Positions 1-64,000 of a stretch of 64,000 bases of DNA are shown one piece after another; the first letter of the stretch is position 1; each line of letters opens with the position of its first letter. The stretch lies in NCBI GenBank assembly GCA_002368355.1, contig AP018281.1:1116001-1180000 (forward strand), written 5' to 3'. This stretch comes from Chondrocystis sp. NIES-4102 (GTDB taxonomy: Bacteria; Cyanobacteriota; Cyanobacteriia; Cyanobacteriales; Xenococcaceae). Position numbers and translations under genes: made by a program. Under the pieces are notes generated by a model that ran no database searches, was not told the DNA's origin, and worked only from the letters and a program-made list of their open reading frames with translations.

Positions 1-14
1 GATTAATTACTAAC

Positions 15-46
15 AGGGTAAATAAATACAAAGTAATAATTACCCT
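15..46. terminator. Possible hairpin at the window edge
   Basis: A perfect 7-bp inverted repeat (AGGGTAA at 15-21, TTACCCT at 40-46) encloses an 18-nt AT-rich loop. It could end a gene lying to the left of the window, but no long T-run follows. The rest of 1-137 shows nothing else I recognise. Confidence 0.25.
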
Positions 47-137
47 TGCTTAATAAAGAGAATTTCCGCAAAAATAGTTAAATAGGTAGGAATTTATACG
101 GAATTCCTTGTTTTAATATCTAACTATAATCAACCAA

Positions 138-500
138 ATGCCTATTTGCTCCCGTTGTCAACACCCTGTAGATACTCAGGCAATTAATTGTCCCTATTGT
201 CACAACCCCTTAAAAGCTTTTGGTCATCCTGGTATACCACTACATCAAGCTCAAGACAATAGCTGGTTATGCGATCGCTGTATTTACGATCAAGATAATT
301 CCTGTAATTATCCCCAACGTCCCTATGCTAAAAGTTGTACCCTATTCCATGACTACGAGCAACCATTAATTCCAGCCAAAGTTACCCCCACAAGTCAAAT
401 GGGTTGGGTAGGGGTTAAAAACTGGCTAAAACGTCATCGGGGTATAATAGCGATCGCGCTAATGATTGGTATAAGTGTTTTAATTACTTTAGCAAGTTAA
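138..500 (+). CDS. Zinc-ribbon protein with C-terminal membrane anchor
   Basis: This is a 120-residue protein of unknown function. The first CxxC pair (C4/C7) and second pair (C18/C21) form a classic zinc ribbon. A second cysteine set (C45, C48, C56, C67) could bind another metal. The last ~20 residues are hydrophobic (residues ~103-120) and follow a basic stretch (KRHRG), so the protein is probably a tail-anchored membrane protein with its ribbons in the cytoplasm. It converges on the TetR-like gene, one base away. I infer a small conserved cyanobacterial protein; no pathway can be assigned. Confidence 0.7.
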   Translation: MPICSRCQHPVDTQAINCPYCHNPLKAFGHPGIPLHQAQDNSWLCDRCIYDQDNSCNYPQRPYAKSCTLFHDYEQPLIPAKVTPTSQMGWVGVKNWLKRHRGIIAIALMIGISVLITLAS

Positions 501-501
501 A

Positions 502-1734
502 TCAAGACTTCTTCTGATCTAAACGGGCTGCTGCTTCTAGGGCTGCTTTATTTCTGGCTCGTTGGGCATATTGCTGTAATTGCTTGATCTCCATCCCACT
601 AATAATACTAAGATCCTCTAAAGCAATACCCCTAATGATCATCTCAATACACCATGTTTGTCTTGCTTGCTCGATGGTGGGCTGTGTGCCTTGGGGGGTT
701 ATCAGGTTGCAAGTTAACCTGTGCCAAATAGCTGCTAATTCCTCTGGGGTTAAGGGTTTATTTCCCTCACCGATAAAGATAGCTGCTGTCGGCTCATCCT
801 TACGACTTCTTAACCATTGAATTAAAGGATTGATCGTATTTGATCCATAACGCAACCCCATAACCCATTGGTTCAAAGGTACTTGTCGTTTAATGCCATA
901 ATTAATCTGTAATATATGTTGGTTAGGTTCAACTACAGAATGCGATCGCTCTAAATGTAAAATCTCTTCAGGTGTCAAACCAGCCCCAAACAAAACATAA
1001 ACCAGGGCGTATTCTTGCTTTCCTGCTTTCTTAGCTATACGAAATAAGGATTTAACCAGACTTGCAGGTAAATCTGTAATAGTAGGTACTTGAGGCGCAA
1101 CATTACTAATCAAATTTAGATCTGGTGTATCAGATCCAGTTAAAGCTCCCTTAAGAAATAACTGCACCACACTAGTTAAAAAATCATCCTCCTCATCCCA
1201 AAAAGTCGCCCCTTCAGTAGTAGATTCGATAATAAAATAACCTAAAAGCAAAAAGTTCAAAAGATTAACTATCTGCTCACAAGTCAAATCAGTTTCTAAA
1301 TTTTGAGCAACAATTACTTCTTCTAAATAATTCGCTACATAACGATTTGCTTGGCTCAAACCTTTACCCAAAGCCAAACGATTCTCTTGAGGATAATTCT
1401 TGGCTTCCCCAACAATCGAACGAACTAAATCAGGTGCTTTATTAAGGGTACGTAAACATTCTTGAATATATTCCTCTAAGAAATCTGCTACATTACCGCG
1501 ACTATTAGCCTTTTCAACTAAAGAATGAACCAATTTAGCAAAAACCGCCGAATCTTCTAATACAGCTAAAAGTAGACGATATTTATTGCCAAAATTCCGA
1601 AAGAGAGTAACTTCATTTACCTGGGCGCGCTCTGCCACTGCTTTAGTAGTAGTTTCTGTTACACCTCTTTCCGCAAATAGATCTAAGGCAGCTTCAATTA
1701 AGCGAGCTTTGGTGGACTTTCGGGGATTAGACAT
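502..1734 (-). CDS. TetR/AcrR-family regulator fused to an integrase-like C-terminal domain
   Basis: The 410-residue protein begins with a TetR helix-turn-helix (about residues 8-55, with AERAQVNEVTLFRNFGNK) and a helical TetR ligand-binding region to about residue 200. This is the usual full length of a TetR protein. The remaining 200 residues look like a tyrosine-recombinase catalytic fold. 'LFGAGLTPEEILHL' (249-262) matches the box I pattern GLRxSEL but has Thr254 where the catalytic Arg would be. 'QARQTWCIEMIIRG' (356-369) resembles the HxLRHTxAT box with Arg358 kept. A tyrosine is present at 389. Loss of the first Arg suggests a non-catalytic DNA-binding or dimerisation module. The likely role is a transcription repressor with an unknown target. 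Confidence 0.75.
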   Translation of the reverse strand: MSNPRKSTKARLIEAALDLFAERGVTETTTKAVAERAQVNEVTLFRNFGNKYRLLLAVLEDSAVFAKLVHSLVEKANSRGNVADFLEEYIQECLRTLNKAPDLVRSIVGEAKNYPQENRLALGKGLSQANRYVANYLEEVIVAQNLETDLTCEQIVNLLNFLLLGYFIIESTTEGATFWDEEDDFLTSVVQLFLKGALTGSDTPDLNLISNVAPQVPTITDLPASLVKSLFRIAKKAGKQEYALVYVLFGAGLTPEEILHLERSHSVVEPNQHILQINYGIKRQVPLNQWVMGLRYGSNTINPLIQWLRSRKDEPTAAIFIGEGNKPLTPEELAAIWHRLTCNLITPQGTQPTIEQARQTWCIEMIIRGIALEDLSIISGMEIKQLQQYAQRARNKAALEAAARLDQKKS

Positions 1735-1835
1735 AACACGATAAGTTAGGCAGATTTAGGATGCTAAAGTGCAATCATAGCAATTGTTTGTCTAAATCTT
1801 GGTAAAAATCGACCCACCAAAGATAAAAAGGGTTG

Positions 1836-3059
1836 CTATTGAGATTGAGACACAGAGTCTTTCTTAGCTTTAGCTAACATCAAATTAGAAGTATTAACTT
1901 CAAATTGATACCCAATGCCAAAATTGAGCGGTTTGATTTGCTGTTTATTAGTAGTATAAATCTGTTTGAGATCGCTTTGATAACGATTACTAAATAGGGC
2001 AATAGGAGATACATAGTTGCCATAAAAATCCAGATCCCATTTTTGAGTATCAAAAGAATTTACAGGCATTCCCGAATCATCTTGTAATAGATAACTACTT
2101 TGAGCAAGAATTACATTTTTAATTTGAGAAAAGCTATCGTTATACATTAAATAGGAAGCAGCTTTAAGATAAGTAATAGGATTATCCAATTGCTCTACAA
2201 ACTTAGCCAATTGAGGGTGCTTTACAAGACCGTCATTAGATAAATCTGTGGAAAAATAATAAAGAGTGCGTGGCTCTTTTTCCCCTTCACCCAGATAGGC
2301 AATTTTAACCCCAGGAATCAAACCATCTGCCATCGGTTGAATTTTGGCTGCTGCATTTAATCCTACATAATCAACATCTAGAATACGATGATTAGTACGA
2401 GCCATAAAGACATATAAAATAGGTAAGACTCCCTGTTGTTGTAAGTCTACTTTCATATCATTAGTACGAAAGAAACTAAATTGTAAAATAGCGTAGAGAG
2501 AATTCCTTACTTGTTGCAATTTCGAGTTAAATTGAGATGAATCTAAATCGAGTAAATTAGGAACAGTGCCAACAGGTTCTAAACCTACTAATACCATTTC
2601 TTTGGCTTGGGGAAAAAGGGAATTACTATAAAGAAAGTCTGGGCCACTAAAGGGATAAAAGATTGTTGGTTTAGTGGAATTTATAGTAGCTAGTTCTGTG
2701 TTTGACCAATTTTTTACTTGGGATATTTGTTGAGTTTCTAATTTATCCCAAGCCTTAGTTAAACTTTGATGATGTTCTTGCCAAACGGGGGTATTTTCTA
2801 ATTTTGAGAAGTTATTATTATTATCTGTATTAATCCCAGCTAAAATTTTGGCACTATTAGTTAAAGCATCGGCTTTTTTGAGATCAAACTTAGCTAAAGG
2901 ATCTGGTTTTGCTGGAGGTAAGATAACAACTTCCTGATCGTTTGTTGCTGATTTACTATTTAGATTAGGGGCAAGAGCCTGATTGCCAGAATTACAAGCA
3001 GATAATATTAAGCTAGTAGTAATTGTAGCCGAAACAAAGATTAATTGTGATACTTTCAT
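1836..3059 (-). CDS. Predicted lipoprotein of unknown function
   Basis: The 407-residue protein has a signal peptide ending in the lipobox LSAC (lipidated Cys22), so it should be anchored in the envelope. The start is supported by a purine-rich AGGAAGAG about 7 nt upstream of the ATG. A conserved-looking central motif, FYPFSGPDFLY, is followed by a segment mentioning GLEPVGTVPNL. I have an impression of having met this combination in uncharacterised bacterial lipoproteins, but I know no function. It lies on the same strand as the amino-acid permease, 71 nt downstream of it, so they may be co-transcribed. Confidence 0.7.
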   Translation of the reverse strand: MKVSQLIFVSATITTSLILSACNSGNQALAPNLNSKSATNDQEVVILPPAKPDPLAKFDLKKADALTNSAKILAGINTDNNNNFSKLENTPVWQEHHQSLTKAWDKLETQQISQVKNWSNTELATINSTKPTIFYPFSGPDFLYSNSLFPQAKEMVLVGLEPVGTVPNLLDLDSSQFNSKLQQVRNSLYAILQFSFFRTNDMKVDLQQQGVLPILYVFMARTNHRILDVDYVGLNAAAKIQPMADGLIPGVKIAYLGEGEKEPRTLYYFSTDLSNDGLVKHPQLAKFVEQLDNPITYLKAASYLMYNDSFSQIKNVILAQSSYLLQDDSGMPVNSFDTQKWDLDFYGNYVSPIALFSNRYQSDLKQIYTTNKQQIKPLNFGIGYQFEVNTSNLMLAKAKKDSVSQSQ

Positions 3060-3130
3060 AATCTACTCTTCCTATTTAATATATAACCTTGAGGGGACAG
3101 ATATCTTTTACTTACTTACTTACTTAGGGA

Positions 3131-4447
3131 TTAAGCTAACCAACTCAACTTATTTTTAGCTGCTACAAAATAAACCACTAAACCGATCGCTAGAGTCGCA
3201 ATTCCTGCTAAGGACTCCATTGGTTTATCCATTAAAATAAAGATGAGCATCCATAAAGAAATAGCTAAAAAGATGATGGGAGTAAGGGGATATCCCCAAG
3301 TTTTATAAGGACGATGTATCTGAGGATAGCGAAATCTATGTACAAAGACTCCCAAAACTGTAATAAAAGAAGAAAGAGTTAAAGTAAATCCCAAATAAGT
3401 AATAACTCGCTCAAAACTAGCAGTAATTAATAAAACAATTACAATCGCCAGTTGTAGTAAAATAGAATAATAGGGAATACCATTACTATTTCTTTTAGCT
3501 AATACTTTAAATAAAGGAATATCCTCACCAATAACTTGCGTTACCCTCGGCCCTGCTAAAATCATTGAACTAATAGATGAAATTAAGCCCAAGGAAATTA
3601 ATAAACCCATTATTTTTGCTCCCCTAGCCCCAAAAATTTGACCAGCAGCAATATATCCTACTTCAACTTCACCAGCTAAACTATCTAAGGGTGTGGTGTA
3701 TAAAAAAATAAAATTCAATAATAAATATAGACCGATAACAATTAAAGTTCCCACAATTAAAGAACGAGGAATATTCTTCTCAGGATCTTCAACTTCACTA
3801 GCTAAATATACCGCAGCATTCCAACCAGAATAGGAATAGGTTACATAAACTAAAGATACGGCAAAAGGTGAACTAAAAATAAGTTCAAAATCTTGAGGAA
3901 TGGGATAAAAAGCTAAGTCTTGACTATTAGCTAAAAACAAACCACACCCAATTAAAATTACAATCAAAATAACTTTTAACAGCGTAAAAAATTGCTGAAA
4001 ATAGCTACCTAAACGCAAATTTCTCGTATGAATTAAGGAAATTCCAACTACTACCAATAAAGCGATCGCATTGGGCGAAACAAGGGGAAAAACACGGGAA
4101 AAATAAGCCCCCAACGCCATAGCAGCAGCAGCAATAGGTGCAGCAAATCCTACAGTTACCGATATCCATCCCGATAAAAAACCTACCGCAGGATGATATA
4201 TACGCGATAAATAATAATATTCACCCCCCGAATGAGGCATTGCAGCCCCCAATTCACTATAGACAAGCGCACCGCAGATAGCGAAAATTCCCCCTAATAA
4301 CCACAATAGCAGTAGGGTAAATCCCGATCGCAAGTCTACTACTTGAAATCCTAAACTAGTAAATACTCCTGTACCAATCATGTTCGCCACGATAATACAG
4401 GTAGCAGTGGATAATCCAATTCTGTCAGAAGTTTTGTGAACAGACAT
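3131..4447 (-). CDS. APC-family amino acid permease
   Basis: A 438-residue polytopic protein with about 12 hydrophobic segments, the normal size for the amino acid-polyamine-organocation (APC) superfamily. The first helix carries the family signature 'IIVANMIGTGVFTSLG', in which the unwound GTG segment contacts the substrate amine and carboxylate. Family knowledge suggests uptake or exchange of amino acids across the plasma membrane; the substrate cannot be read from sequence. It precedes the lipoprotein gene on the same strand and follows znuA by 88 nt. Confidence 0.88.
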   Translation of the reverse strand: MSVHKTSDRIGLSTATCIIVANMIGTGVFTSLGFQVVDLRSGFTLLLLWLLGGIFAICGALVYSELGAAMPHSGGEYYYLSRIYHPAVGFLSGWISVTVGFAAPIAAAAMALGAYFSRVFPLVSPNAIALLVVVGISLIHTRNLRLGSYFQQFFTLLKVILIVILIGCGLFLANSQDLAFYPIPQDFELIFSSPFAVSLVYVTYSYSGWNAAVYLASEVEDPEKNIPRSLIVGTLIVIGLYLLLNFIFLYTTPLDSLAGEVEVGYIAAGQIFGARGAKIMGLLISLGLISSISSMILAGPRVTQVIGEDIPLFKVLAKRNSNGIPYYSILLQLAIVIVLLITASFERVITYLGFTLTLSSFITVLGVFVHRFRYPQIHRPYKTWGYPLTPIIFLAISLWMLIFILMDKPMESLAGIATLAIGLVVYFVAAKNKLSWLA

Positions 4448-4535
4448 GAAGTTAGTTTGTGGAGTACTAACTAAACTTACCCAGATTAATTGTGATACGA
4501 ATCACTGACAGTTGACTTTTTTTGTATCTTTATAT

Positions 4536-5585
4536 TTATTGATTGTTAATTTTATTGGTAAAAGGTTGACACTGACCACCTAAACCATCCACAATCGCAC
4601 AGGTATTATGAGACATCATGTCAGTAAAGTTGTCTGCTTCCCCCAACCCATCAACAAATAACTTTTGAGGTGATAATTGCACATTAGCTGCATCCGCAAC
4701 ATTTCTAATCACGCGATCGTTGGCAGTTGATTCTACAAAAATAGTTGGTACACCTGTTTGTTTAATGGTAGTTGCCAATTCCCTTACTTGGGAAGCTGTG
4801 GGAGATGAGGCTAAACTTAAGCCTTGCAGGGTTTGATAGTCTTCTATACCGTATGCCTGAACATAATAGTTGAGGGAATCATGGGTTGTCACTAAAATTC
4901 TTTTGCCTTGAGGAATAGTTGCAATCTGATCTTTGATCCAACCATCAAGTTGCCAGAGTTGATCAGTTAAAGCGGTACTATTTTTAAGATAAATATCCGC
5001 AGACGAAGGGTTTAATTGTAATAAGGTTGTCTCGATTAATTCCACCATAGCTACAGTATTTTCTAAATTATGCCAAACATGAGGATCTGGGGATAAATTT
5101 TGTTTACCTGATTTAGTTTCAGAATGGGCGTGATCTGCATCGGTTTCTGAATGATCGTGATCTGCATCGGTTTCTGAATGCTCATGTTGCGTCATAATAG
5201 GCTCAGTTACTGCTTGCTCATACACCGCTATTTTAGGTGCAGGGGTTTTTGTAGCTTCTAATAAATTAGTTATTTGAGGCTCTAACTGATAACCTCCATA
5301 GAAAATTACCTGAGCAAATTCCATCGCCTGGCGTTGTGACGGGGTAGGACGATAGGTATGGGGATCTTGACTCGGATCAATTAAGCAGGTTAAATCAATA
5401 GTATCCTGGGCGATTGTTTCGACTAAATCGCAAATAACATTGTGGGATGCTAAAACTTTCGGCTTCTCCTGTGCTTGGGCAATATTATTATGATGGTGTT
5501 CATTCAAACTACATCCAACTAAACTACTAGCAATACCCAAGATCGCCAAACTAAAAATATTTTTAAATTTATAATTTGCCAACAT
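4536..5585 (-). CDS. znuA: Zinc ABC transporter substrate-binding lipoprotein
   Basis: A 349-residue cluster A-I metal-binding protein. It has a signal peptide with lipobox LVGC (Cys25). A His/Asp-rich loop at roughly residues 130-155 is built from a repeated HSETDADH unit, followed by a conserved 'DPHVWHN' metal-ligand motif. The His-rich loop is typical of zinc-specific ZnuA rather than manganese-specific MntC. It is transcribed divergently from znuC across a 92-bp region holding two Zur-like boxes, so all three genes are probably derepressed on zinc shortage. It should capture Zn2+ in the periplasm and hand it to ZnuB. Confidence 0.88.
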   Translation of the reverse strand: MLANYKFKNIFSLAILGIASSLVGCSLNEHHHNNIAQAQEKPKVLASHNVICDLVETIAQDTIDLTCLIDPSQDPHTYRPTPSQRQAMEFAQVIFYGGYQLEPQITNLLEATKTPAPKIAVYEQAVTEPIMTQHEHSETDADHDHSETDADHAHSETKSGKQNLSPDPHVWHNLENTVAMVELIETTLLQLNPSSADIYLKNSTALTDQLWQLDGWIKDQIATIPQGKRILVTTHDSLNYYVQAYGIEDYQTLQGLSLASSPTASQVRELATTIKQTGVPTIFVESTANDRVIRNVADAANVQLSPQKLFVDGLGEADNFTDMMSHNTCAIVDGLGGQCQPFTNKINNQ

Positions 5586-5613
5586 AAAAATAGACCTGTT
5601 AAGGCTTTAAGCA

Positions 5614-5632
5614 TAATGATAATGATTCTAAT
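5614..5632. promoter_or_regulatory. Putative Zur/Fur-type operator, copy 1
   Basis: The sequence TAATGATAATGATTCTAAT has the AT-rich 'TGATAATnATT' look of Fur/Zur operators. It lies in the short divergent region between znuA and znuC. A second copy sharing its first nine bases begins 28 nt downstream. I infer Zur (zinc) control from the flanking genes. Confidence 0.55.
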
Positions 5633-5641
5633 TATAGATTA

Positions 5642-5660
5642 TAATGATAACGAATCTCAG
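5642..5660. promoter_or_regulatory. Putative Zur/Fur-type operator, copy 2
   Basis: TAATGATAACGAATCTCAG repeats the first copy's TAATGATAA half exactly, then diverges. It lies 18 nt ahead of the znuC start, where a bound repressor would block znuCB transcription. Confidence 0.45.
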
Positions 5661-5677
5661 ATCACTAATGTTAATCA

Positions 5678-6439
5678 ATGCTAGAAGTTCGTAACCTAAG
5701 CGTAGTGTACCGCAATACTTGGGCAATTGAAAATGTGTCTTTTACGGTGCAACCAGGACAGGTGGTAGGATTATTAGGGCCGAATGGGGCAGGCAAAAGT
5801 ACTTTAATTACGGCAATATTGGGGTTAGTGCCATGTGCCGAGGGGATAGTGAGATGGGCAAACAAACCCATAGATAAACAATTACAGCGAGTGGCTTATG
5901 TACCTCAGCGATCGCAGATAGATTGGGATTATCCTGTAACGGTAGAAAAAGTAGTATTAATGGGGCGTGTAGCTGCAACAGGTTGGTTTCGTAACCATAG
6001 TCAAAGATCCCACTATTTAGTGAAGCAAGCGTTACAGAGGGTGGGAATGTGGCAATATCGTCAAAGGCAGATCAGAGAATTATCTGGAGGACAACAACAA
6101 AGAGTCTTTTTAGCCAGAGCGATCGCGCAAGAAACCGATTTACTATTATTAGATGAACCATTTAATAATGTGGATCAACAGACAGAAACAATTATTTTTG
6201 AGATCTTTGCCGAATTAAAAGCCCAGGGAAAAACCCTATTAGTGATCAGTCATGATCTGAGTGAAACTTTAAATAATTACGACCAATTATTATTATTAAA
6301 TAAGAAACTAATAGCCTTTGGTTCAATAGCTGAAGTATTAACCAATAAAAACATAAATCTAGCTTACGATCGATACAGTAAGATAAATTATCAAATCTCC
6401 AACATTCAGCACCAACCAAATGTTAACGTGGCTAATTGA
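5678..6439 (+). CDS. znuC: Zinc ABC transporter ATP-binding protein
   Basis: A complete 253-residue ABC ATPase. It shows Walker A GPNGAGKST (residues 34-42), signature LSGGQQQR, Walker B LLLLDEP and the switch histidine in ISHD. It is the cytoplasmic motor for the adjacent permease, whose start codon lies within the last 20 nt of this gene, indicating translational coupling. The divergent His-rich znuA points to zinc. Manganese (MntA-type) is the alternative, because the ATPases of the two systems are very similar. Confidence 0.88.
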   Translation: MLEVRNLSVVYRNTWAIENVSFTVQPGQVVGLLGPNGAGKSTLITAILGLVPCAEGIVRWANKPIDKQLQRVAYVPQRSQIDWDYPVTVEKVVLMGRVAATGWFRNHSQRSHYLVKQALQRVGMWQYRQRQIRELSGGQQQRVFLARAIAQETDLLLLDEPFNNVDQQTETIIFEIFAELKAQGKTLLVISHDLSETLNNYDQLLLLNKKLIAFGSIAEVLTNKNINLAYDRYSKINYQISNIQHQPNVNVAN

Positions 6440-7259
6440 ACCATTAGAATTTGAATTTATGCGCCAGGCGATCTGCATTGGCTTATCTTTAGGTATTCTA
6501 GGCGCGGTAGTGGGTAGTTACTTAATATTGCAACAGATGGGAATGATGAGTGGGGTAATTTCCCATGCGGTGTTACCTGGTATTTCCATAGCTTTTTTTC
6601 TGGAAATAAATTTAGCCATTGGGGCGTTTGTGGCTGGGGTATTAAGTGCATTAGTAGTAATTGCCATAGAAAAGCGATCGCGGATTAAAGTTGATGCTGC
6701 AATGGCATTAACTCTTACTAGTTTTTTAGCCTTGGGAGTAATTTTTATTAGTTTACTAAAGACCAATCAAATTAATTTAGACCAGATTTTATTTGGGGAT
6801 ATCTTAGGTGTAACTAGTAGTGATGTTTGGCATACATTAATTATTACGATTATTATTCTTAGTTTAACTAAACTTTTTTATAAAGAATTAGAATTTTATA
6901 CCTTCGATCCTTTGGGTGCAAAAGCCTGTGGTTTACCCGTCAATCTACTTTATTTTGGTTTAGTTTGTGCTATCACCTTAACCATTGTGGCAAGTATGCA
7001 GACGGTGGGAGTATTACTTGTGATGTCATTACTTGCAGGGCCCGCTATTACTGCCTATTTACTAGTTAAAGAATTATCTCAAATGATGATTTTAGGGTCA
7101 ATAATTGGTGGTTTTTCTAGTGTAATTGGAATGTATTTAAGCTACTATTTCGATCTGCCATCGGGGGCTGCAATTGTCATGGTGATTTTTAGTTTTTTTC
7201 TAGGTGCGTTTTTCTTTAGTCCTAGTCAAGGAATTATCACTAAAGTGTTTAATAATTAA
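6420..7259 (+). CDS. znuB: Zinc ABC transporter permease
   Basis: A 279-residue membrane protein of the ABC-3 (ZnuB/MntB) family with eight or nine hydrophobic helices. Family hallmarks are 'GAVVGSYLILQQMGMMSGVISHAVLPGI' split over helices 1-2, including the conserved SHAVLPG, and 'LLAGPAITAYLL' near the end. It overlaps the ATPase gene by 20 nt and completes a ZnuABC importer with the divergent znuA. The short His-poor C-terminus is normal. Confidence 0.87.
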   Translation: MLTWLIEPLEFEFMRQAICIGLSLGILGAVVGSYLILQQMGMMSGVISHAVLPGISIAFFLEINLAIGAFVAGVLSALVVIAIEKRSRIKVDAAMALTLTSFLALGVIFISLLKTNQINLDQILFGDILGVTSSDVWHTLIITIIILSLTKLFYKELEFYTFDPLGAKACGLPVNLLYFGLVCAITLTIVASMQTVGVLLVMSLLAGPAITAYLLVKELSQMMILGSIIGGFSSVIGMYLSYYFDLPSGAAIVMVIFSFFLGAFFFSPSQGIITKVFNN

Positions 7260-7308
7260 TAATTATCTCTCCATTAAAGGAGGAAGTTTTTTACTAGCTT
7301 TTAAATAA

Positions 7309-7354
7309 TACTACCCAAACCCCTACTACCTACCACCCAAACCCCTACTACCTA
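7309..7354. repeat. CTACCCAAACCCCTACTACC dispersed repeat
   Basis: Two adjacent copies of a CTACC(C)AAACCCCTACTACC unit lie just past znuB. The same family recurs at about 32241, 38632, 39678 (inverted) and 63211 (inverted), always between genes. Confidence 0.7.
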
Positions 7355-7356
7355 AT

Positions 7357-7842
7357 TTATACTTTCCGTCCCAAAATTACTAAACTTCTGTTAATTCCCT
7401 CCATCAAAGCAACATCAGGTAAATATCCCCACTGAGAAAAACCATGAGAGATAAACAAATTAAGACTGGGGTGATTATGGGCAAAAATAAAACCGAGTAA
7501 AGTAGTGAGTTGTAATTTAGGACTATGAGCGATCGCGCTATTTAATAATTGCTTACCAATACCCTGATTTTGATAAGCTGTTGCCACATAAATACTAACT
7601 TCGGCGGTGTGTAGATAAGCAGGACGACCATAGAAATTTTGCCAGCTTAACCAAGCAACAATCTGATCATCTTTAATAGCTACCCATAGAGGGCGATTTT
7701 GCAGGCGGTTATGATACCAGTCAAGACGACTAGCAACTGTTATAGGTTCAGTATCGGCTGTTGCTAAACCACCAGGAATACTCTGGTTATAAATATCAAC
7801 GATGGTAATTAAATCAGCCTCGTAAGCGTTGCGAATATACAT
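7357..7842 (-). CDS. GNAT-family N-acetyltransferase (phosphinothricin-acetyltransferase-like)
   Basis: A 161-residue single-domain GNAT enzyme. The acetyl-CoA pyrophosphate loop is visible as 'YQNQGIGKQLL' (Q/RxxGxG/A). 'IYNQSIPGGLATADTEP' near the N-terminus is the pattern of the phosphinothricin/methionine-sulfoximine acetyltransferase group. It probably acetylates a small amine or amino-acid analogue; the true substrate is unknown. It stands alone, convergent with znuB and divergent from the glycosidase. Confidence 0.8.
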   Translation of the reverse strand: MYIRNAYEADLITIVDIYNQSIPGGLATADTEPITVASRLDWYHNRLQNRPLWVAIKDDQIVAWLSWQNFYGRPAYLHTAEVSIYVATAYQNQGIGKQLLNSAIAHSPKLQLTTLLGFIFAHNHPSLNLFISHGFSQWGYLPDVALMEGINRSLVILGRKV

Positions 7843-7910
7843 AAAAGATTTTTTGCTTAAAACTAAACGTAGTTAGCGAGCGGTTATAATCGCCATATTC
7901 TGCAAATATT

Positions 7911-9221
7911 GTGGCATTTATGAAAGAAAGCATTGCTGAATTATTTAATTTTTGTGCCGATCAATTAGTTAAGTTTAGTCAATCAAAAGGTCGTCAATCT
8001 TGGTTGATTTTCCTGTTTATTTTGGCACTCACCTTAGTGTTAATTACGCCTTTTCCCATTCATTCTCAGCAGCCAGATTCTAGATCCTCTGAGATTTGCC
8101 AAATGGATAGCGATCGCCCAAAGGAATTAAGAGGTGTTTGGCTGACTAATATCGATAGTGATGTTTTATATAATCATCAGACAACCAAGGAAGCGATCGC
8201 CCTTTTAGCCCAATCTAACTTTAATACTCTTTATCCCACTGTCTGGAATTGGGGTTATACTCTCTATCCTTCCCCCATAGCCGAAGCAGCAACAGGTCTG
8301 GCATTAGATCCCCATCAAGGACTGGAAAATCGCGATGTTTTAGCCGAAATAATTAGTCAAGGACATCAAGAGGGTATGAGTGTTATCCCTTGGTTTGAAT
8401 TTGGGTTTATGGCACCTGCGGACTCGCAATTAGCTATACGTCATCCTCAATGGCTAACTCAGAGAAAAAATGGCAGCACAGTTTGGTGGGAGGGCGATGT
8501 CCATCAACGGGTGTGGTTAAATCCCTTGCGTCCTGATGTGCAAAAATTTATGAGTGATTTAATTATCGAAATTGTTAGTAACTATGATCTAGATGGGATT
8601 CAATTAGATGATCATTTTGGGTATCCTTCAGAGTTTGGATATGACGAATATACAGTTAAGTTGTATCAAGATGAGCATGAGGGTAAATCCCCTCCCCAAG
8701 ATCCCAAAGATCCAGAGTGGGTAAAATGGCGTGCGGACAAAATCACCGCCTATGTGGAAAAATTATTTCATCAAATTAAAGAAAATAATCCCCAAGCAAT
8801 TGTTTCTGTATCTCCAAATCCTCAAGAATTTTCCCTCAATTCCTTTTTACTGGATTGGGCGAAATGGGAAAGAAAAGGCTTAATCGAAGAATTAATAGTA
8901 CAGGTGTATCGCGATGGCTATGATAGTTTTGCCAGAGAATTAGAACAACCTGAAGTTTTAGCAGCAAAAGAACATATTCCTGTGGGTATTGGTATTTTAT
9001 CGGGTTTAAAAGGTCGTCCCATAGCTTGGCACAAAATCTATCAACAAGTAAAAATGACAAGAGATCGCAACTTTGCTGGTATATCATTTTTCTTTTATGA
9101 AAGCCTATGGAATCTAGCCAGCGAATCTCCCCAACGAAGACAAATAGCGGTAAAAAATATATTTAAGGATCAGGCTCAACGACCAAATGTGTCGGACTGT
9201 CATCAGGTTCACCGCGATTGA
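7911..9221 (+). CDS. Family 10-like glycosyl hydrolase (GHL10/DUF187)
   Basis: This protein has up to 436 residues. The longest form starts at GTG 7911; an in-frame ATG at 7920 (three codons in) is equally likely, and neither has a good Shine-Dalgarno. An N-terminal hydrophobic helix (about residues 31-50) should export or anchor it. The catalytic region starts at 'LRGVWLTNIDSDVL' and contains 'NTLYPTVWNWGYTLYPS' and 'YDLDGIQLDDHFGYP', the pattern of GHL10 enzymes. Those are predicted to cut polysaccharide or peptidoglycan-linked glycans outside the cytoplasm; the substrate here is unknown. Confidence 0.85.
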   Translation: MAFMKESIAELFNFCADQLVKFSQSKGRQSWLIFLFILALTLVLITPFPIHSQQPDSRSSEICQMDSDRPKELRGVWLTNIDSDVLYNHQTTKEAIALLAQSNFNTLYPTVWNWGYTLYPSPIAEAATGLALDPHQGLENRDVLAEIISQGHQEGMSVIPWFEFGFMAPADSQLAIRHPQWLTQRKNGSTVWWEGDVHQRVWLNPLRPDVQKFMSDLIIEIVSNYDLDGIQLDDHFGYPSEFGYDEYTVKLYQDEHEGKSPPQDPKDPEWVKWRADKITAYVEKLFHQIKENNPQAIVSVSPNPQEFSLNSFLLDWAKWERKGLIEELIVQVYRDGYDSFARELEQPEVLAAKEHIPVGIGILSGLKGRPIAWHKIYQQVKMTRDRNFAGISFFFYESLWNLASESPQRRQIAVKNIFKDQAQRPNVSDCHQVHRD

Positions 9222-9230
9222 ATCACGGTG
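9210..9230 (+). terminator. Possible terminator hairpin after the glycosidase gene
   Basis: A nearly perfect 10-bp inverted repeat, CACCGCGATT against GAATCACGGTG, overlaps the glycosidase stop codon. It is followed by CTTGCCTTTT. The short T-run makes intrinsic termination plausible but not certain. Confidence 0.4.
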
Positions 9231-9339
9231 CTTGCCTTTTAGGGACGCATTCCTCGTCACTTCTTATCGTGATGGTGATCACCAAGATGATTAATTTGGG
9301 AACTATTACTGTGGATGCAGCATGGAGAAGCCGAACTAA

Positions 9340-10812
9340 ATGGATAGTCAACTAAAATACTTAACCACTGAAGATTACAATGTTCTGCTAGAAAAAGCCC
9401 AGGTTACTACCTATCAGCAACATGAGGTGATTATTAAAGAAGGTCGTCTATCAGAAGCAATTTATTTTATACGTAAAGGTCTAGTTAGAGTTGAAAGGGC
9501 AGCCTCTGGTAGGGATGTGGCGATCGCTTTTTTAGAGCCTGGAGAAATTTTTGGCGAGATGTCTTTTTTGGAAAATGTTCCCAGCAGTGCTGCAATAATC
9601 GCTCAAGAGGAGGTGGAAGTCTGTATTTTAGACAATCAACATCTTTATTCACTCTTAACTTCTGTCCCAGGTTTATCAGATCGTTTCTATCGCTCCCTGG
9701 CATACAATCTTTCTAGTCGTCTACGTAAAACCTCCTCTTTAGTTACCCATTTAATGCGTCGTGTCCGTGTTGCTCCTGAATATGATCTCCAGCGTACAGG
9801 TCAGGTAGGACATAATACTATTCCTCCCGAATTAATTGGTGAAATTGAGTTATTTAAGAAAAATCTCTCTAGTATTGAAGAAGCCATCCGCAGCAAAAAA
9901 CAAAGTGAAGCTGAAACTCAAGCACAAACTAATAAGCTGTGTAATATGCTCTTTAATTCCCTGCGAGAACAAATTATTCAAGAGCCAGATATCCAAAAAG
10001 CAATTGGTACTTATATGTTTCGGGAAACCTTTGCTTTTTTTATGCTCAGTAGTTTTGTCGATCAAGCTTTTAGACGACCTGGAAGTTCTAATGGCGACTC
10101 CTATGTTACCGAACTGCTCTCTCAAAATGAACCTGAAGGGGATGGGCATCTAGGTATTTATTTAGACCGTTGGATTCGTTCTTTACCCACCTGTTTAGCT
10201 CTTAAAAATCGTGGGGGAGTTATTACTGCGACCATTAAGGAATTGGCAGAAACTTGGTCTACTGATAATCCTATACCTGTTACTAGTTTAGCCAGTGGTT
10301 CAGCAGCAGAAATTTTAGATCTTTATTTCCACTACTCCCCCCCTAATGTTCATGTAAACTGTATTGACGATAACCATCAGGCTCTGGCTGTTGCTGCCAA
10401 TGTTGCCCATAAATGGGGATTTCGCAATCAATTGACTTTTATTCAAGAAAATCTCTTTTTACTAGCGGAAGGATATAGTCATATAGATATCCCTCCCCAA
10501 CAGTTAATTTACAGCGTGAGTATGGCAAACTACTTATGCGATCGCGAATTAATTCGGATTTTAGATTGGATTTACGACCGTCTTTTACCCAATGGGACTG
10601 TTATTTTAGGTAATTTTCATGCTGCTAATCCAGATCGGGTTTTACTTGAACATATTCTTGAATGGCACGCTATTTATCGCTGTGCAGAAGACTTAGAAAA
10701 GTTATTTTCCCACTCTAAATTCCGTTCTCTACCTGTAGAAATACAATCTGATGAATATGGCGTGGAATTGTTTGCAGTTTGTACTAAAACTTGGCAGTCT
10801 GAAGCCGAATAG
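9340..10812 (+). CDS. Cyclic-nucleotide-binding domain fused to SAM methyltransferase-like domain
   Basis: In this 490-residue protein, residues ~15-140 form a Crp-like cyclic-nucleotide-binding fold: 'IYFIRKGLVRVERA' and 'LEPGEIFGEMSFLENVPSSAAIIA' match the phosphate-binding cassette region. A helical middle part follows. A C-terminal half (from ~residue 310) has 'ITSLASGSAAEILDLYF'-type motif I, 'VHVNCIDDN' and 'VSMANYLCD', typical of a class I methyltransferase. The order resembles proteins annotated as PhcB-like 3-hydroxypalmitate methyl-ester synthases. I infer a second-messenger-controlled methyltransferase. There is no DNA-binding HTH, so it is not a Crp regulator. Confidence 0.7.
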   Translation: MDSQLKYLTTEDYNVLLEKAQVTTYQQHEVIIKEGRLSEAIYFIRKGLVRVERAASGRDVAIAFLEPGEIFGEMSFLENVPSSAAIIAQEEVEVCILDNQHLYSLLTSVPGLSDRFYRSLAYNLSSRLRKTSSLVTHLMRRVRVAPEYDLQRTGQVGHNTIPPELIGEIELFKKNLSSIEEAIRSKKQSEAETQAQTNKLCNMLFNSLREQIIQEPDIQKAIGTYMFRETFAFFMLSSFVDQAFRRPGSSNGDSYVTELLSQNEPEGDGHLGIYLDRWIRSLPTCLALKNRGGVITATIKELAETWSTDNPIPVTSLASGSAAEILDLYFHYSPPNVHVNCIDDNHQALAVAANVAHKWGFRNQLTFIQENLFLLAEGYSHIDIPPQQLIYSVSMANYLCDRELIRILDWIYDRLLPNGTVILGNFHAANPDRVLLEHILEWHAIYRCAEDLEKLFSHSKFRSLPVEIQSDEYGVELFAVCTKTWQSEAE

Positions 10813-11015
10813 TTCAGGTATACTAAATTTAACTTGCGATCGCGATTGTTAGTAATAAGACTAAACCTTGTCAGGTAACGGTTAATTATAAATATGATAG
10901 TGGAATTAGGCTCTAATAGCATCTTTAAAACAACCAGCACAACCTTGCTACTAAACCTTAAGCATCCTTCAAATGCCTTAAAAACCAGATGTAAATAAAT
11001 AAAAGGTAATCTTTT

Positions 11016-11934
11016 CTAATCTACGACTCCTCTATGTTTCAACTGAGCCATTAATTCGATCATAAATTCGACAAATACTTTAACCTTGGCGGATAAATAT
11101 CTTTTGTGAGGATAGACAACAGCAATCATTGTTCCCATTTAGTCAAAATTGGCTGTAGTTTTCCAGACGATATCCGCTCTCTCTGCCAAAATATATTGAG
11201 GAGCTTGAATTATACCACCGCCATTAATACTTGCCTGTAACATAGCTTCAGCATAGTCAAATTTTATATAGCTTGGCACAGATATAGCAATTTGACCATC
11301 TTGTCGAAATTTCCATTTAAACTCTCGGCGTGTTTGAGGATAGATTAAGTTTATACAACGATAATTGTTAACCTATGGAGGTGTTTGAGGAATACCTACT
11401 TGTTGTAAATAATCAGGTGCAGCACAGGTAATTAGACGAAAAGTTGCTCAAGGTTTGATAATTAAACGACTATCATTACCCATACCGACACGAACTGTAG
11501 CATCAATACCTTCTTCAATTAGATCTATTCAGGCGATCGCTCAAATAAACATCTAGTTTAAGTTCAGGATATTGAATAGCTTGGCTTGGTAATTGTGACG
11601 CAATATATTTTGTTGCTAATGCAATGGAAACTAGGCGTAAAGTACCTCTGGGAACAGATTGGTCAAGCTCAATTTCAAGTTCTGCTGCTTCTAATTCAGC
11701 CAAAATTTATTGGCAACGATCATAAAATTTTGCTCCTTCTTCAGTTAAAGTAAGACTACGGGTAGTTCGTTGTAATAAGCGACTGCCTAAATCAGCTTCT
11801 AAACGTAATACTGTACGACTAACTGCCGTGCTGCTTGATGGATAGCTACGATATTGCCCTCAGAAGATGAAAATCAATAAACCTTTAAGTTTATCCCTAC
11901 TTATTTGTGCATTTTCTGCATAAGTATTTTGCAT
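11016..11934 (-). pseudogene. Decayed LysR-family transcriptional regulator
   Basis: Reading the minus strand from an ATG at 11934 gives a LysR protein broken by five premature stops and one frameshift. Recognisable pieces are the end of the winged HTH ('AVSRTVLRLEADLGSRLLQR' plus TTRSLTLTEEG), the linker, and the effector domain ('GTLRLVSIALATKYIASQLP', then after the frameshift near 11527 'EEGIDATVRVGMG', and 'VYPHKRYLSAKVKVFVEFM'). Part of the HTH is deleted. Its divergent position next to the SDR gene is the classic LysR layout, so it probably once controlled that gene. No functional product is expected. Confidence 0.85.
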
Positions 11935-12007
11935 TTTAACTACTTTTTTTCTTTAAAAACAAAGATTAATCTGTGACTAGGAAAAAATTATTAATCAAGG
12001 AATCATT

Positions 12008-12739
12008 ATGAAGACAATTGCATTAGTTACAGGCGCAAATAAAGGTATGGGTTTTGAAACTGCCCGTCAGCTAGCTAAACAAGAAACTCATGTTTTGATA
12101 GGAGCAAGAGACACTCATAAAGGAGAAACAGCAGTTAAATCTCTTCTAGATCAAGGACTTAGTACAGAATTTTTACCATTAGATATAACTAAGGAAGAGA
12201 GCGTCAAGCAAGCTGCTCAAACGGTTAGTGAGAAATATGGTAAATTGGACATTCTAATTAATAATGCAGGTATTAATCCAGAATATTCTCAAGGGATATT
12301 TACTTGGGAAGAGTTACCCTTAGATCTTTTGATCAGTATTTATCAAACTAATGTCTTCGGGGCTTTTCTAACTATTCGAGAATTTTTACCCTTATTAAAA
12401 AAATCTACTGCGGGAAGAATAGTTAATGTCTCGTCTTCTCTTGGTTCATTAACTGAGCAATCAAATCCAGAATCACCTTCTTATCCAATGAATACCCTAG
12501 GATATAACTCTTCTAAAACTGCTCTTAATGCTTTAACAGTACAACTTAAGAAACAACTTGTCGATACGCCGATCAAAGTTAATTCAGTCTGCCCAGGTTG
12601 GGTAAAAACTGATATGGGAACTGATGCAGCACCGAGAACTATTATTGAAGGTGTTCGTATTATCTTAAAGTTAGCTAGTTTAGAAGAGGATATTCCTAAT
12701 GGTGGCTTTTTTAATGAGGATGATGTTATTAGTTGGTAA
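12008..12739 (+). CDS. Short-chain dehydrogenase/reductase (carbonyl reductase-like)
   Basis: A complete 243-residue classical SDR. It shows the cofactor motif TGANKGMG (residues 9-16), NNAG, the catalytic Ser in 'NVSSSLGS' and the YNSSK tetrad motif. 'GARD' after the second strand suggests NADPH preference, and the 'CPGWVKTDMG' motif is seen in plant-type carbonyl reductases. A Shine-Dalgarno AAGGAA lies upstream of the ATG. It is intact although its presumed LysR regulator next door is destroyed. The substrate is unknown. Confidence 0.87.
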   Translation: MKTIALVTGANKGMGFETARQLAKQETHVLIGARDTHKGETAVKSLLDQGLSTEFLPLDITKEESVKQAAQTVSEKYGKLDILINNAGINPEYSQGIFTWEELPLDLLISIYQTNVFGAFLTIREFLPLLKKSTAGRIVNVSSSLGSLTEQSNPESPSYPMNTLGYNSSKTALNALTVQLKKQLVDTPIKVNSVCPGWVKTDMGTDAAPRTIIEGVRIILKLASLEEDIPNGGFFNEDDVISW

Positions 12740-12994
12740 TTTGTGCCTAATGTGAATTAGCCTCGTTTTTGCTCATAGCGATCGCTATTTTAATTGATTA
12801 AAACTATAAAAGCAAAAGGAATTTGTAATTATCAGTTGTGTTTTATCTTAAAGCTGCAATCTACAATTCCTTACTTCTCAAAATTTCTCATTATTGCTTA
12901 ATAGGAAAAAACTTTGAAACTCTTACTATTGCTCCAACCCCCTTTATAACAACTTATTTTCAAGGACTGATGTAATAGAAGATTTCCTAGTCAT

Positions 12995-13531
12995 TTATTC
13001 TGTTTTCGAGGAAACTAAGCGTTTTTCAAGAGATTTAAGACGACGTTGAGCGGTGCTATTATCTGAGTCGTATTTTAAGACTTCCTGATACATTTCTACA
13101 GCTTTAACAATCATCTGCTTTTTCTCGTAAACATTCCCCAAATTATTAAGAGCGATAACATATTCAGGATATAGCTTTAAAGCTTCCTTATATTGTCTTA
13201 TGGCTATATCATATTGTTCTTGAGCAAAATAAGCATACCCCATCGCATTATGAATTAGAGCCTGATTTTCTATTGGTAATTCCTTATCTGCTTTTAAAGC
13301 TTTGTTTAGCAAAGAGATTGATTGCACAAACAGTTTTTTATCCAAATAAAGACTACCTAATTGATAATATTCTTCCGCAGTACCTTTTTCTTTTTTCAAT
13401 TTATTTTGCAGACGGGAGAAAGTACTTTCTTGCTTGCGAGTTTTAATTACTTCCCCCAAGATATAAATAGCAGCAAAGGCTAATATTGCCAGTAAAGTAG
13501 AAATATATATTATAGGTAGATTCTCAAGCAT
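12995..13531 (-). CDS. Membrane-anchored TPR protein
   Basis: A 178-residue protein with one N-terminal transmembrane helix (about residues 5-25), a basic linker, then three or so tetratricopeptide repeats (e.g. 'AYFAQEQYDIAIRQYKEAL', 'ALNNLGNVYEKKQMIVKAVE'). TPRs mediate protein-protein contact, so this is likely a scaffold facing the cytoplasm. It is divergent from the ABC ATPase gene. I see no specific function. Confidence 0.78.
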   Translation of the reverse strand: MLENLPIIYISTLLAILAFAAIYILGEVIKTRKQESTFSRLQNKLKKEKGTAEEYYQLGSLYLDKKLFVQSISLLNKALKADKELPIENQALIHNAMGYAYFAQEQYDIAIRQYKEALKLYPEYVIALNNLGNVYEKKQMIVKAVEMYQEVLKYDSDNSTAQRRLKSLEKRLVSSKTE

Positions 13532-13670
13532 GAGCGATCGCAGTTTTAGTTATTTTTTTATTTTGGTTAATCTTTGTTGATGATTGTCCCATATCTAACC
13601 TAGTAAGATCCTCAACTGTTAACAAATTTTGAACCTTAAAACCCAATTCACTAATTAATTTTCCTCTAGC

Positions 13671-14654
13671 GTGTCTATTATTTTTGTCGAAAACCTGAGT
13701 AAAGTTTATCCTGTTGCCATCAAACAACCTGGGTTAAAAGGTACTTTAAGTCATTTTTTCCGTCGTACCTATCGTGAAATTAAGGCAGTACAAAATGTAT
13801 CTTTTAAAATTGAGCCTGGCGAGGTTGTCGGTTTTTTGGGGGCGAATGGTGCAGGTAAAACTACCACTCTCAAGATGTTAACAGGTTTAATTCATCCTTC
13901 CCAAGGGGAGATTATTGTGGCAGATCATGTTCCTTTTCGTCGTCAGCCACAGTTTCTGCGCCAAACTAGTCTGGTAATGGGGCAAAAACAGCAATTACTT
14001 TGGGATTTGCCTGCTTTGGATTCTTTAAGGATTAATGCAGCAGTTTACAATCTTAGCGATAAGGTTTTTAAGCAACGTTTGGGGGAATTGTCGGCAATGT
14101 TGGCAATTACTGATAAACTAACTCAACCTGTGCGTAAGCTATCCCTGGGAGAAAGAATGAAAGCGGAATTACTAGCTGCTTTACTCCATCATCCTCAAGT
14201 GTTATTTCTCGATGAACCTACTTTGGGTTTAGATGTTAATGCTCAAGTAGCAGTTAGGGAGTTTTTACAGCAATATAATCAACGTTACGGCGCAACAATT
14301 CTACTTACCAGTCATTATATGGCAGACATTACCGCCCTGTGCGATCGCGTCTTATTAATTGATCAAGGACAATTAATTTATGATGGTTTGTTAGATAGCT
14401 TACTCGATCGCTTTGCTCCTTATCGTCAGGTAAAGGTGGAATTAGCTCAACCTGTTTCCTCAGAAGAATTAGCAAGCTTTGGCGAGATTGAGGCAATTCA
14501 AGGGCAAGTAGTCAAGTTTTTAGTTCCAAGAGACCAATTAACCACTACTATTGCTCAAATTTTAGCTAAATTACCCCTACAGGATCTAAATGTTAGTGAT
14601 CCACCAATAGAAGAAATTATTGGTCGTTTATTTCAATCGGGACAAGTAAATTAG
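13671..14654 (+). CDS. ABC-2-type transporter ATP-binding protein
   Basis: A 327-residue ATPase, starting at GTG. It has Walker A GANGAGKTT, an altered signature LSLGERMKAELLAAL (LSLGE in place of LSGGQ), Walker B VLFLDEPTLGLD and the switch His in TSHY. LSLGER is characteristic of the ABC-2 exporter subgroup that pairs with DUF990/ABC-2 membrane subunits. No permease lies beside it. The ABC-2 permease gene at 35660 in this window is one conceivable partner, but that is only an inference. Export of lipid, glycan or drug is typical of the family. Confidence 0.83.
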   Translation: MSIIFVENLSKVYPVAIKQPGLKGTLSHFFRRTYREIKAVQNVSFKIEPGEVVGFLGANGAGKTTTLKMLTGLIHPSQGEIIVADHVPFRRQPQFLRQTSLVMGQKQQLLWDLPALDSLRINAAVYNLSDKVFKQRLGELSAMLAITDKLTQPVRKLSLGERMKAELLAALLHHPQVLFLDEPTLGLDVNAQVAVREFLQQYNQRYGATILLTSHYMADITALCDRVLLIDQGQLIYDGLLDSLLDRFAPYRQVKVELAQPVSSEELASFGEIEAIQGQVVKFLVPRDQLTTTIAQILAKLPLQDLNVSDPPIEEIIGRLFQSGQVN

Positions 14655-14711
14655 ACCTTATGATTACAATAATTAGTAAACCGATAATTTAAATTTACAC
14701 TTAAAAACAAC

Positions 14712-15191
14712 ATGAATAACCCCCAAATAAGTACCCAAGATCGTAGTTTTGGAGCTTTAATATATTTATTTCCTTTGGTTTATGCTCTCCCCTTTGGCAT
14801 ACCTCTACTAAGTCAATTTCCCCCCCTTGCTCAATTCTTTTCTCCTCTAATTACTCTCTACCGTCTTACCAATAGCTTACCTTTCGCCAGTTTGATAATT
14901 TTCTTTGGTTTATGGTTAGGTGTGGTGAGAAACGAAAATGTTAGCTACTTCCTAAGATATAACGCCATGCAGGCTATCTTAATCAATATTTTGCAAATTT
15001 TATTAAGTTTAGTGATGCAGATTTTAGTTCCTGCTTTTGGGGCGCAGGGTTTAATTACTGAAACTTTAACTAATACAATCTTTATGGGTAGTATAGCAGC
15101 TTGCTTTTTTGCTATCTTTCGTTCTCTTGGGGGACAATACGCCGAATTACCGCTCATTTCTGATGCAGCTTCTTCTCAAATTCGCCCTTAA
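14712..15191 (+). CDS. Tic20 family protein (Ycf60-like)
   Basis: A 159-residue membrane protein with four hydrophobic helices. The arrangement 'GALIYLFPLVYALPFG' ... 'YFLRYNAMQAILINI' ... 'GGQYAELPLISDAA' matches cyanobacterial/plastid Tic20 proteins. In plastids Tic20 is a channel component of the inner-envelope import machinery; its role in cyanobacteria is unclear. It follows the ABC ATPase by 57 nt on the same strand. Confidence 0.82.
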   Translation: MNNPQISTQDRSFGALIYLFPLVYALPFGIPLLSQFPPLAQFFSPLITLYRLTNSLPFASLIIFFGLWLGVVRNENVSYFLRYNAMQAILINILQILLSLVMQILVPAFGAQGLITETLTNTIFMGSIAACFFAIFRSLGGQYAELPLISDAASSQIRP

Positions 15192-15324
15192 ATATAATCT
15201 TTATGTCTAGTGAGTTTTTAGCAATGTCGTTAAGTTTTATATTTCTTGCTCATCGTCAGGGTGGTAATTAGCAGTAATCTAGAAGCATCATAAACTAAAA
15301 GTTGTTGAATATTTCGAGTGACCA

Positions 15325-16176
15325 ATGCTTAAAAAAATTCTATATGCTGACTCTGGTGCAGAAAATGCCCAAGATATGCTAAAAACCTTACTAGAGCTGC
15401 CCTCTACAAAAAGTTCTCAGTTGTCAATTTTACGTGTAATTTCGCCAAAAACTACCCAAGAAGAATCACAAGCGCAAGAGCAAGCAAAAGAGACAGTTGA
15501 GGCTTTAATCAGTAAATTAAACATCGAACCCAATCGAGTTAATACTCTGGTGCAGGAAGGAGATACTAAAACTACCGTCTTAAAAGTAGCTCAAGATGTA
15601 GATGCTGATTTGATCATTATGGGATCAAGAGGTTTGGGTAAACTACAGGCAATTTTGAGTAATTCTGTTAGCCAATACGTCTTTCAGTTAACCGATCGCT
15701 CTATGTTATTGGTTAAGGATGATGTTTATATTAAACGGCTAAAAAGAGTAATGGTGGCTCTAGATAAGTCTCCTGCTGCTCAATATGCCCTCGATGTAAC
15801 CCTAGCCCTACTCCAAGGTTATAACGATGCGGAGATTTTATTAACTCGTGTTAACCCTGATTTAGATTCTAATTTGGCTATCTCCCAAGAAGATATGGAA
15901 AATAACCCAATTTTAGCTCCTGCGATCGCTAAAGTTAAAAGAATGGGTTTTAGTTATCAGTGTTTAGTTACAGGTGGTAGACCTGCACAAAAAATTTGTA
16001 GTCTAGCTGAAGCTCGCAATATTGATTTATTGGTATTAGGATCTCCAGAGCGTCGTCCTTCGGTTGCCAAGAGTTTACCTGATATTGATCGTCTTTTGGG
16101 TAGTTCTTTATCAGACTATATTCGTATTAAAGCTCCTTGTCCCGTACTGCTGGCAAGACAAGAGGTTGCAGTATAG
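15325..16176 (+). CDS. Tandem universal stress protein (UspA-like)
   Basis: A 283-residue protein made of two Usp domains (about 1-135 and 140-283). The first ends with an ATP-binding motif of the type GxRGxG-9x-GS ('MGSRGLGKL', then 'SNSVSQYV'). The second has a variant 'GSPERRPSV' followed by 'LGSSLSDYI', so only the first half clearly keeps the nucleotide site. Such proteins are soluble stress-response or ion-signalling modules. It is convergent with nadE across a hairpin terminator. Confidence 0.85.
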   Translation: MLKKILYADSGAENAQDMLKTLLELPSTKSSQLSILRVISPKTTQEESQAQEQAKETVEALISKLNIEPNRVNTLVQEGDTKTTVLKVAQDVDADLIIMGSRGLGKLQAILSNSVSQYVFQLTDRSMLLVKDDVYIKRLKRVMVALDKSPAAQYALDVTLALLQGYNDAEILLTRVNPDLDSNLAISQEDMENNPILAPAIAKVKRMGFSYQCLVTGGRPAQKICSLAEARNIDLLVLGSPERRPSVAKSLPDIDRLLGSSLSDYIRIKAPCPVLLARQEVAV

Positions 16177-16200
16177 TTTTTACTATTAATTGTGATAGTT

Positions 16201-16223
16201 ACCCCGTCTTAAAACGTCGGGGT
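16201..16223. terminator. Bidirectional terminator between usp and nadE
   Basis: Perfect 6-bp stem ACCCCG/CGGGGT with an 11-nt loop, followed on the plus strand by TAAACTTTT. It sits between two convergent genes, the expected place for a shared terminator. Confidence 0.6.
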
Positions 16224-16238
16224 TAAACTTTTAGATAA

Positions 16239-17903
16239 TTAACTATCCAGCATCAACCACTTACTAGCAATTGGCATCCGCCAACCAGTCCCAAAGGCGC
16301 GATCAGTTATCTTGATTCCTGGTGGGGCTTGACGACGTTTAAATTCTGCACGAGTAACTAATTTCATTACCTTAGCTACTGTTTGGGGATCGTGTCCTGC
16401 TGCAACTATTTCTGTTTGAGATTGATGTTGGCAAACAATGCGCTCTAATATATCATCCAGTATCTCATAATCGGGTAAAGAATCAGAATCTTTTTGATCA
16501 GGTTTTAATTCCGCGCTGGGGGGCTTAGTAATAATATTTAGGGGAATAACAGAGCGATCGCGATTTAACCAACGACACAAGGCAAACACCCTAGTTTTTG
16601 GCACATCAGCAATCACCGCCAAACCACCATTCATATCGCCGTAAAGAGTGCAGTAACCGACCGCCATTTCAGACTTATTACCTGTTGAAAGCAGCAAATA
16701 ATTAAACTTATTCGCGATCGCCATCAATAAGTTACCCCGTATTCTCGACTGGATATTTTCCTCTGCTATACCGAATTGTGTCCCAGTAAACAAAGGATCT
16801 AATAAAGTATCATAAGCTTCCATTGCGCTACGAATAGGTAACTGATAACTTTTTATCCCCAAATTCTTAACTAAATCCTCAGCATCACTAATAGAATGAA
16901 GAGAACTATAGGGAGAAGGCATTAAAACTCCCAAAACATTTTCTGCACCTAATGCCGAGGCTGCAACAGCAGCTACCAATGCTGAATCTATACCCCCACT
17001 CAAACCCAAAATAGCCTTACTAAAGCCACATTTTCTAGCGTAGTCTTGGACACCTAAAACCAAGGCTGCAAAGATTTCTGCTTCTTCTTGATCTTGATGG
17101 GTATCTGAAGAAGCAGTGTATTCCAACTGTTCTAAATCCACCACTATTAAATCTGTGGCAAACCCTTTAGCACGGTTAACTAAACCCCCTCCACTGTTAA
17201 AAACCACACTATGACCATCGAAAACCAAATCATCATTACCGCCAACTTGATTTACATAGATAATCGGCTTTTGATAGACGCTAGCTACATGACTGTTCAT
17301 TGCTTCCCGTAGCTTTTGTTTACCAACTGTATAGGGTGAGGCGGAAAGATTAACAATTACATCTACCCCAATTTTGGCTAACTCTTCAATGGGATTAACC
17401 TCATAATTGCGTTTTCCCCAAAACCGTTCATCATTCCACAAGTCTTCACAGATGGAGACACCAATTTTCACCCCATCCAAAGTAAAGTAATTTGCCTCAT
17501 ATCCAGGTTCAAAATAGCGATCTTCATCAAAAACATCATAGGTAGGTAATAACCGCTTATGAAAGACCTGTTTTACCTCGCCTGCTTGCAATAATGCCAT
17601 ACTGTTATACAGTGGTTTTTGTCCTTTGGAAGCTGCATGGGGATTAGTATCTACAGTTCCAACTAATACCGCTAGGTTGGCTGGTAGTTCACGAGCGATC
17701 GCGCCTAACTGTTGATTCATGACTTTAACTAAGCCAGGATACAGTAATAGATCTCTCGGAGGATAACCACATAAAGACAATTCGGGAGTTAATAATAAGC
17801 GAACCTTCTGGGGCGCAACGGTTTTAGCTGCAGCTATGATTTGTTGAGCGTTATTTTCCAGATCGCCTATGGTGGGGTTAAGTTGGGCTATTGCTATTTT
17901 CAT
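16239..17903 (-). CDS. nadE: Glutamine-dependent NAD(+) synthetase
   Basis: A 554-residue two-domain enzyme that makes NAD+ from nicotinate adenine dinucleotide, ATP and glutamine. The N-terminal nitrilase-type glutaminase has its catalytic triad at Glu41 (LTPELSLCGYP), Lys116 (FHKRLLPTYD) and Cys152 (ICEDLW). The C-terminal synthetase has the PP-loop 'LGLSGGIDSALV' and 'LSTGNKSEMAVGYCTLYGDM'. The length is normal for the glutamine-using form. The intron inserted upstream ends about 60 nt before the start codon. Confidence 0.95.
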   Translation of the reverse strand: MKIAIAQLNPTIGDLENNAQQIIAAAKTVAPQKVRLLLTPELSLCGYPPRDLLLYPGLVKVMNQQLGAIARELPANLAVLVGTVDTNPHAASKGQKPLYNSMALLQAGEVKQVFHKRLLPTYDVFDEDRYFEPGYEANYFTLDGVKIGVSICEDLWNDERFWGKRNYEVNPIEELAKIGVDVIVNLSASPYTVGKQKLREAMNSHVASVYQKPIIYVNQVGGNDDLVFDGHSVVFNSGGGLVNRAKGFATDLIVVDLEQLEYTASSDTHQDQEEAEIFAALVLGVQDYARKCGFSKAILGLSGGIDSALVAAVAASALGAENVLGVLMPSPYSSLHSISDAEDLVKNLGIKSYQLPIRSAMEAYDTLLDPLFTGTQFGIAEENIQSRIRGNLLMAIANKFNYLLLSTGNKSEMAVGYCTLYGDMNGGLAVIADVPKTRVFALCRWLNRDRSVIPLNIITKPPSAELKPDQKDSDSLPDYEILDDILERIVCQHQSQTEIVAAGHDPQTVAKVMKLVTRAEFKRRQAPPGIKITDRAFGTGWRMPIASKWLMLDS

Positions 17904-17969
17904 GACACATGAGTGAAAATTTTTGACTGGGTATTTCGGCGTTGCCTAACCTAACCAATTAGTGTTAAA

Positions 17970-19787
17970 CTAAGCCAGACTGTCACCAGTCCGACTCGTC
18001 TTCAAAACCGTACGTGATAGTTTCCCATCATACGGCTTCTCTCCTTTCTGGCTCTTTTTGAGTACCCCTTTTCCGATTTTTGCTTTCATAATGTTCGCTA
18101 GATCGTACTTAGTTTTAACGTCGTGACAATGACGATGTAGGAGTTGGAGATTATCTTTGATATTTCCACCTAATGCTTTAGGTTTAATATGATCGATTTC
18201 AATAATGTCCTCTTCTTGGAAGGTTAATTTACACCAATTACATTTACCATTGTGTTGTATTAACAATCTGGCTACTGAGCTTTTTAGTTCAGGGTGTGAT
18301 CCCTTTCTTTTTGCCCAATATAATGTATCTCCGTTATAGGGAGAGGCTTCTCCTTTGACTTTGACATGGCGTTTAATAGCTGTTGCGGAGTGTTTGATTA
18401 GGGTTGTCCCTTCTTTTTCACCGAACACCCAATTATCTCCACCTATTGTTTTCCAGTATTTATTTACTATCCATGTTTTGTTTTTGTTAGGATGTCTCCT
18501 GACTCCCCATCTTAGTAACCTTTGGAATATTAGATGATCCAACTTTGAGTATATTTTTTTACTACAAGTTGTCTTGAAATAGTTACTCCATCCTCTAATA
18601 ATTGGTTTTAATTTTGTGATGAGTGCAGTTTGGGGTGCTGAATTATGCGTTTTGATAACTTCTGCTATATCTTTATAATGATTTTTTATGCTTTCGTTAC
18701 TTGGCTTAATTAGCGTTTTGAATCCTAACTTGTTACCCTTGGTATCTTTACCTGATTGGTTTTTACCTACTGAATATTGTCTGATATTAAATCCAAGAAA
18801 GTTGAGTCCTGGTTTGTTACCGTTGTATTCTTTTAAGGTATTTACTATTCTGGTTTTATTAGGGTGAATTTCAAGGTCATATTCTATTAACCATTCAGTT
18901 ATTATTGCCTGGCATTGTTTTATTACTTCAAGATTCTCATGAATTATCACAAAATCATCTGCAAATCTGATTAGGGATATAGATTTAACATTATCTATCT
19001 TAGACCCTTTCCAGGTTAGAGCAAATTCGTTTATGTGTTTTTCCATTCCATGTAAGGCTATATTTGATAATAAGGGGCTTATGACTCCGCCCTGGGGAGT
19101 TCCTTGTTGGTTGGAAGTTGTTTCATGGTTTTTGAAGTCACATATATCTGCCTTTAGCCATGCTCTAACTTGTCTTCTCATTGATGGGAAGGTGTTGAGC
19201 TTGTTTAATAGTTTTTGATGGTTAATTCTATCGAAGCATTTAGTTATATCTGCATCAAGTATAAATTTGGGTTTATATCTGATTTGGTTAAATATGGCTT
19301 CAATAGCATCATGCGCTCCTCTTCCTGGTCGGAATCCGTAGCTATTAGGCTCAAATTTTGCCTCCCATTCGGGTTCTAGGGCAGATTTAGCAAGGGCTTG
19401 GGCTGCTCTATCGCGCATTACAGGTATTCCAAGGGGACGCTTTTCATCCTTGCCAGGTTTGGGTATCCAAACTCTACGAATAGGTTTGGCTTTATTTTCC
19501 AGTTTTAGATTTTGAGCGAGTCTTAACCTTTGTTGTGGGTTTAGAGATTTAACTCTATCCACTCCAGCAGTCTTTTTGCCCTGGTTGTCCTGTGTTACCT
19601 TTCTTACGGATAGTAGTTGGTTGGAATAGGATTTGATGAGGGTTTTTTGTAACCTTCTACCTTTTTTTATGTCACCGTCTACGTAGGCTTTGTAAATACG
19701 TTTTTGCAGCTTAAATACCACCTTTTGTACTTTTCGCCAATTGATGTCATTCCATTCCACAGTATTTTTTAAATCTGTATTAGACAT
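17970..19787 (-). CDS. ltrA: Group II intron reverse transcriptase/maturase with HNH endonuclease
   Basis: In this 605-residue intron-encoded protein, the RT domain (about 60-330) has 'IPKPGKDEKRPLGIP', 'FILDADITKCFDRI', 'QGTPQGGVISPLLSNI' and the catalytic FADD at 275-278 (a Phe variant of YxDD). The maturase X domain follows ('LKPIIRGWSNYFK', ~392-405). A C-terminal HNH nuclease has C516/C519, H533 (IDHIKP) and HRHCHD (551-556). It should splice its intron and reverse-transcribe it into a nicked target. Oddly, the last ~25 codons are encoded by domains V and VI of the ribozyme itself. Confidence 0.95.
   Translation of the reverse strand: MSNTDLKNTVEWNDINWRKVQKVVFKLQKRIYKAYVDGDIKKGRRLQKTLIKSYSNQLLSVRKVTQDNQGKKTAGVDRVKSLNPQQRLRLAQNLKLENKAKPIRRVWIPKPGKDEKRPLGIPVMRDRAAQALAKSALEPEWEAKFEPNSYGFRPGRGAHDAIEAIFNQIRYKPKFILDADITKCFDRINHQKLLNKLNTFPSMRRQVRAWLKADICDFKNHETTSNQQGTPQGGVISPLLSNIALHGMEKHINEFALTWKGSKIDNVKSISLIRFADDFVIIHENLEVIKQCQAIITEWLIEYDLEIHPNKTRIVNTLKEYNGNKPGLNFLGFNIRQYSVGKNQSGKDTKGNKLGFKTLIKPSNESIKNHYKDIAEVIKTHNSAPQTALITKLKPIIRGWSNYFKTTCSKKIYSKLDHLIFQRLLRWGVRRHPNKNKTWIVNKYWKTIGGDNWVFGEKEGTTLIKHSATAIKRHVKVKGEASPYNGDTLYWAKRKGSHPELKSSVARLLIQHNGKCNWCKLTFQEEDIIEIDHIKPKALGGNIKDNLQLLHRHCHDVKTKYDLANIMKAKIGKGVLKKSQKGEKPYDGKLSRTVLKTSRTGDSLA
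18003..18040 (-). ncRNA. Group II intron domain V catalytic hairpin
   Basis: The minus strand reads AGCCGTATGATGG, a GAAA tetraloop, then CTATCACGTACGGTT. This gives the universal AGC catalytic triad, an ~34-nt hairpin and the two-base bulge. It is the heart of the ribozyme active site. The maturase reading frame runs straight through it. Confidence 0.85.
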
Positions 19788-20128
19788 ATTATCTGCTACT
19801 TACTCTTTTACATTCCAGAAAACAGTGAGGATGTGGGCGAAGGGCTTTTCTTTGAGATTTCCTCAAGAATTTATAAGCCCCGTATATCCATGTTCATTAC
19901 AAACAGGCTTTAGCTTTTTCCTCAATCCTTCGCCCCTGCTAGCCTCCTTTCGGAGATATTATATCTTGGTTGACTACTCATTAAATTTGACCTTTTTTAA
20001 TGAGAGCTAACAAGGGATTTCCTCGTTCCGAATAATCTGTTGATATGAATCCTTAGAGTGTGTCTGTACACCGATGACGGTAAGTGTTGTGCTACGAGCC
20101 AACACGTTTCGTAGTTACCATAGTCATT

Positions 20129-20171
20129 TTGCCTTTTTGGCTACAGCCTATTAGTTCTGTTTTGGCTGTTT
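20129..20171 (-). repeat. 43-nt module inside the intron, copy 1
   Basis: This 43-nt segment recurs 136 nt away at 20265-20307 with only two differences. As RNA (minus strand) each copy can fold into a CAGCC/GGCTG stem followed by a GCC-A5-GGC hairpin. It lies in the ORF-free 5' part of the intron, probably as part of domains II-IV. Confidence 0.8.
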
Positions 20172-20264
20172 CTTAATTACGATGTCTTTTGACTTTATCC
20201 TATCTACCGACTGCTACTAGTGTTGTTTTCCCATTTATTAACTAGGAAAAAGTTTTATGCAGCA

Positions 20265-20307
20265 TTGCCTTTTTGGCTACAGCCTATCAGTACTGTTTTG
20301 GCTGTTT
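20265..20307 (-). repeat. 43-nt module inside the intron, copy 2
   Basis: This is the second copy of the intron module described at 20129-20171, matching at 41 of 43 positions by eye. It has the same predicted pair of small hairpins in the intron RNA. Confidence 0.8.
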
Positions 20308-20663
20308 ATAAATAACGATAGTTGTGGATACTTTGAGCGTACGCTCTACTCATAGATTTCTTGCTAGAAGATAACCAGTTCAGACTACCAGTTAGTGCTC
20401 CGTTTAACCCTGCTTTGCGGATTGAAGACCATTCTCTACCGCAAGGGTTATGCTTTTACCTCCAACACCGAAGGAATAGGGCTTGAATGTTTATGTTTTT
20501 ATTAATATTTAACGTCCTTTACAGGTCATTCTCACCTATACAGATTATTCAGTTGTCATGGTTCTAAATTGGATGGTTAATACTGGTTAACCTTTATCCG
20601 AAACCAAGCTAGTTCCACGTATTTTGTAATACTTTTGAACTAAACGAGTCGCACTAATAATAT

Positions 20664-21767
20664 TTATTCGTAATCATTAAAATTAATCGGCTGTCGTTTT
20701 CCTGATGGACGTTGATAATCTTGATAGTCATCAGTATTATCGTCCTGATTATTGTTGTAATTATCGTCATCATCCTCACCCAGATCATCATAATCATCTG
20801 TATAATCTGTTCCGAGATTTTCAATGGGCTGATAATCTACTACATAATCTCCAGGAATAGATGTAGATTTATCTTCATCTTGATAACTTCTACCCAAATC
20901 ATCGCTGGGACGATTAAAATCTCGATTATCTCTTAGTGATCCTGCATCGTAATCATCTTGGGGATCTTGATAAGTTCTACCCAAATCAGCAGGGTTTTGT
21001 CTACGTCTTGATACAGGGGGAGTAGGAACTTCCGAATTCTCATCAGTAGTGGGACGAGGACGAGGGCGAGAACGGGGAGTAGAATTAGAATTATCATCCC
21101 ATTCATCATTAGCATTCCAATTATCATAAGCATCGGTTGCTTCAGGGCTAGGACGACGACGGGGACGACTAGGGCGATCGTTGTAATTAAAACGGTTATC
21201 TACTTCACTATCGCGGGATGGATAATCATTAGTTTCAGGACGGTTACGACTTGGGGTACGTCTAGGTTCATCCCTTACATCCATACTAGGTGGAGGAGAA
21301 GATCTTCTAGGTTCTGTTGTACGTCTAGCTGAACGAGGTTGTGGATCGTCATAACCTCTTAATCTGGGGCTATTATAATTTGGTGTGCCTTCGTAATTAT
21401 CGTAGGGATCTATTTTGTCTAATTCTGCTTCAGTATAAACTCTAGTGCGACTTACAGGGCGATCGCGATCGACAATTGGAGTATTGCGTCTTGCTTGTTC
21501 TGTTGCTACCCCTCGCATCCGAATGCTTTCAAAGGCGAAGAAAATTGAAGTTCCTGTCAGCAGAAACTGACCAAATTGCAAAATTGGATCAAGTCTCCAA
21601 CCATTAAACAGTAAAATGATTCCACAGAGTAAACCTACAGCAGCAAAAAAGATATCATAATCTCTTGCCAACTCTGGGCGAATTGAACGCAGGAAAAACA
21701 AACCTGCTCCTGCTACTGCTAAAAATAAACCTAAGATAGCTGCTGCATTCAGCCCAAAATTGACCAT
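20664..21767 (-). CDS. ycf66: Ycf66 family protein
   Basis: In this 367-residue protein, the first ~95 residues are the conserved Ycf66 core, with three or four transmembrane helices ('VNFGLNAAAILGLFLAVAGA', 'FFLRSIRPELARDYDIFFAA', 'GWRLDPILQFGQFLL'). The rest is a long, low-complexity tail rich in Asp, Arg, Pro and Asn, ending in an acidic stretch; it is surely disordered. Ycf66 is found in cyanobacteria and some plastids, with no established function. A TAGGAG Shine-Dalgarno precedes the start. The group II intron begins 9 nt past its stop, so its 3' UTR is interrupted. Confidence 0.88.
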   Translation of the reverse strand: MVNFGLNAAAILGLFLAVAGAGLFFLRSIRPELARDYDIFFAAVGLLCGIILLFNGWRLDPILQFGQFLLTGTSIFFAFESIRMRGVATEQARRNTPIVDRDRPVSRTRVYTEAELDKIDPYDNYEGTPNYNSPRLRGYDDPQPRSARRTTEPRRSSPPPSMDVRDEPRRTPSRNRPETNDYPSRDSEVDNRFNYNDRPSRPRRRPSPEATDAYDNWNANDEWDDNSNSTPRSRPRPRPTTDENSEVPTPPVSRRRQNPADLGRTYQDPQDDYDAGSLRDNRDFNRPSDDLGRSYQDEDKSTSIPGDYVVDYQPIENLGTDYTDDYDDLGEDDDDNYNNNQDDNTDDYQDYQRPSGKRQPINFNDYE

Positions 21768-21865
21768 TACTATTCTCCTAATCTGGCTCTATCAATTTTA
21801 ACTGATGTCTATCTTTACTTTAACCAGAATTAATTAGATCTCTATAAGTTATTAAGTTAGTTATT

Positions 21866-21896
21866 GTGGCTGAGGGTTTTATATTTTCTCAACCAC
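21866..21896. other. Hairpin in the ycf66 upstream region
   Basis: GTGGCTGAG and CTCAACCAC form a 9-bp stem with one mismatch around a 13-nt loop, about 100 nt upstream of the ycf66 start. No T-run follows. It may be a leader structure; its role is unknown. Confidence 0.3.
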
Positions 21897-22032
21897 GCAA
21901 TATAATTGCTGATCTTAAGACGGGATATAGTGTATAGTTTCTATTTGCCTATTGAAAAGCTACTGCTACCCCGTCGTTTTTAAATAATTAATTTAATTAA
22001 AATCAATTATCGCTCAGACTAAAACCCAAATT

Positions 22033-22152
22033 TTAGCCACGTTGGATTTTATCACTTTGGCTAAGAACGATAAGTGCGATTGTAGCTGGAATAACAACGA
22101 TCGCAGCACCTAAAACCAAACTTAAAAGAAAATTGCTTAACGAAGGAGTCAT
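22033..22152 (-). CDS. psbX: Photosystem II protein PsbX
   Basis: This is a 39-codon gene. The product starts [16 protein letters not shown] and continues through a single transmembrane helix with the PsbX signature '[14 protein letters not shown]', ending in DKIQRG. Length and sequence are those of cyanobacterial PsbX, a single-helix subunit at the periphery of photosystem II in the thylakoid, near cytochrome b559 and the QB site. It is divergent from the ycf19 gene, a common cyanobacterial neighbour arrangement. Confidence 0.93.
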
Positions 22153-22314
22153 AATTTTTTATCCTGATGATTTTTGATTTAAATATTTTACATTGTACAA
22201 CAAGCAAAACCCTTATCAAATAAAGATTGTCTATTCAATCATTTTTTACCCTGCAAAATACCATTACAATAAATAACAGATATTTACATTATGTAATCTT
22301 ATTAAATTAAAGTC

Positions 22315-22605
22315 ATGAATTTATCTAGTTTAGGAACATTAGGAATCAGTCTTCTACTAGGATTGATGACCATTTTATTTATTTTTAGAATTGTTTTAAC
22401 TTGGTATCCTCAAATCGAGCTTACCCGTTTTCCTTTTAGCTTAATCGCCTTGCCGACTGAACCTTTTTTAAGACCTTTGCGTAAAATAGTTGCTCCTATT
22501 GGCGGAGTCGATATCACTCCGATTATTTGGGTAGGAATTTTTACTTTAATGCGAGAAATTTTAGTAGGTCAGCAAGGATTAATAACTATGGCACTCAATC
22601 ATTAA
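22315..22605 (+). CDS. ycf19: YggT/Ycf19 family membrane protein
   Basis: A 96-residue protein with two hydrophobic helices separated by the family hallmark '[18 protein letters not shown]' and '[18 protein letters not shown]', ending with a short third hydrophobic stretch. YggT/Ycf19 (CCB-like) proteins act in thylakoid or cell-membrane organisation and, in relatives, cytochrome b6 maturation. Which applies here cannot be told. The gene overlaps the convergent accC by 4 nt. Confidence 0.88.
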
Positions 22606-23951
22606 AAATCGCTCAGGTGTTGGGCAATAAAATCGGTGTATATCTCGCCTTTTAAAAAAGCAGGAGTTTCTAAAATCTTTTGATGAAATTCAATTGTGGT
22701 TGGAACTCCAGTAATGGCACACTCTCTTAAAGCCCTTTTCATGCGTTTAATTGCCATATCTCTGTTTTCTCCCCAAACAATCAATTTACCAATCAGCGAA
22801 TCATAATAAGCAGGAATTTCATAATCAGTATAGACATGGGAGTCCATTCTCACTCCAGGCCCTCCTGGGGGTAAATAACCACTGATACGCCCAGGCTGAG
22901 GACGAAAATTATGTTTAGGATCTTCGGCATTGATCCGACATTCGATGCCATGACCTTTTAAAACTATCTGATCTTGAGTAAATTTAAGTTTTTCTCCTTG
23001 GGCTATGCGAATTTGTTCGGCAATCAAATCAATACCTGTAACCACTTCAGTAACAGGATGTTCCACTTGGATACGGGTATTCATTTCCATAAAATAAAAA
23101 TTCCCCGATTTATCCAAAAGAAACTCGACTGTACCTGCACCGACATAATTAATCGATTTAGCTGCTTTTACCGCAGCCTCACCCATTTTTGCCCGTAATT
23201 TGGGATTTAAAACCGCACTGGGGGCTTCTTCTAAGAGTTTTTGATGACGGCGTTGAATAGAGCAATCTCTCTCTCCTAAATGCACCACATTACCATGAGT
23301 ATCTGCAATAATTTGGAACTCAATATGACGCGGACATTCAACAAACTTTTCTAAATATACCCCTCCGTTACCAAAGGCTGCTTCTGCTTCACCTTGGGCA
23401 GCTTGGAACATCCTAATCAACTCCGATTCATCTTTGACTAAGCGCATACCTCGACCTCCACCACCAGCCGTAGCTTTGATCATCACGGGATATCCAATTT
23501 TTCGGGCTATGGTTTTGGCTTCCTCTTCGTCTCTTAATAAGCCATTACTACCTGGTACAGTGGGGACTCCAGCTTGCTGCATGGTTTTTTTGGCTGTGGA
23601 TTTATCCCCCATTGCTAACATAGCTTCGGGAGAAGGGCCGATAAAAGTTAACTGATGATCATTGCAAATCTCAACAAAACGAGCGTTTTCAGCTAAAAAA
23701 CCATACCCAGGATGGATCGCAGTGGCATTACGAGTAAGAGCAGCAGCGATGATATTAGGTATATTTAAATAGCTTTTTCCCGATGGTGGGGGCCCTATAC
23801 ATACACTTTCATCCGCCAACTGAACGTGAAGAGCTTGGCGATCGATGGTAGAGTGAACGGCAACGGTGGCAATTCCCATTTCTGCACAGGTGTGTAAAAT
23901 ACGTAAGGCGATTTCCCCGCGATTGGCGATCAAAATTTTGTCAAACTGCAT
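22602..23951 (-). CDS. accC: Acetyl-CoA carboxylase biotin carboxylase subunit
   Basis: A 449-residue ATP-grasp enzyme that carboxylates biotin on AccB in the first step of fatty-acid synthesis. It starts with '[16 protein letters not shown]'. The glycine-rich ATP loop is '[14 protein letters not shown]', and the catalytic-site motif '[16 protein letters not shown]' is intact. Length is normal. It stands apart from other acc genes, as usual in cyanobacteria. Confidence 0.96.
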
Positions 23952-24019
23952 GCTTTGAGTTGATAACTAGAGTCATGTTTTAGAATAAAGCTTTTATGGT
24001 ACTAAAAAAGCGACGAGAT

Positions 24020-24289
24020 TTATATTGATCTATCACTTAATTCTGTAGGTGGGCGATCATTACTCCAACCCCACCAAGCTGTATTACATTCACACAGATA
24101 AAATTCTTGATATTTGCGATGATTACCTGCACCTGTATATAGTGCATCGCTTACTGTTACTGGTGAACGACGATTGAGCCAAACATTTTGAGCATTTGCA
24201 GCACTGGTTTTACAACTGGGACAACAAAAATTGATTGCATGAACTGCTGATTTAGTCCATTCAGGGGGAACTAAGGCAAAAGCATCCAT
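24020..24289 (-). CDS. Small conserved cysteine-containing protein
   Basis: An 89-residue protein without signal peptide. A CCPSC motif (22-26) and a CEC motif in 'EFYLCECNTAWWGW' suggest a zinc-binding ribbon made of four cysteines. I do not recognise a named family or function. It follows the start of accC by 68 nt on the same strand but is probably a separate unit. Confidence 0.6.
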   Translation of the reverse strand: MDAFALVPPEWTKSAVHAINFCCPSCKTSAANAQNVWLNRRSPVTVSDALYTGAGNHRKYQEFYLCECNTAWWGWSNDRPPTELSDRSI

Positions 24290-24831
24290 AGGTATTGGGA
24301 TTGGAAAATGTAATAGGTAATTATGTATCTATACTTATTTGGCTATTGTACTGTGATTTAAGGATGGTCGAAGATAAAGTTAAACTTCGTAAACTCTAAT
24401 TTGAGATCTTTTTGATTAATTTGTATTTGAAAAGAGTTGTATTAATTTACTACTTAAATAATAGATATTTTTAAATTTGTGTGCTGATAAATTTCTCAGT
24501 AATCAGGATTGAGATAGGTTTTTATTAACTTTTATATCAACTATTTTGAGCTTTAAAACTCAGGAGAACATGATAATTGGCTAGAAAAGTTACTGTTCTT
24601 TTTCATCGTCTCAACCAAGGGTCTAAGACCCCTCCTTTAAAGAAGGTTGTTTTTAGGAGAGGTTCAATCCTAGAAATAAAAACTATAGCCTAATGCCTAA
24701 TACAAGCGTGCAAGCGTGCCTATAAATAAATTCCTAAGCATTCTTAAAATAACATTAAAATATTACAACAATAAATCAAAGGTGGTAGCTTAAATATTAT
24801 TCAAATTAATCAATCTTTGTTGGCAAATAAA
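24290..24831. other. Intergenic region with dispersed repeat modules
   Basis: This is about 540 bp without a convincing gene. The first 300 nt are AT-rich with no visible structure. 24616-24720 holds palindromic repeat modules also found near 62015-62080 (separate entry). The rest leads into the small secreted-protein genes. Confidence 0.6.
24616..24720. repeat. GGTCTAAGACC / TTTAAAG / CAAGCGTGC repeat cluster
   Basis: The cluster contains the palindrome GGGTCTAAGACCC at 24619-24631, a CTTTAAAG palindrome, and a TGCCTAATACAAGCGTGC module followed by an extra CAAGCGTGC. All three modules recur, rearranged and partly inverted, at 62015-62080. This suggests a short mobile or recombining repeat family. 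Confidence 0.6.
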
Positions 24832-25107
24832 ATGGATAAGTTTTTTTTAGCCTTAAGTTTTTTGTTAATAGGTTCTAGTGGAGTTTTAGCTGCTGATTTG
24901 GTTAATAAAGATGCTCAAGCATACCAAATTAGTATTACCGAAGGGGAACAAATTAATGAAATGTCTATTGCGTCGGGAGAAACTAAAACTGCTTGTAGTA
25001 GTGATTGTCTAATTTCAGTAGAAGGCGTTGGTACTGTTAGTGTGAAAGCTTCTGATGTCGTAACCATAGAAAATGGTCAAATAACCTTGCCTACTGAAGA
25101 TTTATAA
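24832..25107 (+). CDS. Small secreted protein of unknown function
   Basis: A 91-residue protein starting at ATG 24832; a TTG 15 nt upstream is in frame but would spoil the signal peptide. A clear signal peptide (MDKFFLALSFLLIGSSGVLAAD, cleaved after VLA) leads to a short acidic mature protein with one cysteine pair (about C53 and C57). I recognise no family. It precedes another secreted-protein gene by only 20 nt, so the two probably form an operon acting in the periplasm. Confidence 0.6.
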   Translation: MDKFFLALSFLLIGSSGVLAADLVNKDAQAYQISITEGEQINEMSIASGETKTACSSDCLISVEGVGTVSVKASDVVTIENGQITLPTEDL

Positions 25108-25127
25108 AAACAATTTGGAAAATTAAA

Positions 25128-25586
25128 ATGAAAAGAAAAGTTTTATTTACAGTAACTGCAATTGCAGCAACATTAATGCCAGCTACTATCGCTTTTGCGG
25201 TGTTAAGTCCTAATAGTCCTACTGCTTTGACTAAATTAATTAATAGAACAGCAAATAAACAGTTAGGAACAAGTTACGAAAGACCAAAAGAGCCTACAAT
25301 TGGTCAAGCAGGGGAAGGGGAAGGATTTTATAAACCTTATAATCTAAAGCCTGGTAAAAATTATGCTTTTGTGGCTGTTTGTGGGAAACCTAAATGTATA
25401 GATGTAGATTTAGCAGTCTATGATAGCAAAGGTAACGAATTAGCAGCAGACCAAAGTGATAGTTCCGAAGCAGTAGTAAAATTTACACCTAAAACCAAAG
25501 GTACTTACGACGTAGAAGTACAAATGTATGCTTGCGATGATACAGTGGCTTGTGCTTTGGGATTGGGGGCGTATAGACAACTGTAG
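25128..25586 (+). CDS. Secreted protein with pre-peptidase C-terminal-like fold
   Basis: In this 152-residue protein, a signal peptide (to about residue 24, ending AFA) precedes a mature part with 'YNLKPGKNYAFVAVCGKPKC', 'DVDLAVYDSKGNEL' and 'VKFTPKTKGTYDVEVQMYAC'. This strand pattern is that of PPC-like beta-sandwiches, which often bind Ca2+ or carbohydrate in secreted bacterial proteins. Four cysteines could make two disulfides. It is probably co-transcribed with the preceding small secreted protein; function is unknown. Confidence 0.65.
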   Translation: MKRKVLFTVTAIAATLMPATIAFAVLSPNSPTALTKLINRTANKQLGTSYERPKEPTIGQAGEGEGFYKPYNLKPGKNYAFVAVCGKPKCIDVDLAVYDSKGNELAADQSDSSEAVVKFTPKTKGTYDVEVQMYACDDTVACALGLGAYRQL

Positions 25587-25771
25587 AAGGATATTATCAT
25601 AAAGCGATCGCGGATGATATTTAATGTTTGCTTTTCCCTAGGGATGACTGGATGCAATTAAGCATTAAAGGTAAAACTAGAAAGGCTACAAAAAGTGCGA
25701 TCGCCTTAGTTTATTTGGTGGTTTTATTAATGTGTTGCGATCAGACTATAATTTTTAAAGAAAAGATCGTT

Positions 25772-25996
25772 TTATCTTAAAAGTTGAATAAACTCATCTA
25801 CAGTTAAATCAACTTGCCGAATAATAGCGCGTAAAGTACCTCTATCTAACTCCTTGTGATTTGGGACGATTACGGTAGTTATAGGATTTTCTCTGATTAA
25901 AACTAGATGACTTCCTCGTTGTCTAATAATTTTAAAGCCAATTTTTTCTAACCCTTTAATACATTCTGTGCCAGAAATAACGGGTAGTTTGCTCAT
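25772..25996 (-). CDS. hicA: HicA family toxin (mRNA interferase)
   Basis: A 74-residue HicA/YcfA-type double-stranded-RNA-binding-fold toxin. The catalytic histidine is His30 in 'QRGSHLVL', followed by 'PNHKELDRGTLRAIIRQ'. Free toxin would cut mRNA and stop translation; HicB neutralises it. Its start overlaps the end of hicB by 4 nt, a coupled antitoxin-first order. Confidence 0.9.
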   Translation of the reverse strand: MSKLPVISGTECIKGLEKIGFKIIRQRGSHLVLIRENPITTVIVPNHKELDRGTLRAIIRQVDLTVDEFIQLLR

Positions 25997-26217
25997 ATTA
26001 AGATAACTTCTACTTCATCTTTAGGAACGCTGTCCCCTCTTTCTTGCAAAACTTCTACATAAAGAGCGATCGCTTCTTCTATATTGGCTAAAGCTTCTTC
26101 ACGAGTTTTTCCCTGACTAATACAACCAGGTAAGCTGGGTACTTCTACTACAAAGTAACCGTCTTCACCAGGATATAGAAGCACTTTGCGTTGTTGGGAT
26201 TTAATTTTAGTAGTCAT
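25993..26217 (-). CDS. hicB: HicB family antitoxin
   Basis: A 74-residue protein with the HicB partial RNase-H-like fold: 'YPGEDGYFVVEVPSLPGCISQGKTREEALANIEEAI'-type pattern (split: 'VEVPSLPGC', 'GKTREEALANI'). No C-terminal DNA-binding helix-turn-helix is present, so autoregulation may rely on another domain or the complex. It lies directly upstream of hicA. The promoter region contains the tandem HIP1 repeat. Confidence 0.9.
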   Translation of the reverse strand: MTTKIKSQQRKVLLYPGEDGYFVVEVPSLPGCISQGKTREEALANIEEAIALYVEVLQERGDSVPKDEVEVILI

Positions 26218-26249
26218 ATTTCAATATTTGCTTTTTTGAAACATTATAT

Positions 26250-26385
26250 GAGATCGCTTTTATCAATTCCGTGGCTTTGTTTATGATGCGATCGTTTTGA
26301 TTAATTATGTGCTTTGATTGTATGTTGCGATCGCCTTAATTGATTCTATGGCTTTTTTTGTATGATGCGATCGCTTGTTTGACAA
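26250..26385. repeat. 39-40-nt tandem repeat carrying HIP1 cores
   Basis: About 3.5 copies of a unit that begins ATG(A/T)TGCGATCG and continues with TTGATT.ATTCTATGGCTTTG.TTGT-like sequence start at 26250, 26285, 26324 and 26364. Full-copy periods are 39 and 40 nt; the first unit lacks a few bases. The array fills most of the gap upstream of hicB. Confidence 0.8.
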
Positions 26386-26402
26386 TATTATAAAAATTTA
26401 TT

Positions 26403-26960
26403 TTATAAAGAAGAAAAAAACTCTGAGATACTTAGTTTAGCTTTATTTATTATTTCTACAAAGGTTTTTTGACTCATTTGAGAGTGGTTTGGTATTAAAA
26501 GAGGAGTTTGCCATTTGTGATTATATATAGTGACATATTCTTGATCCATATCTATTATTTCCCATTGTAATTCTTGTAATCTATTAATTACCTTTGCGGT
26601 TTTTACAACGCCTGTATTAGGATTGTACGTGCTAGTTATTGATAATGCTTTTTGGTACTGCTTTTTGTCGTGTTCTGTAATTTCTATCCAACTACCTGGA
26701 GTCATAATTTTTTGAAATTTTCGTTCAATATCAACTTCTTTGGCAGCTTCAACTTGAAAATCAAAATTCACAATTTGATTCCATATATTTTGAGCATTAA
26801 TTATTATTTCATAAGTTTTGTATTGAACTAAAAGATTCATAGAATTTCTAGTTATTTTTTGGATAAACGCCAAAGTTACTTTTCTTTGCTCTCGGTTAAT
26901 TGAATTGATAACAATAACTTGATTATCTGATTGTAGTTTTAATTGTAAAGATAAACTCAT
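26403..26960 (-). CDS. Protein with C-terminal HicA-like domain lacking the catalytic histidine
   Basis: This is 185 residues from the ATG at 26960; the longer form would need a TTG. Residues 1-120 match nothing I know. Residues 122-185 follow the neighbouring HicA closely in pattern: 'LQELQWEII' against 'LEKIGFKII', 'LIPNHSQMSQKTF' against 'IVPNHKELDRGTL', and 'IINKAKLSISEFFSSL' against 'IIRQVDLTVDEFIQLL'. The catalytic His30 of HicA is Tyr142 here. I infer a non-catalytic HicA relative, possibly a decoy, regulator or relic, 186 bp upstream of hicBA on the same strand. Confidence 0.6.
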   Translation of the reverse strand: MSLSLQLKLQSDNQVIVINSINREQRKVTLAFIQKITRNSMNLLVQYKTYEIIINAQNIWNQIVNFDFQVEAAKEVDIERKFQKIMTPGSWIEITEHDKKQYQKALSITSTYNPNTGVVKTAKVINRLQELQWEIIDMDQEYVTIYNHKWQTPLLIPNHSQMSQKTFVEIINKAKLSISEFFSSL

Positions 26961-27125
26961 AATATTAATCAAATGAAGGAATTAAAAAACTAAATCAATA
27001 TTATGTTTATTAATTCAAATAATCTGTGATTGAGATCGTTAAATATTCATTTATGCTTGCTTTAGCATACAAATTCAGCAACGCCTACAAAGAAGAGATA
27101 AAACAATTTTTTTGTTCATTGTCCA

Positions 27126-30100
27126 TTAAACTGTAACTCCTTCCAATTCATCCTCAGTAGACTGATACAACTCGCGTAACTTATCTAATTTCTCCTCATC
27201 AGCATTCCAGAAACCGCGTCCGTGGGCTTCGATCGCTCTTGCTACAATATTACGGAAAGCTTCAGGGTTAGCTTGTCTAAGTTTCTCTGCCATTTCTGCA
27301 TCTAAAGCATAGGTATCAACCGCTTGATCGTATACCCAGTCATCTTTAAAATTAGCTGTACCTCCCCATCCAATTAAAGCCGTCATGCGTTGGGAGATTT
27401 CATAAGCACCACCTGAACCTTGATCTGCCATAGCTTCAGCCCATTTAGGGTTAAGTAATTTAGTACGATATTCCATACGCAGTAAATCTTTTAACTTACG
27501 GGGTGTTGTATCCTTAGAAAAACTTTCTACAAAAGAAGTCTCTACTTCCTTACCACTTTGTTTTTCGGCTGCTAATTTCAAACCGCCAGTATTACCGTAA
27601 TATTCTTGGATGTCAGTTAAACCGTATTCCACCGAATCAATTTCTTGAATAATCTGACTGCTAGTTGCCAAAAGTTGCGATAATACTTCAGGTCTTGCTT
27701 GTCCCTTATCCTTACGTCCATAACTAAAAACATTACGGTTTTGCCAAGTATCAGCAAGTTGATCACTAGATTCCCAATTACTATCTACCACGCGATCGTT
27801 AACTAAAGAACCAAAATCTCCAGCAGGGTTAGAAAACATCCTTGCACTAGCATTTTCCACACCTTGGGCTTGTAAAGCTAAATAATGCTTACGAATATAA
27901 TTATTATCTAGCGATTCCTCAATTTCTGCTGCTCGTCGGAACAAATCATCCAACAGTTCAATAATATTGACAAAAGTATCACGGAAAATACCCGACAAAT
28001 TAGCCAAAACATCAATACGAGGATGTCCCAACCTTTCCAAAGGAATCAATTCATAACGTACAATGCGCCCTGTACCTTCCTTAATAGGTTCAGCACCAAC
28101 TAATTCGAGTAAAATACCCAAAGATTCCCCTTTAGTCTTAATCGCATCCAAACCCCATAACATTACCGCCACAGTTTCAGGATAAGCCCCTTTCTCCTCT
28201 AAATTCTGCGCCATAATTTTCCTTGCAATCTCTTTACCCCTTTCATAAGCTGCTGGAGAAGGCATACGATAGGGATCTAAAGCGTGAATATTTCTTCCAG
28301 TTGGCAATACCCCACTACCATCGCGCAATAAATCACCACCAGGTGCAGGAGGTATATATTCCCCATTCAAACCACGCAAAAGATTAGTCATCTCATCAGT
28401 ATTTTGCGCCAATAAATCCCTAACTCTTTCTCCTTCTTCAAACTTATTTAACAATGCCGAATCACTCTCTAAAACTCTCTGCGCCTCTGTGCCTCTGCGT
28501 GAGACAATTTTCTCTATTAAATCTTGCGATAAATCATCATCAAAATACGCCTCAAGATAAGACTGCAACGCTTCATCCGTAGGTTTCTGTCCCAAAACGT
28601 GCAAACCAGAAGAAAATAAACGTTGTTCTAATACTTGCAAATACTCATAGATCTCCACAAAATAACTATTAATTACCTGCTTACTAAATAATCTACTACT
28701 CTCTAACGTAAAACTAATTCCTTGTTTTTTCCCTTCAGTAAACTTACAATCTCTTTCCAAGCCAGCATCAATAATTTTTTGGGTAATAATATCTCGCAAG
28801 GCTGTATTCTTTTCCGTGTCTTCCCGATACTCAGCAATCAATTCTCGCAAACTAATCAACTCTTTATATAAACCAGCACGTCCATAGGGGGGAACATTAT
28901 GAGAAATTAATACACCATAACCCCGACGTTTTGCCAAGATAGATTCAGAAGGATTATTAGCTGCATAGATATATAAATTAGGAATATTCCCAAGTAAAAT
29001 ATCCGACCAAGAATAACCAGTATTACCTAAAGGAGATCCTGGTAGCCATTCTACTGTACCGTGCATTCCAAAGTGAACTACTGCATCAGCTTGATATTCG
29101 TTTTGCAACCATTTATAAAAAGCTGTGTATTGAGGATGGGGGGTTAAGTCTTTTTCAAACATTAACCGCATGGGATCTCCTGCTATACCTAGGGGGGGTT
29201 GTACTCCTATCCAGACGTTACCTAATTGAATGCCCCCAATTTGAAATTGATCGCCGTAGGTTTTAATACCTGTGCCTGTTAAGGATTTCCATTGTTTTTC
29301 TACTTTGGTGGTTTGGAGGTAGCCTAACCATTTTTCTAGGGTATGGACATTAATCGATCCAGTCGTATCCGCCTTACTTGAAGGAGTGTATTCATCAGCT
29401 ATCTTGACTTGTTTAATTATTTCTTCGCCGTCTGCTGGTAATTCGCCCACATCATAACCTTGGGATTTTAAGGCTTGGAGGAAGTTTAGCAGGCTTTTGG
29501 GTACGTTGAGTAGGGCTGCTGTGCCTGTTGCGCCATAACCAGGAGGGAAACCATAGAGGATGATGGCAATTTTTCTGTCGGGGGTGGGTTTTTGTCGTAG
29601 ATTAATCCAGTTTTTGATTCTACCTGTAAGGCGATGGAGTCTTTCGGGGACTAAATAAATATCTTCTCCCACTAAACCACCTAAAGGAATAGTATCGATC
29701 GCGCCATCTAATTCTGGAAGGGAATATAAGACGACACTTTGTAAACCTCCTATTCCTTGTCTTGTCCAAGAATGGATATCTTGAATTAATAAGGGTGCTG
29801 CTACTATGTAGGGGACGTTTTTAGCGGTTAATATTCTTTTGGCAACTTCTACTTGTCTACCTGCTTCCATCGACCCTGCTGGCCCTCCTACCAAGGGAAA
29901 ACCTATAGTGGAGACGATCGCATCTACTTTGACTGCATCTTTATTTAGGGATAATATTTCTTTATTACCTTGTTTTCTTTGTTCTTGTTCGTAGGTTGTG
30001 GTTAACCAGTCTCTTACTATTACATGACCTTCTACACCATTGATAAATAAAGGTAGTGGGATTAGCCCTTGATCTTCAAAATGTTTGATTAGTTGGGGAA

Positions 30101-30878
30101 TGTATGGTTGCTTAGTGATTACGTGTTTACGGTACAACAATATGCCAACTATAGACTTGACTCCTGACTCCCCTATCCTGACTCCCCTATCCTGAATTCT
30201 TTGATACCAATTTATATAATCCTGCGGTGATGTAAAATAACCCTGGTAATCTGGATGTAATAGCCCCATGTTAGGAGTTTCAACTGGTTGTGGAATGTCT
30301 CCTACTTGTAACCCTAAATATTTTTCGGCTAATGTCCAACACATCGAGGCTACATTTTCTGTCCCCCCAGCATTCCAGTAACCATAGATAATTAACCAGT
30401 TGCGTAGATCTTGTACTTTTTTAGCGGGGATATATTTTAATAGTTTAGGCCCAGTTTTAAGGAAACTTAAATAACCAGCAAGTTTGTCTTCCTCTTTGCT
30501 ATTACTAAACTTACTCAAGATAAATTTAACAGGTTTGGGCATTCCTTTAGGTTGATCGCCAATAACGAATTTACCCAGTTGTGTCAAACTCATTAATTCT
30601 AACGCCGACTCAAATACTAGCCTGATGGGAATATCTTGAACTCTTTGTCTTAACCAAATTACTTGATCATAATCAAAAATTAAACTGGCAAAAAAAACAT
30701 CCGCAGATTGTAATGCAGTTTCTATCTGATCAGGATAACTAGTAATATCGCGATCGCTAAATACAATTACTTCTAACTCCTGACACCTTGCTGTTGCCAT
30801 TTGTGCAGCCTGACGATACAGGTTGGTGTTGAATGATTCAAATCCTGCGATCAAGACAATCCGTTTCATATATCCCAA
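27126..30878 (-). CDS. bchH: Magnesium chelatase subunit H family protein (ChlH/BchH type)
   Basis: A 1250-residue class I chelatase large subunit. It opens with the short N-terminal module of ChlH/BchH proteins and carries 'VVHFGMHGTVEWLPGSPLG' and 'VMLWGLDAIKTKGESLG', conserved in ChlH and CobN. Family members insert Mg2+ into protoporphyrin IX (chlorophyll) or Co2+ into hydrogenobyrinate. The length is ~80 residues below typical cyanobacterial ChlH (~1330), so this may be the second BchH/CobN-like paralogue. Two short DNA repeats (30164-30191 and 28474-28505) sit in frame within the gene. No chlD or chlI is nearby. Confidence 0.85.
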   Translation of the reverse strand: MGYMKRIVLIAGFESFNTNLYRQAAQMATARCQELEVIVFSDRDITSYPDQIETALQSADVFFASLIFDYDQVIWLRQRVQDIPIRLVFESALELMSLTQLGKFVIGDQPKGMPKPVKFILSKFSNSKEEDKLAGYLSFLKTGPKLLKYIPAKKVQDLRNWLIIYGYWNAGGTENVASMCWTLAEKYLGLQVGDIPQPVETPNMGLLHPDYQGYFTSPQDYINWYQRIQDRGVRIGESGVKSIVGILLYRKHVITKQPYIPQLIKHFEDQGLIPLPLFINGVEGHVIVRDWLTTTYEQEQRKQGNKEILSLNKDAVKVDAIVSTIGFPLVGGPAGSMEAGRQVEVAKRILTAKNVPYIVAAPLLIQDIHSWTRQGIGGLQSVVLYSLPELDGAIDTIPLGGLVGEDIYLVPERLHRLTGRIKNWINLRQKPTPDRKIAIILYGFPPGYGATGTAALLNVPKSLLNFLQALKSQGYDVGELPADGEEIIKQVKIADEYTPSSKADTTGSINVHTLEKWLGYLQTTKVEKQWKSLTGTGIKTYGDQFQIGGIQLGNVWIGVQPPLGIAGDPMRLMFEKDLTPHPQYTAFYKWLQNEYQADAVVHFGMHGTVEWLPGSPLGNTGYSWSDILLGNIPNLYIYAANNPSESILAKRRGYGVLISHNVPPYGRAGLYKELISLRELIAEYREDTEKNTALRDIITQKIIDAGLERDCKFTEGKKQGISFTLESSRLFSKQVINSYFVEIYEYLQVLEQRLFSSGLHVLGQKPTDEALQSYLEAYFDDDLSQDLIEKIVSRRGTEAQRVLESDSALLNKFEEGERVRDLLAQNTDEMTNLLRGLNGEYIPPAPGGDLLRDGSGVLPTGRNIHALDPYRMPSPAAYERGKEIARKIMAQNLEEKGAYPETVAVMLWGLDAIKTKGESLGILLELVGAEPIKEGTGRIVRYELIPLERLGHPRIDVLANLSGIFRDTFVNIIELLDDLFRRAAEIEESLDNNYIRKHYLALQAQGVENASARMFSNPAGDFGSLVNDRVVDSNWESSDQLADTWQNRNVFSYGRKDKGQARPEVLSQLLATSSQIIQEIDSVEYGLTDIQEYYGNTGGLKLAAEKQSGKEVETSFVESFSKDTTPRKLKDLLRMEYRTKLLNPKWAEAMADQGSGGAYEISQRMTALIGWGGTANFKDDWVYDQAVDTYALDAEMAEKLRQANPEAFRNIVARAIEAHGRGFWNADEEKLDKLRELYQSTEDELEGVTV
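28474..28505. repeat. CTCTGCG/CCTCTG iterated repeat inside the chelatase gene
   Basis: The plus strand reads CTCTCTGCGCCTCTGTGCCT then CTGCGTGAGAC. This is an iterated CTCTG(C/T)G element of a kind common between genes in cyanobacteria. On the coding strand it adds 'SRRGTEAQRVLE' in frame. Confidence 0.6.
30164..30191. repeat. 14-bp tandem duplication inside the chelatase gene
   Basis: CTGACTCCCCTATC occurs twice head to tail, followed by another CTG and preceded by GACTC. Because 14 is not a multiple of three, the two copies are read in different frames (DRGVRIG, then ESGVKS) while the gene stays open. Confidence 0.85.
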
Positions 30879-31026
30879 CTTCTTAAAATTTCTTTATATA
30901 TTCTTACTTTGATTGTAAAGAAATTATCAAATAAAGCAAATAAAGGTGATATAAATAAAATTATAATTAGGCTAAACGAAAAGAAAATTGAAATTAGACT
31001 TTAATGTTTAAGTGTATAAATATCCA

Positions 31027-31428
31027 TTAATATTCTGCTGCGGATGGAATATACCAAGTTTCTGAAATAGATATTTCAAGATTAAATGCTAATTTTAAGC
31101 CAATGTGTCCTGCTAGAAGCATAGTTTCAGGTTCAAAAGATAAATAACTCCGAGTTGTCTCTGAATCTATTTCAAATTCACAGCTTAGAGATAACATGGC
31201 AAAGTTTACCAGTGCTTTAAGAGCGTCTTTATTAGTTTGCATATATTTATAAGCTATTTTTTCCTGCTCATAAATATTAAGCATATATTCATTACCTAAA
31301 TATTTTACCAAGCCATTAGTTTGATGTTTATCTCGTTCCCAAACACAACTATAATCAATTTGATATTGACTTAAATACTGCGCCACATCGAACTCATCAC
31401 CCATAGCATAAAATAGAAATTGACGCAT
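31027..31428 (-). CDS. Hypothetical protein
   Basis: A 133-residue acidic soluble protein with no signal peptide, no membrane segment and no motif I recognise. Visible features are 'YAMGDEFDVAQYLSQYQIDY' near the start and 'FEPETMLLAGHIGLKLAFNLEISI'-like alternating hydrophobics in two parts near the end. The open frame is clean and begins with ATG. It stands alone upstream of the chelatase gene on the same strand. The next kilobase upstream is gene-free. Confidence 0.5.
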   Translation of the reverse strand: MRQFLFYAMGDEFDVAQYLSQYQIDYSCVWERDKHQTNGLVKYLGNEYMLNIYEQEKIAYKYMQTNKDALKALVNFAMLSLSCEFEIDSETTRSYLSFEPETMLLAGHIGLKLAFNLEISISETWYIPSAAEY

Positions 31429-32428
31429 AATTATATTTTTTTCGGTGTTATTAGAATTTTAACTAATAAATTTATTGTTATTAATATTGTTTATAAAGTT
31501 GGAAAAAACAGAAACTAAATATTGAGATGTTTCAATCTGACGGTGTTACTTATAATTATTAGTCATGTTGAAACGAAAATTACTGAGATTTTGAGCAATT
31601 ATCTTAAAAAAGGAAATAGTAAACCCATTTATTTAAAATACAGCCAAAGATTAGTTAAGCCATAAAATAACTAGATAGCTGATCAAGAGCCAGGATGTTT
31701 AAAAATTATTATTACTTTTAAGATTATTAATTACCATGTATATAATTAAATATAAGAAGTAAATATTTCACGCGATTATATGACGATGTTAAGTTAATCT
31801 CTAGTAAACAACATTAAAATAATTGGCTAAAATAATAATTATCTTAAATACTTTATAATATATAAAACCGTGAACAAACCAGATGAAAGTTTTGTAAAAT
31901 CAATAGTGCGATCGCTATAAAATATAAATACAATTAGTAGCTGAAATTATAGGTAATCAAGAGAATTAAATAATAAACATTACACAGCCATAATAAAGCT
32001 ATAAAATTTAAGGATTCAAAATAGAAAATCAGCGCGATCGCAACTAAATATAATATTATCCAGTTGATAACTAATTCTAAAATCAAGCACTTAAACAGCA
32101 TTTATTCAGTAGAAAACTGCTAGACAACTAGTAATTGTAATAACACGTATATAAATAATTACATTTTTGAGCTTGTTAGCTTTGGGCTGTTAGCTGTTAG
32201 CTTCTTAATTTTTAATTGATAATTGATTAGTGCTTATTATTACCCACTACCCACTACCTCCTACCTCCTACCTCCTACCTACTACCTACTACCTACTACC
32301 CAAACCCCCACTACCCGAATTGCCCTAAATTAATCTTGTAGGAATATAATTACCGTTGGCTATCAAAAATTTTGTTATTAAAATACTATATAGTTATATA
32401 AAATATAAAAAAACTATTTATTGTCTTT
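31429..32428. other. 1-kb AT-rich gene-free region
   Basis: This is about 1000 bp with no open frame of note on either strand. Most is very AT-rich with scattered HIP1 sites (near 31907 and 32035). At 32165-32220 a TTAGCTGTTAGCTT-type block precedes the CTACC/ACTACC repeat at 32241-32316. No tRNA-like or strong hairpin structure was seen. Confidence 0.6.
32241..32316. repeat. CTACCTACTACC repeat array
   Basis: Many head-to-tail copies of a (C)CTACCTA/CTACCTC heptamer-like unit end in CTACTACCCAAACCCCCACT. This is the same family as at 7309, 38632 and, inverted, at 39678 and 63211. Confidence 0.8.
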
Positions 32429-32803
32429 ATGCCTAAAACAGCCCCTCGCAACAAGATATCCAAGCCACCAGAATATCTAGCCCCAGTTGCAGATTATTTT
32501 AAAGTGCTTTCAGAAATTAGTCGTCTGCAAATATTAAGCTGTTTGAGGGAAGGGGCGATGAATGTTACGGAAATAGGTGAAGCAACGGGGTTAGGACAAG
32601 CAAACTTATCTAAGCATCTAAAAATGCTAACAGAAGCAGAAATATTATCTCGTAAACCCCAGGGAGTGGCGGTATATTATGAAATACAAGATCCGATGAT
32701 CTTTGAACTTTGCGAGTTAGTTTGCGATCGCCTTTATGAAAGGATGCAGCAAAAAGCAGATAAGTTTAAGCGATTAAATGCTTTTAATAGTTCTAATCAA
32801 TAA
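32429..32803 (+). CDS. ArsR-family winged-helix transcriptional regulator
   Basis: A 124-residue regulator with the ArsR winged helix: 'YFKVLSEISRLQILSCLREG', recognition helix 'TGLGQANLSKHLKMLTEAEI' and wing 'VYYEIQDPM'. The usual metal-sensing CxC near the recognition helix is missing. Two cysteines (in 'FELCELVCDRLY') sit in the C-terminal dimer helix and might sense metal or redox state. No target gene is adjacent on the same strand; self-control is likely. Confidence 0.87.
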   Translation: MPKTAPRNKISKPPEYLAPVADYFKVLSEISRLQILSCLREGAMNVTEIGEATGLGQANLSKHLKMLTEAEILSRKPQGVAVYYEIQDPMIFELCELVCDRLYERMQQKADKFKRLNAFNSSNQ

Positions 32804-32842
32804 GGTTTAATTATTGTAATTGTGTCTAAAAATCCTATTATA

Positions 32843-32874
32843 GGTAAGAGCAACAGAGGTGAATAACTCTTACC
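32843..32874. terminator. Hairpin between convergent arsR-type gene and glmS
   Basis: A perfect 8-bp inverted repeat, GGTAAGAG/CTCTTACC, has a 16-nt loop. It lies 40 nt after the regulator stop and 110 nt beyond the end of glmS. Runs of T follow only at some distance, so it may be a weak shared terminator. Confidence 0.4.
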
Positions 32875-32983
32875 TGTTTGGGTTTGTTTGGTGTCTTTAA
32901 AAAAAAGAAAGGTTATAGTGCGCTAAACATTCAGTTATGAATCATTGGCAATTTATATATCCAATCAAACATATTTAATTTAA

Positions 32984-34867
32984 CTACTCAACAGTAACAC
33001 TTTTAGCTAAATTACGTGGCTGATCAACGTCTAACCCTTTAATCGCTGCAATATGATAAGACAAGATCTGCAATGGCACGACTGCTAAAATAGGAGAAAT
33101 CAATTCATCTACTTCTGGTACAGTCAAAATATTATCAAAAGTGTGGGCTGCTTCGGTGGCATTCATTGCACTAGTTACCCCAATTAAACGAGCATCTCTG
33201 GCTTTGGCTTCCTGGGCATTAGAAATAACTTTATCATAAACTTGACCAGGCATAGCTACGGCGACTACTGGTACTTTATTATCTAACAAAGCGATCGGCC
33301 CATGTTTCATTTCGCCAGCAGGATAGGCTTCTGCATGGATGTAAGATATTTCCTTAAGTTTTAATGCACCCTCTAAAGCGATCGGGAAGTTTATACCACG
33401 TCCAATAAAAATAAAGTCTTCAGTTTCAGTAGTAAAGTCGTGTGCCAATTCTTCGATCGCGTCTGCTTGGGTTTCGAGAATGGTTTCTATTTGGTTAGGA
33501 ATGTGGCGTAACCCCTCTAATATCTGCTCGATTCTGTCATAGGATATGGCTTGACGACGATAGGCTAAATCTAGAGAAAGGAAATAAAAACCCATTACTT
33601 GAGCTACAAAGGTTTTAGTAGCTGCTACGCCTATTTCAATACCTGCATGGGTATCAATAATGCGATCGCAAATCTGAGCAATACTACTTTCGGCGCGATT
33701 GGTAATAGCTAATAGTTTAGCGTGGTATTTTTGTTCTAAATCCCCTCTTCTGGCTCTTTCTGCTTCTAAAGCTGCAATGGTGTCGGCGGTTTCTCCAGAT
33801 TGGGTTACACCAATAGTTAAGGTGTTAGGAATAATTGGTTTGGGGGAATAGCGAAACTCGGACGCATAATCTACTGTAGTAGGAATATTAGCTAATTGTT
33901 CTAGTAGGTATTTGCCAACTAAAGCAGCGTGCCAACTTGTACCACAGGCGAGAATCTGAATATGCTCAAGATCATCTGTCATATTAGGAGATAAACCTAA
34001 ATTAACAGGACTATAATCAGGATTTTCCCCAGCGTGCCAATTAGGATTAAGATAATTATCTAAGCAAGTTCTAACTACCGCAGGTTGCTCGTATATTTCC
34101 TTGAGCATATAATGACGAAAACCCTGTTTCTCTACCTGTACAGGATTCCATTCAAGGGTGCGCGGAAAGCGAGTGATTCGACTACCACCGAAACTATATA
34201 TTTCTACTCCCAAAGGAGTTAATCTAGCTATCTCCCCATTTTCCAAATTCAATATAGTACGGGTATGGGGTAATATAGCTGTAATATCAGATGCGCAGAA
34301 AAATTCACCCTGTCCAAAACCTAAGACTAAAGGTGCTTGTTGACGGGCGACAATTAACTCATAAGGATTATCAGCATTAACCACTGCGATCGCAAATGCC
34401 CCTTCTAAACGAGCGATCGCTTTTTGTACGGCTTCGAGTAGTGAATCTGCATGGGGTAATAACAGGGAAATTAGGTGAGGAATTACTTCGGTGTCGGTTT
34501 CTGAACGAAATTCAATACCTTTACTAATTAATTCTTCTTTAATCTCCAAATAATTTTCAATAATGCCATTTTGCACCACTGCAAGATTAAGTTCAGAATT
34601 TAAATGTGGATGGGCGTTATGTTCTTCTGGTTTACCGTGAGTTGCCCAGCGAGTATGCCCGATGCCGATTTGAGATTGATGGGGTGTGTGTTCTAACTTA
34701 GCCCTAAGATTAAATAGTTTACCTTTAGCTTTAACACAATTTATTTTTCCCTCTTCAATCGTCGCCACCCCAGCCGAGTCGTAACCACGATACTCTAGCC
34801 TTTCTAAACCTGAAATTAAGATATCTGTAGCTGTTTGAGTACCAATGTAGCCGACAATTCCACACAT
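32984..34867 (-). CDS. glmS: Glutamine--fructose-6-phosphate aminotransferase (isomerizing)
   Basis: A 627-residue enzyme that makes glucosamine-6-phosphate, the first step towards UDP-GlcNAc for peptidoglycan and envelope glycans. The mature N-terminus CGIVGYIG exposes the nucleophile Cys2 of the glutaminase domain, with 'GHTRWATHG' nearby. Two SIS isomerase domains follow ('ACGTSWHAAL', 'GRGINFPIALEGALKLKE'), and the conserved end 'DQPRNLAKSVTVE' is intact. No glmS ribozyme is seen in the 68 nt upstream. Confidence 0.97.
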   Translation of the reverse strand: MCGIVGYIGTQTATDILISGLERLEYRGYDSAGVATIEEGKINCVKAKGKLFNLRAKLEHTPHQSQIGIGHTRWATHGKPEEHNAHPHLNSELNLAVVQNGIIENYLEIKEELISKGIEFRSETDTEVIPHLISLLLPHADSLLEAVQKAIARLEGAFAIAVVNADNPYELIVARQQAPLVLGFGQGEFFCASDITAILPHTRTILNLENGEIARLTPLGVEIYSFGGSRITRFPRTLEWNPVQVEKQGFRHYMLKEIYEQPAVVRTCLDNYLNPNWHAGENPDYSPVNLGLSPNMTDDLEHIQILACGTSWHAALVGKYLLEQLANIPTTVDYASEFRYSPKPIIPNTLTIGVTQSGETADTIAALEAERARRGDLEQKYHAKLLAITNRAESSIAQICDRIIDTHAGIEIGVAATKTFVAQVMGFYFLSLDLAYRRQAISYDRIEQILEGLRHIPNQIETILETQADAIEELAHDFTTETEDFIFIGRGINFPIALEGALKLKEISYIHAEAYPAGEMKHGPIALLDNKVPVVAVAMPGQVYDKVISNAQEAKARDARLIGVTSAMNATEAAHTFDNILTVPEVDELISPILAVVPLQILSYHIAAIKGLDVDQPRNLAKSVTVE

Positions 34868-34935
34868 ATTAATAATTTTTAAATCTATTGAATCATTAAT
34901 CGCCTATAGTGTATATCAAAAAGTTTGAAATGGGT

Positions 34936-35508
34936 CTAAAAATTATCTGTTTCTGGAGTAGGCGCACCACCTTGTTGATCTAAAAATAGGTTACCAGCAG
35001 CATCATTTTGATAAATACAATCGATTTTGGGTTTACCTTCTAATGGTCCAATAAAGCCAAAAGTATTCATTCTTTTTTTACAATCGCTCACCTGTTGAGA
35101 ACTTACCAGGTTTTTCTGTTCTAAAATTGCCCAATTAGTACGACGCAAAACACACCCAGGCTGCATACTCGGTTGGGTAAGATAAACACTAAAGGGGGTC
35201 AAAGTTAAAAATACCCGCATATCCGTAACAATTGCACTTGCACCAAATTGTTGGCAGATTTCGGGGTTGGGTGCTTTTTGATCTATTTGTAAACTCGAAT
35301 CAATGGTGGTTAAATTGGAACTACTAGTTAAATTTAAAGCTAGTCCTACTACTACGCCAATTACGAAAACGCTACCCAAAATGGCGATTTTAGCAACGTC
35401 GAAGGGATTCTTTTTAGGTGGGATGGGAGAATTAGGACTGGAACGATAATTAGGAGGATCATAACGATTTACATCATCTCTTCTATTATCTCTATTTCTG
35501 CGAGCCAT
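34936..35508 (-). CDS. DUF3172 family membrane protein
   Basis: A 190-residue protein with a basic, Arg/Asp/Pro-rich N-terminus (residues 1-35), one transmembrane helix (about 40-60), and a C-terminal domain with four cysteines, probably outside the cytoplasm. 'NPFDVAKIAILGSVFVIG' and 'FGASAIVTDMRVFLTLTPF' match the cyanobacterial DUF3172 family, whose function is unknown. It lies 68 nt upstream of glmS on the same strand and may be co-transcribed. Confidence 0.78.
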   Translation of the reverse strand: MARRNRDNRRDDVNRYDPPNYRSSPNSPIPPKKNPFDVAKIAILGSVFVIGVVVGLALNLTSSSNLTTIDSSLQIDQKAPNPEICQQFGASAIVTDMRVFLTLTPFSVYLTQPSMQPGCVLRRTNWAILEQKNLVSSQQVSDCKKRMNTFGFIGPLEGKPKIDCIYQNDAAGNLFLDQQGGAPTPETDNF

Positions 35509-35659
35509 AAGAGGATTATTAATTACTAATTGATATATGAAAGTCGGATTAAAGGATAGGTTGTATTTCTTTTAAGCGATTACATTGTTTAGTACTAACT
35601 GATAAAGTGCTAAGTGATATAAATTAAACATTATATTTACATTTTAAAATTTTTATTTA

Positions 35660-36496
35660 GTGAAATTACCAATTCCAACTCAGACTAATCAATATCAGAA
35701 TATTACTGACGCTGCACCTCTAAAGAATATTGTAGATGACACTTTAACTATCTTTTGGGGTGAGTGGATCGATCTTCGGGCGAGAGTGGCACAAATAGCA
35801 GCCACAGGCTTAATCTCCCCTTTAATATATATTTTTGCCTTTGGTTTAGGACTAGGTAGTACAATTGACCGATCCATAGAACCTAGTGCAGGGGCTAATT
35901 ATTTAGAATTTATTTTGCCTGGAATGGTGGCTTTATCTTCGATGACGATAAGTTTTGGAGGTACTACTTTTTCTATTTGTGGCGATCGCTTATTTACTCA
36001 AACTTTTGAAGAATTATTATTATTACCTGTTCATCCTTTGGCTTTGCATCTGGGAAAAATGCTAGCTGGTATCTTACGGGGTTTAATGACGGCAGCTTCG
36101 GTAATTTTAGTAGCGATTTTATTTACAGGGAAAGTTTTTAGTTTTCTTAATCCTTTATTTTTAAGTTTATTAGTGCTAAATTGTGCAGTATTTGCAGGTT
36201 TGGGGGTAATTATTGGGTTGAGGGTTAAATCTTTAGAGAGTGTAGGCTTATATAACAATTTTCTAATTGTACCTATGTCTTTTTTAGGTGGAACTTTTTT
36301 CGATCCAACCAATTTACCGCAAATATTAAAAGTAGTAGTCTTTTGTTTACCGCTTACCTACACAAGTATTGGGTTACGTGCTGCTGCATATTTACCAATG
36401 GCAGAATTTCCCTGGTATGCCCTGCCGATTTTACTAATATTTGCGATCGCTTTAACCGTAATTGGTGCTTATCAGTTTTCCCATCAAAAGGAATAA
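35660..36496 (+). CDS. ABC-2 type transporter permease
   Basis: A 278-residue integral membrane protein, starting at GTG (no ATG is available before the core). Six hydrophobic helices and 'GANYLEFILPGMVALSSMTISF' plus 'PMSFLGGTFFDPTNLP' are hallmarks of NodJ/YadH-like ABC-2 exporters. No ATPase is adjacent. The ATPase at 13671 belongs to the right subgroup but is 21 kb away, so pairing is speculative. It is followed, 51 nt on, by a two-component system on the same strand. Confidence 0.85.
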   Translation: MKLPIPTQTNQYQNITDAAPLKNIVDDTLTIFWGEWIDLRARVAQIAATGLISPLIYIFAFGLGLGSTIDRSIEPSAGANYLEFILPGMVALSSMTISFGGTTFSICGDRLFTQTFEELLLLPVHPLALHLGKMLAGILRGLMTAASVILVAILFTGKVFSFLNPLFLSLLVLNCAVFAGLGVIIGLRVKSLESVGLYNNFLIVPMSFLGGTFFDPTNLPQILKVVVFCLPLTYTSIGLRAAAYLPMAEFPWYALPILLIFAIALTVIGAYQFSHQKE

Positions 36497-36547
36497 TTGC
36501 GGATTTGTTATCTAAAATTAAGTTATGGCAGTTGACTATATGAACTT

Positions 36548-37225
36548 ATGAAAATCCTCATAGTAGAAGATGATCAACATTTAGCAGCAGCTTTAACAGA
36601 AGTTTTAGTAGATAAACAGCACTATACCGTTGATGCGGTTACAGATGGGGCTTTAGGCTGGGAATACATCAAAGCTACGGTTTACGATTTAATCATTCTA
36701 GACGTTATGTTACCTAAACTAAATGGCATAAACTTATGTCAAAAATTAAGAACTACGGGTAGTATGATTCCTGTACTAATGCTAACTGCTAAAGATCTCA
36801 GTAGCGATCGCGTTATGGGTTTAGATGCAGGGGCAGATGATTATGTCGTCAAACCTTTTGATTTACCAGAATTACTCGCCAGAATTCGAGCATTATTAAG
36901 ACGGGGAAATGTCCATCTTCTGCCAATAATTGAATGGGGAGATTTACATCTAGATTCTAGTAGTTGTCAAGTTACCTATCAAGGACAACCAGTACATTTG
37001 ACCCCCAAGGAATATGGATTATTAGATTTACTATTACGTCAACAGGGAAAATTAGTTAGTCGCGATACAATTATTGATCGTCTCTGGACTTTTGATCATC
37101 CTCCTTCAGAAGAAACCTTTAAAGTACATCTCAAAACATTACGCCGAAAATTAAAAGCCGTGGGCGCACCTGGGGATTTAATAGAAACAGTATATGGTTT
37201 TGGCTATCGTCTCAAACAAGTTTAA
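36548..37225 (+). CDS. OmpR-family response regulator (RppA-like)
   Basis: In this 225-residue protein, the receiver domain has the acidic pocket E7/D8/D9, phospho-acceptor Asp52 (LDVMLP) and Lys102 (VKPFD). A winged-helix DNA-binding domain follows ('HLTPKEYGLLDLLLRQQGKL', 'TLRRKLKAVG', 'VYGFGYRLK'). The sequence resembles RppA/NrsR-type cyanobacterial regulators of redox or nickel response, but the input here is unknown. Its kinase gene overlaps the last 32 nt. Confidence 0.87.
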   Translation: MKILIVEDDQHLAAALTEVLVDKQHYTVDAVTDGALGWEYIKATVYDLIILDVMLPKLNGINLCQKLRTTGSMIPVLMLTAKDLSSDRVMGLDAGADDYVVKPFDLPELLARIRALLRRGNVHLLPIIEWGDLHLDSSSCQVTYQGQPVHLTPKEYGLLDLLLRQQGKLVSRDTIIDRLWTFDHPPSEETFKVHLKTLRRKLKAVGAPGDLIETVYGFGYRLKQV

Positions 37226-38534
37226 TAATTCTCAAGCCTTACGTTGGCGGTTGCTACTGTCTTATCTGACGGTAATGATCACAATTTTAAGTATTTCTAC
37301 CTTGGCAATTTATAATTACACGCGCCATAACCTTTATCGGCAAATGGATCAGCGTTTAGAAGTTTTAGCCCAAGCTGCTTCCCATAATTTAGTCGCCATC
37401 AAAGCCCACTATCAAAGTCGTCAGGAAAGAGGATTAACAGGTATTCCTGCAAATATTGAGACTAGATGTTATCTTGATGATGATGGTGATCTTGATATCC
37501 CTTGGCAACACCTACGTCAGCCAGATCAGGGAGTTGAATGGTTTAACGCAGATAAACGCTTAGTTGGCAATGCAGGGACACTTTTAAATGATTTACCCTT
37601 AAAACCAGGGTGGCAAATAACACAACAAGGAAAAATTAGAACTGTAACTTTACCAGCCTATAGCCAGAATAACGGTAAAAAACAATTAGAGGGATATATT
37701 CGTGCCAATCAAGTTACCACAGAAATAGAGGCAATTTTGACCCGTTTACGTTGGGGTTTGGGTATTGGTGGTATTGGTGTGATCGGCTTAACGGGTTTAG
37801 GTGGAATCTGGCTTACCAAACAATCCATCAAACCAATTGAGCAAAGCTTTAAACAATTAAAACAATTTACCGCCGATGCAGCCCATGAATTACGTAGTCC
37901 TCTAGCAGCGATTAAAACCTCTGTGCAGGTAATGGAATACTATCCAGAAAGACTTCATCCCCAAGATCGAAAAAAAATTGCAGCGATCGCATCTACTACC
38001 GATCAGACTATTCGTTTAGTTGAAGATTTACTACTATTGGCGAGAATGGATTCAGTTAGTGAAATAGAAACAGGTACATGGGTAGAGCTTTCCATAACTG
38101 AAATTTTAGAAGATTTAATTGAATTGTTTCAATCTTCGGCACAGGAAAAACAGATTACTTTAAAATCCTCTCTACCCTATAATGTCATGCTTAAGGGTGA
38201 TGGGGCGCAATTGGCACGTTTGTTTAGGAATATTTTAGAAAATGCTCTACAATATACTCCAGCAGGAGGTACAGTTTCTGTCACCATGATCCAAGATCCC
38301 CTTAACCTGCGTGTCCAAATTCAAGATAGTGGAATAGGAATTGCACCTCAAGATTTAAATTTAATCTTTGATCGCTTTTGGAGGGCAGATCAAGCTAGAA
38401 ATAGGAGAATAGGCGGTATGGGTATGGGGTTAGCTATTGCCAGTGCGATCGCTCAACGTTATCAGGGTAAAATTTTAGTCAGTAGTGAACTAGGTGTAGG
38501 TAGTTGTTTTATTATTAAACTGCCTTTTAATTAA
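37194..38534 (+). CDS. Sensor histidine kinase (RppB-like)
   Basis: A 446-residue membrane kinase with transmembrane helices at about 18-40 and 186-206 flanking a periplasmic sensor of ~140 residues. The H-box is 'FTADAAHELRSPLAAIKTS' with phospho-accepting His231. N, G1, F and G2 boxes (NILENALQYT, QDSGIGIAP, FDRFWRAD, GGMGMGLAIA) are all present, so the enzyme should be active. It overlaps the response-regulator gene, indicating a coupled two-component pair. The signal sensed is unknown. Confidence 0.87.
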   Translation: MVLAIVSNKFNNSQALRWRLLLSYLTVMITILSISTLAIYNYTRHNLYRQMDQRLEVLAQAASHNLVAIKAHYQSRQERGLTGIPANIETRCYLDDDGDLDIPWQHLRQPDQGVEWFNADKRLVGNAGTLLNDLPLKPGWQITQQGKIRTVTLPAYSQNNGKKQLEGYIRANQVTTEIEAILTRLRWGLGIGGIGVIGLTGLGGIWLTKQSIKPIEQSFKQLKQFTADAAHELRSPLAAIKTSVQVMEYYPERLHPQDRKKIAAIASTTDQTIRLVEDLLLLARMDSVSEIETGTWVELSITEILEDLIELFQSSAQEKQITLKSSLPYNVMLKGDGAQLARLFRNILENALQYTPAGGTVSVTMIQDPLNLRVQIQDSGIGIAPQDLNLIFDRFWRADQARNRRIGGMGMGLAIASAIAQRYQGKILVSSELGVGSCFIIKLPFN

Positions 38535-38631
38535 TTTAACAGCATCTGGGTAAAAACTTGAGTTTAAATAGTTTGGCACAATAACTTGCTTTTAGTTGTT
38601 AGCAATACGCTTTTAGCTTTTCACTGATTAT

Positions 38632-38697
38632 TCCTACCTACTACCTACATTGTCCCCTTGTGGGATTACCTACTACCTACTACCCAAACCCCTCCTA
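38632..38697. repeat. CCTACTACCTACTACCC repeat
   Basis: Two blocks of the CTACCTA family, the second ending in ACTACCCAAACCCCTCC, are separated by a GTCCCC/GGGA-type insert. A TTAGTTGTTAGC...TTAGCTTTT block lies just upstream, as beside the other copies. Confidence 0.75.
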
Positions 38698-38762
38698 TCA
38701 CAAAATCCCAAACAGATTAAACATCCCAGATTAAAATGATCATTTAAACAGTAAAAAAATTA

Positions 38763-39674
38763 ATGAAACGACGGAATTTTTTAGCTCTTACTAGCTTAGG
38801 TAGTTTAGGATTAGCAATAGGTAGCCATCGTTACTTAGCTTATGAATATCCTTTAAAATATAAAACTTGTCCTCAGTTTTCTCGCACAGAAACTGAACCA
38901 GAATTACGCTTTGTAGCGGTTGGGGATGTAGGCACAGGTGATCAAAATCAGTATGCAGTTGCTAAAAGTCTAAATTGTTATTTTAATGCTAATCCTTTTA
39001 CTTCAGTACTCTTGACTGGGGATAATATTTATCCTTACGGAGAAATTAGTAGAATTAATGCAGCCTTTGAACAACCTTATAAAGAATTACTGCAACAACA
39101 AGTTAAATTTTATGCAGCGATCGGTAACCACGATATCTTAACTAATAATGGAGTTGATCAGATCAACTATCCAAAATTTAATATGTCAGGACGTTACTAT
39201 ACTTTTATTCAGAAAAACGTTCAATTTTTCGTCCTCGATACTAACCCCGAAGCAGATTGGGAAAAACAATTAATCTGGCTTGAAGAGAGTTTGGCAAAAT
39301 CTAACAAACCTTGGAAAATTGTTTCAGGTCATCATTCTATTTATTCATCGGGATATCATGGCTCAAATTTAGAATTAATCGAATATCTTACGCCAATCTT
39401 TGCTCGTTATGGGGTTCAATTATATTTAAATGGTCATGAGCATGATTATGAACGTACCAAACCAATTAATGGTACAACGTATCTAACCTGTGGAGCAGGT
39501 GGTGCAAAATTACGTCCTGTAGGTAAATCTGATTGGACTGCTTATTCTGTTTCTCAATGGTGTTTTGCAGCGTTTGAAGTTTATCCAGACAGTCTGGTAA
39601 TTAGTGGTATTAATACCGTTGGTGAAATTTTTGACCATACAACTATTAATTTATCTTCTCTCAACTCTATATAG
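38763..39674 (+). CDS. Tat-exported metallophosphoesterase (purple acid phosphatase-like)
   Basis: A 303-residue protein with a twin-arginine-type signal (MKRRNFLALTSLGSLGL), so it is probably folded before export. Calcineurin-like metal motifs are in order: VGDVGTGD (Asp55), TGDNIY (Asp87/Asn88), GNHD (121-124), GHH and NGHEHDYER. Spacing resembles tartrate-resistant purple acid phosphatases. It should hydrolyse phosphate esters in the periplasm. No Pho box was recognised upstream, where only repeats are seen. Confidence 0.87.
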   Translation: MKRRNFLALTSLGSLGLAIGSHRYLAYEYPLKYKTCPQFSRTETEPELRFVAVGDVGTGDQNQYAVAKSLNCYFNANPFTSVLLTGDNIYPYGEISRINAAFEQPYKELLQQQVKFYAAIGNHDILTNNGVDQINYPKFNMSGRYYTFIQKNVQFFVLDTNPEADWEKQLIWLEESLAKSNKPWKIVSGHHSIYSSGYHGSNLELIEYLTPIFARYGVQLYLNGHEHDYERTKPINGTTYLTCGAGGAKLRPVGKSDWTAYSVSQWCFAAFEVYPDSLVISGINTVGEIFDHTTINLSSLNSI

Positions 39675-39677
39675 CGG

Positions 39678-39792
39678 TTAGGGGTCAGGTAGTAGGTAGT
39701 AGGTAGTAGGTAGTAGGCGCGGAAAGCGTCCCTGAGCGCACGCTTGCTTTGGTCGCCAAAGCGCGAACGTGACGATAGTAGGTAGTAGGTAT
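39678..39792. repeat. GTAGGTA array with nested GC-rich core
   Basis: GTAGGTAGTAGGTAGTAGG copies flank a ~58-bp GC-rich insert (39717-39774) that starts GCGCGGAAAGCGTC and ends GCGCGAACGTGACG. The insert contains the perfect hairpin GCTTTGG-TCG-CCAAAGC. A near-identical core sits in the equivalent repeat at 63211-63350. Confidence 0.85.
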
Positions 39793-39970
39793 CAATGAAA
39801 AGTTAAGAAGCTCAAAGTAAAAAAATATCTTGCTATATTTGACCAGCATCTCGATATCTCAAAAAGATTTAAGTTCTACCCTTATTTCTACCTCATTCTT
39901 TTAGTAAGTTTAGGACATAGCTAAAGACAAATCTTAGTTATCATAATTTGCATCTGAGGAAACAAATAAG

Positions 39971-40702
39971 ATGATTTCTAGTTCAGACCACAATTCAACT
40001 GGTAATAAAACCTTAAAATGGTCAATTATCGCTCTTATAACCTCTCTGAGTTTGGTAAGTTGTAGTAAACCTCAATCTCCAGAAGCTAACATTCAATCTT
40101 CACCATCTGCCAAAGCCAACCTAGTTTCCAATAAACAAGATTCTCCAACTTTAGAAAATTTGCAAAAAGCCTACAACGGTGAATCTAATGCACACGTGAT
40201 GTATTTAGAATTTGCCAAAAAAGCTGATGAAGAAGGATATAAAGAAGTAGCTAATCTTTTCCGCGCTGCTGCTGCTGCTGAAGCTATCCATCGTGATAAT
40301 CATGCCAAAGTGATTAAGGAAATGGGTGCAACTCCTAAAAATAACATCACTACCCCTGAAGTTAAATCAACAGCAGATAACTTAACAAAATCTTTGGGTG
40401 GGAATCTTAGTTCAGCAATTGCAGGAGAATCCTACGAACGTGATAGTATGTATCCTGGCTTTATTAAACAAGCCAAAACCGAGGGGAATCAAGCAGCCCT
40501 ACAGACTTTTACTTATGCTTTAGCTGCCGAAACTCAGCACGCCCAACTTTATAATGAAGCGAAAAGTAATCTTGAATCTTGGCGCAATCAAACTCATCCT
40601 TTTTATGTTTGCACTGTGTCTGGAGAAACTTATAAAGACGAGGCTTCTGTAGCAAAATGTCCATCTGTGGCTCAGGGCGAATCATATATGAAAGTAAATT
40701 AA
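39971..40702 (+). CDS. Rubrerythrin-like ferritin-family lipoprotein with degenerate rubredoxin tail
   Basis: In this 243-residue protein, a signal peptide ends at lipobox LVSC, so it is membrane-tethered outside the cytoplasm. Residues ~60-205 form a ferritin-like four-helix bundle with carboxylate ligands in 'NGESNAHVMYLEFAKKA', 'AEAIHRDNHAKV', 'GESYERDSMYP' and 'AAETQHAQLY'. A rubredoxin-like tail follows but keeps only one Cys of each pair ('FYVCTVSGETY', 'AKCPSV'), so it cannot bind iron normally. Rubrerythrins reduce peroxides. The Rieske lipoprotein gene follows. Confidence 0.8.
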   Translation: MISSSDHNSTGNKTLKWSIIALITSLSLVSCSKPQSPEANIQSSPSAKANLVSNKQDSPTLENLQKAYNGESNAHVMYLEFAKKADEEGYKEVANLFRAAAAAEAIHRDNHAKVIKEMGATPKNNITTPEVKSTADNLTKSLGGNLSSAIAGESYERDSMYPGFIKQAKTEGNQAALQTFTYALAAETQHAQLYNEAKSNLESWRNQTHPFYVCTVSGETYKDEASVAKCPSVAQGESYMKVN

Positions 40703-40917
40703 TAGGTTTACACAATTGGGATTTCACTTGATTAATATTTCACCCCTCAAGAATAAATCAAAAACCCAAATAAGAGGATCTTTTAAAAACCGCTTTGCCA
40801 ACCTCCGCCTGTCTCAGGGGTATTAGCTTAATTAGAAGTAGATTTAAACTATTGTGCGAGATAGGAAAAGGGAATTAAACCCGTTTAGCTAATTTTGTAT
40901 TTAAGCAATTTAAAAAT

Positions 40918-41358
40918 ATGAAGCGTCGAGAATTTACTGGTTTTGTGGGTATTGGAGTGGGAATGAGTATAGTCCCTGCTGCTTTAACCGCTTGTAATTC
41001 ACAATCTCAGAATCAAGCTACTCCAAATACTACTAGCCTTCAAAATGGTTTTCAACCAGTTGGCAATGTAAGCCAGTTAGAACAAAAAGGACAAATTTTG
41101 AGTGAGGAATTAAAGGACAAAAAAGTCTTAGTAATTCGTGATCCAGAAAATAACCAAAAATTAATTGCCGTTAATCCTACTTGTCCTCATGCTGGTTGTA
41201 CAGTGGGGTGGGAGTCTGATACAGGGAAATTTATCTGTCCTTGTCATGATTCAGAATTTGGTAGTAATGGGGAGGTATTAACTGGACCTGCAACGGAAGC
41301 ATTAGCCAACTATGAGGTAAAGTTGGAGGGTGACTCGATTTTGGTTAAAATCGGTTAG
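40918..41358 (+). CDS. Rieske [2Fe-2S] lipoprotein
   Basis: In this 146-residue protein, an N-terminal MKRREFTGF twin-arginine signal also contains a lipobox LTAC (Cys26), so it is probably Tat-exported and lipid-anchored. Rieske cluster ligands are Cys89/His91 in CPHAGC and Cys107/His110 in CPCHDSEF, with Cys94/Cys109 free for the stabilising disulfide. It is shorter than PetC and lacks its transmembrane anchor, so it is not the cytochrome b6f subunit itself. Likely a periplasmic electron carrier in the same cluster as the rubrerythrin-like protein. Confidence 0.85.
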   Translation: MKRREFTGFVGIGVGMSIVPAALTACNSQSQNQATPNTTSLQNGFQPVGNVSQLEQKGQILSEELKDKKVLVIRDPENNQKLIAVNPTCPHAGCTVGWESDTGKFICPCHDSEFGSNGEVLTGPATEALANYEVKLEGDSILVKIG

Positions 41359-41396
41359 TAGTTGAATTGAATACTTTCAGGAAGTAATTAATAACA

Positions 41397-41579
41397 ATGA
41401 ATAATTCTCAAAAACATACCTCAAAAGCGATCGCTCTTTTTCTTTCTTTAGGTTTGATGTCTTCCCTTGTCGGTTGCGATGCTGGTAACACAGGTGGCGA
41501 TGTTGAAGGTGGCGAAGGGGATGCTCCTACTGAACAAACTGCTCCCGATGAAGGTGGAGAAGGTGGAGAAGATGGTTAG
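41397..41579 (+). CDS. Small acidic Gly/Glu-rich lipoprotein
   Basis: A 60-residue protein with a signal peptide ending in lipobox LVGC (Cys27). The mature 34 residues are almost only Gly, Glu, Asp, Thr and Pro, so they are disordered. A CAGGAAG Shine-Dalgarno precedes the start. It follows the Rieske gene by 38 nt, suggesting the same operon. No known family; it could be a metal-binding or surface-charge lipoprotein. Confidence 0.6.
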   Translation: MNNSQKHTSKAIALFLSLGLMSSLVGCDAGNTGGDVEGGEGDAPTEQTAPDEGGEGGEDG

Positions 41580-41623
41580 GCTATTTTAATCCTCAATTGC
41601 TCTTAGAATTCTGATAATTGTTA

Positions 41624-41660
41624 TGCCTACGCCCCTATTTTTGGGTCTTTAGCGTAGGCA
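41624..41660. repeat. TGCCTACGC hairpin element
   Basis: A perfect 9-bp inverted repeat (TGCCTACGC/GCGTAGGCA), extended inside the loop by CCC/GGG, lies between the small lipoprotein and the PepSY-like gene. It resembles short palindromic repeats common between cyanobacterial genes and could also act as a weak terminator. Confidence 0.65.
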
Positions 41661-41689
41661 GATCCACTACTAAATTAAGTGCTAAAACT

Positions 41690-41980
41690 ATGATTAAAGC
41701 TGCAAAAATACGTCAATGGCATCGCTGGCTTGCACCTATTATGCTACTGCCGATCTTACTAACTGTGATAACGGGCATTATTTACCAAGTTGGGGAAATA
41801 GGCGGTTTTAGTAGGCAGGTTAGTTGGGCAATTCACTGGCATAAGGGGGACTTTGGTTTTCTTGATTTTCAAAAAAGTTTTCCCTTTCTCAATGGCATTG
41901 GGTTATTGTTTCTGACTCTTACAGGTATTTCCATGTGGTGGAAAACTAGAAAGGCTTCTAAACCTCGTGCAAAAACTTAA
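41690..41980 (+). CDS. PepSY-like small membrane protein
   Basis: A 96-residue protein starting at ATG 41690; the in-frame upstream TTG at 41618 would translate a palindromic repeat, so I reject it. 'IRQWHRWLAPIMLLPILLTVITGIIYQ' (in two parts) and a second helix 'GIGLLFLTLTGISMWWKTRK' form the two-helix core seen in PepSY-associated (DUF3526/PiuB-like) proteins. Histidines at the helix ends (H12, H56) could bind haem. It is the last gene of the redox cluster on this strand. Confidence 0.65.
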   Translation: MIKAAKIRQWHRWLAPIMLLPILLTVITGIIYQVGEIGGFSRQVSWAIHWHKGDFGFLDFQKSFPFLNGIGLLFLTLTGISMWWKTRKASKPRAKT

Positions 41981-42007
41981 TTGCCCACCAAGATACTAAG
42001 CACAAAT

Positions 42008-42697
42008 TTATGTTTGACGAATTAAATATTGCTCCCGATTAAATGCTCTTTGCTCCTCATTTAACAGATCGTATTCCTCAATTGGAGGTCGCATATCCCA
42101 TTGAGTCTGAGCTAAAAACAAGAGATTTGCCGTCATAATTAAACCCGTTGCCAAAAATTGCCAACCCAAACAAAATGGTAAAATTAAAATAGCGATCGCA
42201 TGAAACAATCCAGATATTATAAAAGCACGCGACTTTAAACCTAAACCTGTGCAAACATAACCTATGGCACTAATACCCAGCCATAAATGACATAGATGCG
42301 TTAAAATCTCCCCTGACCCAAGCAAAAATCCTAAGTCGGTAATCATTATACCGCTCAACATTAGAACTACCCAGGCGTATAACACCCATTGCAGTCGCTC
42401 TACTTTTACCCAAAAATATGTCAAAATTGTCATCCCTCCAGTCCCCACGGCTGTTAGAATCGACCAGAATATCGCTTGGGTAATCCAATCAATTGGTGCA
42501 AACTGGGCTGTGAAAAAAATTACGGTAGTTATTAATCCCCAGATAACAAAAACTTGGTCAATTCTGGTATATATGCTTTTAAATAACGTCTTATCACTAA
42601 TTTCTAACTTAAGTTGTAACAATCCTTGGCGATCTTGAAAATCTAGTGCTTCTTGTTTGCTTCTAATAATAGGTTCGGCAGTATTGAACAAAATCAT
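42008..42697 (-). CDS. Polytopic membrane protein of unknown function
   Basis: This is a 229-residue protein. After a ~45-residue soluble N-terminus there are six or seven hydrophobic helices from 'VFVIWGLITTVIFFTAQF' to 'QFLATGLIMTANLLFLAQ', then a charged C-terminal tail. It resembles conserved cyanobacterial membrane proteins without assigned function. It is convergent with the PepSY-like gene (28 nt apart) and has no close partner upstream. Confidence 0.65.
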   Translation of the reverse strand: MILFNTAEPIIRSKQEALDFQDRQGLLQLKLEISDKTLFKSIYTRIDQVFVIWGLITTVIFFTAQFAPIDWITQAIFWSILTAVGTGGMTILTYFWVKVERLQWVLYAWVVLMLSGIMITDLGFLLGSGEILTHLCHLWLGISAIGYVCTGLGLKSRAFIISGLFHAIAILILPFCLGWQFLATGLIMTANLLFLAQTQWDMRPPIEEYDLLNEEQRAFNREQYLIRQT

Positions 42698-42894
42698 TGA
42701 AATTGAAATGTATACTTATTAAAAGTTACTTATAATTCTTAACCTTTATTTACAATTATATCTATCTTGAGACAGAAATTTTATAAAAATTATCTATAAT
42801 CGTGATATAGACCTAAAGTATTTATTTATCAATAATTAATCGGCTAAATCAGAATTGCTAAGTAACCTCCAAGCTACTATCATCTTTATGCAAA

Positions 42895-42927
42895 TTGAGT
42901 AGTTGAGATATTTCCCCCACTACTCAA
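42895..42927 (-). terminator. Hairpin downstream of ndk
   Basis: A perfect 9-bp stem, TTGAGTAGT/ACTACTCAA, with a 15-nt loop lies about 45 nt past the ndk stop codon. On the minus strand it is followed by TTTGCAT, a weak T-run. Confidence 0.45.
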
Positions 42928-42969
42928 CCAATCAATAGTAAAACCTAAATCAGAAGTATAAAGGTAAGT

Positions 42970-43419
42970 TTATTCGTAAAGCCAAGATTGTCTAACTGGT
43001 TGCCAGTTAACTAACTCCTCTTGAGAAAACCATAAAGAAACTTCTGTTTGTGCGGTTTCAATTGCATCAGATCCATGAATCAAATTACGTCCGATACTAA
43101 CCCCAAAATCACCACGAATTGAACCAGGATCAGCAGTAGTAGGATTAGTAGCACCAATTAAATTTCTGGCTGCGCTGACTACATTTTCTCCTTCCCAAAC
43201 CATTGCCACTACAGGTGCTGAGGTAATAAATTCGATTAAACCATTGAAGAACGGTCTTTGTTTATGAACAGCATAATGTTTTTCTGCCAATTCGCGAGAA
43301 ACTTGTAGCATTTTTAGTCCTACTAAAGTAAAACCTTTTCGTTCAAAACGGTGAATAATTTCTCCAGTTAAATGACGTTGTACGCCATCGGGTTTGATCA
43401 TAATAAAAGTGCGTTCCAT
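42970..43419 (-). CDS. ndk: Nucleoside diphosphate kinase
   Basis: A 149-residue enzyme that transfers phosphate between nucleoside tri- and diphosphates. The start is ATG 43419 ([15 protein letters not shown]), with a strong GAGGAG Shine-Dalgarno 6-7 nt upstream. An in-frame ATG 39 nt earlier would add residues absent from the family. The active-site '[12 protein letters not shown]' holds the phospho-histidine, and 'RGDFG' and 'KPDGV' are conserved. Length is standard. Confidence 0.96.
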
Positions 43420-43558
43420 AAATCTCCTCAATAGTTGTTTACAAAATGAATCTGACAAGATCCCTCGATTATGAACCTAGGGGCTTAAGGTCAGAAATTT
43501 CAATTTAACTAATTCGCGCTTGCAATTCATAGAATAGCATCTGTTCAATACAGGTCTA

Positions 43559-45010
43559 TTAAAAGCTAAATTCTGTTCTTACTGTTGCCACCCACAAAGT
43601 ATTAGCATTTTCAGGATCAGGATTAATAACTATAAATCCTCCTGGAGTAATCTCTAGATAGTCATTGACTTTTATACGATATAAAGCCTCAATATGCAGA
43701 GGAATTTCCCTTGTGACTAAATCAGCATCATCATGTTGGCTAATTACTGGCGGGATACCGATGATTATCCCTGCTAAATTATTTTCAGCCCCAAAATCTG
43801 GTAAAGCCAGGGTTAATGCACCATTAAGAATAGTTGCCTTAGCATTGCCATTTGCCTGTTGTTGTGCATGGGTGTACCCAAACCAACCGCCGATTTCTAA
43901 ACCAGAAGTAACTTGCCAATTGGCTTGTAAGCCGAAATTATCTGAAGTGGTGGCATTTTGTTCAAAAGGCTGATTAGCTGTTGCCACTCCTGTTGCACCC
44001 ATGAGATTAACATCATTATTACGTTGATAGGTGTGGGTATAAGTAGCAGCTAAAATTAATTCTTCTTCTGGTTGAATAACTATTTGAGCGATCGCACTTT
44101 GGGAACTTCTAAATATGCCTCTACCTGCTTGAGCATTAGCTACATCCTGATTATCTATAAAATAGCCAGCAAACCCCCCTATTTCTTCGCTAAATTGCTG
44201 TTTAATGCCGATTCCTGCCCCACCTGGGGCGCGTAAAGTAGCTGGATCTCTTCTAGCAAAGCGAGAAACTGCACCACTACTACTACTGGCAAAAGGATTT
44301 AAGACTTCACCCACATCATTAAGACTTACCCCTGTTGTACCTAAATTAATTTGCGTGCGATCGCCTTGGGAGAAGGTATAGGATAATTCTGATAATTCTG
44401 TTTGGTTATCGGTATCTCCATCTACGCTTAAGCGACTCATGGAAGTGTCTGTAGTTTCATCTAGACGTGGTAGGTTTCTATTTTCTAAACGTATTCTTAA
44501 AAGATCATCGCCCTCAAAACTACTATCAAAGTTTAATCTGGTACGATACCCAAAGGTAGTTTCACTCTCGTCTGCTGCCGTTAGGAAGAATAGTGTTTGA
44601 GCATTGAATTTGGTTGTGGTTGAAAATTGATTTGCTTCTAGTTGTTTTATTTTGTTGTTTATTGGCTTTAATTCTAAAGAGGAATTTTGTTGTATTTTTT
44701 GCCAGTTATTTGAATTTCGTGGGGATAAGGTTTTTTCGATTTTTTGTAAGCAATGATGTAAGCCTACGATAAATTGATAACGAGTTAATGGTTGATTGTT
44801 TGGTTGTCTTTGCCATTGTTGACTACACTTGTAACCTAGCAAATTATGTTGGAAAGTCGGCTCTTGCCAGTCTGTGGTATTAAGGTTTTTTAGTTTAGCT
44901 ACAGAAGGAATAGACTCTTGATTATTGGTATGAGCTAATGCTGCGCAGGGTATTAATAAGGATGCAAGTACAATAACTCCTGATTGAATTAATGTCTGAA
45001 TTTTTTTCAT
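43559..45010 (-). CDS. Outer-membrane porin, OprB/iron-uptake-porin type
   Basis: A 483-residue protein with a signal peptide (ending ALAH). A degenerate SLH-like segment comes first ('NLLGYKCSQQW', 'LTRYQFIVGLHHCLQKI'), then a short coiled linker and a beta-barrel of alternating strands ('FGYRTRLNFDSSFEGDD', 'YTHTYQRNN', 'LEIGGWFGYTHAQQQ') ending in the terminal Phe typical of outer-membrane proteins (VRTEFSF). This is the layout of cyanobacterial SLH-porins, which carry inorganic ions or small solutes. Confidence 0.82.
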   Translation of the reverse strand: MKKIQTLIQSGVIVLASLLIPCAALAHTNNQESIPSVAKLKNLNTTDWQEPTFQHNLLGYKCSQQWQRQPNNQPLTRYQFIVGLHHCLQKIEKTLSPRNSNNWQKIQQNSSLELKPINNKIKQLEANQFSTTTKFNAQTLFFLTAADESETTFGYRTRLNFDSSFEGDDLLRIRLENRNLPRLDETTDTSMSRLSVDGDTDNQTELSELSYTFSQGDRTQINLGTTGVSLNDVGEVLNPFASSSSGAVSRFARRDPATLRAPGGAGIGIKQQFSEEIGGFAGYFIDNQDVANAQAGRGIFRSSQSAIAQIVIQPEEELILAATYTHTYQRNNDVNLMGATGVATANQPFEQNATTSDNFGLQANWQVTSGLEIGGWFGYTHAQQQANGNAKATILNGALTLALPDFGAENNLAGIIIGIPPVISQHDDADLVTREIPLHIEALYRIKVNDYLEITPGGFIVINPDPENANTLWVATVRTEFSF

Positions 45011-45049
45011 TAATAATATTTTATTTAGTATAAAATCGACTAAATACTT

Positions 45050-46189
45050 TTAATTTAATTGAGGAGATAGCAGGTTATTAATTGGTAAGATACCTTGTAA
45101 AATTGGGTGACAATTTTTATGAGGATAATGAATAACTACAAGCTGCTCTACTGTATTTAAGGAAGTTTTATTTTTAAAGGTTTTTTGGATAATTTGTTTG
45201 ATGTGGTGATCATCGGTAATAATTAAACCAGTTACTAAATCATTGGAAGATTCAGAATTATTATTTAATTTTTGTTTATTATAGATTGTTTGTTGCCAAG
45301 TAGTAAGGAAATGATTTTGTGCTAAATGCAAATGTAAAATATCTGGATTGAAATTTAAAATTTGTTGAGATAATAATGTAGATGCTTGAGTATCATCGGA
45401 TAACAAAAAATTAATTAAGTTCCCTTTTACCAATTGAGTAAGATAGGAATAATCACATAAATCAAACGCGATCGCATTAGATAATAAAAGCCATCGCCAA
45501 CCAGTTTTACCTGCTTTCAACTTTGGTAAGCTTTCTTTTATCTGAGTAGTAAAATTGAGATACTTTAGTTGAGCAAATTTAGAATTGGGTAAAAACTCTA
45601 GGCAACTAATACCACAATTAGACTGCTGTAAACTATGATAATATTCTGGATTCAAACCAACTGCTGTACTAATTAACGCCCTATTCGTACCACCATGCGC
45701 CACAATTAAAATAGTTTCACCGCGATGTTTAGTTAAAAGTTTTTGCCAAAATTGCGTTACTTGTTCAAATAAATCTATAACTGGAAAAAAGGTATCATTA
45801 AAATTAAAAAGATGGGGTGTATTTTGCCAACAATTTGCAGCTTCGACATATTTTTCTTTCACCTCTTGATATAATAATCCCTGCCAATCTGACATTTTAA
45901 TTTCAGTTAAGCGATGATCAGTAAATATAGGTGGAATATAATTTTTATTTTGTTTTAAAACAGTAATAATCGCCTCAGTAGTTTGTTTAACCCTAGTTAA
46001 CGGGCTTAGATAAATTGCATCAAAATCATACTCTTGTAATGCTAATCCTGTTGCTAAAGCATCCTTATATCCTTTCTCCGTTAATCTCGATTCATCACTA
46101 CTACCTTGATATCTACCTTGTTCATTATAAGTAGTGCGAGCATGACGAACTAAAATTACTTTAGTAGAGGAAGATAAGAGATTATTCAT
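45050..46189 (-). CDS. Histidine phosphatase family protein with long C-terminal extension
   Basis: In this 379-residue protein, residues 1-205 form a phosphoglycerate-mutase-like domain: 'VILVRHARTTYNEQGRYQG' with catalytic His16 (RHA rather than the commoner RHG), 'YLSPLTRVKQT' and the second histidine in 'LIVAHGGTNRALI'. The extra ~170 residues are Asn/Gln/Leu-rich and unfamiliar. It may dephosphorylate a sugar phosphate or other small molecule. It heads a single-gene unit whose upstream region (46236-46264) carries the triple 11-nt repeat of the glycan island. Confidence 0.8.
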   Translation of the reverse strand: MNNLLSSSTKVILVRHARTTYNEQGRYQGSSDESRLTEKGYKDALATGLALQEYDFDAIYLSPLTRVKQTTEAIITVLKQNKNYIPPIFTDHRLTEIKMSDWQGLLYQEVKEKYVEAANCWQNTPHLFNFNDTFFPVIDLFEQVTQFWQKLLTKHRGETILIVAHGGTNRALISTAVGLNPEYYHSLQQSNCGISCLEFLPNSKFAQLKYLNFTTQIKESLPKLKAGKTGWRWLLLSNAIAFDLCDYSYLTQLVKGNLINFLLSDDTQASTLLSQQILNFNPDILHLHLAQNHFLTTWQQTIYNKQKLNNNSESSNDLVTGLIITDDHHIKQIIQKTFKNKTSLNTVEQLVVIHYPHKNCHPILQGILPINNLLSPQLN

Positions 46190-46235
46190 AAATAAACTTC
46201 TAATTAGTTAGTATTTATAAGATTTGTCTATTTCG

Positions 46236-46264
46236 ATGAAATGTAAATGAAGTTTATATGAGAT
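46236..46264 (+). promoter_or_regulatory. Triple 11-nt direct repeat (candidate response-regulator operator), copy 1
   Basis: ATGAA at 46236, ATGAA at 46247 and ATGAG at 46258 are exactly 11 nt apart. The site lies 47 nt upstream of the histidine phosphatase start, on the strand opposite to the gene. OmpR/PhoB-family regulators bind direct repeats with this 11-bp period. Confidence 0.55.
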
Positions 46265-46432
46265 ATTTCTCATCTAATCAAAGAAAATAATTGTAAACCT
46301 TATATATTTTAAGGCGTTGGTAAATCTAAGTATAATTTTTACAGATCTTCGCAAGATTACAAAAAAGAAAACAAAGACCTATTGCCATATCGTAAAAAAC
46401 ATAGAGTAACAATACACAACCCTAACTAATTA

Positions 46433-48256
46433 CTAATAATATCCAACGGTTTGTTGTAAGCGATAAAGAGTAGCATAATGCTTACCCAATTCCATTAACT
46501 GTTGATGTGTTCCTCGTTCTAAAATTTTTCCCCCCTCAAGATAAAAAATTTGATCAGCATTTTGAGCAGTTCTTAAATCGTGGGTAATTAAAAAAGTAGT
46601 TGATGTTTGTGTCAGACGGTCTAAAGCATCGGTAACCAGACGTTCACTATGATTATCCAATCCAACTGTTGGTTCATCCAGAATTACAATGGGAGCATTA
46701 CGAATAGCAGCACGAGCGATCGCAATTCTTTGTCTTTGTCCCCCTGAAAGGGTCGATCCTCTTTCCCCAACTACAGTATCGTATCCTTCTGGAAGTGCCA
46801 TGATAAAATCGTGGGCATTAGCTAAACGAGCAGCCATTTCTATTTCTCTATTGGTAGCTTCCACACACCCATAGGCAATATTATCTTTAATACTGGCAGC
46901 AAAAAGAACACTTTCTTGTAAAACGATACTAATTTGTTTTCGCAGTGAATCGAGAGTATAGTCTTTAATGTCATGTTCATCAATTAATATACGACCCTGT
47001 TGAGGATCATAAAGACGTAATAAAAGACTAACCAAAGTAGATTTACCCGAACCTGAAGCACCTACTAAGGCAACCTTCTGTCCTGGGAAAACCGTTAAAG
47101 ATAAATTACTGAGAATATTTGCTTGATTTTCATAGGCAAAACTAACACAACGAAACTCTACCATACCCCCAAAGGGATGGGCAGGATAAGCAGATTTAGC
47201 ATCTCTAACTTCAGGTACAATTTCTAGTAAATCAACAATTCTTTCTCCAGAGGCGATCGCTTTGGCAATTTGTGCCGTATATTTGGCTAACTGACGCATG
47301 GGTTTAAAAGCAACCTTTAGATAGGTAATAAATACCAGTAAGTCACCTGGGGTAATAGTCCCAACCATCACTAACTGTACTCCTCGCCAAAGGACAACCG
47401 ATGTGGCGATCGCAACAAGCACTTCTACTGTACGCTCTTGTCCCGCCCTTAGTTTTTGAGTTTGCGCGCTTTCGTTAAGGCTCTTTAGATTTTGTTTGGC
47501 AAAGGTTTTTTCTAAGCGAGACTGTAGAGATAATGCTTGTACTACTTTGATTGCACCGATAGCCTCGGCTGCATTGGCTGCCATTACTCCTTCTCTTTGG
47601 CGTTGTTTCTTTGCCACTTGATGAATACGTTTACTCATAGTGGCGGTGGTAATTATAAATAAGGGAAAAATCATCACCGCAATTAAAGCTAATTGCCAAT
47701 TCAACCACATCATTACCCCAAGCATTCCTACCATTGTTAGGGTGTTGGTGATTAAAGGTAAAGCTGCAACAACTGTTACTTCCCTCAGTCTTTCGATATC
47801 GTAGGTAACACGAGTAATTAAATCTCCTGTCTTGGCTTTATTATGGAAAGAAAGAGACAGGCTTTGAATATGAGAATATAGGTTAGCCCGAATTTCACTT
47901 AAAACTCTTGTTGCAGCTACCGCCATTCCTGCTGTACTTATATAAGCCATCGTTCCCCTAAGTAAAGCCGTAATTACTAGGGCAATCACCAGCAGGGTTA
48001 ATAGATTTAGAACACTTAAGTTATCTAGAAATGGAACTTTTAAGTTTTCTACTTGAAACTCCTTAAAGATGATTTCATCAAAAATAAATTTTAGTGGCCA
48101 AGGCTCAAGGATATGTAAACCTGTTTCGGTTAACAATGCTAGGAAGGAAATAGTAATTAAGCCCCCTTGTCGCCGAATTTGAGGCATGAAATGCTTAACT
48201 ATACGGTTTAAGCCTGATATTCCCTGTTTTATGTTTTTAGGTCGTTTTTTTTTCAT
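46433..48256 (-). CDS. ABC exporter, fused membrane and ATPase domains (MsbA-like)
   Basis: In this 607-residue half-transporter, six transmembrane helices (about 30-330) precede an ATPase with Walker A 'GASGSGKSTL', signature LSGGQRQR, Walker B 'IVILDEP' and H-loop 'ITHD'. No N-terminal peptidase domain is present, so it is not a bacteriocin-type processing exporter. Type IV exporters of this size move lipids, lipid-linked glycans or drugs. Its place among glycosyltransferase genes suggests export of a glycolipid or glycan precursor. A weaker version of the repeat operator lies upstream. Confidence 0.85.
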   Translation of the reverse strand: MKKKRPKNIKQGISGLNRIVKHFMPQIRRQGGLITISFLALLTETGLHILEPWPLKFIFDEIIFKEFQVENLKVPFLDNLSVLNLLTLLVIALVITALLRGTMAYISTAGMAVAATRVLSEIRANLYSHIQSLSLSFHNKAKTGDLITRVTYDIERLREVTVVAALPLITNTLTMVGMLGVMMWLNWQLALIAVMIFPLFIITTATMSKRIHQVAKKQRQREGVMAANAAEAIGAIKVVQALSLQSRLEKTFAKQNLKSLNESAQTQKLRAGQERTVEVLVAIATSVVLWRGVQLVMVGTITPGDLLVFITYLKVAFKPMRQLAKYTAQIAKAIASGERIVDLLEIVPEVRDAKSAYPAHPFGGMVEFRCVSFAYENQANILSNLSLTVFPGQKVALVGASGSGKSTLVSLLLRLYDPQQGRILIDEHDIKDYTLDSLRKQISIVLQESVLFAASIKDNIAYGCVEATNREIEMAARLANAHDFIMALPEGYDTVVGERGSTLSGGQRQRIAIARAAIRNAPIVILDEPTVGLDNHSERLVTDALDRLTQTSTTFLITHDLRTAQNADQIFYLEGGKILERGTHQQLMELGKHYATLYRLQQTVGYY

Positions 48257-48280
48257 TTGTTTTTAGTTAAGTTTTGTCAA

Positions 48281-48310
48281 ATTGAAGCGTGACTTGAAAT
48301 GTTATTGAGA
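48281..48310 (+). promoter_or_regulatory. Imperfect triple repeat upstream of the ABC exporter, copy 2
   Basis: TTGAA at 48282, TTGAA at 48294 and TTGAG at 48305 are spaced 12 and 11 nt apart, about 25 nt upstream of the exporter start. It is the weakest of the six candidates but has the same order and orientation. The rest of 48257-48626 holds nothing I recognise. Confidence 0.35.
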
Positions 48311-48626
48311 ATAGCCAACCGTTTTACTAGTGTTTTAGACTATGATAAAATTGTTGAATAACTAAGCTACACTTAGCCTGATATGTTGGGTGCTTTTTAT
48401 CTAAATTTACTACCTTTACTATTCTTAATTTTTTATAATTCAAGCCAGCCAACCTTTTACAGCTTTTATTAATGCTAAAAGTGGCTTCAACTTAACAAGA
48501 CTTCAAATAGCCTTATTGACGAAATATTCTTACGTTAATACTTCAATTTGTCCTAAAGGTTTACGATAAATTATATAAAAGAAAAAAGAAATAGGGTAAA
48601 AGAGCAAAGCAGCTTCGGTGCAATAT

Positions 48627-49652
48627 TTAAATGGAAGATTCATATTTATTGGAGTCTACAAAGTTACCCACAATAACGGATGACTGCTTACTAATTACAT
48701 AATTAACCTTTCTCTCAATTGCCACCAAGACTTTTTCTATCCAAGTATAATAACCACCAAAAGAAAGCTGACGAACTAACGGGCGTAAGAAAGCCTGATG
48801 ACGGCGTTGTCCTAAACGACTGTAGCGTTTTTTAAAGTATTTATCCTTTTTAGTTAGATCCCACTTTTGCATAAAGTGTTCCAAGCTGGCAACTTCCCAA
48901 GCATCACTCCAACGCAACATAAAGTAAGTTAAATCTGAGAATTCAAATCCAGAATCAGGGACATAGGTAGTTACCGAATCAGGTTGACAATAAATTTTCC
49001 CGCCTGCATTAATAACCGACATGGAGAAATCAATATGTTCTCTAGTGCTGAGTAATTTCTCATCCAACAAACCAATAGTATTAAAGATGTTGGTGCGAAC
49101 TAACATACAGTGAAACTCAGCAAATTCACATTCTCGTCTTATCAATTGGTCTTGAATTTCAGCTACAGGACGATTCACAAAATAATGTTTTTCGTGAACT
49201 TTACGTCGCTTTTTGTCATTTTTAATCTCTAAGATAATACGAGCTTCTCCTCCTGCCAAATGAACTTTACTATGTAGTTGTTTGCCGATACAAACCAAAG
49301 GACATACTACGGTTGCGTCAGTTTCTGCTGCACAATTAACTAATTTTTCCAACCAGCCTGGGGAGACATGGATATCATTATCAACGAAGACAACATATTC
49401 TGTTTTAACGTGCTGTAAACCGATATTTCTCGCTTGATTAGGGGAGAGATACTGTTGAGTTCTAACTAATTTGAAACCCTTTTCTATTGCTTGAGCCTCT
49501 AAATATTGTCGAATATGTTTAGGGGAATTACCATCAACATACACTAAATCAAAAGGAATTGAAGTATATTGATAAATACTGGCTAAAGATTCTCTTGTAT
49601 AACTAAAACGTTCTCGCGGTACAACGACTAATGTTACTTTTTTGTTATTCAT
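48627..49652 (-). CDS. Glycosyltransferase family 2
   Basis: A 341-residue GT-A-fold enzyme. 'YVVFVDNDIHVSPGWLEKL' contains the DxD-type metal/nucleotide-sugar motif (DND). The N-terminal 'DLVYVDGNSPKHIRQYLEA' is the first Rossmann-like unit, and 'LLSTREHIDFSMSV' carries the acceptor-side acidic residues. It probably adds a sugar to a surface polysaccharide or glycolipid in the cytoplasm. It lies 31 nt downstream of the GT4 gene in the same operon. Confidence 0.85.
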   Translation of the reverse strand: MNNKKVTLVVVPRERFSYTRESLASIYQYTSIPFDLVYVDGNSPKHIRQYLEAQAIEKGFKLVRTQQYLSPNQARNIGLQHVKTEYVVFVDNDIHVSPGWLEKLVNCAAETDATVVCPLVCIGKQLHSKVHLAGGEARIILEIKNDKKRRKVHEKHYFVNRPVAEIQDQLIRRECEFAEFHCMLVRTNIFNTIGLLDEKLLSTREHIDFSMSVINAGGKIYCQPDSVTTYVPDSGFEFSDLTYFMLRWSDAWEVASLEHFMQKWDLTKKDKYFKKRYSRLGQRRHQAFLRPLVRQLSFGGYYTWIEKVLVAIERKVNYVISKQSSVIVGNFVDSNKYESSI

Positions 49653-49683
49653 AATTAATTGTTAGTTGTTAATTAAATACTTT

Positions 49684-50892
49684 CTACCCAGCTAAAACCT
49701 GCATCTGAGGTTGAGTATCTACTGTTAAAACACGGTCATAAATCTCCTTCCAGTTAGCCTGTTCGACAGCAGGATTTAAATCTTGGACTATTTTTTGTTT
49801 AGCTAATTTACCAAAATTTTGTCTAAGTAAGGGGCGATTAATCAATTGAGCGATCGCATCCCTTAATTCCTCACTATTATAAGGATTAACCAATAAACCA
49901 TTTACCCCAGAATCAATAATTTCGGCGATCGCATCAACATTTGTACCTATTACTGCTCTTTGAGCTAACATCGCTTCTAATAGGGCATTAGGGCAACCAT
50001 CATTGAGGGAGGGTATAGCAAAGATATCCATATAGGGTAAATATGCCAATGCTTCCTCTCGGCTTATTTTACCTGTAATGACTATTTTGTCTTCTAAACC
50101 ACTATTGGTTAATTCTTGTTGCCAATACTCTTTTTCTTTTGCCACAAATTCCCCAACGAATAATAGGGTGAATTCAGTTGCGATATTTTGGCAGGCATCC
50201 AAGAGATATTCTATACCTTTTTTATCTCTAAAATTGCCAACAGAACCAATAACTATTCCTTTGAGTTTAGTAACTAAGGATGGGGTGGGTAAATTGTTAA
50301 AATCTAGTGGATTAATAGAATTTAAGAATGCGGAAGATTTATTAGTAATAATAGGAGTAAATAATCTGGCACGGCGCATTAAATCTTGACTAACAAAAGT
50401 AGTCCAGTCTGAATTTTCCAAAGTCCAAGCTATCTGTTTTTGCTGTTGAGAATCGAATATATGTTTATGTAAGTCCGCGCCACGCACACTATTGATTACT
50501 GGTAGATTATTTTCTTTGGCTAACATGGTAGTTAGAAAACCAGTTTCATTGATAAAGAAGGCATGAACCAATTCAAATTTATACTGTTTGCTTATAGTAG
50601 TTAGCTGTCCATAAATATCCATTAAGTAATCTTGATCACGGGCAACTGTAGAACGAACTGCAGGATATAATCGATGAACAGTAATATCATCTTGAACCGT
50701 AGTTTCACAACGAGAACGATAAAATTTTCCTGCTTGAGCGAGTTTTCTTTCTTTACGAAATACTGCACGAAAAACCGCTACATGAACTTTATATCCTAGT
50801 TCGGTTAACAATAAGGCAATTCGTTTGGCTGATACTCCTACTCCACCCACATCAGGAGGAAATTCTTGAGCGGTAAGACAAATGGTTTTCAT
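49684..50892 (-). CDS. Glycosyltransferase family 4
   Basis: A 402-residue GT-B enzyme. The N-terminal acceptor domain begins 'CLTAQEFPPDVGGVGVSAKR'. The C-terminal donor domain has 'IGSVGNFRDKKGIEYLLDAC' and the EX7E motif region 'PSLNDGCPNALLEAMLAQ'. It should transfer a nucleotide-activated sugar with retention of configuration. First gene of a two-gene operon with the GT2 gene; its promoter region carries the triple repeat at 50936. Confidence 0.87.
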   Translation of the reverse strand: MKTICLTAQEFPPDVGGVGVSAKRIALLLTELGYKVHVAVFRAVFRKERKLAQAGKFYRSRCETTVQDDITVHRLYPAVRSTVARDQDYLMDIYGQLTTISKQYKFELVHAFFINETGFLTTMLAKENNLPVINSVRGADLHKHIFDSQQQKQIAWTLENSDWTTFVSQDLMRRARLFTPIITNKSSAFLNSINPLDFNNLPTPSLVTKLKGIVIGSVGNFRDKKGIEYLLDACQNIATEFTLLFVGEFVAKEKEYWQQELTNSGLEDKIVITGKISREEALAYLPYMDIFAIPSLNDGCPNALLEAMLAQRAVIGTNVDAIAEIIDSGVNGLLVNPYNSEELRDAIAQLINRPLLRQNFGKLAKQKIVQDLNPAVEQANWKEIYDRVLTVDTQPQMQVLAG

Positions 50893-50935
50893 TTTATTGA
50901 TGATTAACTGCTATGTTGTATTGTTTCAAGTTTTA

Positions 50936-50964
50936 ATTAATTGGGCGTGAAATTTTTATGAGAG
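50936..50964 (+). promoter_or_regulatory. Triple 11-nt direct repeat, copy 3
   Basis: ATTAA at 50936, GTGAA at 50947 and ATGAG at 50958 are spaced exactly 11 nt apart, 44 nt upstream of the GT4 start, on the strand opposite to the gene. The element order matches copies 1, 4, 5 and 6. Confidence 0.5.
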
Positions 50965-51500
50965 AATTTTAATTTAATTAAGATTATTGAAAGAAAGTTA
51001 GCGAGATATTTTTTTATAGCTGGCAAATGGTATGTTTCTTATATATTTTGATAATTGGTTAGCTTATGTAAATATAGAAAACTATTGAAAAGTATAATGA
51101 TTATCTATAATTATTTTTTTGGCATATTATATATCTGATCAATAATTTAAAAACTATCAGCAAAATATACATATTTAACTTAAGACAAAACTTACCCATT
51201 TACAATTTTAATATTTAATTTTTTCATTAATAAAGTTAAAATCCTAGGGTTTAGACTGTAATGATTATGATTTTGTAGAAAAAATATGTTGTAATTATGG
51301 GTTATATTTTACTAATTATATAGATCAACTTAAAGAATAAAGCTATTGATATTTCTTTACCCCTTGGTTGAGTACAACACATATATAAAAATAAATTGAT
51401 CAAAAAGTTAATAATATTTTGCCATTCATATATCAAGAGGTAAAAAAAAATTATGTTTACAAGAACTATAAAAAATAGAAATTGTTAATAAATAACAGTA

Positions 51501-51538
51501 GCGATTAGCCCGAAGGGCTGCGCCAGAGCGATCGCAGC
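51501..51538. repeat. GCGATTAGCCC hairpin-HIP1 repeat
   Basis: GCGATTAGCCCGAAGGGCTG followed closely by GCGATCGC. The AGCCC/GGGCT part folds into a small hairpin. A sister copy lies at 57278-57312. Confidence 0.7.
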
Positions 51539-51553
51539 AAGTTTAGATAATTT

Positions 51554-52708
51554 TTAAACTGATACTAATTGCTTCGTGATTAATTGTTTTAAATAATATC
51601 TGGTATAATTAACTCCATCTAGATTAAGGTCTAAATGATTAGGATTTTGTCCAAGATAATCTATAATTTTATGAGCAAAATTTTCTGGGTGTAAATCTTC
51701 AGGATGAATCATTCTTACACGTCCTAAATTGTTCAATTTTTTAAGACGAGTTAGTTGTTCTTGATCATTATTTCCTTGAAATGCCATCATCATCGCCTTC
51801 ACCCCAGTACTTAAAACATTCATTGTGGTGTTGTAGCCAGACATTCCAATAGATAATTCTGCCTGCTGCATATAATTGAGGAAATTGGGAGTATAACGTT
51901 CAATAGTTATATTATCGAGATTTATAGTCATTTCTTGCAGTTTGAATAATAGCTCATCTGGGCTAAAAGCACCTGTAAATACTTGAATATGATGGGGAAT
52001 CTTAGCTTTCAAAATTGTTGCTGCATTAGCTACGCATTCTAATAAATCATGTCCAAATCTTCCCCCCCCAACACTAACTAAAATCAAAGGTTGCTTAACT
52101 ATTAATTGAGGTTGAGGCAAAGGTTGAACTACATAACCTGTATAATAAACAGGACAGTTTAAATCATCAAGGCGAGAAAAGCTGAGATCAAGTTGAATAA
52201 AATTAGGATCGCCGTGGATTAATAACATATCAAAATACTTATTAATTAAACGACAAACTTTTTCCTCATGACGTTGTTGATTTTGTTTAGTAACAACAAT
52301 ATCTCGAACACTAGAGACAATTTTTATTCCTCTGGCTTTAGCTTTTTCCAGCAAAGGAATCAATTCAAAAGAAAAGCGTCTTCTGCCAAATGGAAATAAC
52401 TCAATAATTAAGATGTCAGGTTGAAAGCGATCGCAAATATTTAAGAGTTGATTTGTTCTAAGCTGTTCTACTTCCAACATACTTAAACTTTCATCTACAG
52501 GTTGAAGTTCGTTAAACTCACTATCAGTTTTAACCCCAGGAATATTAACCACCTCTATTTTTTCTGGAAACTTAAATTCTTCAATTACCTGTCCTCCATT
52601 TACCAAACAAATCCGAAAATCCTCAATCAGACCTTTAACTATTTCTACACTGCGAATTAAATGACCCATGCCAAGAATATGTTGGCAATAAAACATTACT
52701 TTTTTCAT
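51554..52708 (-). CDS. MurG-like glycosyltransferase (COG4671-type), copy 1
   Basis: A 384-residue GT-B-fold protein. 'VMFYCQHILGMGHLIRSVEI' is the glycine/histidine-rich N-terminal loop, and 'LILVSVGGGRFGHDLLECV' and 'ELSIGMSGYNTTMNVLSTG' are the MurG-like donor-site motifs. It is related to the next gene upstream and lies 47 nt downstream of it, so the pair is one operon, probably from an old duplication. The sugar transferred and its acceptor are unknown. Confidence 0.78.
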   Translation of the reverse strand: MKKVMFYCQHILGMGHLIRSVEIVKGLIEDFRICLVNGGQVIEEFKFPEKIEVVNIPGVKTDSEFNELQPVDESLSMLEVEQLRTNQLLNICDRFQPDILIIELFPFGRRRFSFELIPLLEKAKARGIKIVSSVRDIVVTKQNQQRHEEKVCRLINKYFDMLLIHGDPNFIQLDLSFSRLDDLNCPVYYTGYVVQPLPQPQLIVKQPLILVSVGGGRFGHDLLECVANAATILKAKIPHHIQVFTGAFSPDELLFKLQEMTINLDNITIERYTPNFLNYMQQAELSIGMSGYNTTMNVLSTGVKAMMMAFQGNNDQEQLTRLKKLNNLGRVRMIHPEDLHPENFAHKIIDYLGQNPNHLDLNLDGVNYTRYYLKQLITKQLVSV

Positions 52709-52755
52709 GGTTAATTATTAATTTTTATGATAATTTTAAAAGTATTAACGTCTTC

Positions 52756-54030
52756 CTAAGCCAATTTAAGAGCCAATTCCTGCTCCTGATCAAAACAATA
52801 AGAATTATATAAAAGCCTTGCTAAATAATTAGTAACTCTGGGTAATCCTGCAAAATCTATCTTGCAAGTAGAATTATAACTTTTAGTCTGATTAAGACTC
52901 ATAATTAAAGTTTCCATCAATAAACTAGAATTAAGTAAATCAGGATGAATCATTTTAACCCAACCTGCTTTAGCCATACTTTGTGCGCGGATTAATTGTT
53001 CCTTTCCTGGAGAAACACGGGGGACTACGATCGCTTTTTTGGCTTTTTGCAATACTTCTGTAATTGTATTGTAGCCACACATAGAAATCACCGCATCAGC
53101 AGTATTAACATAGCTCATCAAATCATTAGTAAATTCTAAGACAGTTACCCCAGGACATTGTAATGCGGTACGATGTATTTGTTGTTGTTGATCGAGGGGC
53201 ATCTCAGCCCCACAAAAGATTAAAGTACGAATTTTATTTTGTATAAAATAATCCCGTTGTTGAGCTAAACCTTGTAGATAATTAGCAATTAAATAATAAC
53301 CATCTTCACCCCCACCAGGAGTTACTAAAACCAACTTTTCCTCGGGTAACATATCCAATTCCTGACGAATAGCACGGCGATTTTTTAAACCAGATTCCTT
53401 GCGCAAATAACCACAAAAACGTACCTTAGAAATAAGTTCTGCATGAAAGCGGTATTGCTGACAAAGATCAAAAACCTCTTGCATTCCCACGACCAAAATG
53501 CGATCGTAAATTGACTCTACTATCTGGTAGTAGTTTTCTTTTTGCCATTCGCGAATAGTATTTTCTGGAGTATCTAAAATATCGCGTAATAATAAAACAA
53601 AATTAGTTGCAGGTAAATAAGCTTTTACATAATTAATTGTAAGTTCTAATTCCCCTTTAATTCCTAATGGTTTTTTATCCACTAAAACCAAATCAGGTTG
53701 ATAGTTTTTAACTGCTGCTAAAATTAATTCTGAGCGTAATTTTAAAGTAGATTCAATATCTGCGTTAAGAAACTTAACTGTCATTTCTCCTGATGAGCCA
53801 CGATTTAAACAAGGAAGTTTAATGTAGTCTAAACCTTTAGGTAAACGAAAGCTATGCAGCATTGGTGAACCAGATACTAATAATATAGAAAGATTAGGAA
53901 TACACTTAAGTAAGTACTTGCAAATAGCCAACATTCTGCTTATATTGCCAAGCCCGTAAGCATCGTGAGAATATACTAAAATTCTGCGATATTTGCCTGT
54001 AATTATTGCTGAAGGAAGAAGATGAGCCAT
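52756..54030 (-). CDS. MurG-like glycosyltransferase (COG4671-type), copy 2
   Basis: A 424-residue paralogue of the following gene: 'ILVYSHDAYGLGNISRMLAI' replaces the GMGHLIRS loop with GLGNISR, and 'LVLVTPGGGEDGYYLIANYL' and 'AVISMCGYNTITEVLQKAKK' are the matching donor-site motifs. It is first in its operon. The start lies 117 nt from the triple repeat at 54147. It probably builds the same surface glycan as the neighbouring transferases. Confidence 0.78.
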   Translation of the reverse strand: MAHLLPSAIITGKYRRILVYSHDAYGLGNISRMLAICKYLLKCIPNLSILLVSGSPMLHSFRLPKGLDYIKLPCLNRGSSGEMTVKFLNADIESTLKLRSELILAAVKNYQPDLVLVDKKPLGIKGELELTINYVKAYLPATNFVLLLRDILDTPENTIREWQKENYYQIVESIYDRILVVGMQEVFDLCQQYRFHAELISKVRFCGYLRKESGLKNRRAIRQELDMLPEEKLVLVTPGGGEDGYYLIANYLQGLAQQRDYFIQNKIRTLIFCGAEMPLDQQQQIHRTALQCPGVTVLEFTNDLMSYVNTADAVISMCGYNTITEVLQKAKKAIVVPRVSPGKEQLIRAQSMAKAGWVKMIHPDLLNSSLLMETLIMSLNQTKSYNSTCKIDFAGLPRVTNYLARLLYNSYCFDQEQELALKLA

Positions 54031-54146
54031 GATAATAACGCTCTGGTAAATGAAATTTCAAGTGTTAATTGCCAGTAATTAAACCAAGTATTTAAATAGT
54101 TACTTAGGATTTCTTTCTTTTGTTACTATCAGTTTGACAAGCTTCA

Positions 54147-54175
54147 ATGAACTACCTATGAAACTTTGATGAGAA
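54147..54175 (+). promoter_or_regulatory. Triple 11-nt direct repeat, copy 4
   Basis: ATGAA at 54147, ATGAA at 54158 and ATGAG at 54169 are 11 nt apart. A TTGACAA-n2-TTCAAT block precedes it, shared with copy 5 over nearly 50 nt. It lies upstream of the MurG-like operon, on the opposite strand to the gene. Confidence 0.6.
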
Positions 54176-54243
54176 AAATTTCACTTGTATAATAAGTTGT
54201 TACCAAGTTTGTTTAAGGCAACAACTTATCAGATATTTATTAA

Positions 54244-55047
54244 TTACCCATCAAGGTTTGTATCTAAGGGCAAAGAGTAATAGGCAATGCCTTCAAAATT
54301 ATAATTACTTAGATTATCTTCAACAAAAGTTTTTTCTGCTTCATTGGGAGTATAAAAATGTACTCCAATAGTAGGCTCAAAGAAACGATAAACAGGAATT
54401 GAACCTTCGATGGGAGTTTCATAAGCATAAAATGCTGTCCCTTCAAATTGAAATTCATCTAAGTTCTGTTGAATATTATCCCTTTCGGTTTCATTAGTGG
54501 TATATAAATGAACTCCTGTAGTGGCATTAAAGAAACGATACACTTCTTGTGTTTCTCCAGTGAGAGGATCTACTGTTCTATAAGATTCCCCCTCCAAAGT
54601 ATAATTAGTCAAATTATTTTCAACAAAATTTCTTTCTTCGGCATTGGCAGTGTAAAAATGCACACCTGCATCAGGATTATAAAAACGGAAAACAGTCTCT
54701 CCACCTAAATCATCAATAACATCGTCGTCATTTAAATCATCATCCATCCCGTCATCATTGCTAATAGGTGGATCAATAACATTGTCGTCATCTATCCCGT
54801 CATCATTGTTAATAGGTGGATCAATAACATTGTCGTCATCTAAATCGTCATCTATCCCGTCATCATTGTTAATAGGTGGATCAATAACATTGTCGTCATC
54901 TAAATCATCATCTATCCCGTCATCATTGCTAATAGGTGGATCAATAACATTGTCGTCATCTATCCCGTCATCATTGCTAACAGGTGGATCAATAACATTG
55001 TCGTCATCTAAAGCATTAAAAAAAACTTTTTGTTCTTCAAAATTCAT
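54244..55047 (-). CDS. Acidic-repeat protein with three DUF5648 repeats
   Basis: In this 267-residue protein, residues 14-105 are five copies of a 16- or 20-residue Asp-rich unit (DDDNVIDPPISNDDGI, with or without DDDL). Residues ~119-157, 168-206 and 214-252 are three DUF5648 repeats (VYRFFNATTGVHLYTTNETE and relatives). Both regions suggest a calcium-dependent, extracellular adhesive or matrix protein. No N-terminal signal peptide is present, so export would need type I secretion or another route. Its start is 110 nt from a triple repeat. Confidence 0.8.
   Translation of the reverse strand: MNFEEQKVFFNALDDDNVIDPPVSNDDGIDDDNVIDPPISNDDGIDDDLDDDNVIDPPINNDDGIDDDLDDDNVIDPPINNDDGIDDDNVIDPPISNDDGMDDDLNDDDVIDDLGGETVFRFYNPDAGVHFYTANAEERNFVENNLTNYTLEGESYRTVDPLTGETQEVYRFFNATTGVHLYTTNETERDNIQQNLDEFQFEGTAFYAYETPIEGSIPVYRFFEPTIGVHFYTPNEAEKTFVEDNLSNYNFEGIAYYSLPLDTNLDG
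54733..55008 (-). repeat. Tandem DNA repeat coding for the acidic region
   Basis: Five near-identical 48- or 60-nt units encode the Asp-rich repeats of the DUF5648 protein. The DNA identity between units is high, so copy number is likely to vary between strains. Confidence 0.85.
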
Positions 55048-55156
55048 AATTTATTCCCGTGCTGCTCAAATAATTATTATCAACTAGGCAAGATTATTGA
55101 TAAACCAGACTAAATCTGTTTTTACTTACCTACTATGAACAGATTGACAATTTTCA

Positions 55157-55185
55157 ATTAAGCAAGCGTGAAACTGAGATGAGAA
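55157..55185 (+). promoter_or_regulatory. Triple 11-nt direct repeat, copy 5
   Basis: ATTAA at 55157, GTGAA at 55168 and ATGAG at 55179 are spaced exactly 11 nt apart. The site sits in the divergent region between the DUF5648 gene and the response-regulator gene, so it could control both, including autoregulation. Confidence 0.6.
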
Positions 55186-55329
55186 TAGTCTCATAAAAAT
55201 CAACATCAAGAAAAAACTATGAAATCCATACTGCAGATCTCGATTTTAATAAATCCTTAATTTTGAGTTGTTAGAGTGTTAATCCATACGTCAATGTTGC
55301 CATTGGTAAGAAATTCGTCAATATAAAAG

Positions 55330-56004
55330 ATGAAGCAAATTTTAATTGTAGAAGACGAAGTTAGAATTGCAATGTTTATCAAAAAAGGCTTGCAAGCAAA
55401 AGGATACTTAACTAGCGTTGCGGAAAATGCCAAGAGTGCTGCAACTTTACTAATCAATCAACAATTCGATTTAGCATTATTAGATTTAGGTTTACCCCAT
55501 AAAGATGGCTTAACTGTTTTACAAGAATGGCGAAAACAAGGAATAAATTTTCCCGTTATTATTTTGACAGCAAGAGATGATGTAACAGATAAGGTAGCAG
55601 GTTTAAGAGGTGGTGCGGATGATTATATAACCAAACCGTTTAATTTCGCTGAATTACTAGCTCGTATTGAAGTTCGACTAAAGATCAATATGTCAACTTC
55701 TAGCAAAAATGCCAATAAAATCCAACGAGGTAACATGATTCTTGATCTACGTACCCGTAAAATTCAAGTAAATAATGAGGAGGTGGAATTATCTGCTCGT
55801 GAATTTACAATGGTAGAAATATTTTTTCGTCACCCTGAGCAAATAGTGACGAGAGAGCGATTATTAAATTTAGTTTGGGGTTACGATTATTGTCCTGCTT
55901 CCAATATTGTCGATGTTTATATTGGCTGCTTGCGCAAAAAGTTAGGTAATAAATCTTTTGAAACAGTTAGAGGCGTGGGGTATCGTTTGGGGTTGGGGGA
56001 GTAA
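55330..56004 (+). CDS. Orphan OmpR-family response regulator
   Basis: A 224-residue regulator. Receiver: acidic pair Glu8/Asp9, phospho-acceptor Asp52 (LLDLGLP) and the conserved Lys in ITKPFNF. DNA-binding winged helix: 'ELSAREFTMVEIFFRHPEQI', recognition-helix region 'SNIVDVYIGCLRKKLG' and 'TVRGVGYRLG'. No histidine kinase is adjacent, so its partner is elsewhere. It sits amid the glycan island and between two of the triple 11-nt repeats; I infer that it controls the island. Confidence 0.88.
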   Translation: MKQILIVEDEVRIAMFIKKGLQAKGYLTSVAENAKSAATLLINQQFDLALLDLGLPHKDGLTVLQEWRKQGINFPVIILTARDDVTDKVAGLRGGADDYITKPFNFAELLARIEVRLKINMSTSSKNANKIQRGNMILDLRTRKIQVNNEEVELSAREFTMVEIFFRHPEQIVTRERLLNLVWGYDYCPASNIVDVYIGCLRKKLGNKSFETVRGVGYRLGLGE

Positions 56005-56077
56005 GGGAGAATATAAAGCCTGACAATGATACAACAATACTTATCGTTTAGATTATTAAAGGTCAAATGAAAAACTT

Positions 56078-56107
56078 CTCACTTAAGTTTCATCACCTTT
56101 TCATTGA
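56078..56107 (-). promoter_or_regulatory. Triple 11-nt direct repeat, copy 6 (inverted, facing the epimerase)
   Basis: On the minus strand ATGAA, ATGAA and GTGAG are 11 nt apart (plus-strand TTCAT at 56100 and 56089, CTCAC at 56078). The site is 136 nt upstream of the epimerase start. It is flipped just as the gene is flipped, so its orientation relative to the gene matches the other copies. Confidence 0.55.
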
Positions 56108-56242
56108 TTAAGAGGAAGCTATTAATAGTAGTAAGTTGGTTAAATATTAACTAATTTAGTTTGATATTTCTCGCCTCACTTTGCACAATATGGCTTTATA
56201 TAATTCCTTTTCATTGAAGAAACTTATTTAGGAGAGTTAGAG

Positions 56243-57247
56243 ATGAAAATTCTTGTCACTGGTGTAGCTGGCTTTATTGGTTATCATTTAGCCACAAGAT
56301 TATTAGCTGAAGGTAATCATGTTTATGGAATAGATAACCTTAACGATTACTATGATGTTAGTCTTAAACAGGCTCGTTTACAACAATTATTACCCCAGAG
56401 TAATTTTAATTTTGAATATATAGATATTAGCGATCGCGCTTTAATTGCCAAATTATTTGCACAGTATCATTTTGATATAGTTGTTCATTTAGCTGCTCAA
56501 GCTGGTGTACGTTATTCCCTACAAAATCCTCATGCTTATGTAGATAGTAACTTAATTGGTTTTACTAATATTTTAGAAGGTTGTCGTCACCAACAGATTG
56601 AACATTTAATTTTTGCTTCTTCAAGCTCGGTATATGGCGCAAATACTAAAGTCCCTTTTGCCATAGGGGATAATGTCGATCGCCCTGTATCTCTTTATGC
56701 AGCTACTAAAAAAGCTAATGAATTGATGGCTCATGCTTACAGTCATTTGTATCAGATACCTATAACGGGGGTGCGTTTTTTTACTGTCTACGGTCCTTGG
56801 GGTAGACCTGATATGGCATACTTTAAGTTTACAAGAGCGATCGCTCAAGATCAACCGATCAATATTTATAATTTTGGCAGAATGAAGCGAGATTTTACTT
56901 ATATTGATGATGTTGTTGAAGCAGTAACTAGAATTATTAATAGTAAGCCTGCAACTGGGAATGGACAACCACCTTATAAAATTTATAATTTAGGCAATCA
57001 TCACCCAGTAGAATTGAAGGAATTTATTGCCATAATTGAAGATCTTATGGGTAAATCTGCTAAAAAGAATCTGCTTCCTATGCAACCTGGGGATGTTGTT
57101 GCTACTTATGCGGATGTTCAAGAGTTAATAACAGATTTTGATTTTCAACCCAGCACTTCTATTGCTTCTGGGTTAGAAAAATTTGTTAGTTGGTATCTCA
57201 AGTATTATCGAGTTTCTTTGAGATCTTTAAGTGCTGTGGCTATCTGA
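56243..57247 (+). CDS. UDP-glucuronate 4-epimerase-like NAD-dependent epimerase
   Basis: A 334-residue extended SDR. NAD-binding GVAGFIG (7-13), 'SSSSVYG', and the catalytic 'YAATKKANE' (YxxxK) are present, with 'VRFFTVYGPWGRPDMAYFKF' marking the CapI/LspL subgroup that converts UDP-glucuronate to UDP-galacturonate. A GGAGAG Shine-Dalgarno precedes the start. It would supply activated acidic sugar for the glycosyltransferases nearby. Substrate choice is inferred from subgroup motifs; related UDP-sugar epimerases are an alternative. Confidence 0.85.
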   Translation: MKILVTGVAGFIGYHLATRLLAEGNHVYGIDNLNDYYDVSLKQARLQQLLPQSNFNFEYIDISDRALIAKLFAQYHFDIVVHLAAQAGVRYSLQNPHAYVDSNLIGFTNILEGCRHQQIEHLIFASSSSVYGANTKVPFAIGDNVDRPVSLYAATKKANELMAHAYSHLYQIPITGVRFFTVYGPWGRPDMAYFKFTRAIAQDQPINIYNFGRMKRDFTYIDDVVEAVTRIINSKPATGNGQPPYKIYNLGNHHPVELKEFIAIIEDLMGKSAKKNLLPMQPGDVVATYADVQELITDFDFQPSTSIASGLEKFVSWYLKYYRVSLRSLSAVAI

Positions 57248-57277
57248 TTAATATAAAAGTAGTAAATACTATAAAAT

Positions 57278-57312
57278 GCGATTAGCCCAAAGGGCTATGC
57301 TTCGCGATCGCT
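57278..57312. repeat. GCGATTAGCCC hairpin-HIP1 repeat, second copy
   Basis: GCGATTAGCCCAAAGGGCTA, a few bases, then GCGATCGC. It matches the copy at 51501-51538 except for short substitutions and a spacing change. Confidence 0.7.
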
Positions 57313-57406
57313 CTAATATTATTTTTAGACGTATATTGAGCCAATACTAAAGCTTTTAACTTAAATACTCCTACTCAAGTCTCTTGCCAACTACTGTTCT
57401 GTTAAA

Positions 57407-57480
<74 letters not shown>

Positions 57481-57659
57481 ATGCTTTAGCTAGCATAACA
57501 TACTTATTCAATAAAAAGCAATTTTTATATTTTTATATTTAATTGGGGATTGAAATAGACCTAAAATTATTTTATTGGTCATGCCCCAAGAAAGTTACAA
57601 TATGTTAATTTAAGTTTTATCAAGATTTAAGCTTATCTAACTTAAAAGAGGAGAACTTC

Positions 57660-58139
57660 ATGTCCTTAGAAATTCCCCAGGGAATAAAAACCTGGTCACA
57701 GTTTGGTCATCCGATATTAATGTGGGTGTTATTAGGAATGACTGTGTATGCTTTATATTTAGGTCTTCAAAGTTCTAAAATTCGTAGTGCTGACAAAGAA
57801 ACCAGAAAAGAATTAATTAAAAAGAATTTTGGGCAAAGACACTATCAAATTGGTTCAATTATTTTAGCTTTAATGGTATTGGGCAATGTTGGTGGGATGG
57901 CAGTTACCTATATTAATAATGGTAAATTATTTTTTGGGTCTCATCTTTTGGCAGGATTAGGTATGACTAGCTTAATTGCTGTTTCAGCCGCGTTAGTTCC
58001 CTATATGCAGAAAGGCAACAGTTTAGCTCGTAATACTCATGTTTCCCTAAATATTGTGCTGTTGGGATTATTTGGTTGGCAAGCCATTACTGGAATGCAA
58101 ATTGTCCAGAAGATTGTAGATCGGATTATGACTAACTGA
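57660..58139 (+). CDS. DUF4079 family membrane protein
   Basis: A 159-residue protein with four hydrophobic helices. Conserved histidines lie at helix ends (H17 in 'FGHPILMWVLLGMTVYAL', H55 in 'RHYQIGSIILALMVLGN', H94 in 'GSHLLAGLGM', H127 in 'THVSLNIVLLGLFGW'). This is the DUF4079 pattern of cyanobacteria, which recalls b-type haem four-helix proteins; haem binding is an inference. A GAGGAG Shine-Dalgarno supports the start. It stands alone between tRNA-fMet and gcvP. Confidence 0.82.
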   Translation: MSLEIPQGIKTWSQFGHPILMWVLLGMTVYALYLGLQSSKIRSADKETRKELIKKNFGQRHYQIGSIILALMVLGNVGGMAVTYINNGKLFFGSHLLAGLGMTSLIAVSAALVPYMQKGNSLARNTHVSLNIVLLGLFGWQAITGMQIVQKIVDRIMTN

Positions 58140-58247
58140 TCTAATGCACTGCTAGATTTTTTTGGGCTGATTACAAGGATTGGGGGTAGAGTTAATTTAC
58201 TCCACACCCTCAATTAAAAATCAATTACTCTATATTGCTGACATAGT

Positions 58248-61178
58248 TTATTCCTGATAAGCATCCATACCAACACAGGAGCAAACTAAATTGCGATCGC
58301 CATAGGGATTATTAATTCTACCTACAGGAGTCCAGTATTTATAGGTCTTTGTCCAGGGGGCGGGATAAGCTGCTTGTTCACGACTATAGGGATGTTGCCA
58401 ATCACCACAGATTAAAGATTCGGCGGTGTGGGGAGCATTTTTTAAAGGATTATCTTCAGGATCAATATCTCCCGTAGCGATCGCCTCTGCCTCTTGATAG
58501 ATAGCAATCATAGCATCGCAATAGCGGTCTAATTCTAATTTAGATTCGCTTTCTGTCGGCTCGATCATCACTGTCCCAATTACAGGCCAAGATACTGTAG
58601 GGGCATGAAACCCAAAGTCCATAAGTCTTTTAGCTACATCATCTACTTCTACACGAGCGCGTTTTTTAATTGGACGTAAATCGATAATACATTCATGGGC
58701 AACATAACCAGCCTCTCCTTTAAACAGAACAGGATAATAGGGTTCTAAACGCTTGGCTATATAATTGGCGGACAAAATTGCCACTTTAGTCGCTTGAGTT
58801 AAGCCTTTTGCCCCCATCATAGCTATATACATCCAAGAAATAGTCAAAATACTAGCACTTCCCCAAGGTGCAGCAGAAATCGCCCCAATTGGTTGAGCAT
58901 CTTGGCTGGTTTTAGGAGTTGCAGGTAAATAGGGAACTAAATGGGACATTACCCCAATAGGGCCAACCCCAGGACCACCGCCACCGTGGGGAATACAGAA
59001 GGTTTTGTGTAAATTGAGATGACAGACATCTGCCCCAAAATCTCCAGGACGACATAAACCTACTTGAGCATTCATGTTTGCCCCGTCCATATATACTTGC
59101 CCGTTATATTGATGGACGATCGCGCAAATGCTTTTTATTTCGGCTTCAAATACTCCGTGAGTTGAGGGATATGTAACCATTAAGGCTGCTAAATTGTCTT
59201 GATGCTTTTGGGCTTTGCTTTGTAAATCTTGTAGATCTATATTTCCAGAGATATCGCATTTTACCGCTACTACTTTCATCCCACACATAACCGCACTAGC
59301 AGGATTAGTTCCGTGGGCAGATTCTGGGATTAAGCAAATGTTACGGTGTCCTTGTCCCTGTTGTTGATGATATTTACGAATCACCTGTAGCCCTGCATAT
59401 TCTCCCTGTGATCCTGCGTTTGGTTGTAAGGAGATCCCAGCAAAACCTGTAATTTCAGATAGCCAAGCTTCTAATTCACTAAATAATTGTTGATATCCTT
59501 GGGTTTGTTCTAAGGGTACAAAGGGGTGTATATTACCGAATTCCGCCCAGGTAACAGGAATCATTTCTGCTGTGGCGTTGAGCTTCATGGTACAAGATCC
59601 CAAAGGAATCATCGAAGTAGTTAGAGATAAATCTTTGGTTTCTAGTCGATGGATGTAACGCAGTAGTTCGGTTTCGCAATGATAGCGGTTAAATACTTCC
59701 TCAGTTAAGTAAGGGGTAGTACGTAATTGTTGCTCACTGATTACTGACGGTTGATTGCTGAGTAATTCGGCTAATTTAAAAGGTAATTCCCCTGTGCCTG
59801 CGAAGATCTGCCAAAGATTGTTTAGATCCTCTTCTGTAGTAGTTTCGTCGAGGGAAATACCAATAGCATTACTATCAATAAAGCGTAGATTAATTTGTTG
59901 ATTAGCAGCAATTTCAATTAATTGAGCAGCATCTTGTTTAGTGGTAGTTACTCGGATAGTATCAAAGAAAGTCCCCTCAGCAATTTCATATCCTAATTTC
60001 TCTAACCCACTGGCTAAAATCACCGTCAATTGATGAACACGATTAGCGATCGCTTTTATTCCTGCAGCACCATGATAAACTGCATACATTGAGGCAATTA
60101 CAGCTAAAAGTACTTGAGCAGTACAGATATTACTTGTCGCCTTTTCCCGACGGATATGTTGTTCTCTAGTTTGTAAAGCTAAACGTAAAGCAGTTTTGCC
60201 ATGAACATCTTTGGAAACCCCAACAATACGCCCTGGTATTTGTCTTTGATATTGTTCTTTTGTTGCAAAATAGCCAGCATGGGGTCCGCCATAACCCAAA
60301 GGCACACCGAATCTTTGAGTGCTACCGACTGCTATATCAGCCCCAAATTCTCCTGGAGGAGTTAGAAGAGCTAAACTGAGAAGATCTGCTGCTACTATGG
60401 CTAAAGCTTTGGCTTGATGTACCTGTTCGATAAAGCTTTGATAGTCATTAACTGTGCCATAAGTATTAGGATATTGTAATAATGCTCCAAAAATAGGAGT
60501 TTTAAAGTCAAACTGAGCATAATCACCAATAATCACCTCTATACCCAAAGGTAAAGCGCGGGTTTTAATAACTTCGATAGTTTGAGGATGACAAGCTGCA
60601 TCAACAAAAAAAGCATTGGCTTTAGTTTTGCATACCCCGTAACTCATACTCATTGCTTCTGCTGCTGCTGTACCTTCATCTAAAAGGGAGGAATTAGCAA
60701 TCTCCAAACCCGTGAGATCGATAATCATGGTTTGGAAATTAAGCAAAGCTTCTAATCTACCTTGAGCAATTTCGGCTTGATAGGGAGTATAGGCAGTATA
60801 CCAACCAGGATTTTCCAGAATATTACGCAAGATCACCGCAGGAGTGATGCAATTATAATATCCCATACCAATAAAGGATCTGTATACTTGATTTTGAGAC
60901 GCGATCGCTTTTAATTTAGCTAAAGCTGCTGATTCGCTTAACGGTTGAGGCAATTTTAATGGTTTGTGCAGACGAATTGCTGTTGGGACGGTTTTATTGA
61001 TTAATTCATCTAAACTATCAACTCCCAATACCTGCAACATTTGAGCGATTTGTTGCTCATCAATCCCAATATGTCGGCTATCGAAGGATTGAGGCTGATT
61101 AACTAATTGCTGCTCAAAAATATTATTGGCTTGTGGTTCGGAAATTTGAGAATCTCGCGCCAAATCTATATTAACCAT
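58248..61178 (-). CDS. gcvP: Glycine dehydrogenase (decarboxylating), P-protein
   Basis: The 976-residue P-protein of the glycine cleavage system, essential for photorespiratory glycine use in cyanobacteria. It decarboxylates glycine on pyridoxal phosphate and passes the aminomethyl group to lipoyl-GcvH. The PLP-binding lysine lies in '[18 protein letters not shown]', and the glycine-rich '[13 protein letters not shown]' region is intact. It follows gcvH on the same strand after 289 nt, with an intrinsic terminator-like hairpin only 30 nt before its start. Confidence 0.96.
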
Positions 61179-61208
61179 TTTAATAATTTATCTATTTTAT
61201 TTCTAGGT

Positions 61209-61250
61209 AAAAAAATAGTGGTCTGTCGTCAACTAGATGACCTAACCACT
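61209..61250 (-). terminator. Terminator/attenuator-like hairpin in the gcvP leader
   Basis: On the minus strand a long hairpin (outer stem AGTGGT/ACCACT, inner stem GTCATC/GACGAC with one wobble pair) is followed by a run of seven T (61215-61209). It looks like a strong intrinsic terminator. It ends 30 nt upstream of the gcvP start, and more than 200 nt after gcvH. Confidence 0.7.
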
Positions 61251-61467
61251 TTTATTCTTGATTTGTAATAAACATTAACAAATTTTCCTAGTTCTGAGAA
61301 ACAATTTGTTAGAAATTTAGCATAGTTATAACTTTTGACTTTGTAATTTCAGGCACGTATTTTTTAGTAATCGATCAGGTAGACAATAGTATTTCTATAT
61401 TTACTAGTTAGCTGTTTACCGATAAAAACTAAATATGAGATGATTTTACAGGCATTTATTGATTCAA

Positions 61468-61872
61468 TTAATCTCCTGCTTCCATTCCTTCTACTTGAGC
61501 GCGATATTCTTTTGCCGACAAAGCTTCTGCTAATTCATCATCGGGGTTATCCACCTTAACTTTGATTAACCAACCTTCTCCATAAGGATCTTCTGCTAGG
61601 GTTTCTGGTGCATTTATGGCTGTCTCATTACGCTCAATTACCGTACCTGACACTGGTGGATAAAGATCTTCTACTGCTTTTACTGATTCAATTGTGCCAA
61701 GGGTTTCCCCTACTGCTACTGCATCACCAACTTCGGGAAGTTCTAGAAAGACTACATCACCTAATTGATCTAAGGCAAAAGCACTAACACCAATGGTAGC
61801 TATTTCACCATCAAAACGAACATATTCGTGACTATCTAAATATCTTAAATCTTCTGGATAATCTATCTCCAT
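61468..61872 (-). CDS. gcvH: Glycine cleavage system H protein
   Basis: A 134-residue lipoyl carrier from ATG 61872, preceded by a GAGGAAG Shine-Dalgarno; the longer frame would start at TTG inside that ribosome-binding region, so I reject it. Lipoylation occurs at Lys65 in 'ESVKAVEDL', and '[13 protein letters not shown]' is the conserved C-terminal strand. It shuttles the aminomethyl group between the P and T proteins. gcvT is not in this window. Confidence 0.95.
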
Positions 61873-61887
61873 TCCTTTCTTCCTCAA

Positions 61888-62248
61888 CCGTAAGTAGAAT
61901 CTAGTTTACAATACTAGTCAATGATTGGGGTTTATCTTTGTATAAAAGCTTTTAGTCTATTGATAATCAATGGTACTTTTTTCTTCAACAGTCAAAGGTT
62001 TAGTTGTTGCCATAGTATAGGCACGCTTGCATTAGGCACGACTTTAAAGAAGGGGCGGGGCTTACAAGGGTCTAAGACGATAAATTATCTCAAATAGGCA
62101 TTGTTGCGCCGATGTCTAATGTTAGATTGTTTTTATAGCTAGTACCTATTACCAAAACCCTTAGTTGTTCGCACTCTTATTATTAAGCATCAAGTTCTAA
62201 AACCCCTTGAATAAATAATTATCTATATATTAAGTTGTTAATCCATCG
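61888..62248. other. Intergenic region between gcvH and dusA
   Basis: This is about 360 bp without a gene. It contains the repeat cluster at 62015-62080 and a CTCTTATTATTAAGC block (62171-62185) that recurs at 63604-63618. The rest is AT-rich and unremarkable. Confidence 0.6.
62015..62080. repeat. GGTCTAAGAC / TTTAAAGAAGG / GCACGCTTGC repeat cluster
   Basis: Modules AGGCACGCTTGCATTAGGCA, CTTTAAAGAAGG and CAAGGGTCTAAGAC are the same as those at 24616-24720, but in a different order, with the GCACGCTTGC module inverted. Confidence 0.6.
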
Positions 62249-63217
62249 ATGAATAATATTAATCATCCCATAAGTATTGCCCCGATGATGGATCGAACAG
62301 ATCGTCACTATCGATATTTCATGCGCCAGATCAGCCGTAATACTTTGCTGTATACAGAAATGATTACCACTCAAGCAATTATTCATGGCGATCGCTCTAA
62401 ACTTTTAGATTTCTCACCCCAAGAAAAACCTTTAGTTTTGCAATTAGGAGGAGATAATCCCAGTCATTTAGCAGAATGTGCCAAAATTGGGGCTGATTGG
62501 GGATATGATGCCATAAATTTAAATGTAGGTTGTCCTAGCCCTAGAGTCCAAAATGGTAACTTTGGGGCTTGTTTGATGACACAACCAGAATTAGTAGCAA
62601 AAGCAGTAGCAGCAATGCAGAAGGCGGTGGATATTCCTGTAACAGTTAAACATCGTATTGGAGTTGACCAGTGCGATCGCTATGAGGATCTATTTGATTT
62701 TGTACGTATTATTTCTGAAGCTGGCTGTACTAATTTTACTGTTCACGCCCGTAAAGCTTGGCTACAAGGATTAAGCCCCAAGGAAAACCGCACTATTCCC
62801 CCCTTGCGCTATGAGGATGTTTATCGTCTTAAACAGGATTTTCCTCATCTATTTATTGAAATAAATGGCGGTATAACTGATTTGCTGCAAACTAAAAATC
62901 ATCTACAAGCGGTAGATGCAGTAATGATTGGACGTACTGCTTATGATCGTCCTTATCTTTTTGCTACTGTCGATCGCGATATCTATGGTGAGGATGTCAC
63001 CCCTCTTTTACGTCATCAAATTGTTACAGCTATGCTGCCATATATTGACCATTGGGTTAATCGAGGTGTCAGACTTAATTCTATCAGTCGTCATATGCTC
63101 CAATTATTTGCTGATCAACCAGGGACAAAAGCTTGGAAGCGTTATATTACCGAACACGCCTGTTTACCTGGGGCAGATGCTGTTATTATTAGTGATGCTT
63201 TGGCTAAGGTTAGGTAG
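62249..63217 (+). CDS. dusA: tRNA-dihydrouridine synthase A
   Basis: A 322-residue FMN enzyme reducing uridines in the D-loop of tRNA (positions 20/20a in the DusA group). 'ISIAPMMDRTDRHYRYFMR' is the DusA-type N-terminus. 'INLNVGCPSPRVQNGNFGA' leads to catalytic Cys108, 'VKHRIGVD' and 'FTVHARKAWLQGLSPKENR' follow, and 'INGGI' with 'MIGRTAYDRPYLF' are the FMN-phosphate motifs. Length is normal. Its stop codon is the first base triplet of the downstream GTAGTGGGG repeat. Confidence 0.94.
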   Translation: MNNINHPISIAPMMDRTDRHYRYFMRQISRNTLLYTEMITTQAIIHGDRSKLLDFSPQEKPLVLQLGGDNPSHLAECAKIGADWGYDAINLNVGCPSPRVQNGNFGACLMTQPELVAKAVAAMQKAVDIPVTVKHRIGVDQCDRYEDLFDFVRIISEAGCTNFTVHARKAWLQGLSPKENRTIPPLRYEDVYRLKQDFPHLFIEINGGITDLLQTKNHLQAVDAVMIGRTAYDRPYLFATVDRDIYGEDVTPLLRHQIVTAMLPYIDHWVNRGVRLNSISRHMLQLFADQPGTKAWKRYITEHACLPGADAVIISDALAKVR

Positions 63218-63350
63218 TGGGGGTTTGGGTAGTAGGTAGTAGGTAGTAGGCGCGGAAAGCGTCGTCACGCACGCTCTTGAGGTCGCCAAAGCCCGAACGT
63301 GACGATAGTAGGTAGTGGGGGTTTGGGTAGTGGGTACTAGTTAAAATTTA
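63211..63350. repeat. GTAGGTA array with nested GC-rich core, second copy
   Basis: GTAGTGGGGGTTTGGGTAGT and GTAGGTA units surround a ~56-bp GC-rich core (63250-63305, GCGCGGAAAGCGTC ... CCGAACGTGACG) very similar to 39717-39774. The array begins on the dusA stop codon. Confidence 0.85.
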
Positions 63351-63685
63351 AATGCTAACAGTTAAGAGCTAAAAGCTAAAAATATCCCTGAATTACCTAG
63401 TATTGCCATATTAATAATTAAAGTATGGGAAGAAAATAATTTCCTTAAAATCTGAGGATTAAAGTAGATAATACTTTTCTGCTTAAAATTTAGATATCCT
63501 AAACTAAATTAATTATTCTTTTATAAGATCTTGCATCATCACCTTTACTGACTTGTGGTATCAAAAAAAAAGGGGAAAGGGGCAATGAATTGATAATCAT
63601 CGCTCTTATTATTAAGCGTGCAAGCTGTAAGTTTTATAATTTGCTTAATCTATCATTTACTCAAAATATCTTAAATTAGGTAAAC
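63351..63685. other. AT-rich intergenic tail
   Basis: This is about 335 bp without a gene. It starts with a GCTAACAGTTAAGAGCTAAAAG-like block similar to those beside the other CTACC repeats, and contains the CTCTTATTATTAAGC block at about 63604. Nothing else was recognised. Confidence 0.5.
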
Positions 63686-64000
63686 TTAACTAGAAGCTAA
63701 ATCAGAAAAGACTTCTCTCACCGCAGGATGTATAATTTTTCCATTTTGCACATTTAAACCCTTGGCTAAATGCCCATTACCTTCCAATGCAGCCAAACCA
63801 TGATTAGCTAATTGCATAACATAGGGTAAAGTACTATTATTTAAAGCTTGAGTTGCTGTCCAAGGTACTGCACCAGGCATATTTGGTACACCAAAATGAA
63901 CTACTCCTGCTTCTGTATAAGTTGGCTGAGTATGGCTAGTAGCACGCAAAGTTTCAATACAACCACCTTGATCTACTGCCACATCTACAATTACTGATCC
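63686..64000 (-). CDS. ald: Alanine dehydrogenase, C-terminal part (cut by window edge)
   Basis: The visible 105 codons, open to the window end, are the C-terminus of an alanine dehydrogenase: 'IVDVAVDQGGCIETLRATSH', 'TEAGVVHFGVPNMPGAVPWT' and 'TQALNNSTLPYVMQLANHG' are family-conserved around the NAD- and pyruvate-binding cleft. The enzyme interconverts L-alanine and pyruvate plus ammonia with NAD(H). The N-terminal two thirds lie beyond 64000. The internal GTG at 63982 is not the real start. Confidence 0.93.
   Translation of the reverse strand, partial: GSVIVDVAVDQGGCIETLRATSHTQPTYTEAGVVHFGVPNMPGAVPWTATQALNNSTLPYVMQLANHGLAALEGNGHLAKGLNVQNGKIIHPAVREVFSDLASS

Follow-up and report, generated by a model that had tools for sequence, protein, structure and literature searches.

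We propose that a family of spaced repeats in the cyanobacterium Chondrocystis sp. NIES-4102, lying in a 64,000-nt stretch of DNA (hereafter the window), are in all likelihood the operators of a two-component exopolysaccharide regulon that is conserved across a large part of the cyanobacterial class; the reading is built on sequence comparison. Read towards the gene, the element consists of four half-sites at 11-nt steps, RTGAR-N6-CTCAY-N6-TTCAY-N6-TTMAT; each half-site is 5 nt long with the core TTCAT, box 1 is inverted and boxes 2 to 4 are direct. It is longer than the triplet described in the initial annotation; written as RTGAA-N6-ATGAR-N6-RTGAR, that triplet is exact at three of the sites and carries two mismatches at two more. 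In its loose form (up to three mismatches) the triplet occurs 26 times in the whole window against 26.97 expected, and since this is chance frequency the triplet alone is unconvincing.

That frequency would favour coincidence as the explanation, and coincidence is upheld for one of the six sites originally listed, the supposed 12/11-spaced copy at 48282, where the best gene-facing-strand score nearby is -21.5 bits (full 51-site matrix). For the other five (46236, 50936, 54147, 55157 and 56078) it is refuted, its probability being negligible. A weight matrix without own-genome sites (45 sites; training sites chosen by boxes 1-3) gives them 30.5 to 43.6 bits, against 1.6 bits for the next-best position in the 64 kb, and neither reversed sequence of the regions surveyed below nor conservation across order and class leaves room for chance. 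No equal or better match thus stands at a random position in the window. The uniform orientation relative to the gene, also claimed at the outset, holds for all five confirmed sites (Table 1).

Table 1. Candidate operators and genes of the island (positions in the window; scores in bits, with own-genome sites excluded from the matrix in brackets; distance from element to start codon in nt).
Feature	Position	Strand	Score	Distance	Remarks
Operator A	46236..46273	-	39.8 (38.5)	46	box 1 at 46273 end; upstream of histidine-phosphatase gene
Operator B	50936..50973	-	36.6 (37.0)	43	upstream of GT family 1 and GT family 2 genes
Operator C	54147..54184	-	44.1 (43.6)	116	upstream of GT28a and GT28b
Operator D	55157..55194	-	33.9 (30.5)	109	faces DUF5648 gene
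Operator E	56067..56104	+	42.0 (41.4)	138	upstream of epimerase gene
Outer-membrane porin	43559..45010	-			NF033921
Histidine-phosphatase superfamily protein	45050..46189	-			PF00300
MsbA/HepA-like ABC exporter	46433..48256	-			PF00664+PF00005
GT family 2 glycosyltransferase	48627..49652	-			PF00535
GT family 1 glycosyltransferase	49684..50892	-			PF00534/PF13692
GT28b, GT28_C-type glycosyltransferase	51554..52708	-			PF04101
GT28a, GT28_C-type glycosyltransferase	52756..54030	-			PF04101
DUF5648 protein	54244..55047	-			Asp-rich tandem repeats; PF18885
RR1, OmpR/PhoB-type response regulator	55330..56004	+			receiver and winged helix; Pfam Response_reg, Trans_reg_C; clade; tree
NAD-dependent epimerase, nucleotide-sugar type	56243..57247	+			PF01370

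Related genomes keep sites before orthologues of the targets of Operators A, B and E and before members of the target family of Operator C, as a genuine regulon had been expected to do. Operator A, retained before the orthologue in L157, probably also serves the SomB-type porin gene; in L163 a PF04966 protein 45% identical to the window porin has its own operator (L163 site 12492). Operator B has a degenerate box 1 (ATTAA), and its orthologue is preceded by a site in L157, L196, L197 and L198 and by a weaker one in L202 and L210. The target family of Operator C is the commonest of the survey (26 of 126 sites, 23 genomes), and the epimerase orthologue downstream of Operator E has a site in 7 further genomes. 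The genes on either side of Operator D are divergent, and by its orientation the element faces the DUF5648 gene and not the regulator gene. The exporter had been counted among the targets; by matrix scan it has no operator of its own in this genome, though one is found in five other genomes. Its assignment is by likeness, as it scores below both cut-offs (MsbA, 467.5 of 602 bits; NCBIfam HepA, 393.3 of 725 bits).

In the genome as a whole, RTGAR-N6-YTCAY-N6-TTCAY and the four-box pattern each have 6 exact matches, and none when reversed. Three sites fall beyond the island (C1:429169, C1:431891 and C1:3915466), and the regulon thus extends past it. The view of the initial annotation that the sites form one regulon is supported, with surface-glycan genes making up most of the targets identified. 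One-mismatch hits at C1:1028510, C1:1717584 and C1:3865622 were rejected (at most 7.4 bits in the surrounding regions, below the threshold of 15), and C2:150925, exact in boxes 2-4 but resembling simple sequence, was set aside. No site was found in the 4.3 kb surrounding the UDP-glucose dehydrogenase gene of this genome (C1:2326089, whose match contains one TAG).

In 103 regions (1.40 Mb) the survey counted 126 sites scoring 15 bits or more, and none in the reversed sequence. Most of the regions had been picked for holding a site, and the 32 picked for the regulator contribute only 32 of the total. An ORF starts within 450 nt downstream of 109 of the sites, and none is in reach for the remaining 17. 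When each box in turn was omitted from the selection it was recovered (box 1, 80/88; box 2, 80/80; box 3, 82/87; box 4, 101/109), in a test using the same, mostly site-picked regions as the matrix work; in the 32 regulator-picked regions box 1 was found in 15 of 18.

The layout of the element may be that of an activated promoter. At all five window sites (read by eye) an A and a T follow at constant spacing, close to the presumed -10 position, the T of Operator E being at 56120. Counted over 125 sites (one was too near a region end), the final 11-nt unit ends at position 43 and a T stands at position 53 in 113, as T-A in 68. The last half-site falls where a -35 element would be expected, with the conserved T, often T-A, 9-10 nt past the last 11-nt unit. 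This constant distance, together with the uniform orientation before genes, might also be expected of an alternative-sigma-factor promoter, but four copies of a 5-nt core with an 11-nt period, one of them inverted, are not sigma-type, and the element tracks an OmpR/PhoB-type clade and often lies beside the gene of such a regulator (see below); we consider a sigma promoter very improbable. An RNA hairpin or terminator formed by the palindrome ATGAG-N6-CTCAT is scarcely credible. Box 1 is in many copies the complement of box 2, and at four of the seven stem positions 118 or more of the 125 sites pair, yet one inner pair is A-C in 67/125, another is unpaired in 67/125, covariation of these two inner pairs was not seen, and the direct boxes would go unexplained; moreover the sites lie upstream of genes, none of the 126 being wholly inside an ORF of more than 150 aa.

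Co-occurrence speaks for the regulator reading. Among 388 genomes of the order, the exact pattern is present in 72, the RR1-containing OmpR/PhoB-type clade (E 1e-60; query RR1 inside the order, RR2 outside it) in 129, and both in 69 (Fisher p about 3e-36, uncorrected for kinship and genome size and overstating independence because the genomes are related). The reversed pattern, found in 2 of 388 genomes of the order and 0 of 242 outside it (by-eye counts), bounds the effect of genome size. In the class outside the order the clade occurs in 29 of 31 motif genomes. Clade-bearing genomes that have no exact pattern (60/129 in the order, 40/69 outside) may be explained by its strictness. Conversely, a site without a clade regulator at E 1e-60 was found in G016, G173 and G217 (order) and in G458 and G592 (class), the G016 site scoring 35 bits. 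In 31 of 52 genomes of the order outside the family of the window, and in 23 of 29 of the class outside the order, no more than 10 kb separates the nearest site from a clade regulator gene. Sites and regulator sit in glycan-cluster neighbourhoods of relatives, and some site-bearing targets, e.g. a P-type cation ATPase, are not glycan-like. The element travels with this protein family, so an RR1-clade regulator very probably binds it.

No sites were found in 80 background loci (1.31 Mb) of other phyla, taken from an RR1 search that yielded at least 80 loci. Among the best 15 of 148 and of 273 records in plasmid searches, the closest relative of RR1 is 51.8% identical (E 7e-64; an 11.85-Mb Nonomuraea record) and the rest are at most 44% identical; judged by this similarity, the clade may extend beyond cyanobacteria.

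Which member of the clade acts here is a separate matter. The protein at 55330 had been named as the regulator, and co-occurrence, adjacency and synteny make a member of its clade the probable binder; however, its paralogue RR2 is also a candidate. RR1 has the OmpR/PhoB-type architecture (PF00072, 92.4 bits, cut-off 30.2; PF00486, 80.3 bits, cut-off 26.2). It had been called kinase-less, and indeed no kinase adjoins it, but this looks like a loss: a kinase gene of one family adjoins 7 of 7 close RR1 orthologues (split over two ORFs in G003). The DUF5648 gene occupies the place that the histidine kinase gene has in gene maps of relatives. Across 56 regulator rows (215-300 aa, at least 48% identity; L251 6318 and L252 7628 without the winged-helix end), 52 have a kinase-like gene (identity 40% or more) within 4.5 kb. 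The only kinase of that family in the genome (C1:429472-431001) is beside RR2, 0.74 Mb from RR1, and the pair is flanked by two of the outlying sites (C1:429169 and C1:431891). It is conceivable, though unlikely, that the sites belong to RR2 and its kinase (C1:429472-431891) only, RR1 being a decaying paralogue without control. Besides the kinase and the flanking sites, the long RR1 branch (0.52 in the tree) and a changed GY segment speak for this: NIVDVY[VI]GYLRKK, which we take to lie in the recognition helix, is found in 46 of the 56 rows, and RR1 has IGC at [VI]GY, so that RR1 itself may be decaying. Against it, both RR1 domains score above the Pfam cut-offs, RR1 aligns with RR2 over its full length, and RR1 remains in the island where its orthologues accompany sites. 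The remaining kinase may serve both regulators, and the lack of a kinase beside RR1 offers a natural experiment on cross-phosphorylation and on duplicated-regulator decay.

From sites, architecture, conservation, co-occurrence and synteny, all read from sequence, we infer binding, phosphotransfer, activation and product as follows. A membrane histidine kinase (HAMP-HisKA-HATPase) would phosphorylate the OmpR/PhoB-type regulator, which would then bind the four half-sites, one inverted and three direct, on one helix face. It would probably recruit RNA polymerase in the manner of PhoB, given that the last half-site and the conserved T stand where -35 and -10 elements would be expected. Predicted targets are UDP-glucose dehydrogenase, epimerase, GT28_C/GT1/GT2 glycosyltransferases, an MsbA/HepA-like exporter, a porin, proteins with RTX repeats or DUF5648, and a receiver-only protein, through which feedback on the kinase could occur. 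The product would most likely be an acidic (uronic-acid) exopolysaccharide.

Similar to PhoB and SphR, the putative regulator is of the OmpR/PhoB type and its sites have an 11-nt period. In the available text of PMC1906773, Pho boxes are direct repeats of 8 bp separated by 3-bp linkers; E. coli has at least two of them, 10 bp upstream of the -10, and SphR of Synechocystis at least three. The system described here differs in its core (TTCAT vs CTGTACTA or CTTAACCT), in its inverted fourth box and in its identified targets, mostly glycan rather than phosphate genes, and RR1 (182.5 bits) and RR2 (181.1 bits) stay below the PhoB cut-off (TIGR02154, 296.2 bits). As far as the text of PMC8205485 at hand describes it, synechan of Synechocystis PCC 6803 is likewise under two-component control (XssS/XssR/XssQ) encoded within its exopolysaccharide cluster, whose genes are preceded by consensus sites; there, however, XssQ, a STAND protein, binds DNA at AAGTTXXAC, unlike the consensus here, and Wzx/Wzy genes are part of the cluster. 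XssR and RR1 are compared here by description and not by sequence. The boxes of BvrR, an OmpR-type regulator of Brucella abortus with target omp25, are in the part of the source at hand scattered over about 140 bp with no fixed 11-nt array. RpaB, NblR and RppA are cyanobacterial OmpR-type regulators of the same superfamily, and RR1 falls under their NCBIfam cut-offs (154.7/330, 167.6/300 and 174.1/250 bits, respectively). The receiver-only protein and the HepA-like exporter may recall, by description and not by sequence, the heterocyst DevR/HepK system. The open-access literature matches listed, to which most subscription papers do not belong, name neither motif nor clade, and in the literature searched detailed transcriptional control of cyanobacterial exopolysaccharide means synechan, in one model strain.

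A bolder reading, held tentatively and with somewhat less than even confidence, would make this a class-wide master system for acidic exopolysaccharide with a composite operator without precedent in the OmpR/PhoB family, in which one inverted and three direct half-sites hold two dimers of differing geometry, the palindromic half serves two divergent promoters, the receiver-only partner drains phosphate from the kinase and two regulators share that kinase. OmpR/PhoB-type proteins are usually seen on direct repeats, and the inverted-plus-direct arrangement poses the question of how such a protein occupies four sites. The wider system is directly testable, since the operator is near-exact, the regulator clade is defined and targets are listed for many genera.

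The initial annotation had placed triple pentamers at 11-nt steps before six genes. They are exact at 46236, 54147 and 56078 and recognizable with two mismatches at 50936 and 55157, while the sixth, at 48282, is absent from the triplet matches and, on the gene-facing strand, gets -21.5 bits from the full matrix. The loose triplet itself is no more frequent than chance (26 in the window vs 26.97 in shuffles). When both strands are viewed, four of the five sites show a fourth, inverted pentamer one 11-nt step farther from the gene (at 50936 it is degenerate), and the element read towards the gene is RTGAR-N6-CTCAY-N6-TTCAY-N6-TTMAT (boxes 1 to 4). With the extended weight matrix, from whose training own-genome sites were excluded, these five sites score 30.5-43.6 bits and everything else in the window at most 1.6.

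In the 5.0 Mb of the own genome, the boxes 1-3 pattern has six exact matches, four of them inside the window, and five with one mismatch, of which two look real (C1:431891 and the 50936 site); the other three were dismissed as sites (at most 7.4 bits). The reversed control gives 6 vs 11 matches at up to one mismatch and, with a slightly different boxes 1-3 pattern, 0 vs 6 exact ones. Boxes 2-4, taken without the inverted box, match exactly eight times, comprising seven believed sites and one match in simple sequence. Downstream of the glycosyltransferase gene that follows the C1:3915466 site stand two genes whose translations, by reading rather than by Pfam, resemble glycosyltransferases.

Candidate operators and associated features (C1, own-genome contig; L, regions from compared genomes)
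Feature	Location	Context
Operators A-E	window 46236, 50936, 54147, 55157, 56078	
Operator outside window	C1:3915466	before GT28_C-type glycosyltransferase (PF04101)
Operator outside window	C1:429169	before small protein without Pfam match
Operator outside window	C1:431891	overlaps end of the RR2 gene; before receiver-only protein
RR1	window 55330-56004	OmpR/PhoB-type response regulator
Kinase beside RR2	C1:429472-431001	RR2 is a paralogous regulator
Receiver-only protein	L012:12071-12457	own operator
Sulfotransferase	L190:4887-5723	behind operator, single genome
P-type cation ATPase	L245:10541-13294	behind operator, single genome
Clade-like receivers	L251:6318, L252:7628	unrelated C-terminal part; adjoin receiver-only gene

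A profile was built from 51 sites in 63 regions. At 15 bits or more, 126 sites are found in 56 genomes (103 regions, 1.40 Mb, most of them fetched because they bear a site; 32 of the 126 come from 32 regulator-fetched regions), with none in the same regions reversed and none in 1.31 Mb from other phyla (best 11.7 bits). No site lies wholly within an ORF of >150 aa, and for 109/126 an ORF start is found within 450 nt (median 104 nt). Any box left out of the selection returns (box 1 in 80/88, box 2 in 80/80, box 3 in 82/87 and box 4 in 101/109), and the same selection on reversed sequence gave no match. In the 32 regions picked by regulator, not by site, box 1 accompanies 15 of 18 boxes 2-4 matches. 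Beyond the boxes, A49 (108/125 sites) and T53 (113/125) are kept. That the element acts as an RNA hairpin is unlikely, since one stem pair would be A-C in 67/125 sites.

Opposite-strand operator pairs overlap by 16 nt in L283 (5591-5650) and L247 (9975-10034) and have one palindrome in common, which serves as box 1 in one operator and as box 2 in its partner. This sharing suggests that box 1 is an independent half-site. A further opposite-strand pair overlaps by 2 nt (L186:365-438); in all three, divergent units may share one operator array. In G118, the regulator gene is followed by a head-to-tail array of an operator-bearing stretch (L255:6333-6748; period 142, 2.9 copies, 100% identity), reflecting either promoter amplification or an assembly effect.

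The direct repeats of PhoB and SphR have an 11-nt period and, in E. coli, end ~10 bp before the -10 (PMC1906773). By analogy, the present element would activate transcription from around -35: a tandem dimer seated on boxes 3-4 would contact the polymerase, and boxes 1-2, which face each other, would seat a second dimer of unusual geometry. RR1 falls below the NCBIfam cut-offs of PhoB, PmrA, RpaB, NblR and RppA. Synechan control has its own binder and box, and both differ from the present ones (PMC8205485). Among the literature matches listed, none names the operator.

The RR1 clade (E ≤1e-60) stands apart: among the full-length matches listed in 60 relatives, its members are at least 51% identical to RR1, and the remaining OmpR-type proteins of these genomes at most 46%. 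An actinomycete regulator (51.8%; Nonomuraea gerenzanensis, NZ_LT559118, 2324728-2325378) falls near the bottom of the clade's range. Among 388 genomes of the order, 72 have the four-box pattern, 129 the clade and 69 both; leaving out the window's family, 52 have both, 2 the motif alone, 56 the clade alone and 251 neither. A further 215 genomes, from the class but not from the order, include 31 with the motif, 69 with the clade (query RR2) and 29 with the two together (p ~1e-14). The reversed pattern occurs in 2/388 genomes of the order and in 0/242. Of the genomes with both, 31/52 (order, outside the window's family) and 23/29 (class, outside the order) have a site no more than 10 kb from a clade regulator. 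All these counts are uncorrected for relatedness. A tight link is opposed by five genomes with the motif but no clade regulator, and by the absence of the exact pattern from more than half of the clade genomes outside the window's family (56/108 in the order, 40/69 beyond it). G016, listed as 100% complete, carries a 35-bit operator (L211:6951) and no clade regulator at E 1e-60; this operator is either a relic or the site of another reader.

In many relatives a module of kinase, regulator and sometimes a receiver-only gene, with sites at unit starts, neighbours some or all of UDP-glucose dehydrogenase, GT28_C/GT1/GT2 glycosyltransferases, exporter, histidine phosphatase, porin and epimerase. 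Other relatives lack such a cluster around the regulator within the stretch that was fetched. Because each site was assigned the longest ORF within reach, the target counts may include errors. The GT28_C type leads with 26 sites in 23 genomes, followed by UDP-glucose dehydrogenase (9), epimerase and receiver-only (8 each), GT1 and RTX-repeat (7 each), exporter (6 sites in 5 genomes) and two families of small proteins without annotation (6 sites, and 5 sites in 4 genomes). Histidine phosphatase, porin and kinase-like targets have two sites each, one pair being within a single genome, and the rest are single. Given the dehydrogenase and epimerase among the targets, we infer that the regulon product is acidic. 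In 8 genomes the receiver-only protein has an operator of its own, and in 7 of these its gene immediately follows that of the clade regulator; it is possibly a feedback element or phosphate sink. Candidatus Manganitrophus plasmids (CP114562, CP114560, CP114557, CP114554) encode GT28_C-type glycosyltransferases that share 51-55% identity with the protein from window 52756-54030; the next plasmid match listed is 34% identical.

The regulator at 55330, initially described as kinase-less, indeed has no adjoining kinase, its place being taken by the DUF5648 gene and operator D. In its seven closest orthologues (G002, G003, G004, G006, G009, G021, G026) a kinase-like gene of one family adjoins it in 7/7, split over two ORFs in G003. 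A single member of this kinase family is present in the own genome, adjoining RR2, the next best being 32% identical over the catalytic half. RR1 groups within the island clade with support of 100/99; its branch is long, and it reads IGC vs [VI]GY in the clade. RR1 may thus depend on the RR2 kinase, or it may be undergoing decay. In G010 (L167), too, the regulator has no kinase in the fetched stretch, and that of G011 is near a contig end. The N-terminal half of the DUF5648 protein (window 54712-55012) consists of tandem Asp-rich repeats with units of 48, 60 or 108 nt, an array possibly variable in length.

That the order and class compared are cyanobacterial is deduced from two features of the window that agree with a cyanobacterium: 60 copies of GCGATCGC, the cyanobacterial marker HIP1, vs 0.19 expected, and a SomB-type porin, a cyanobacterial kind.
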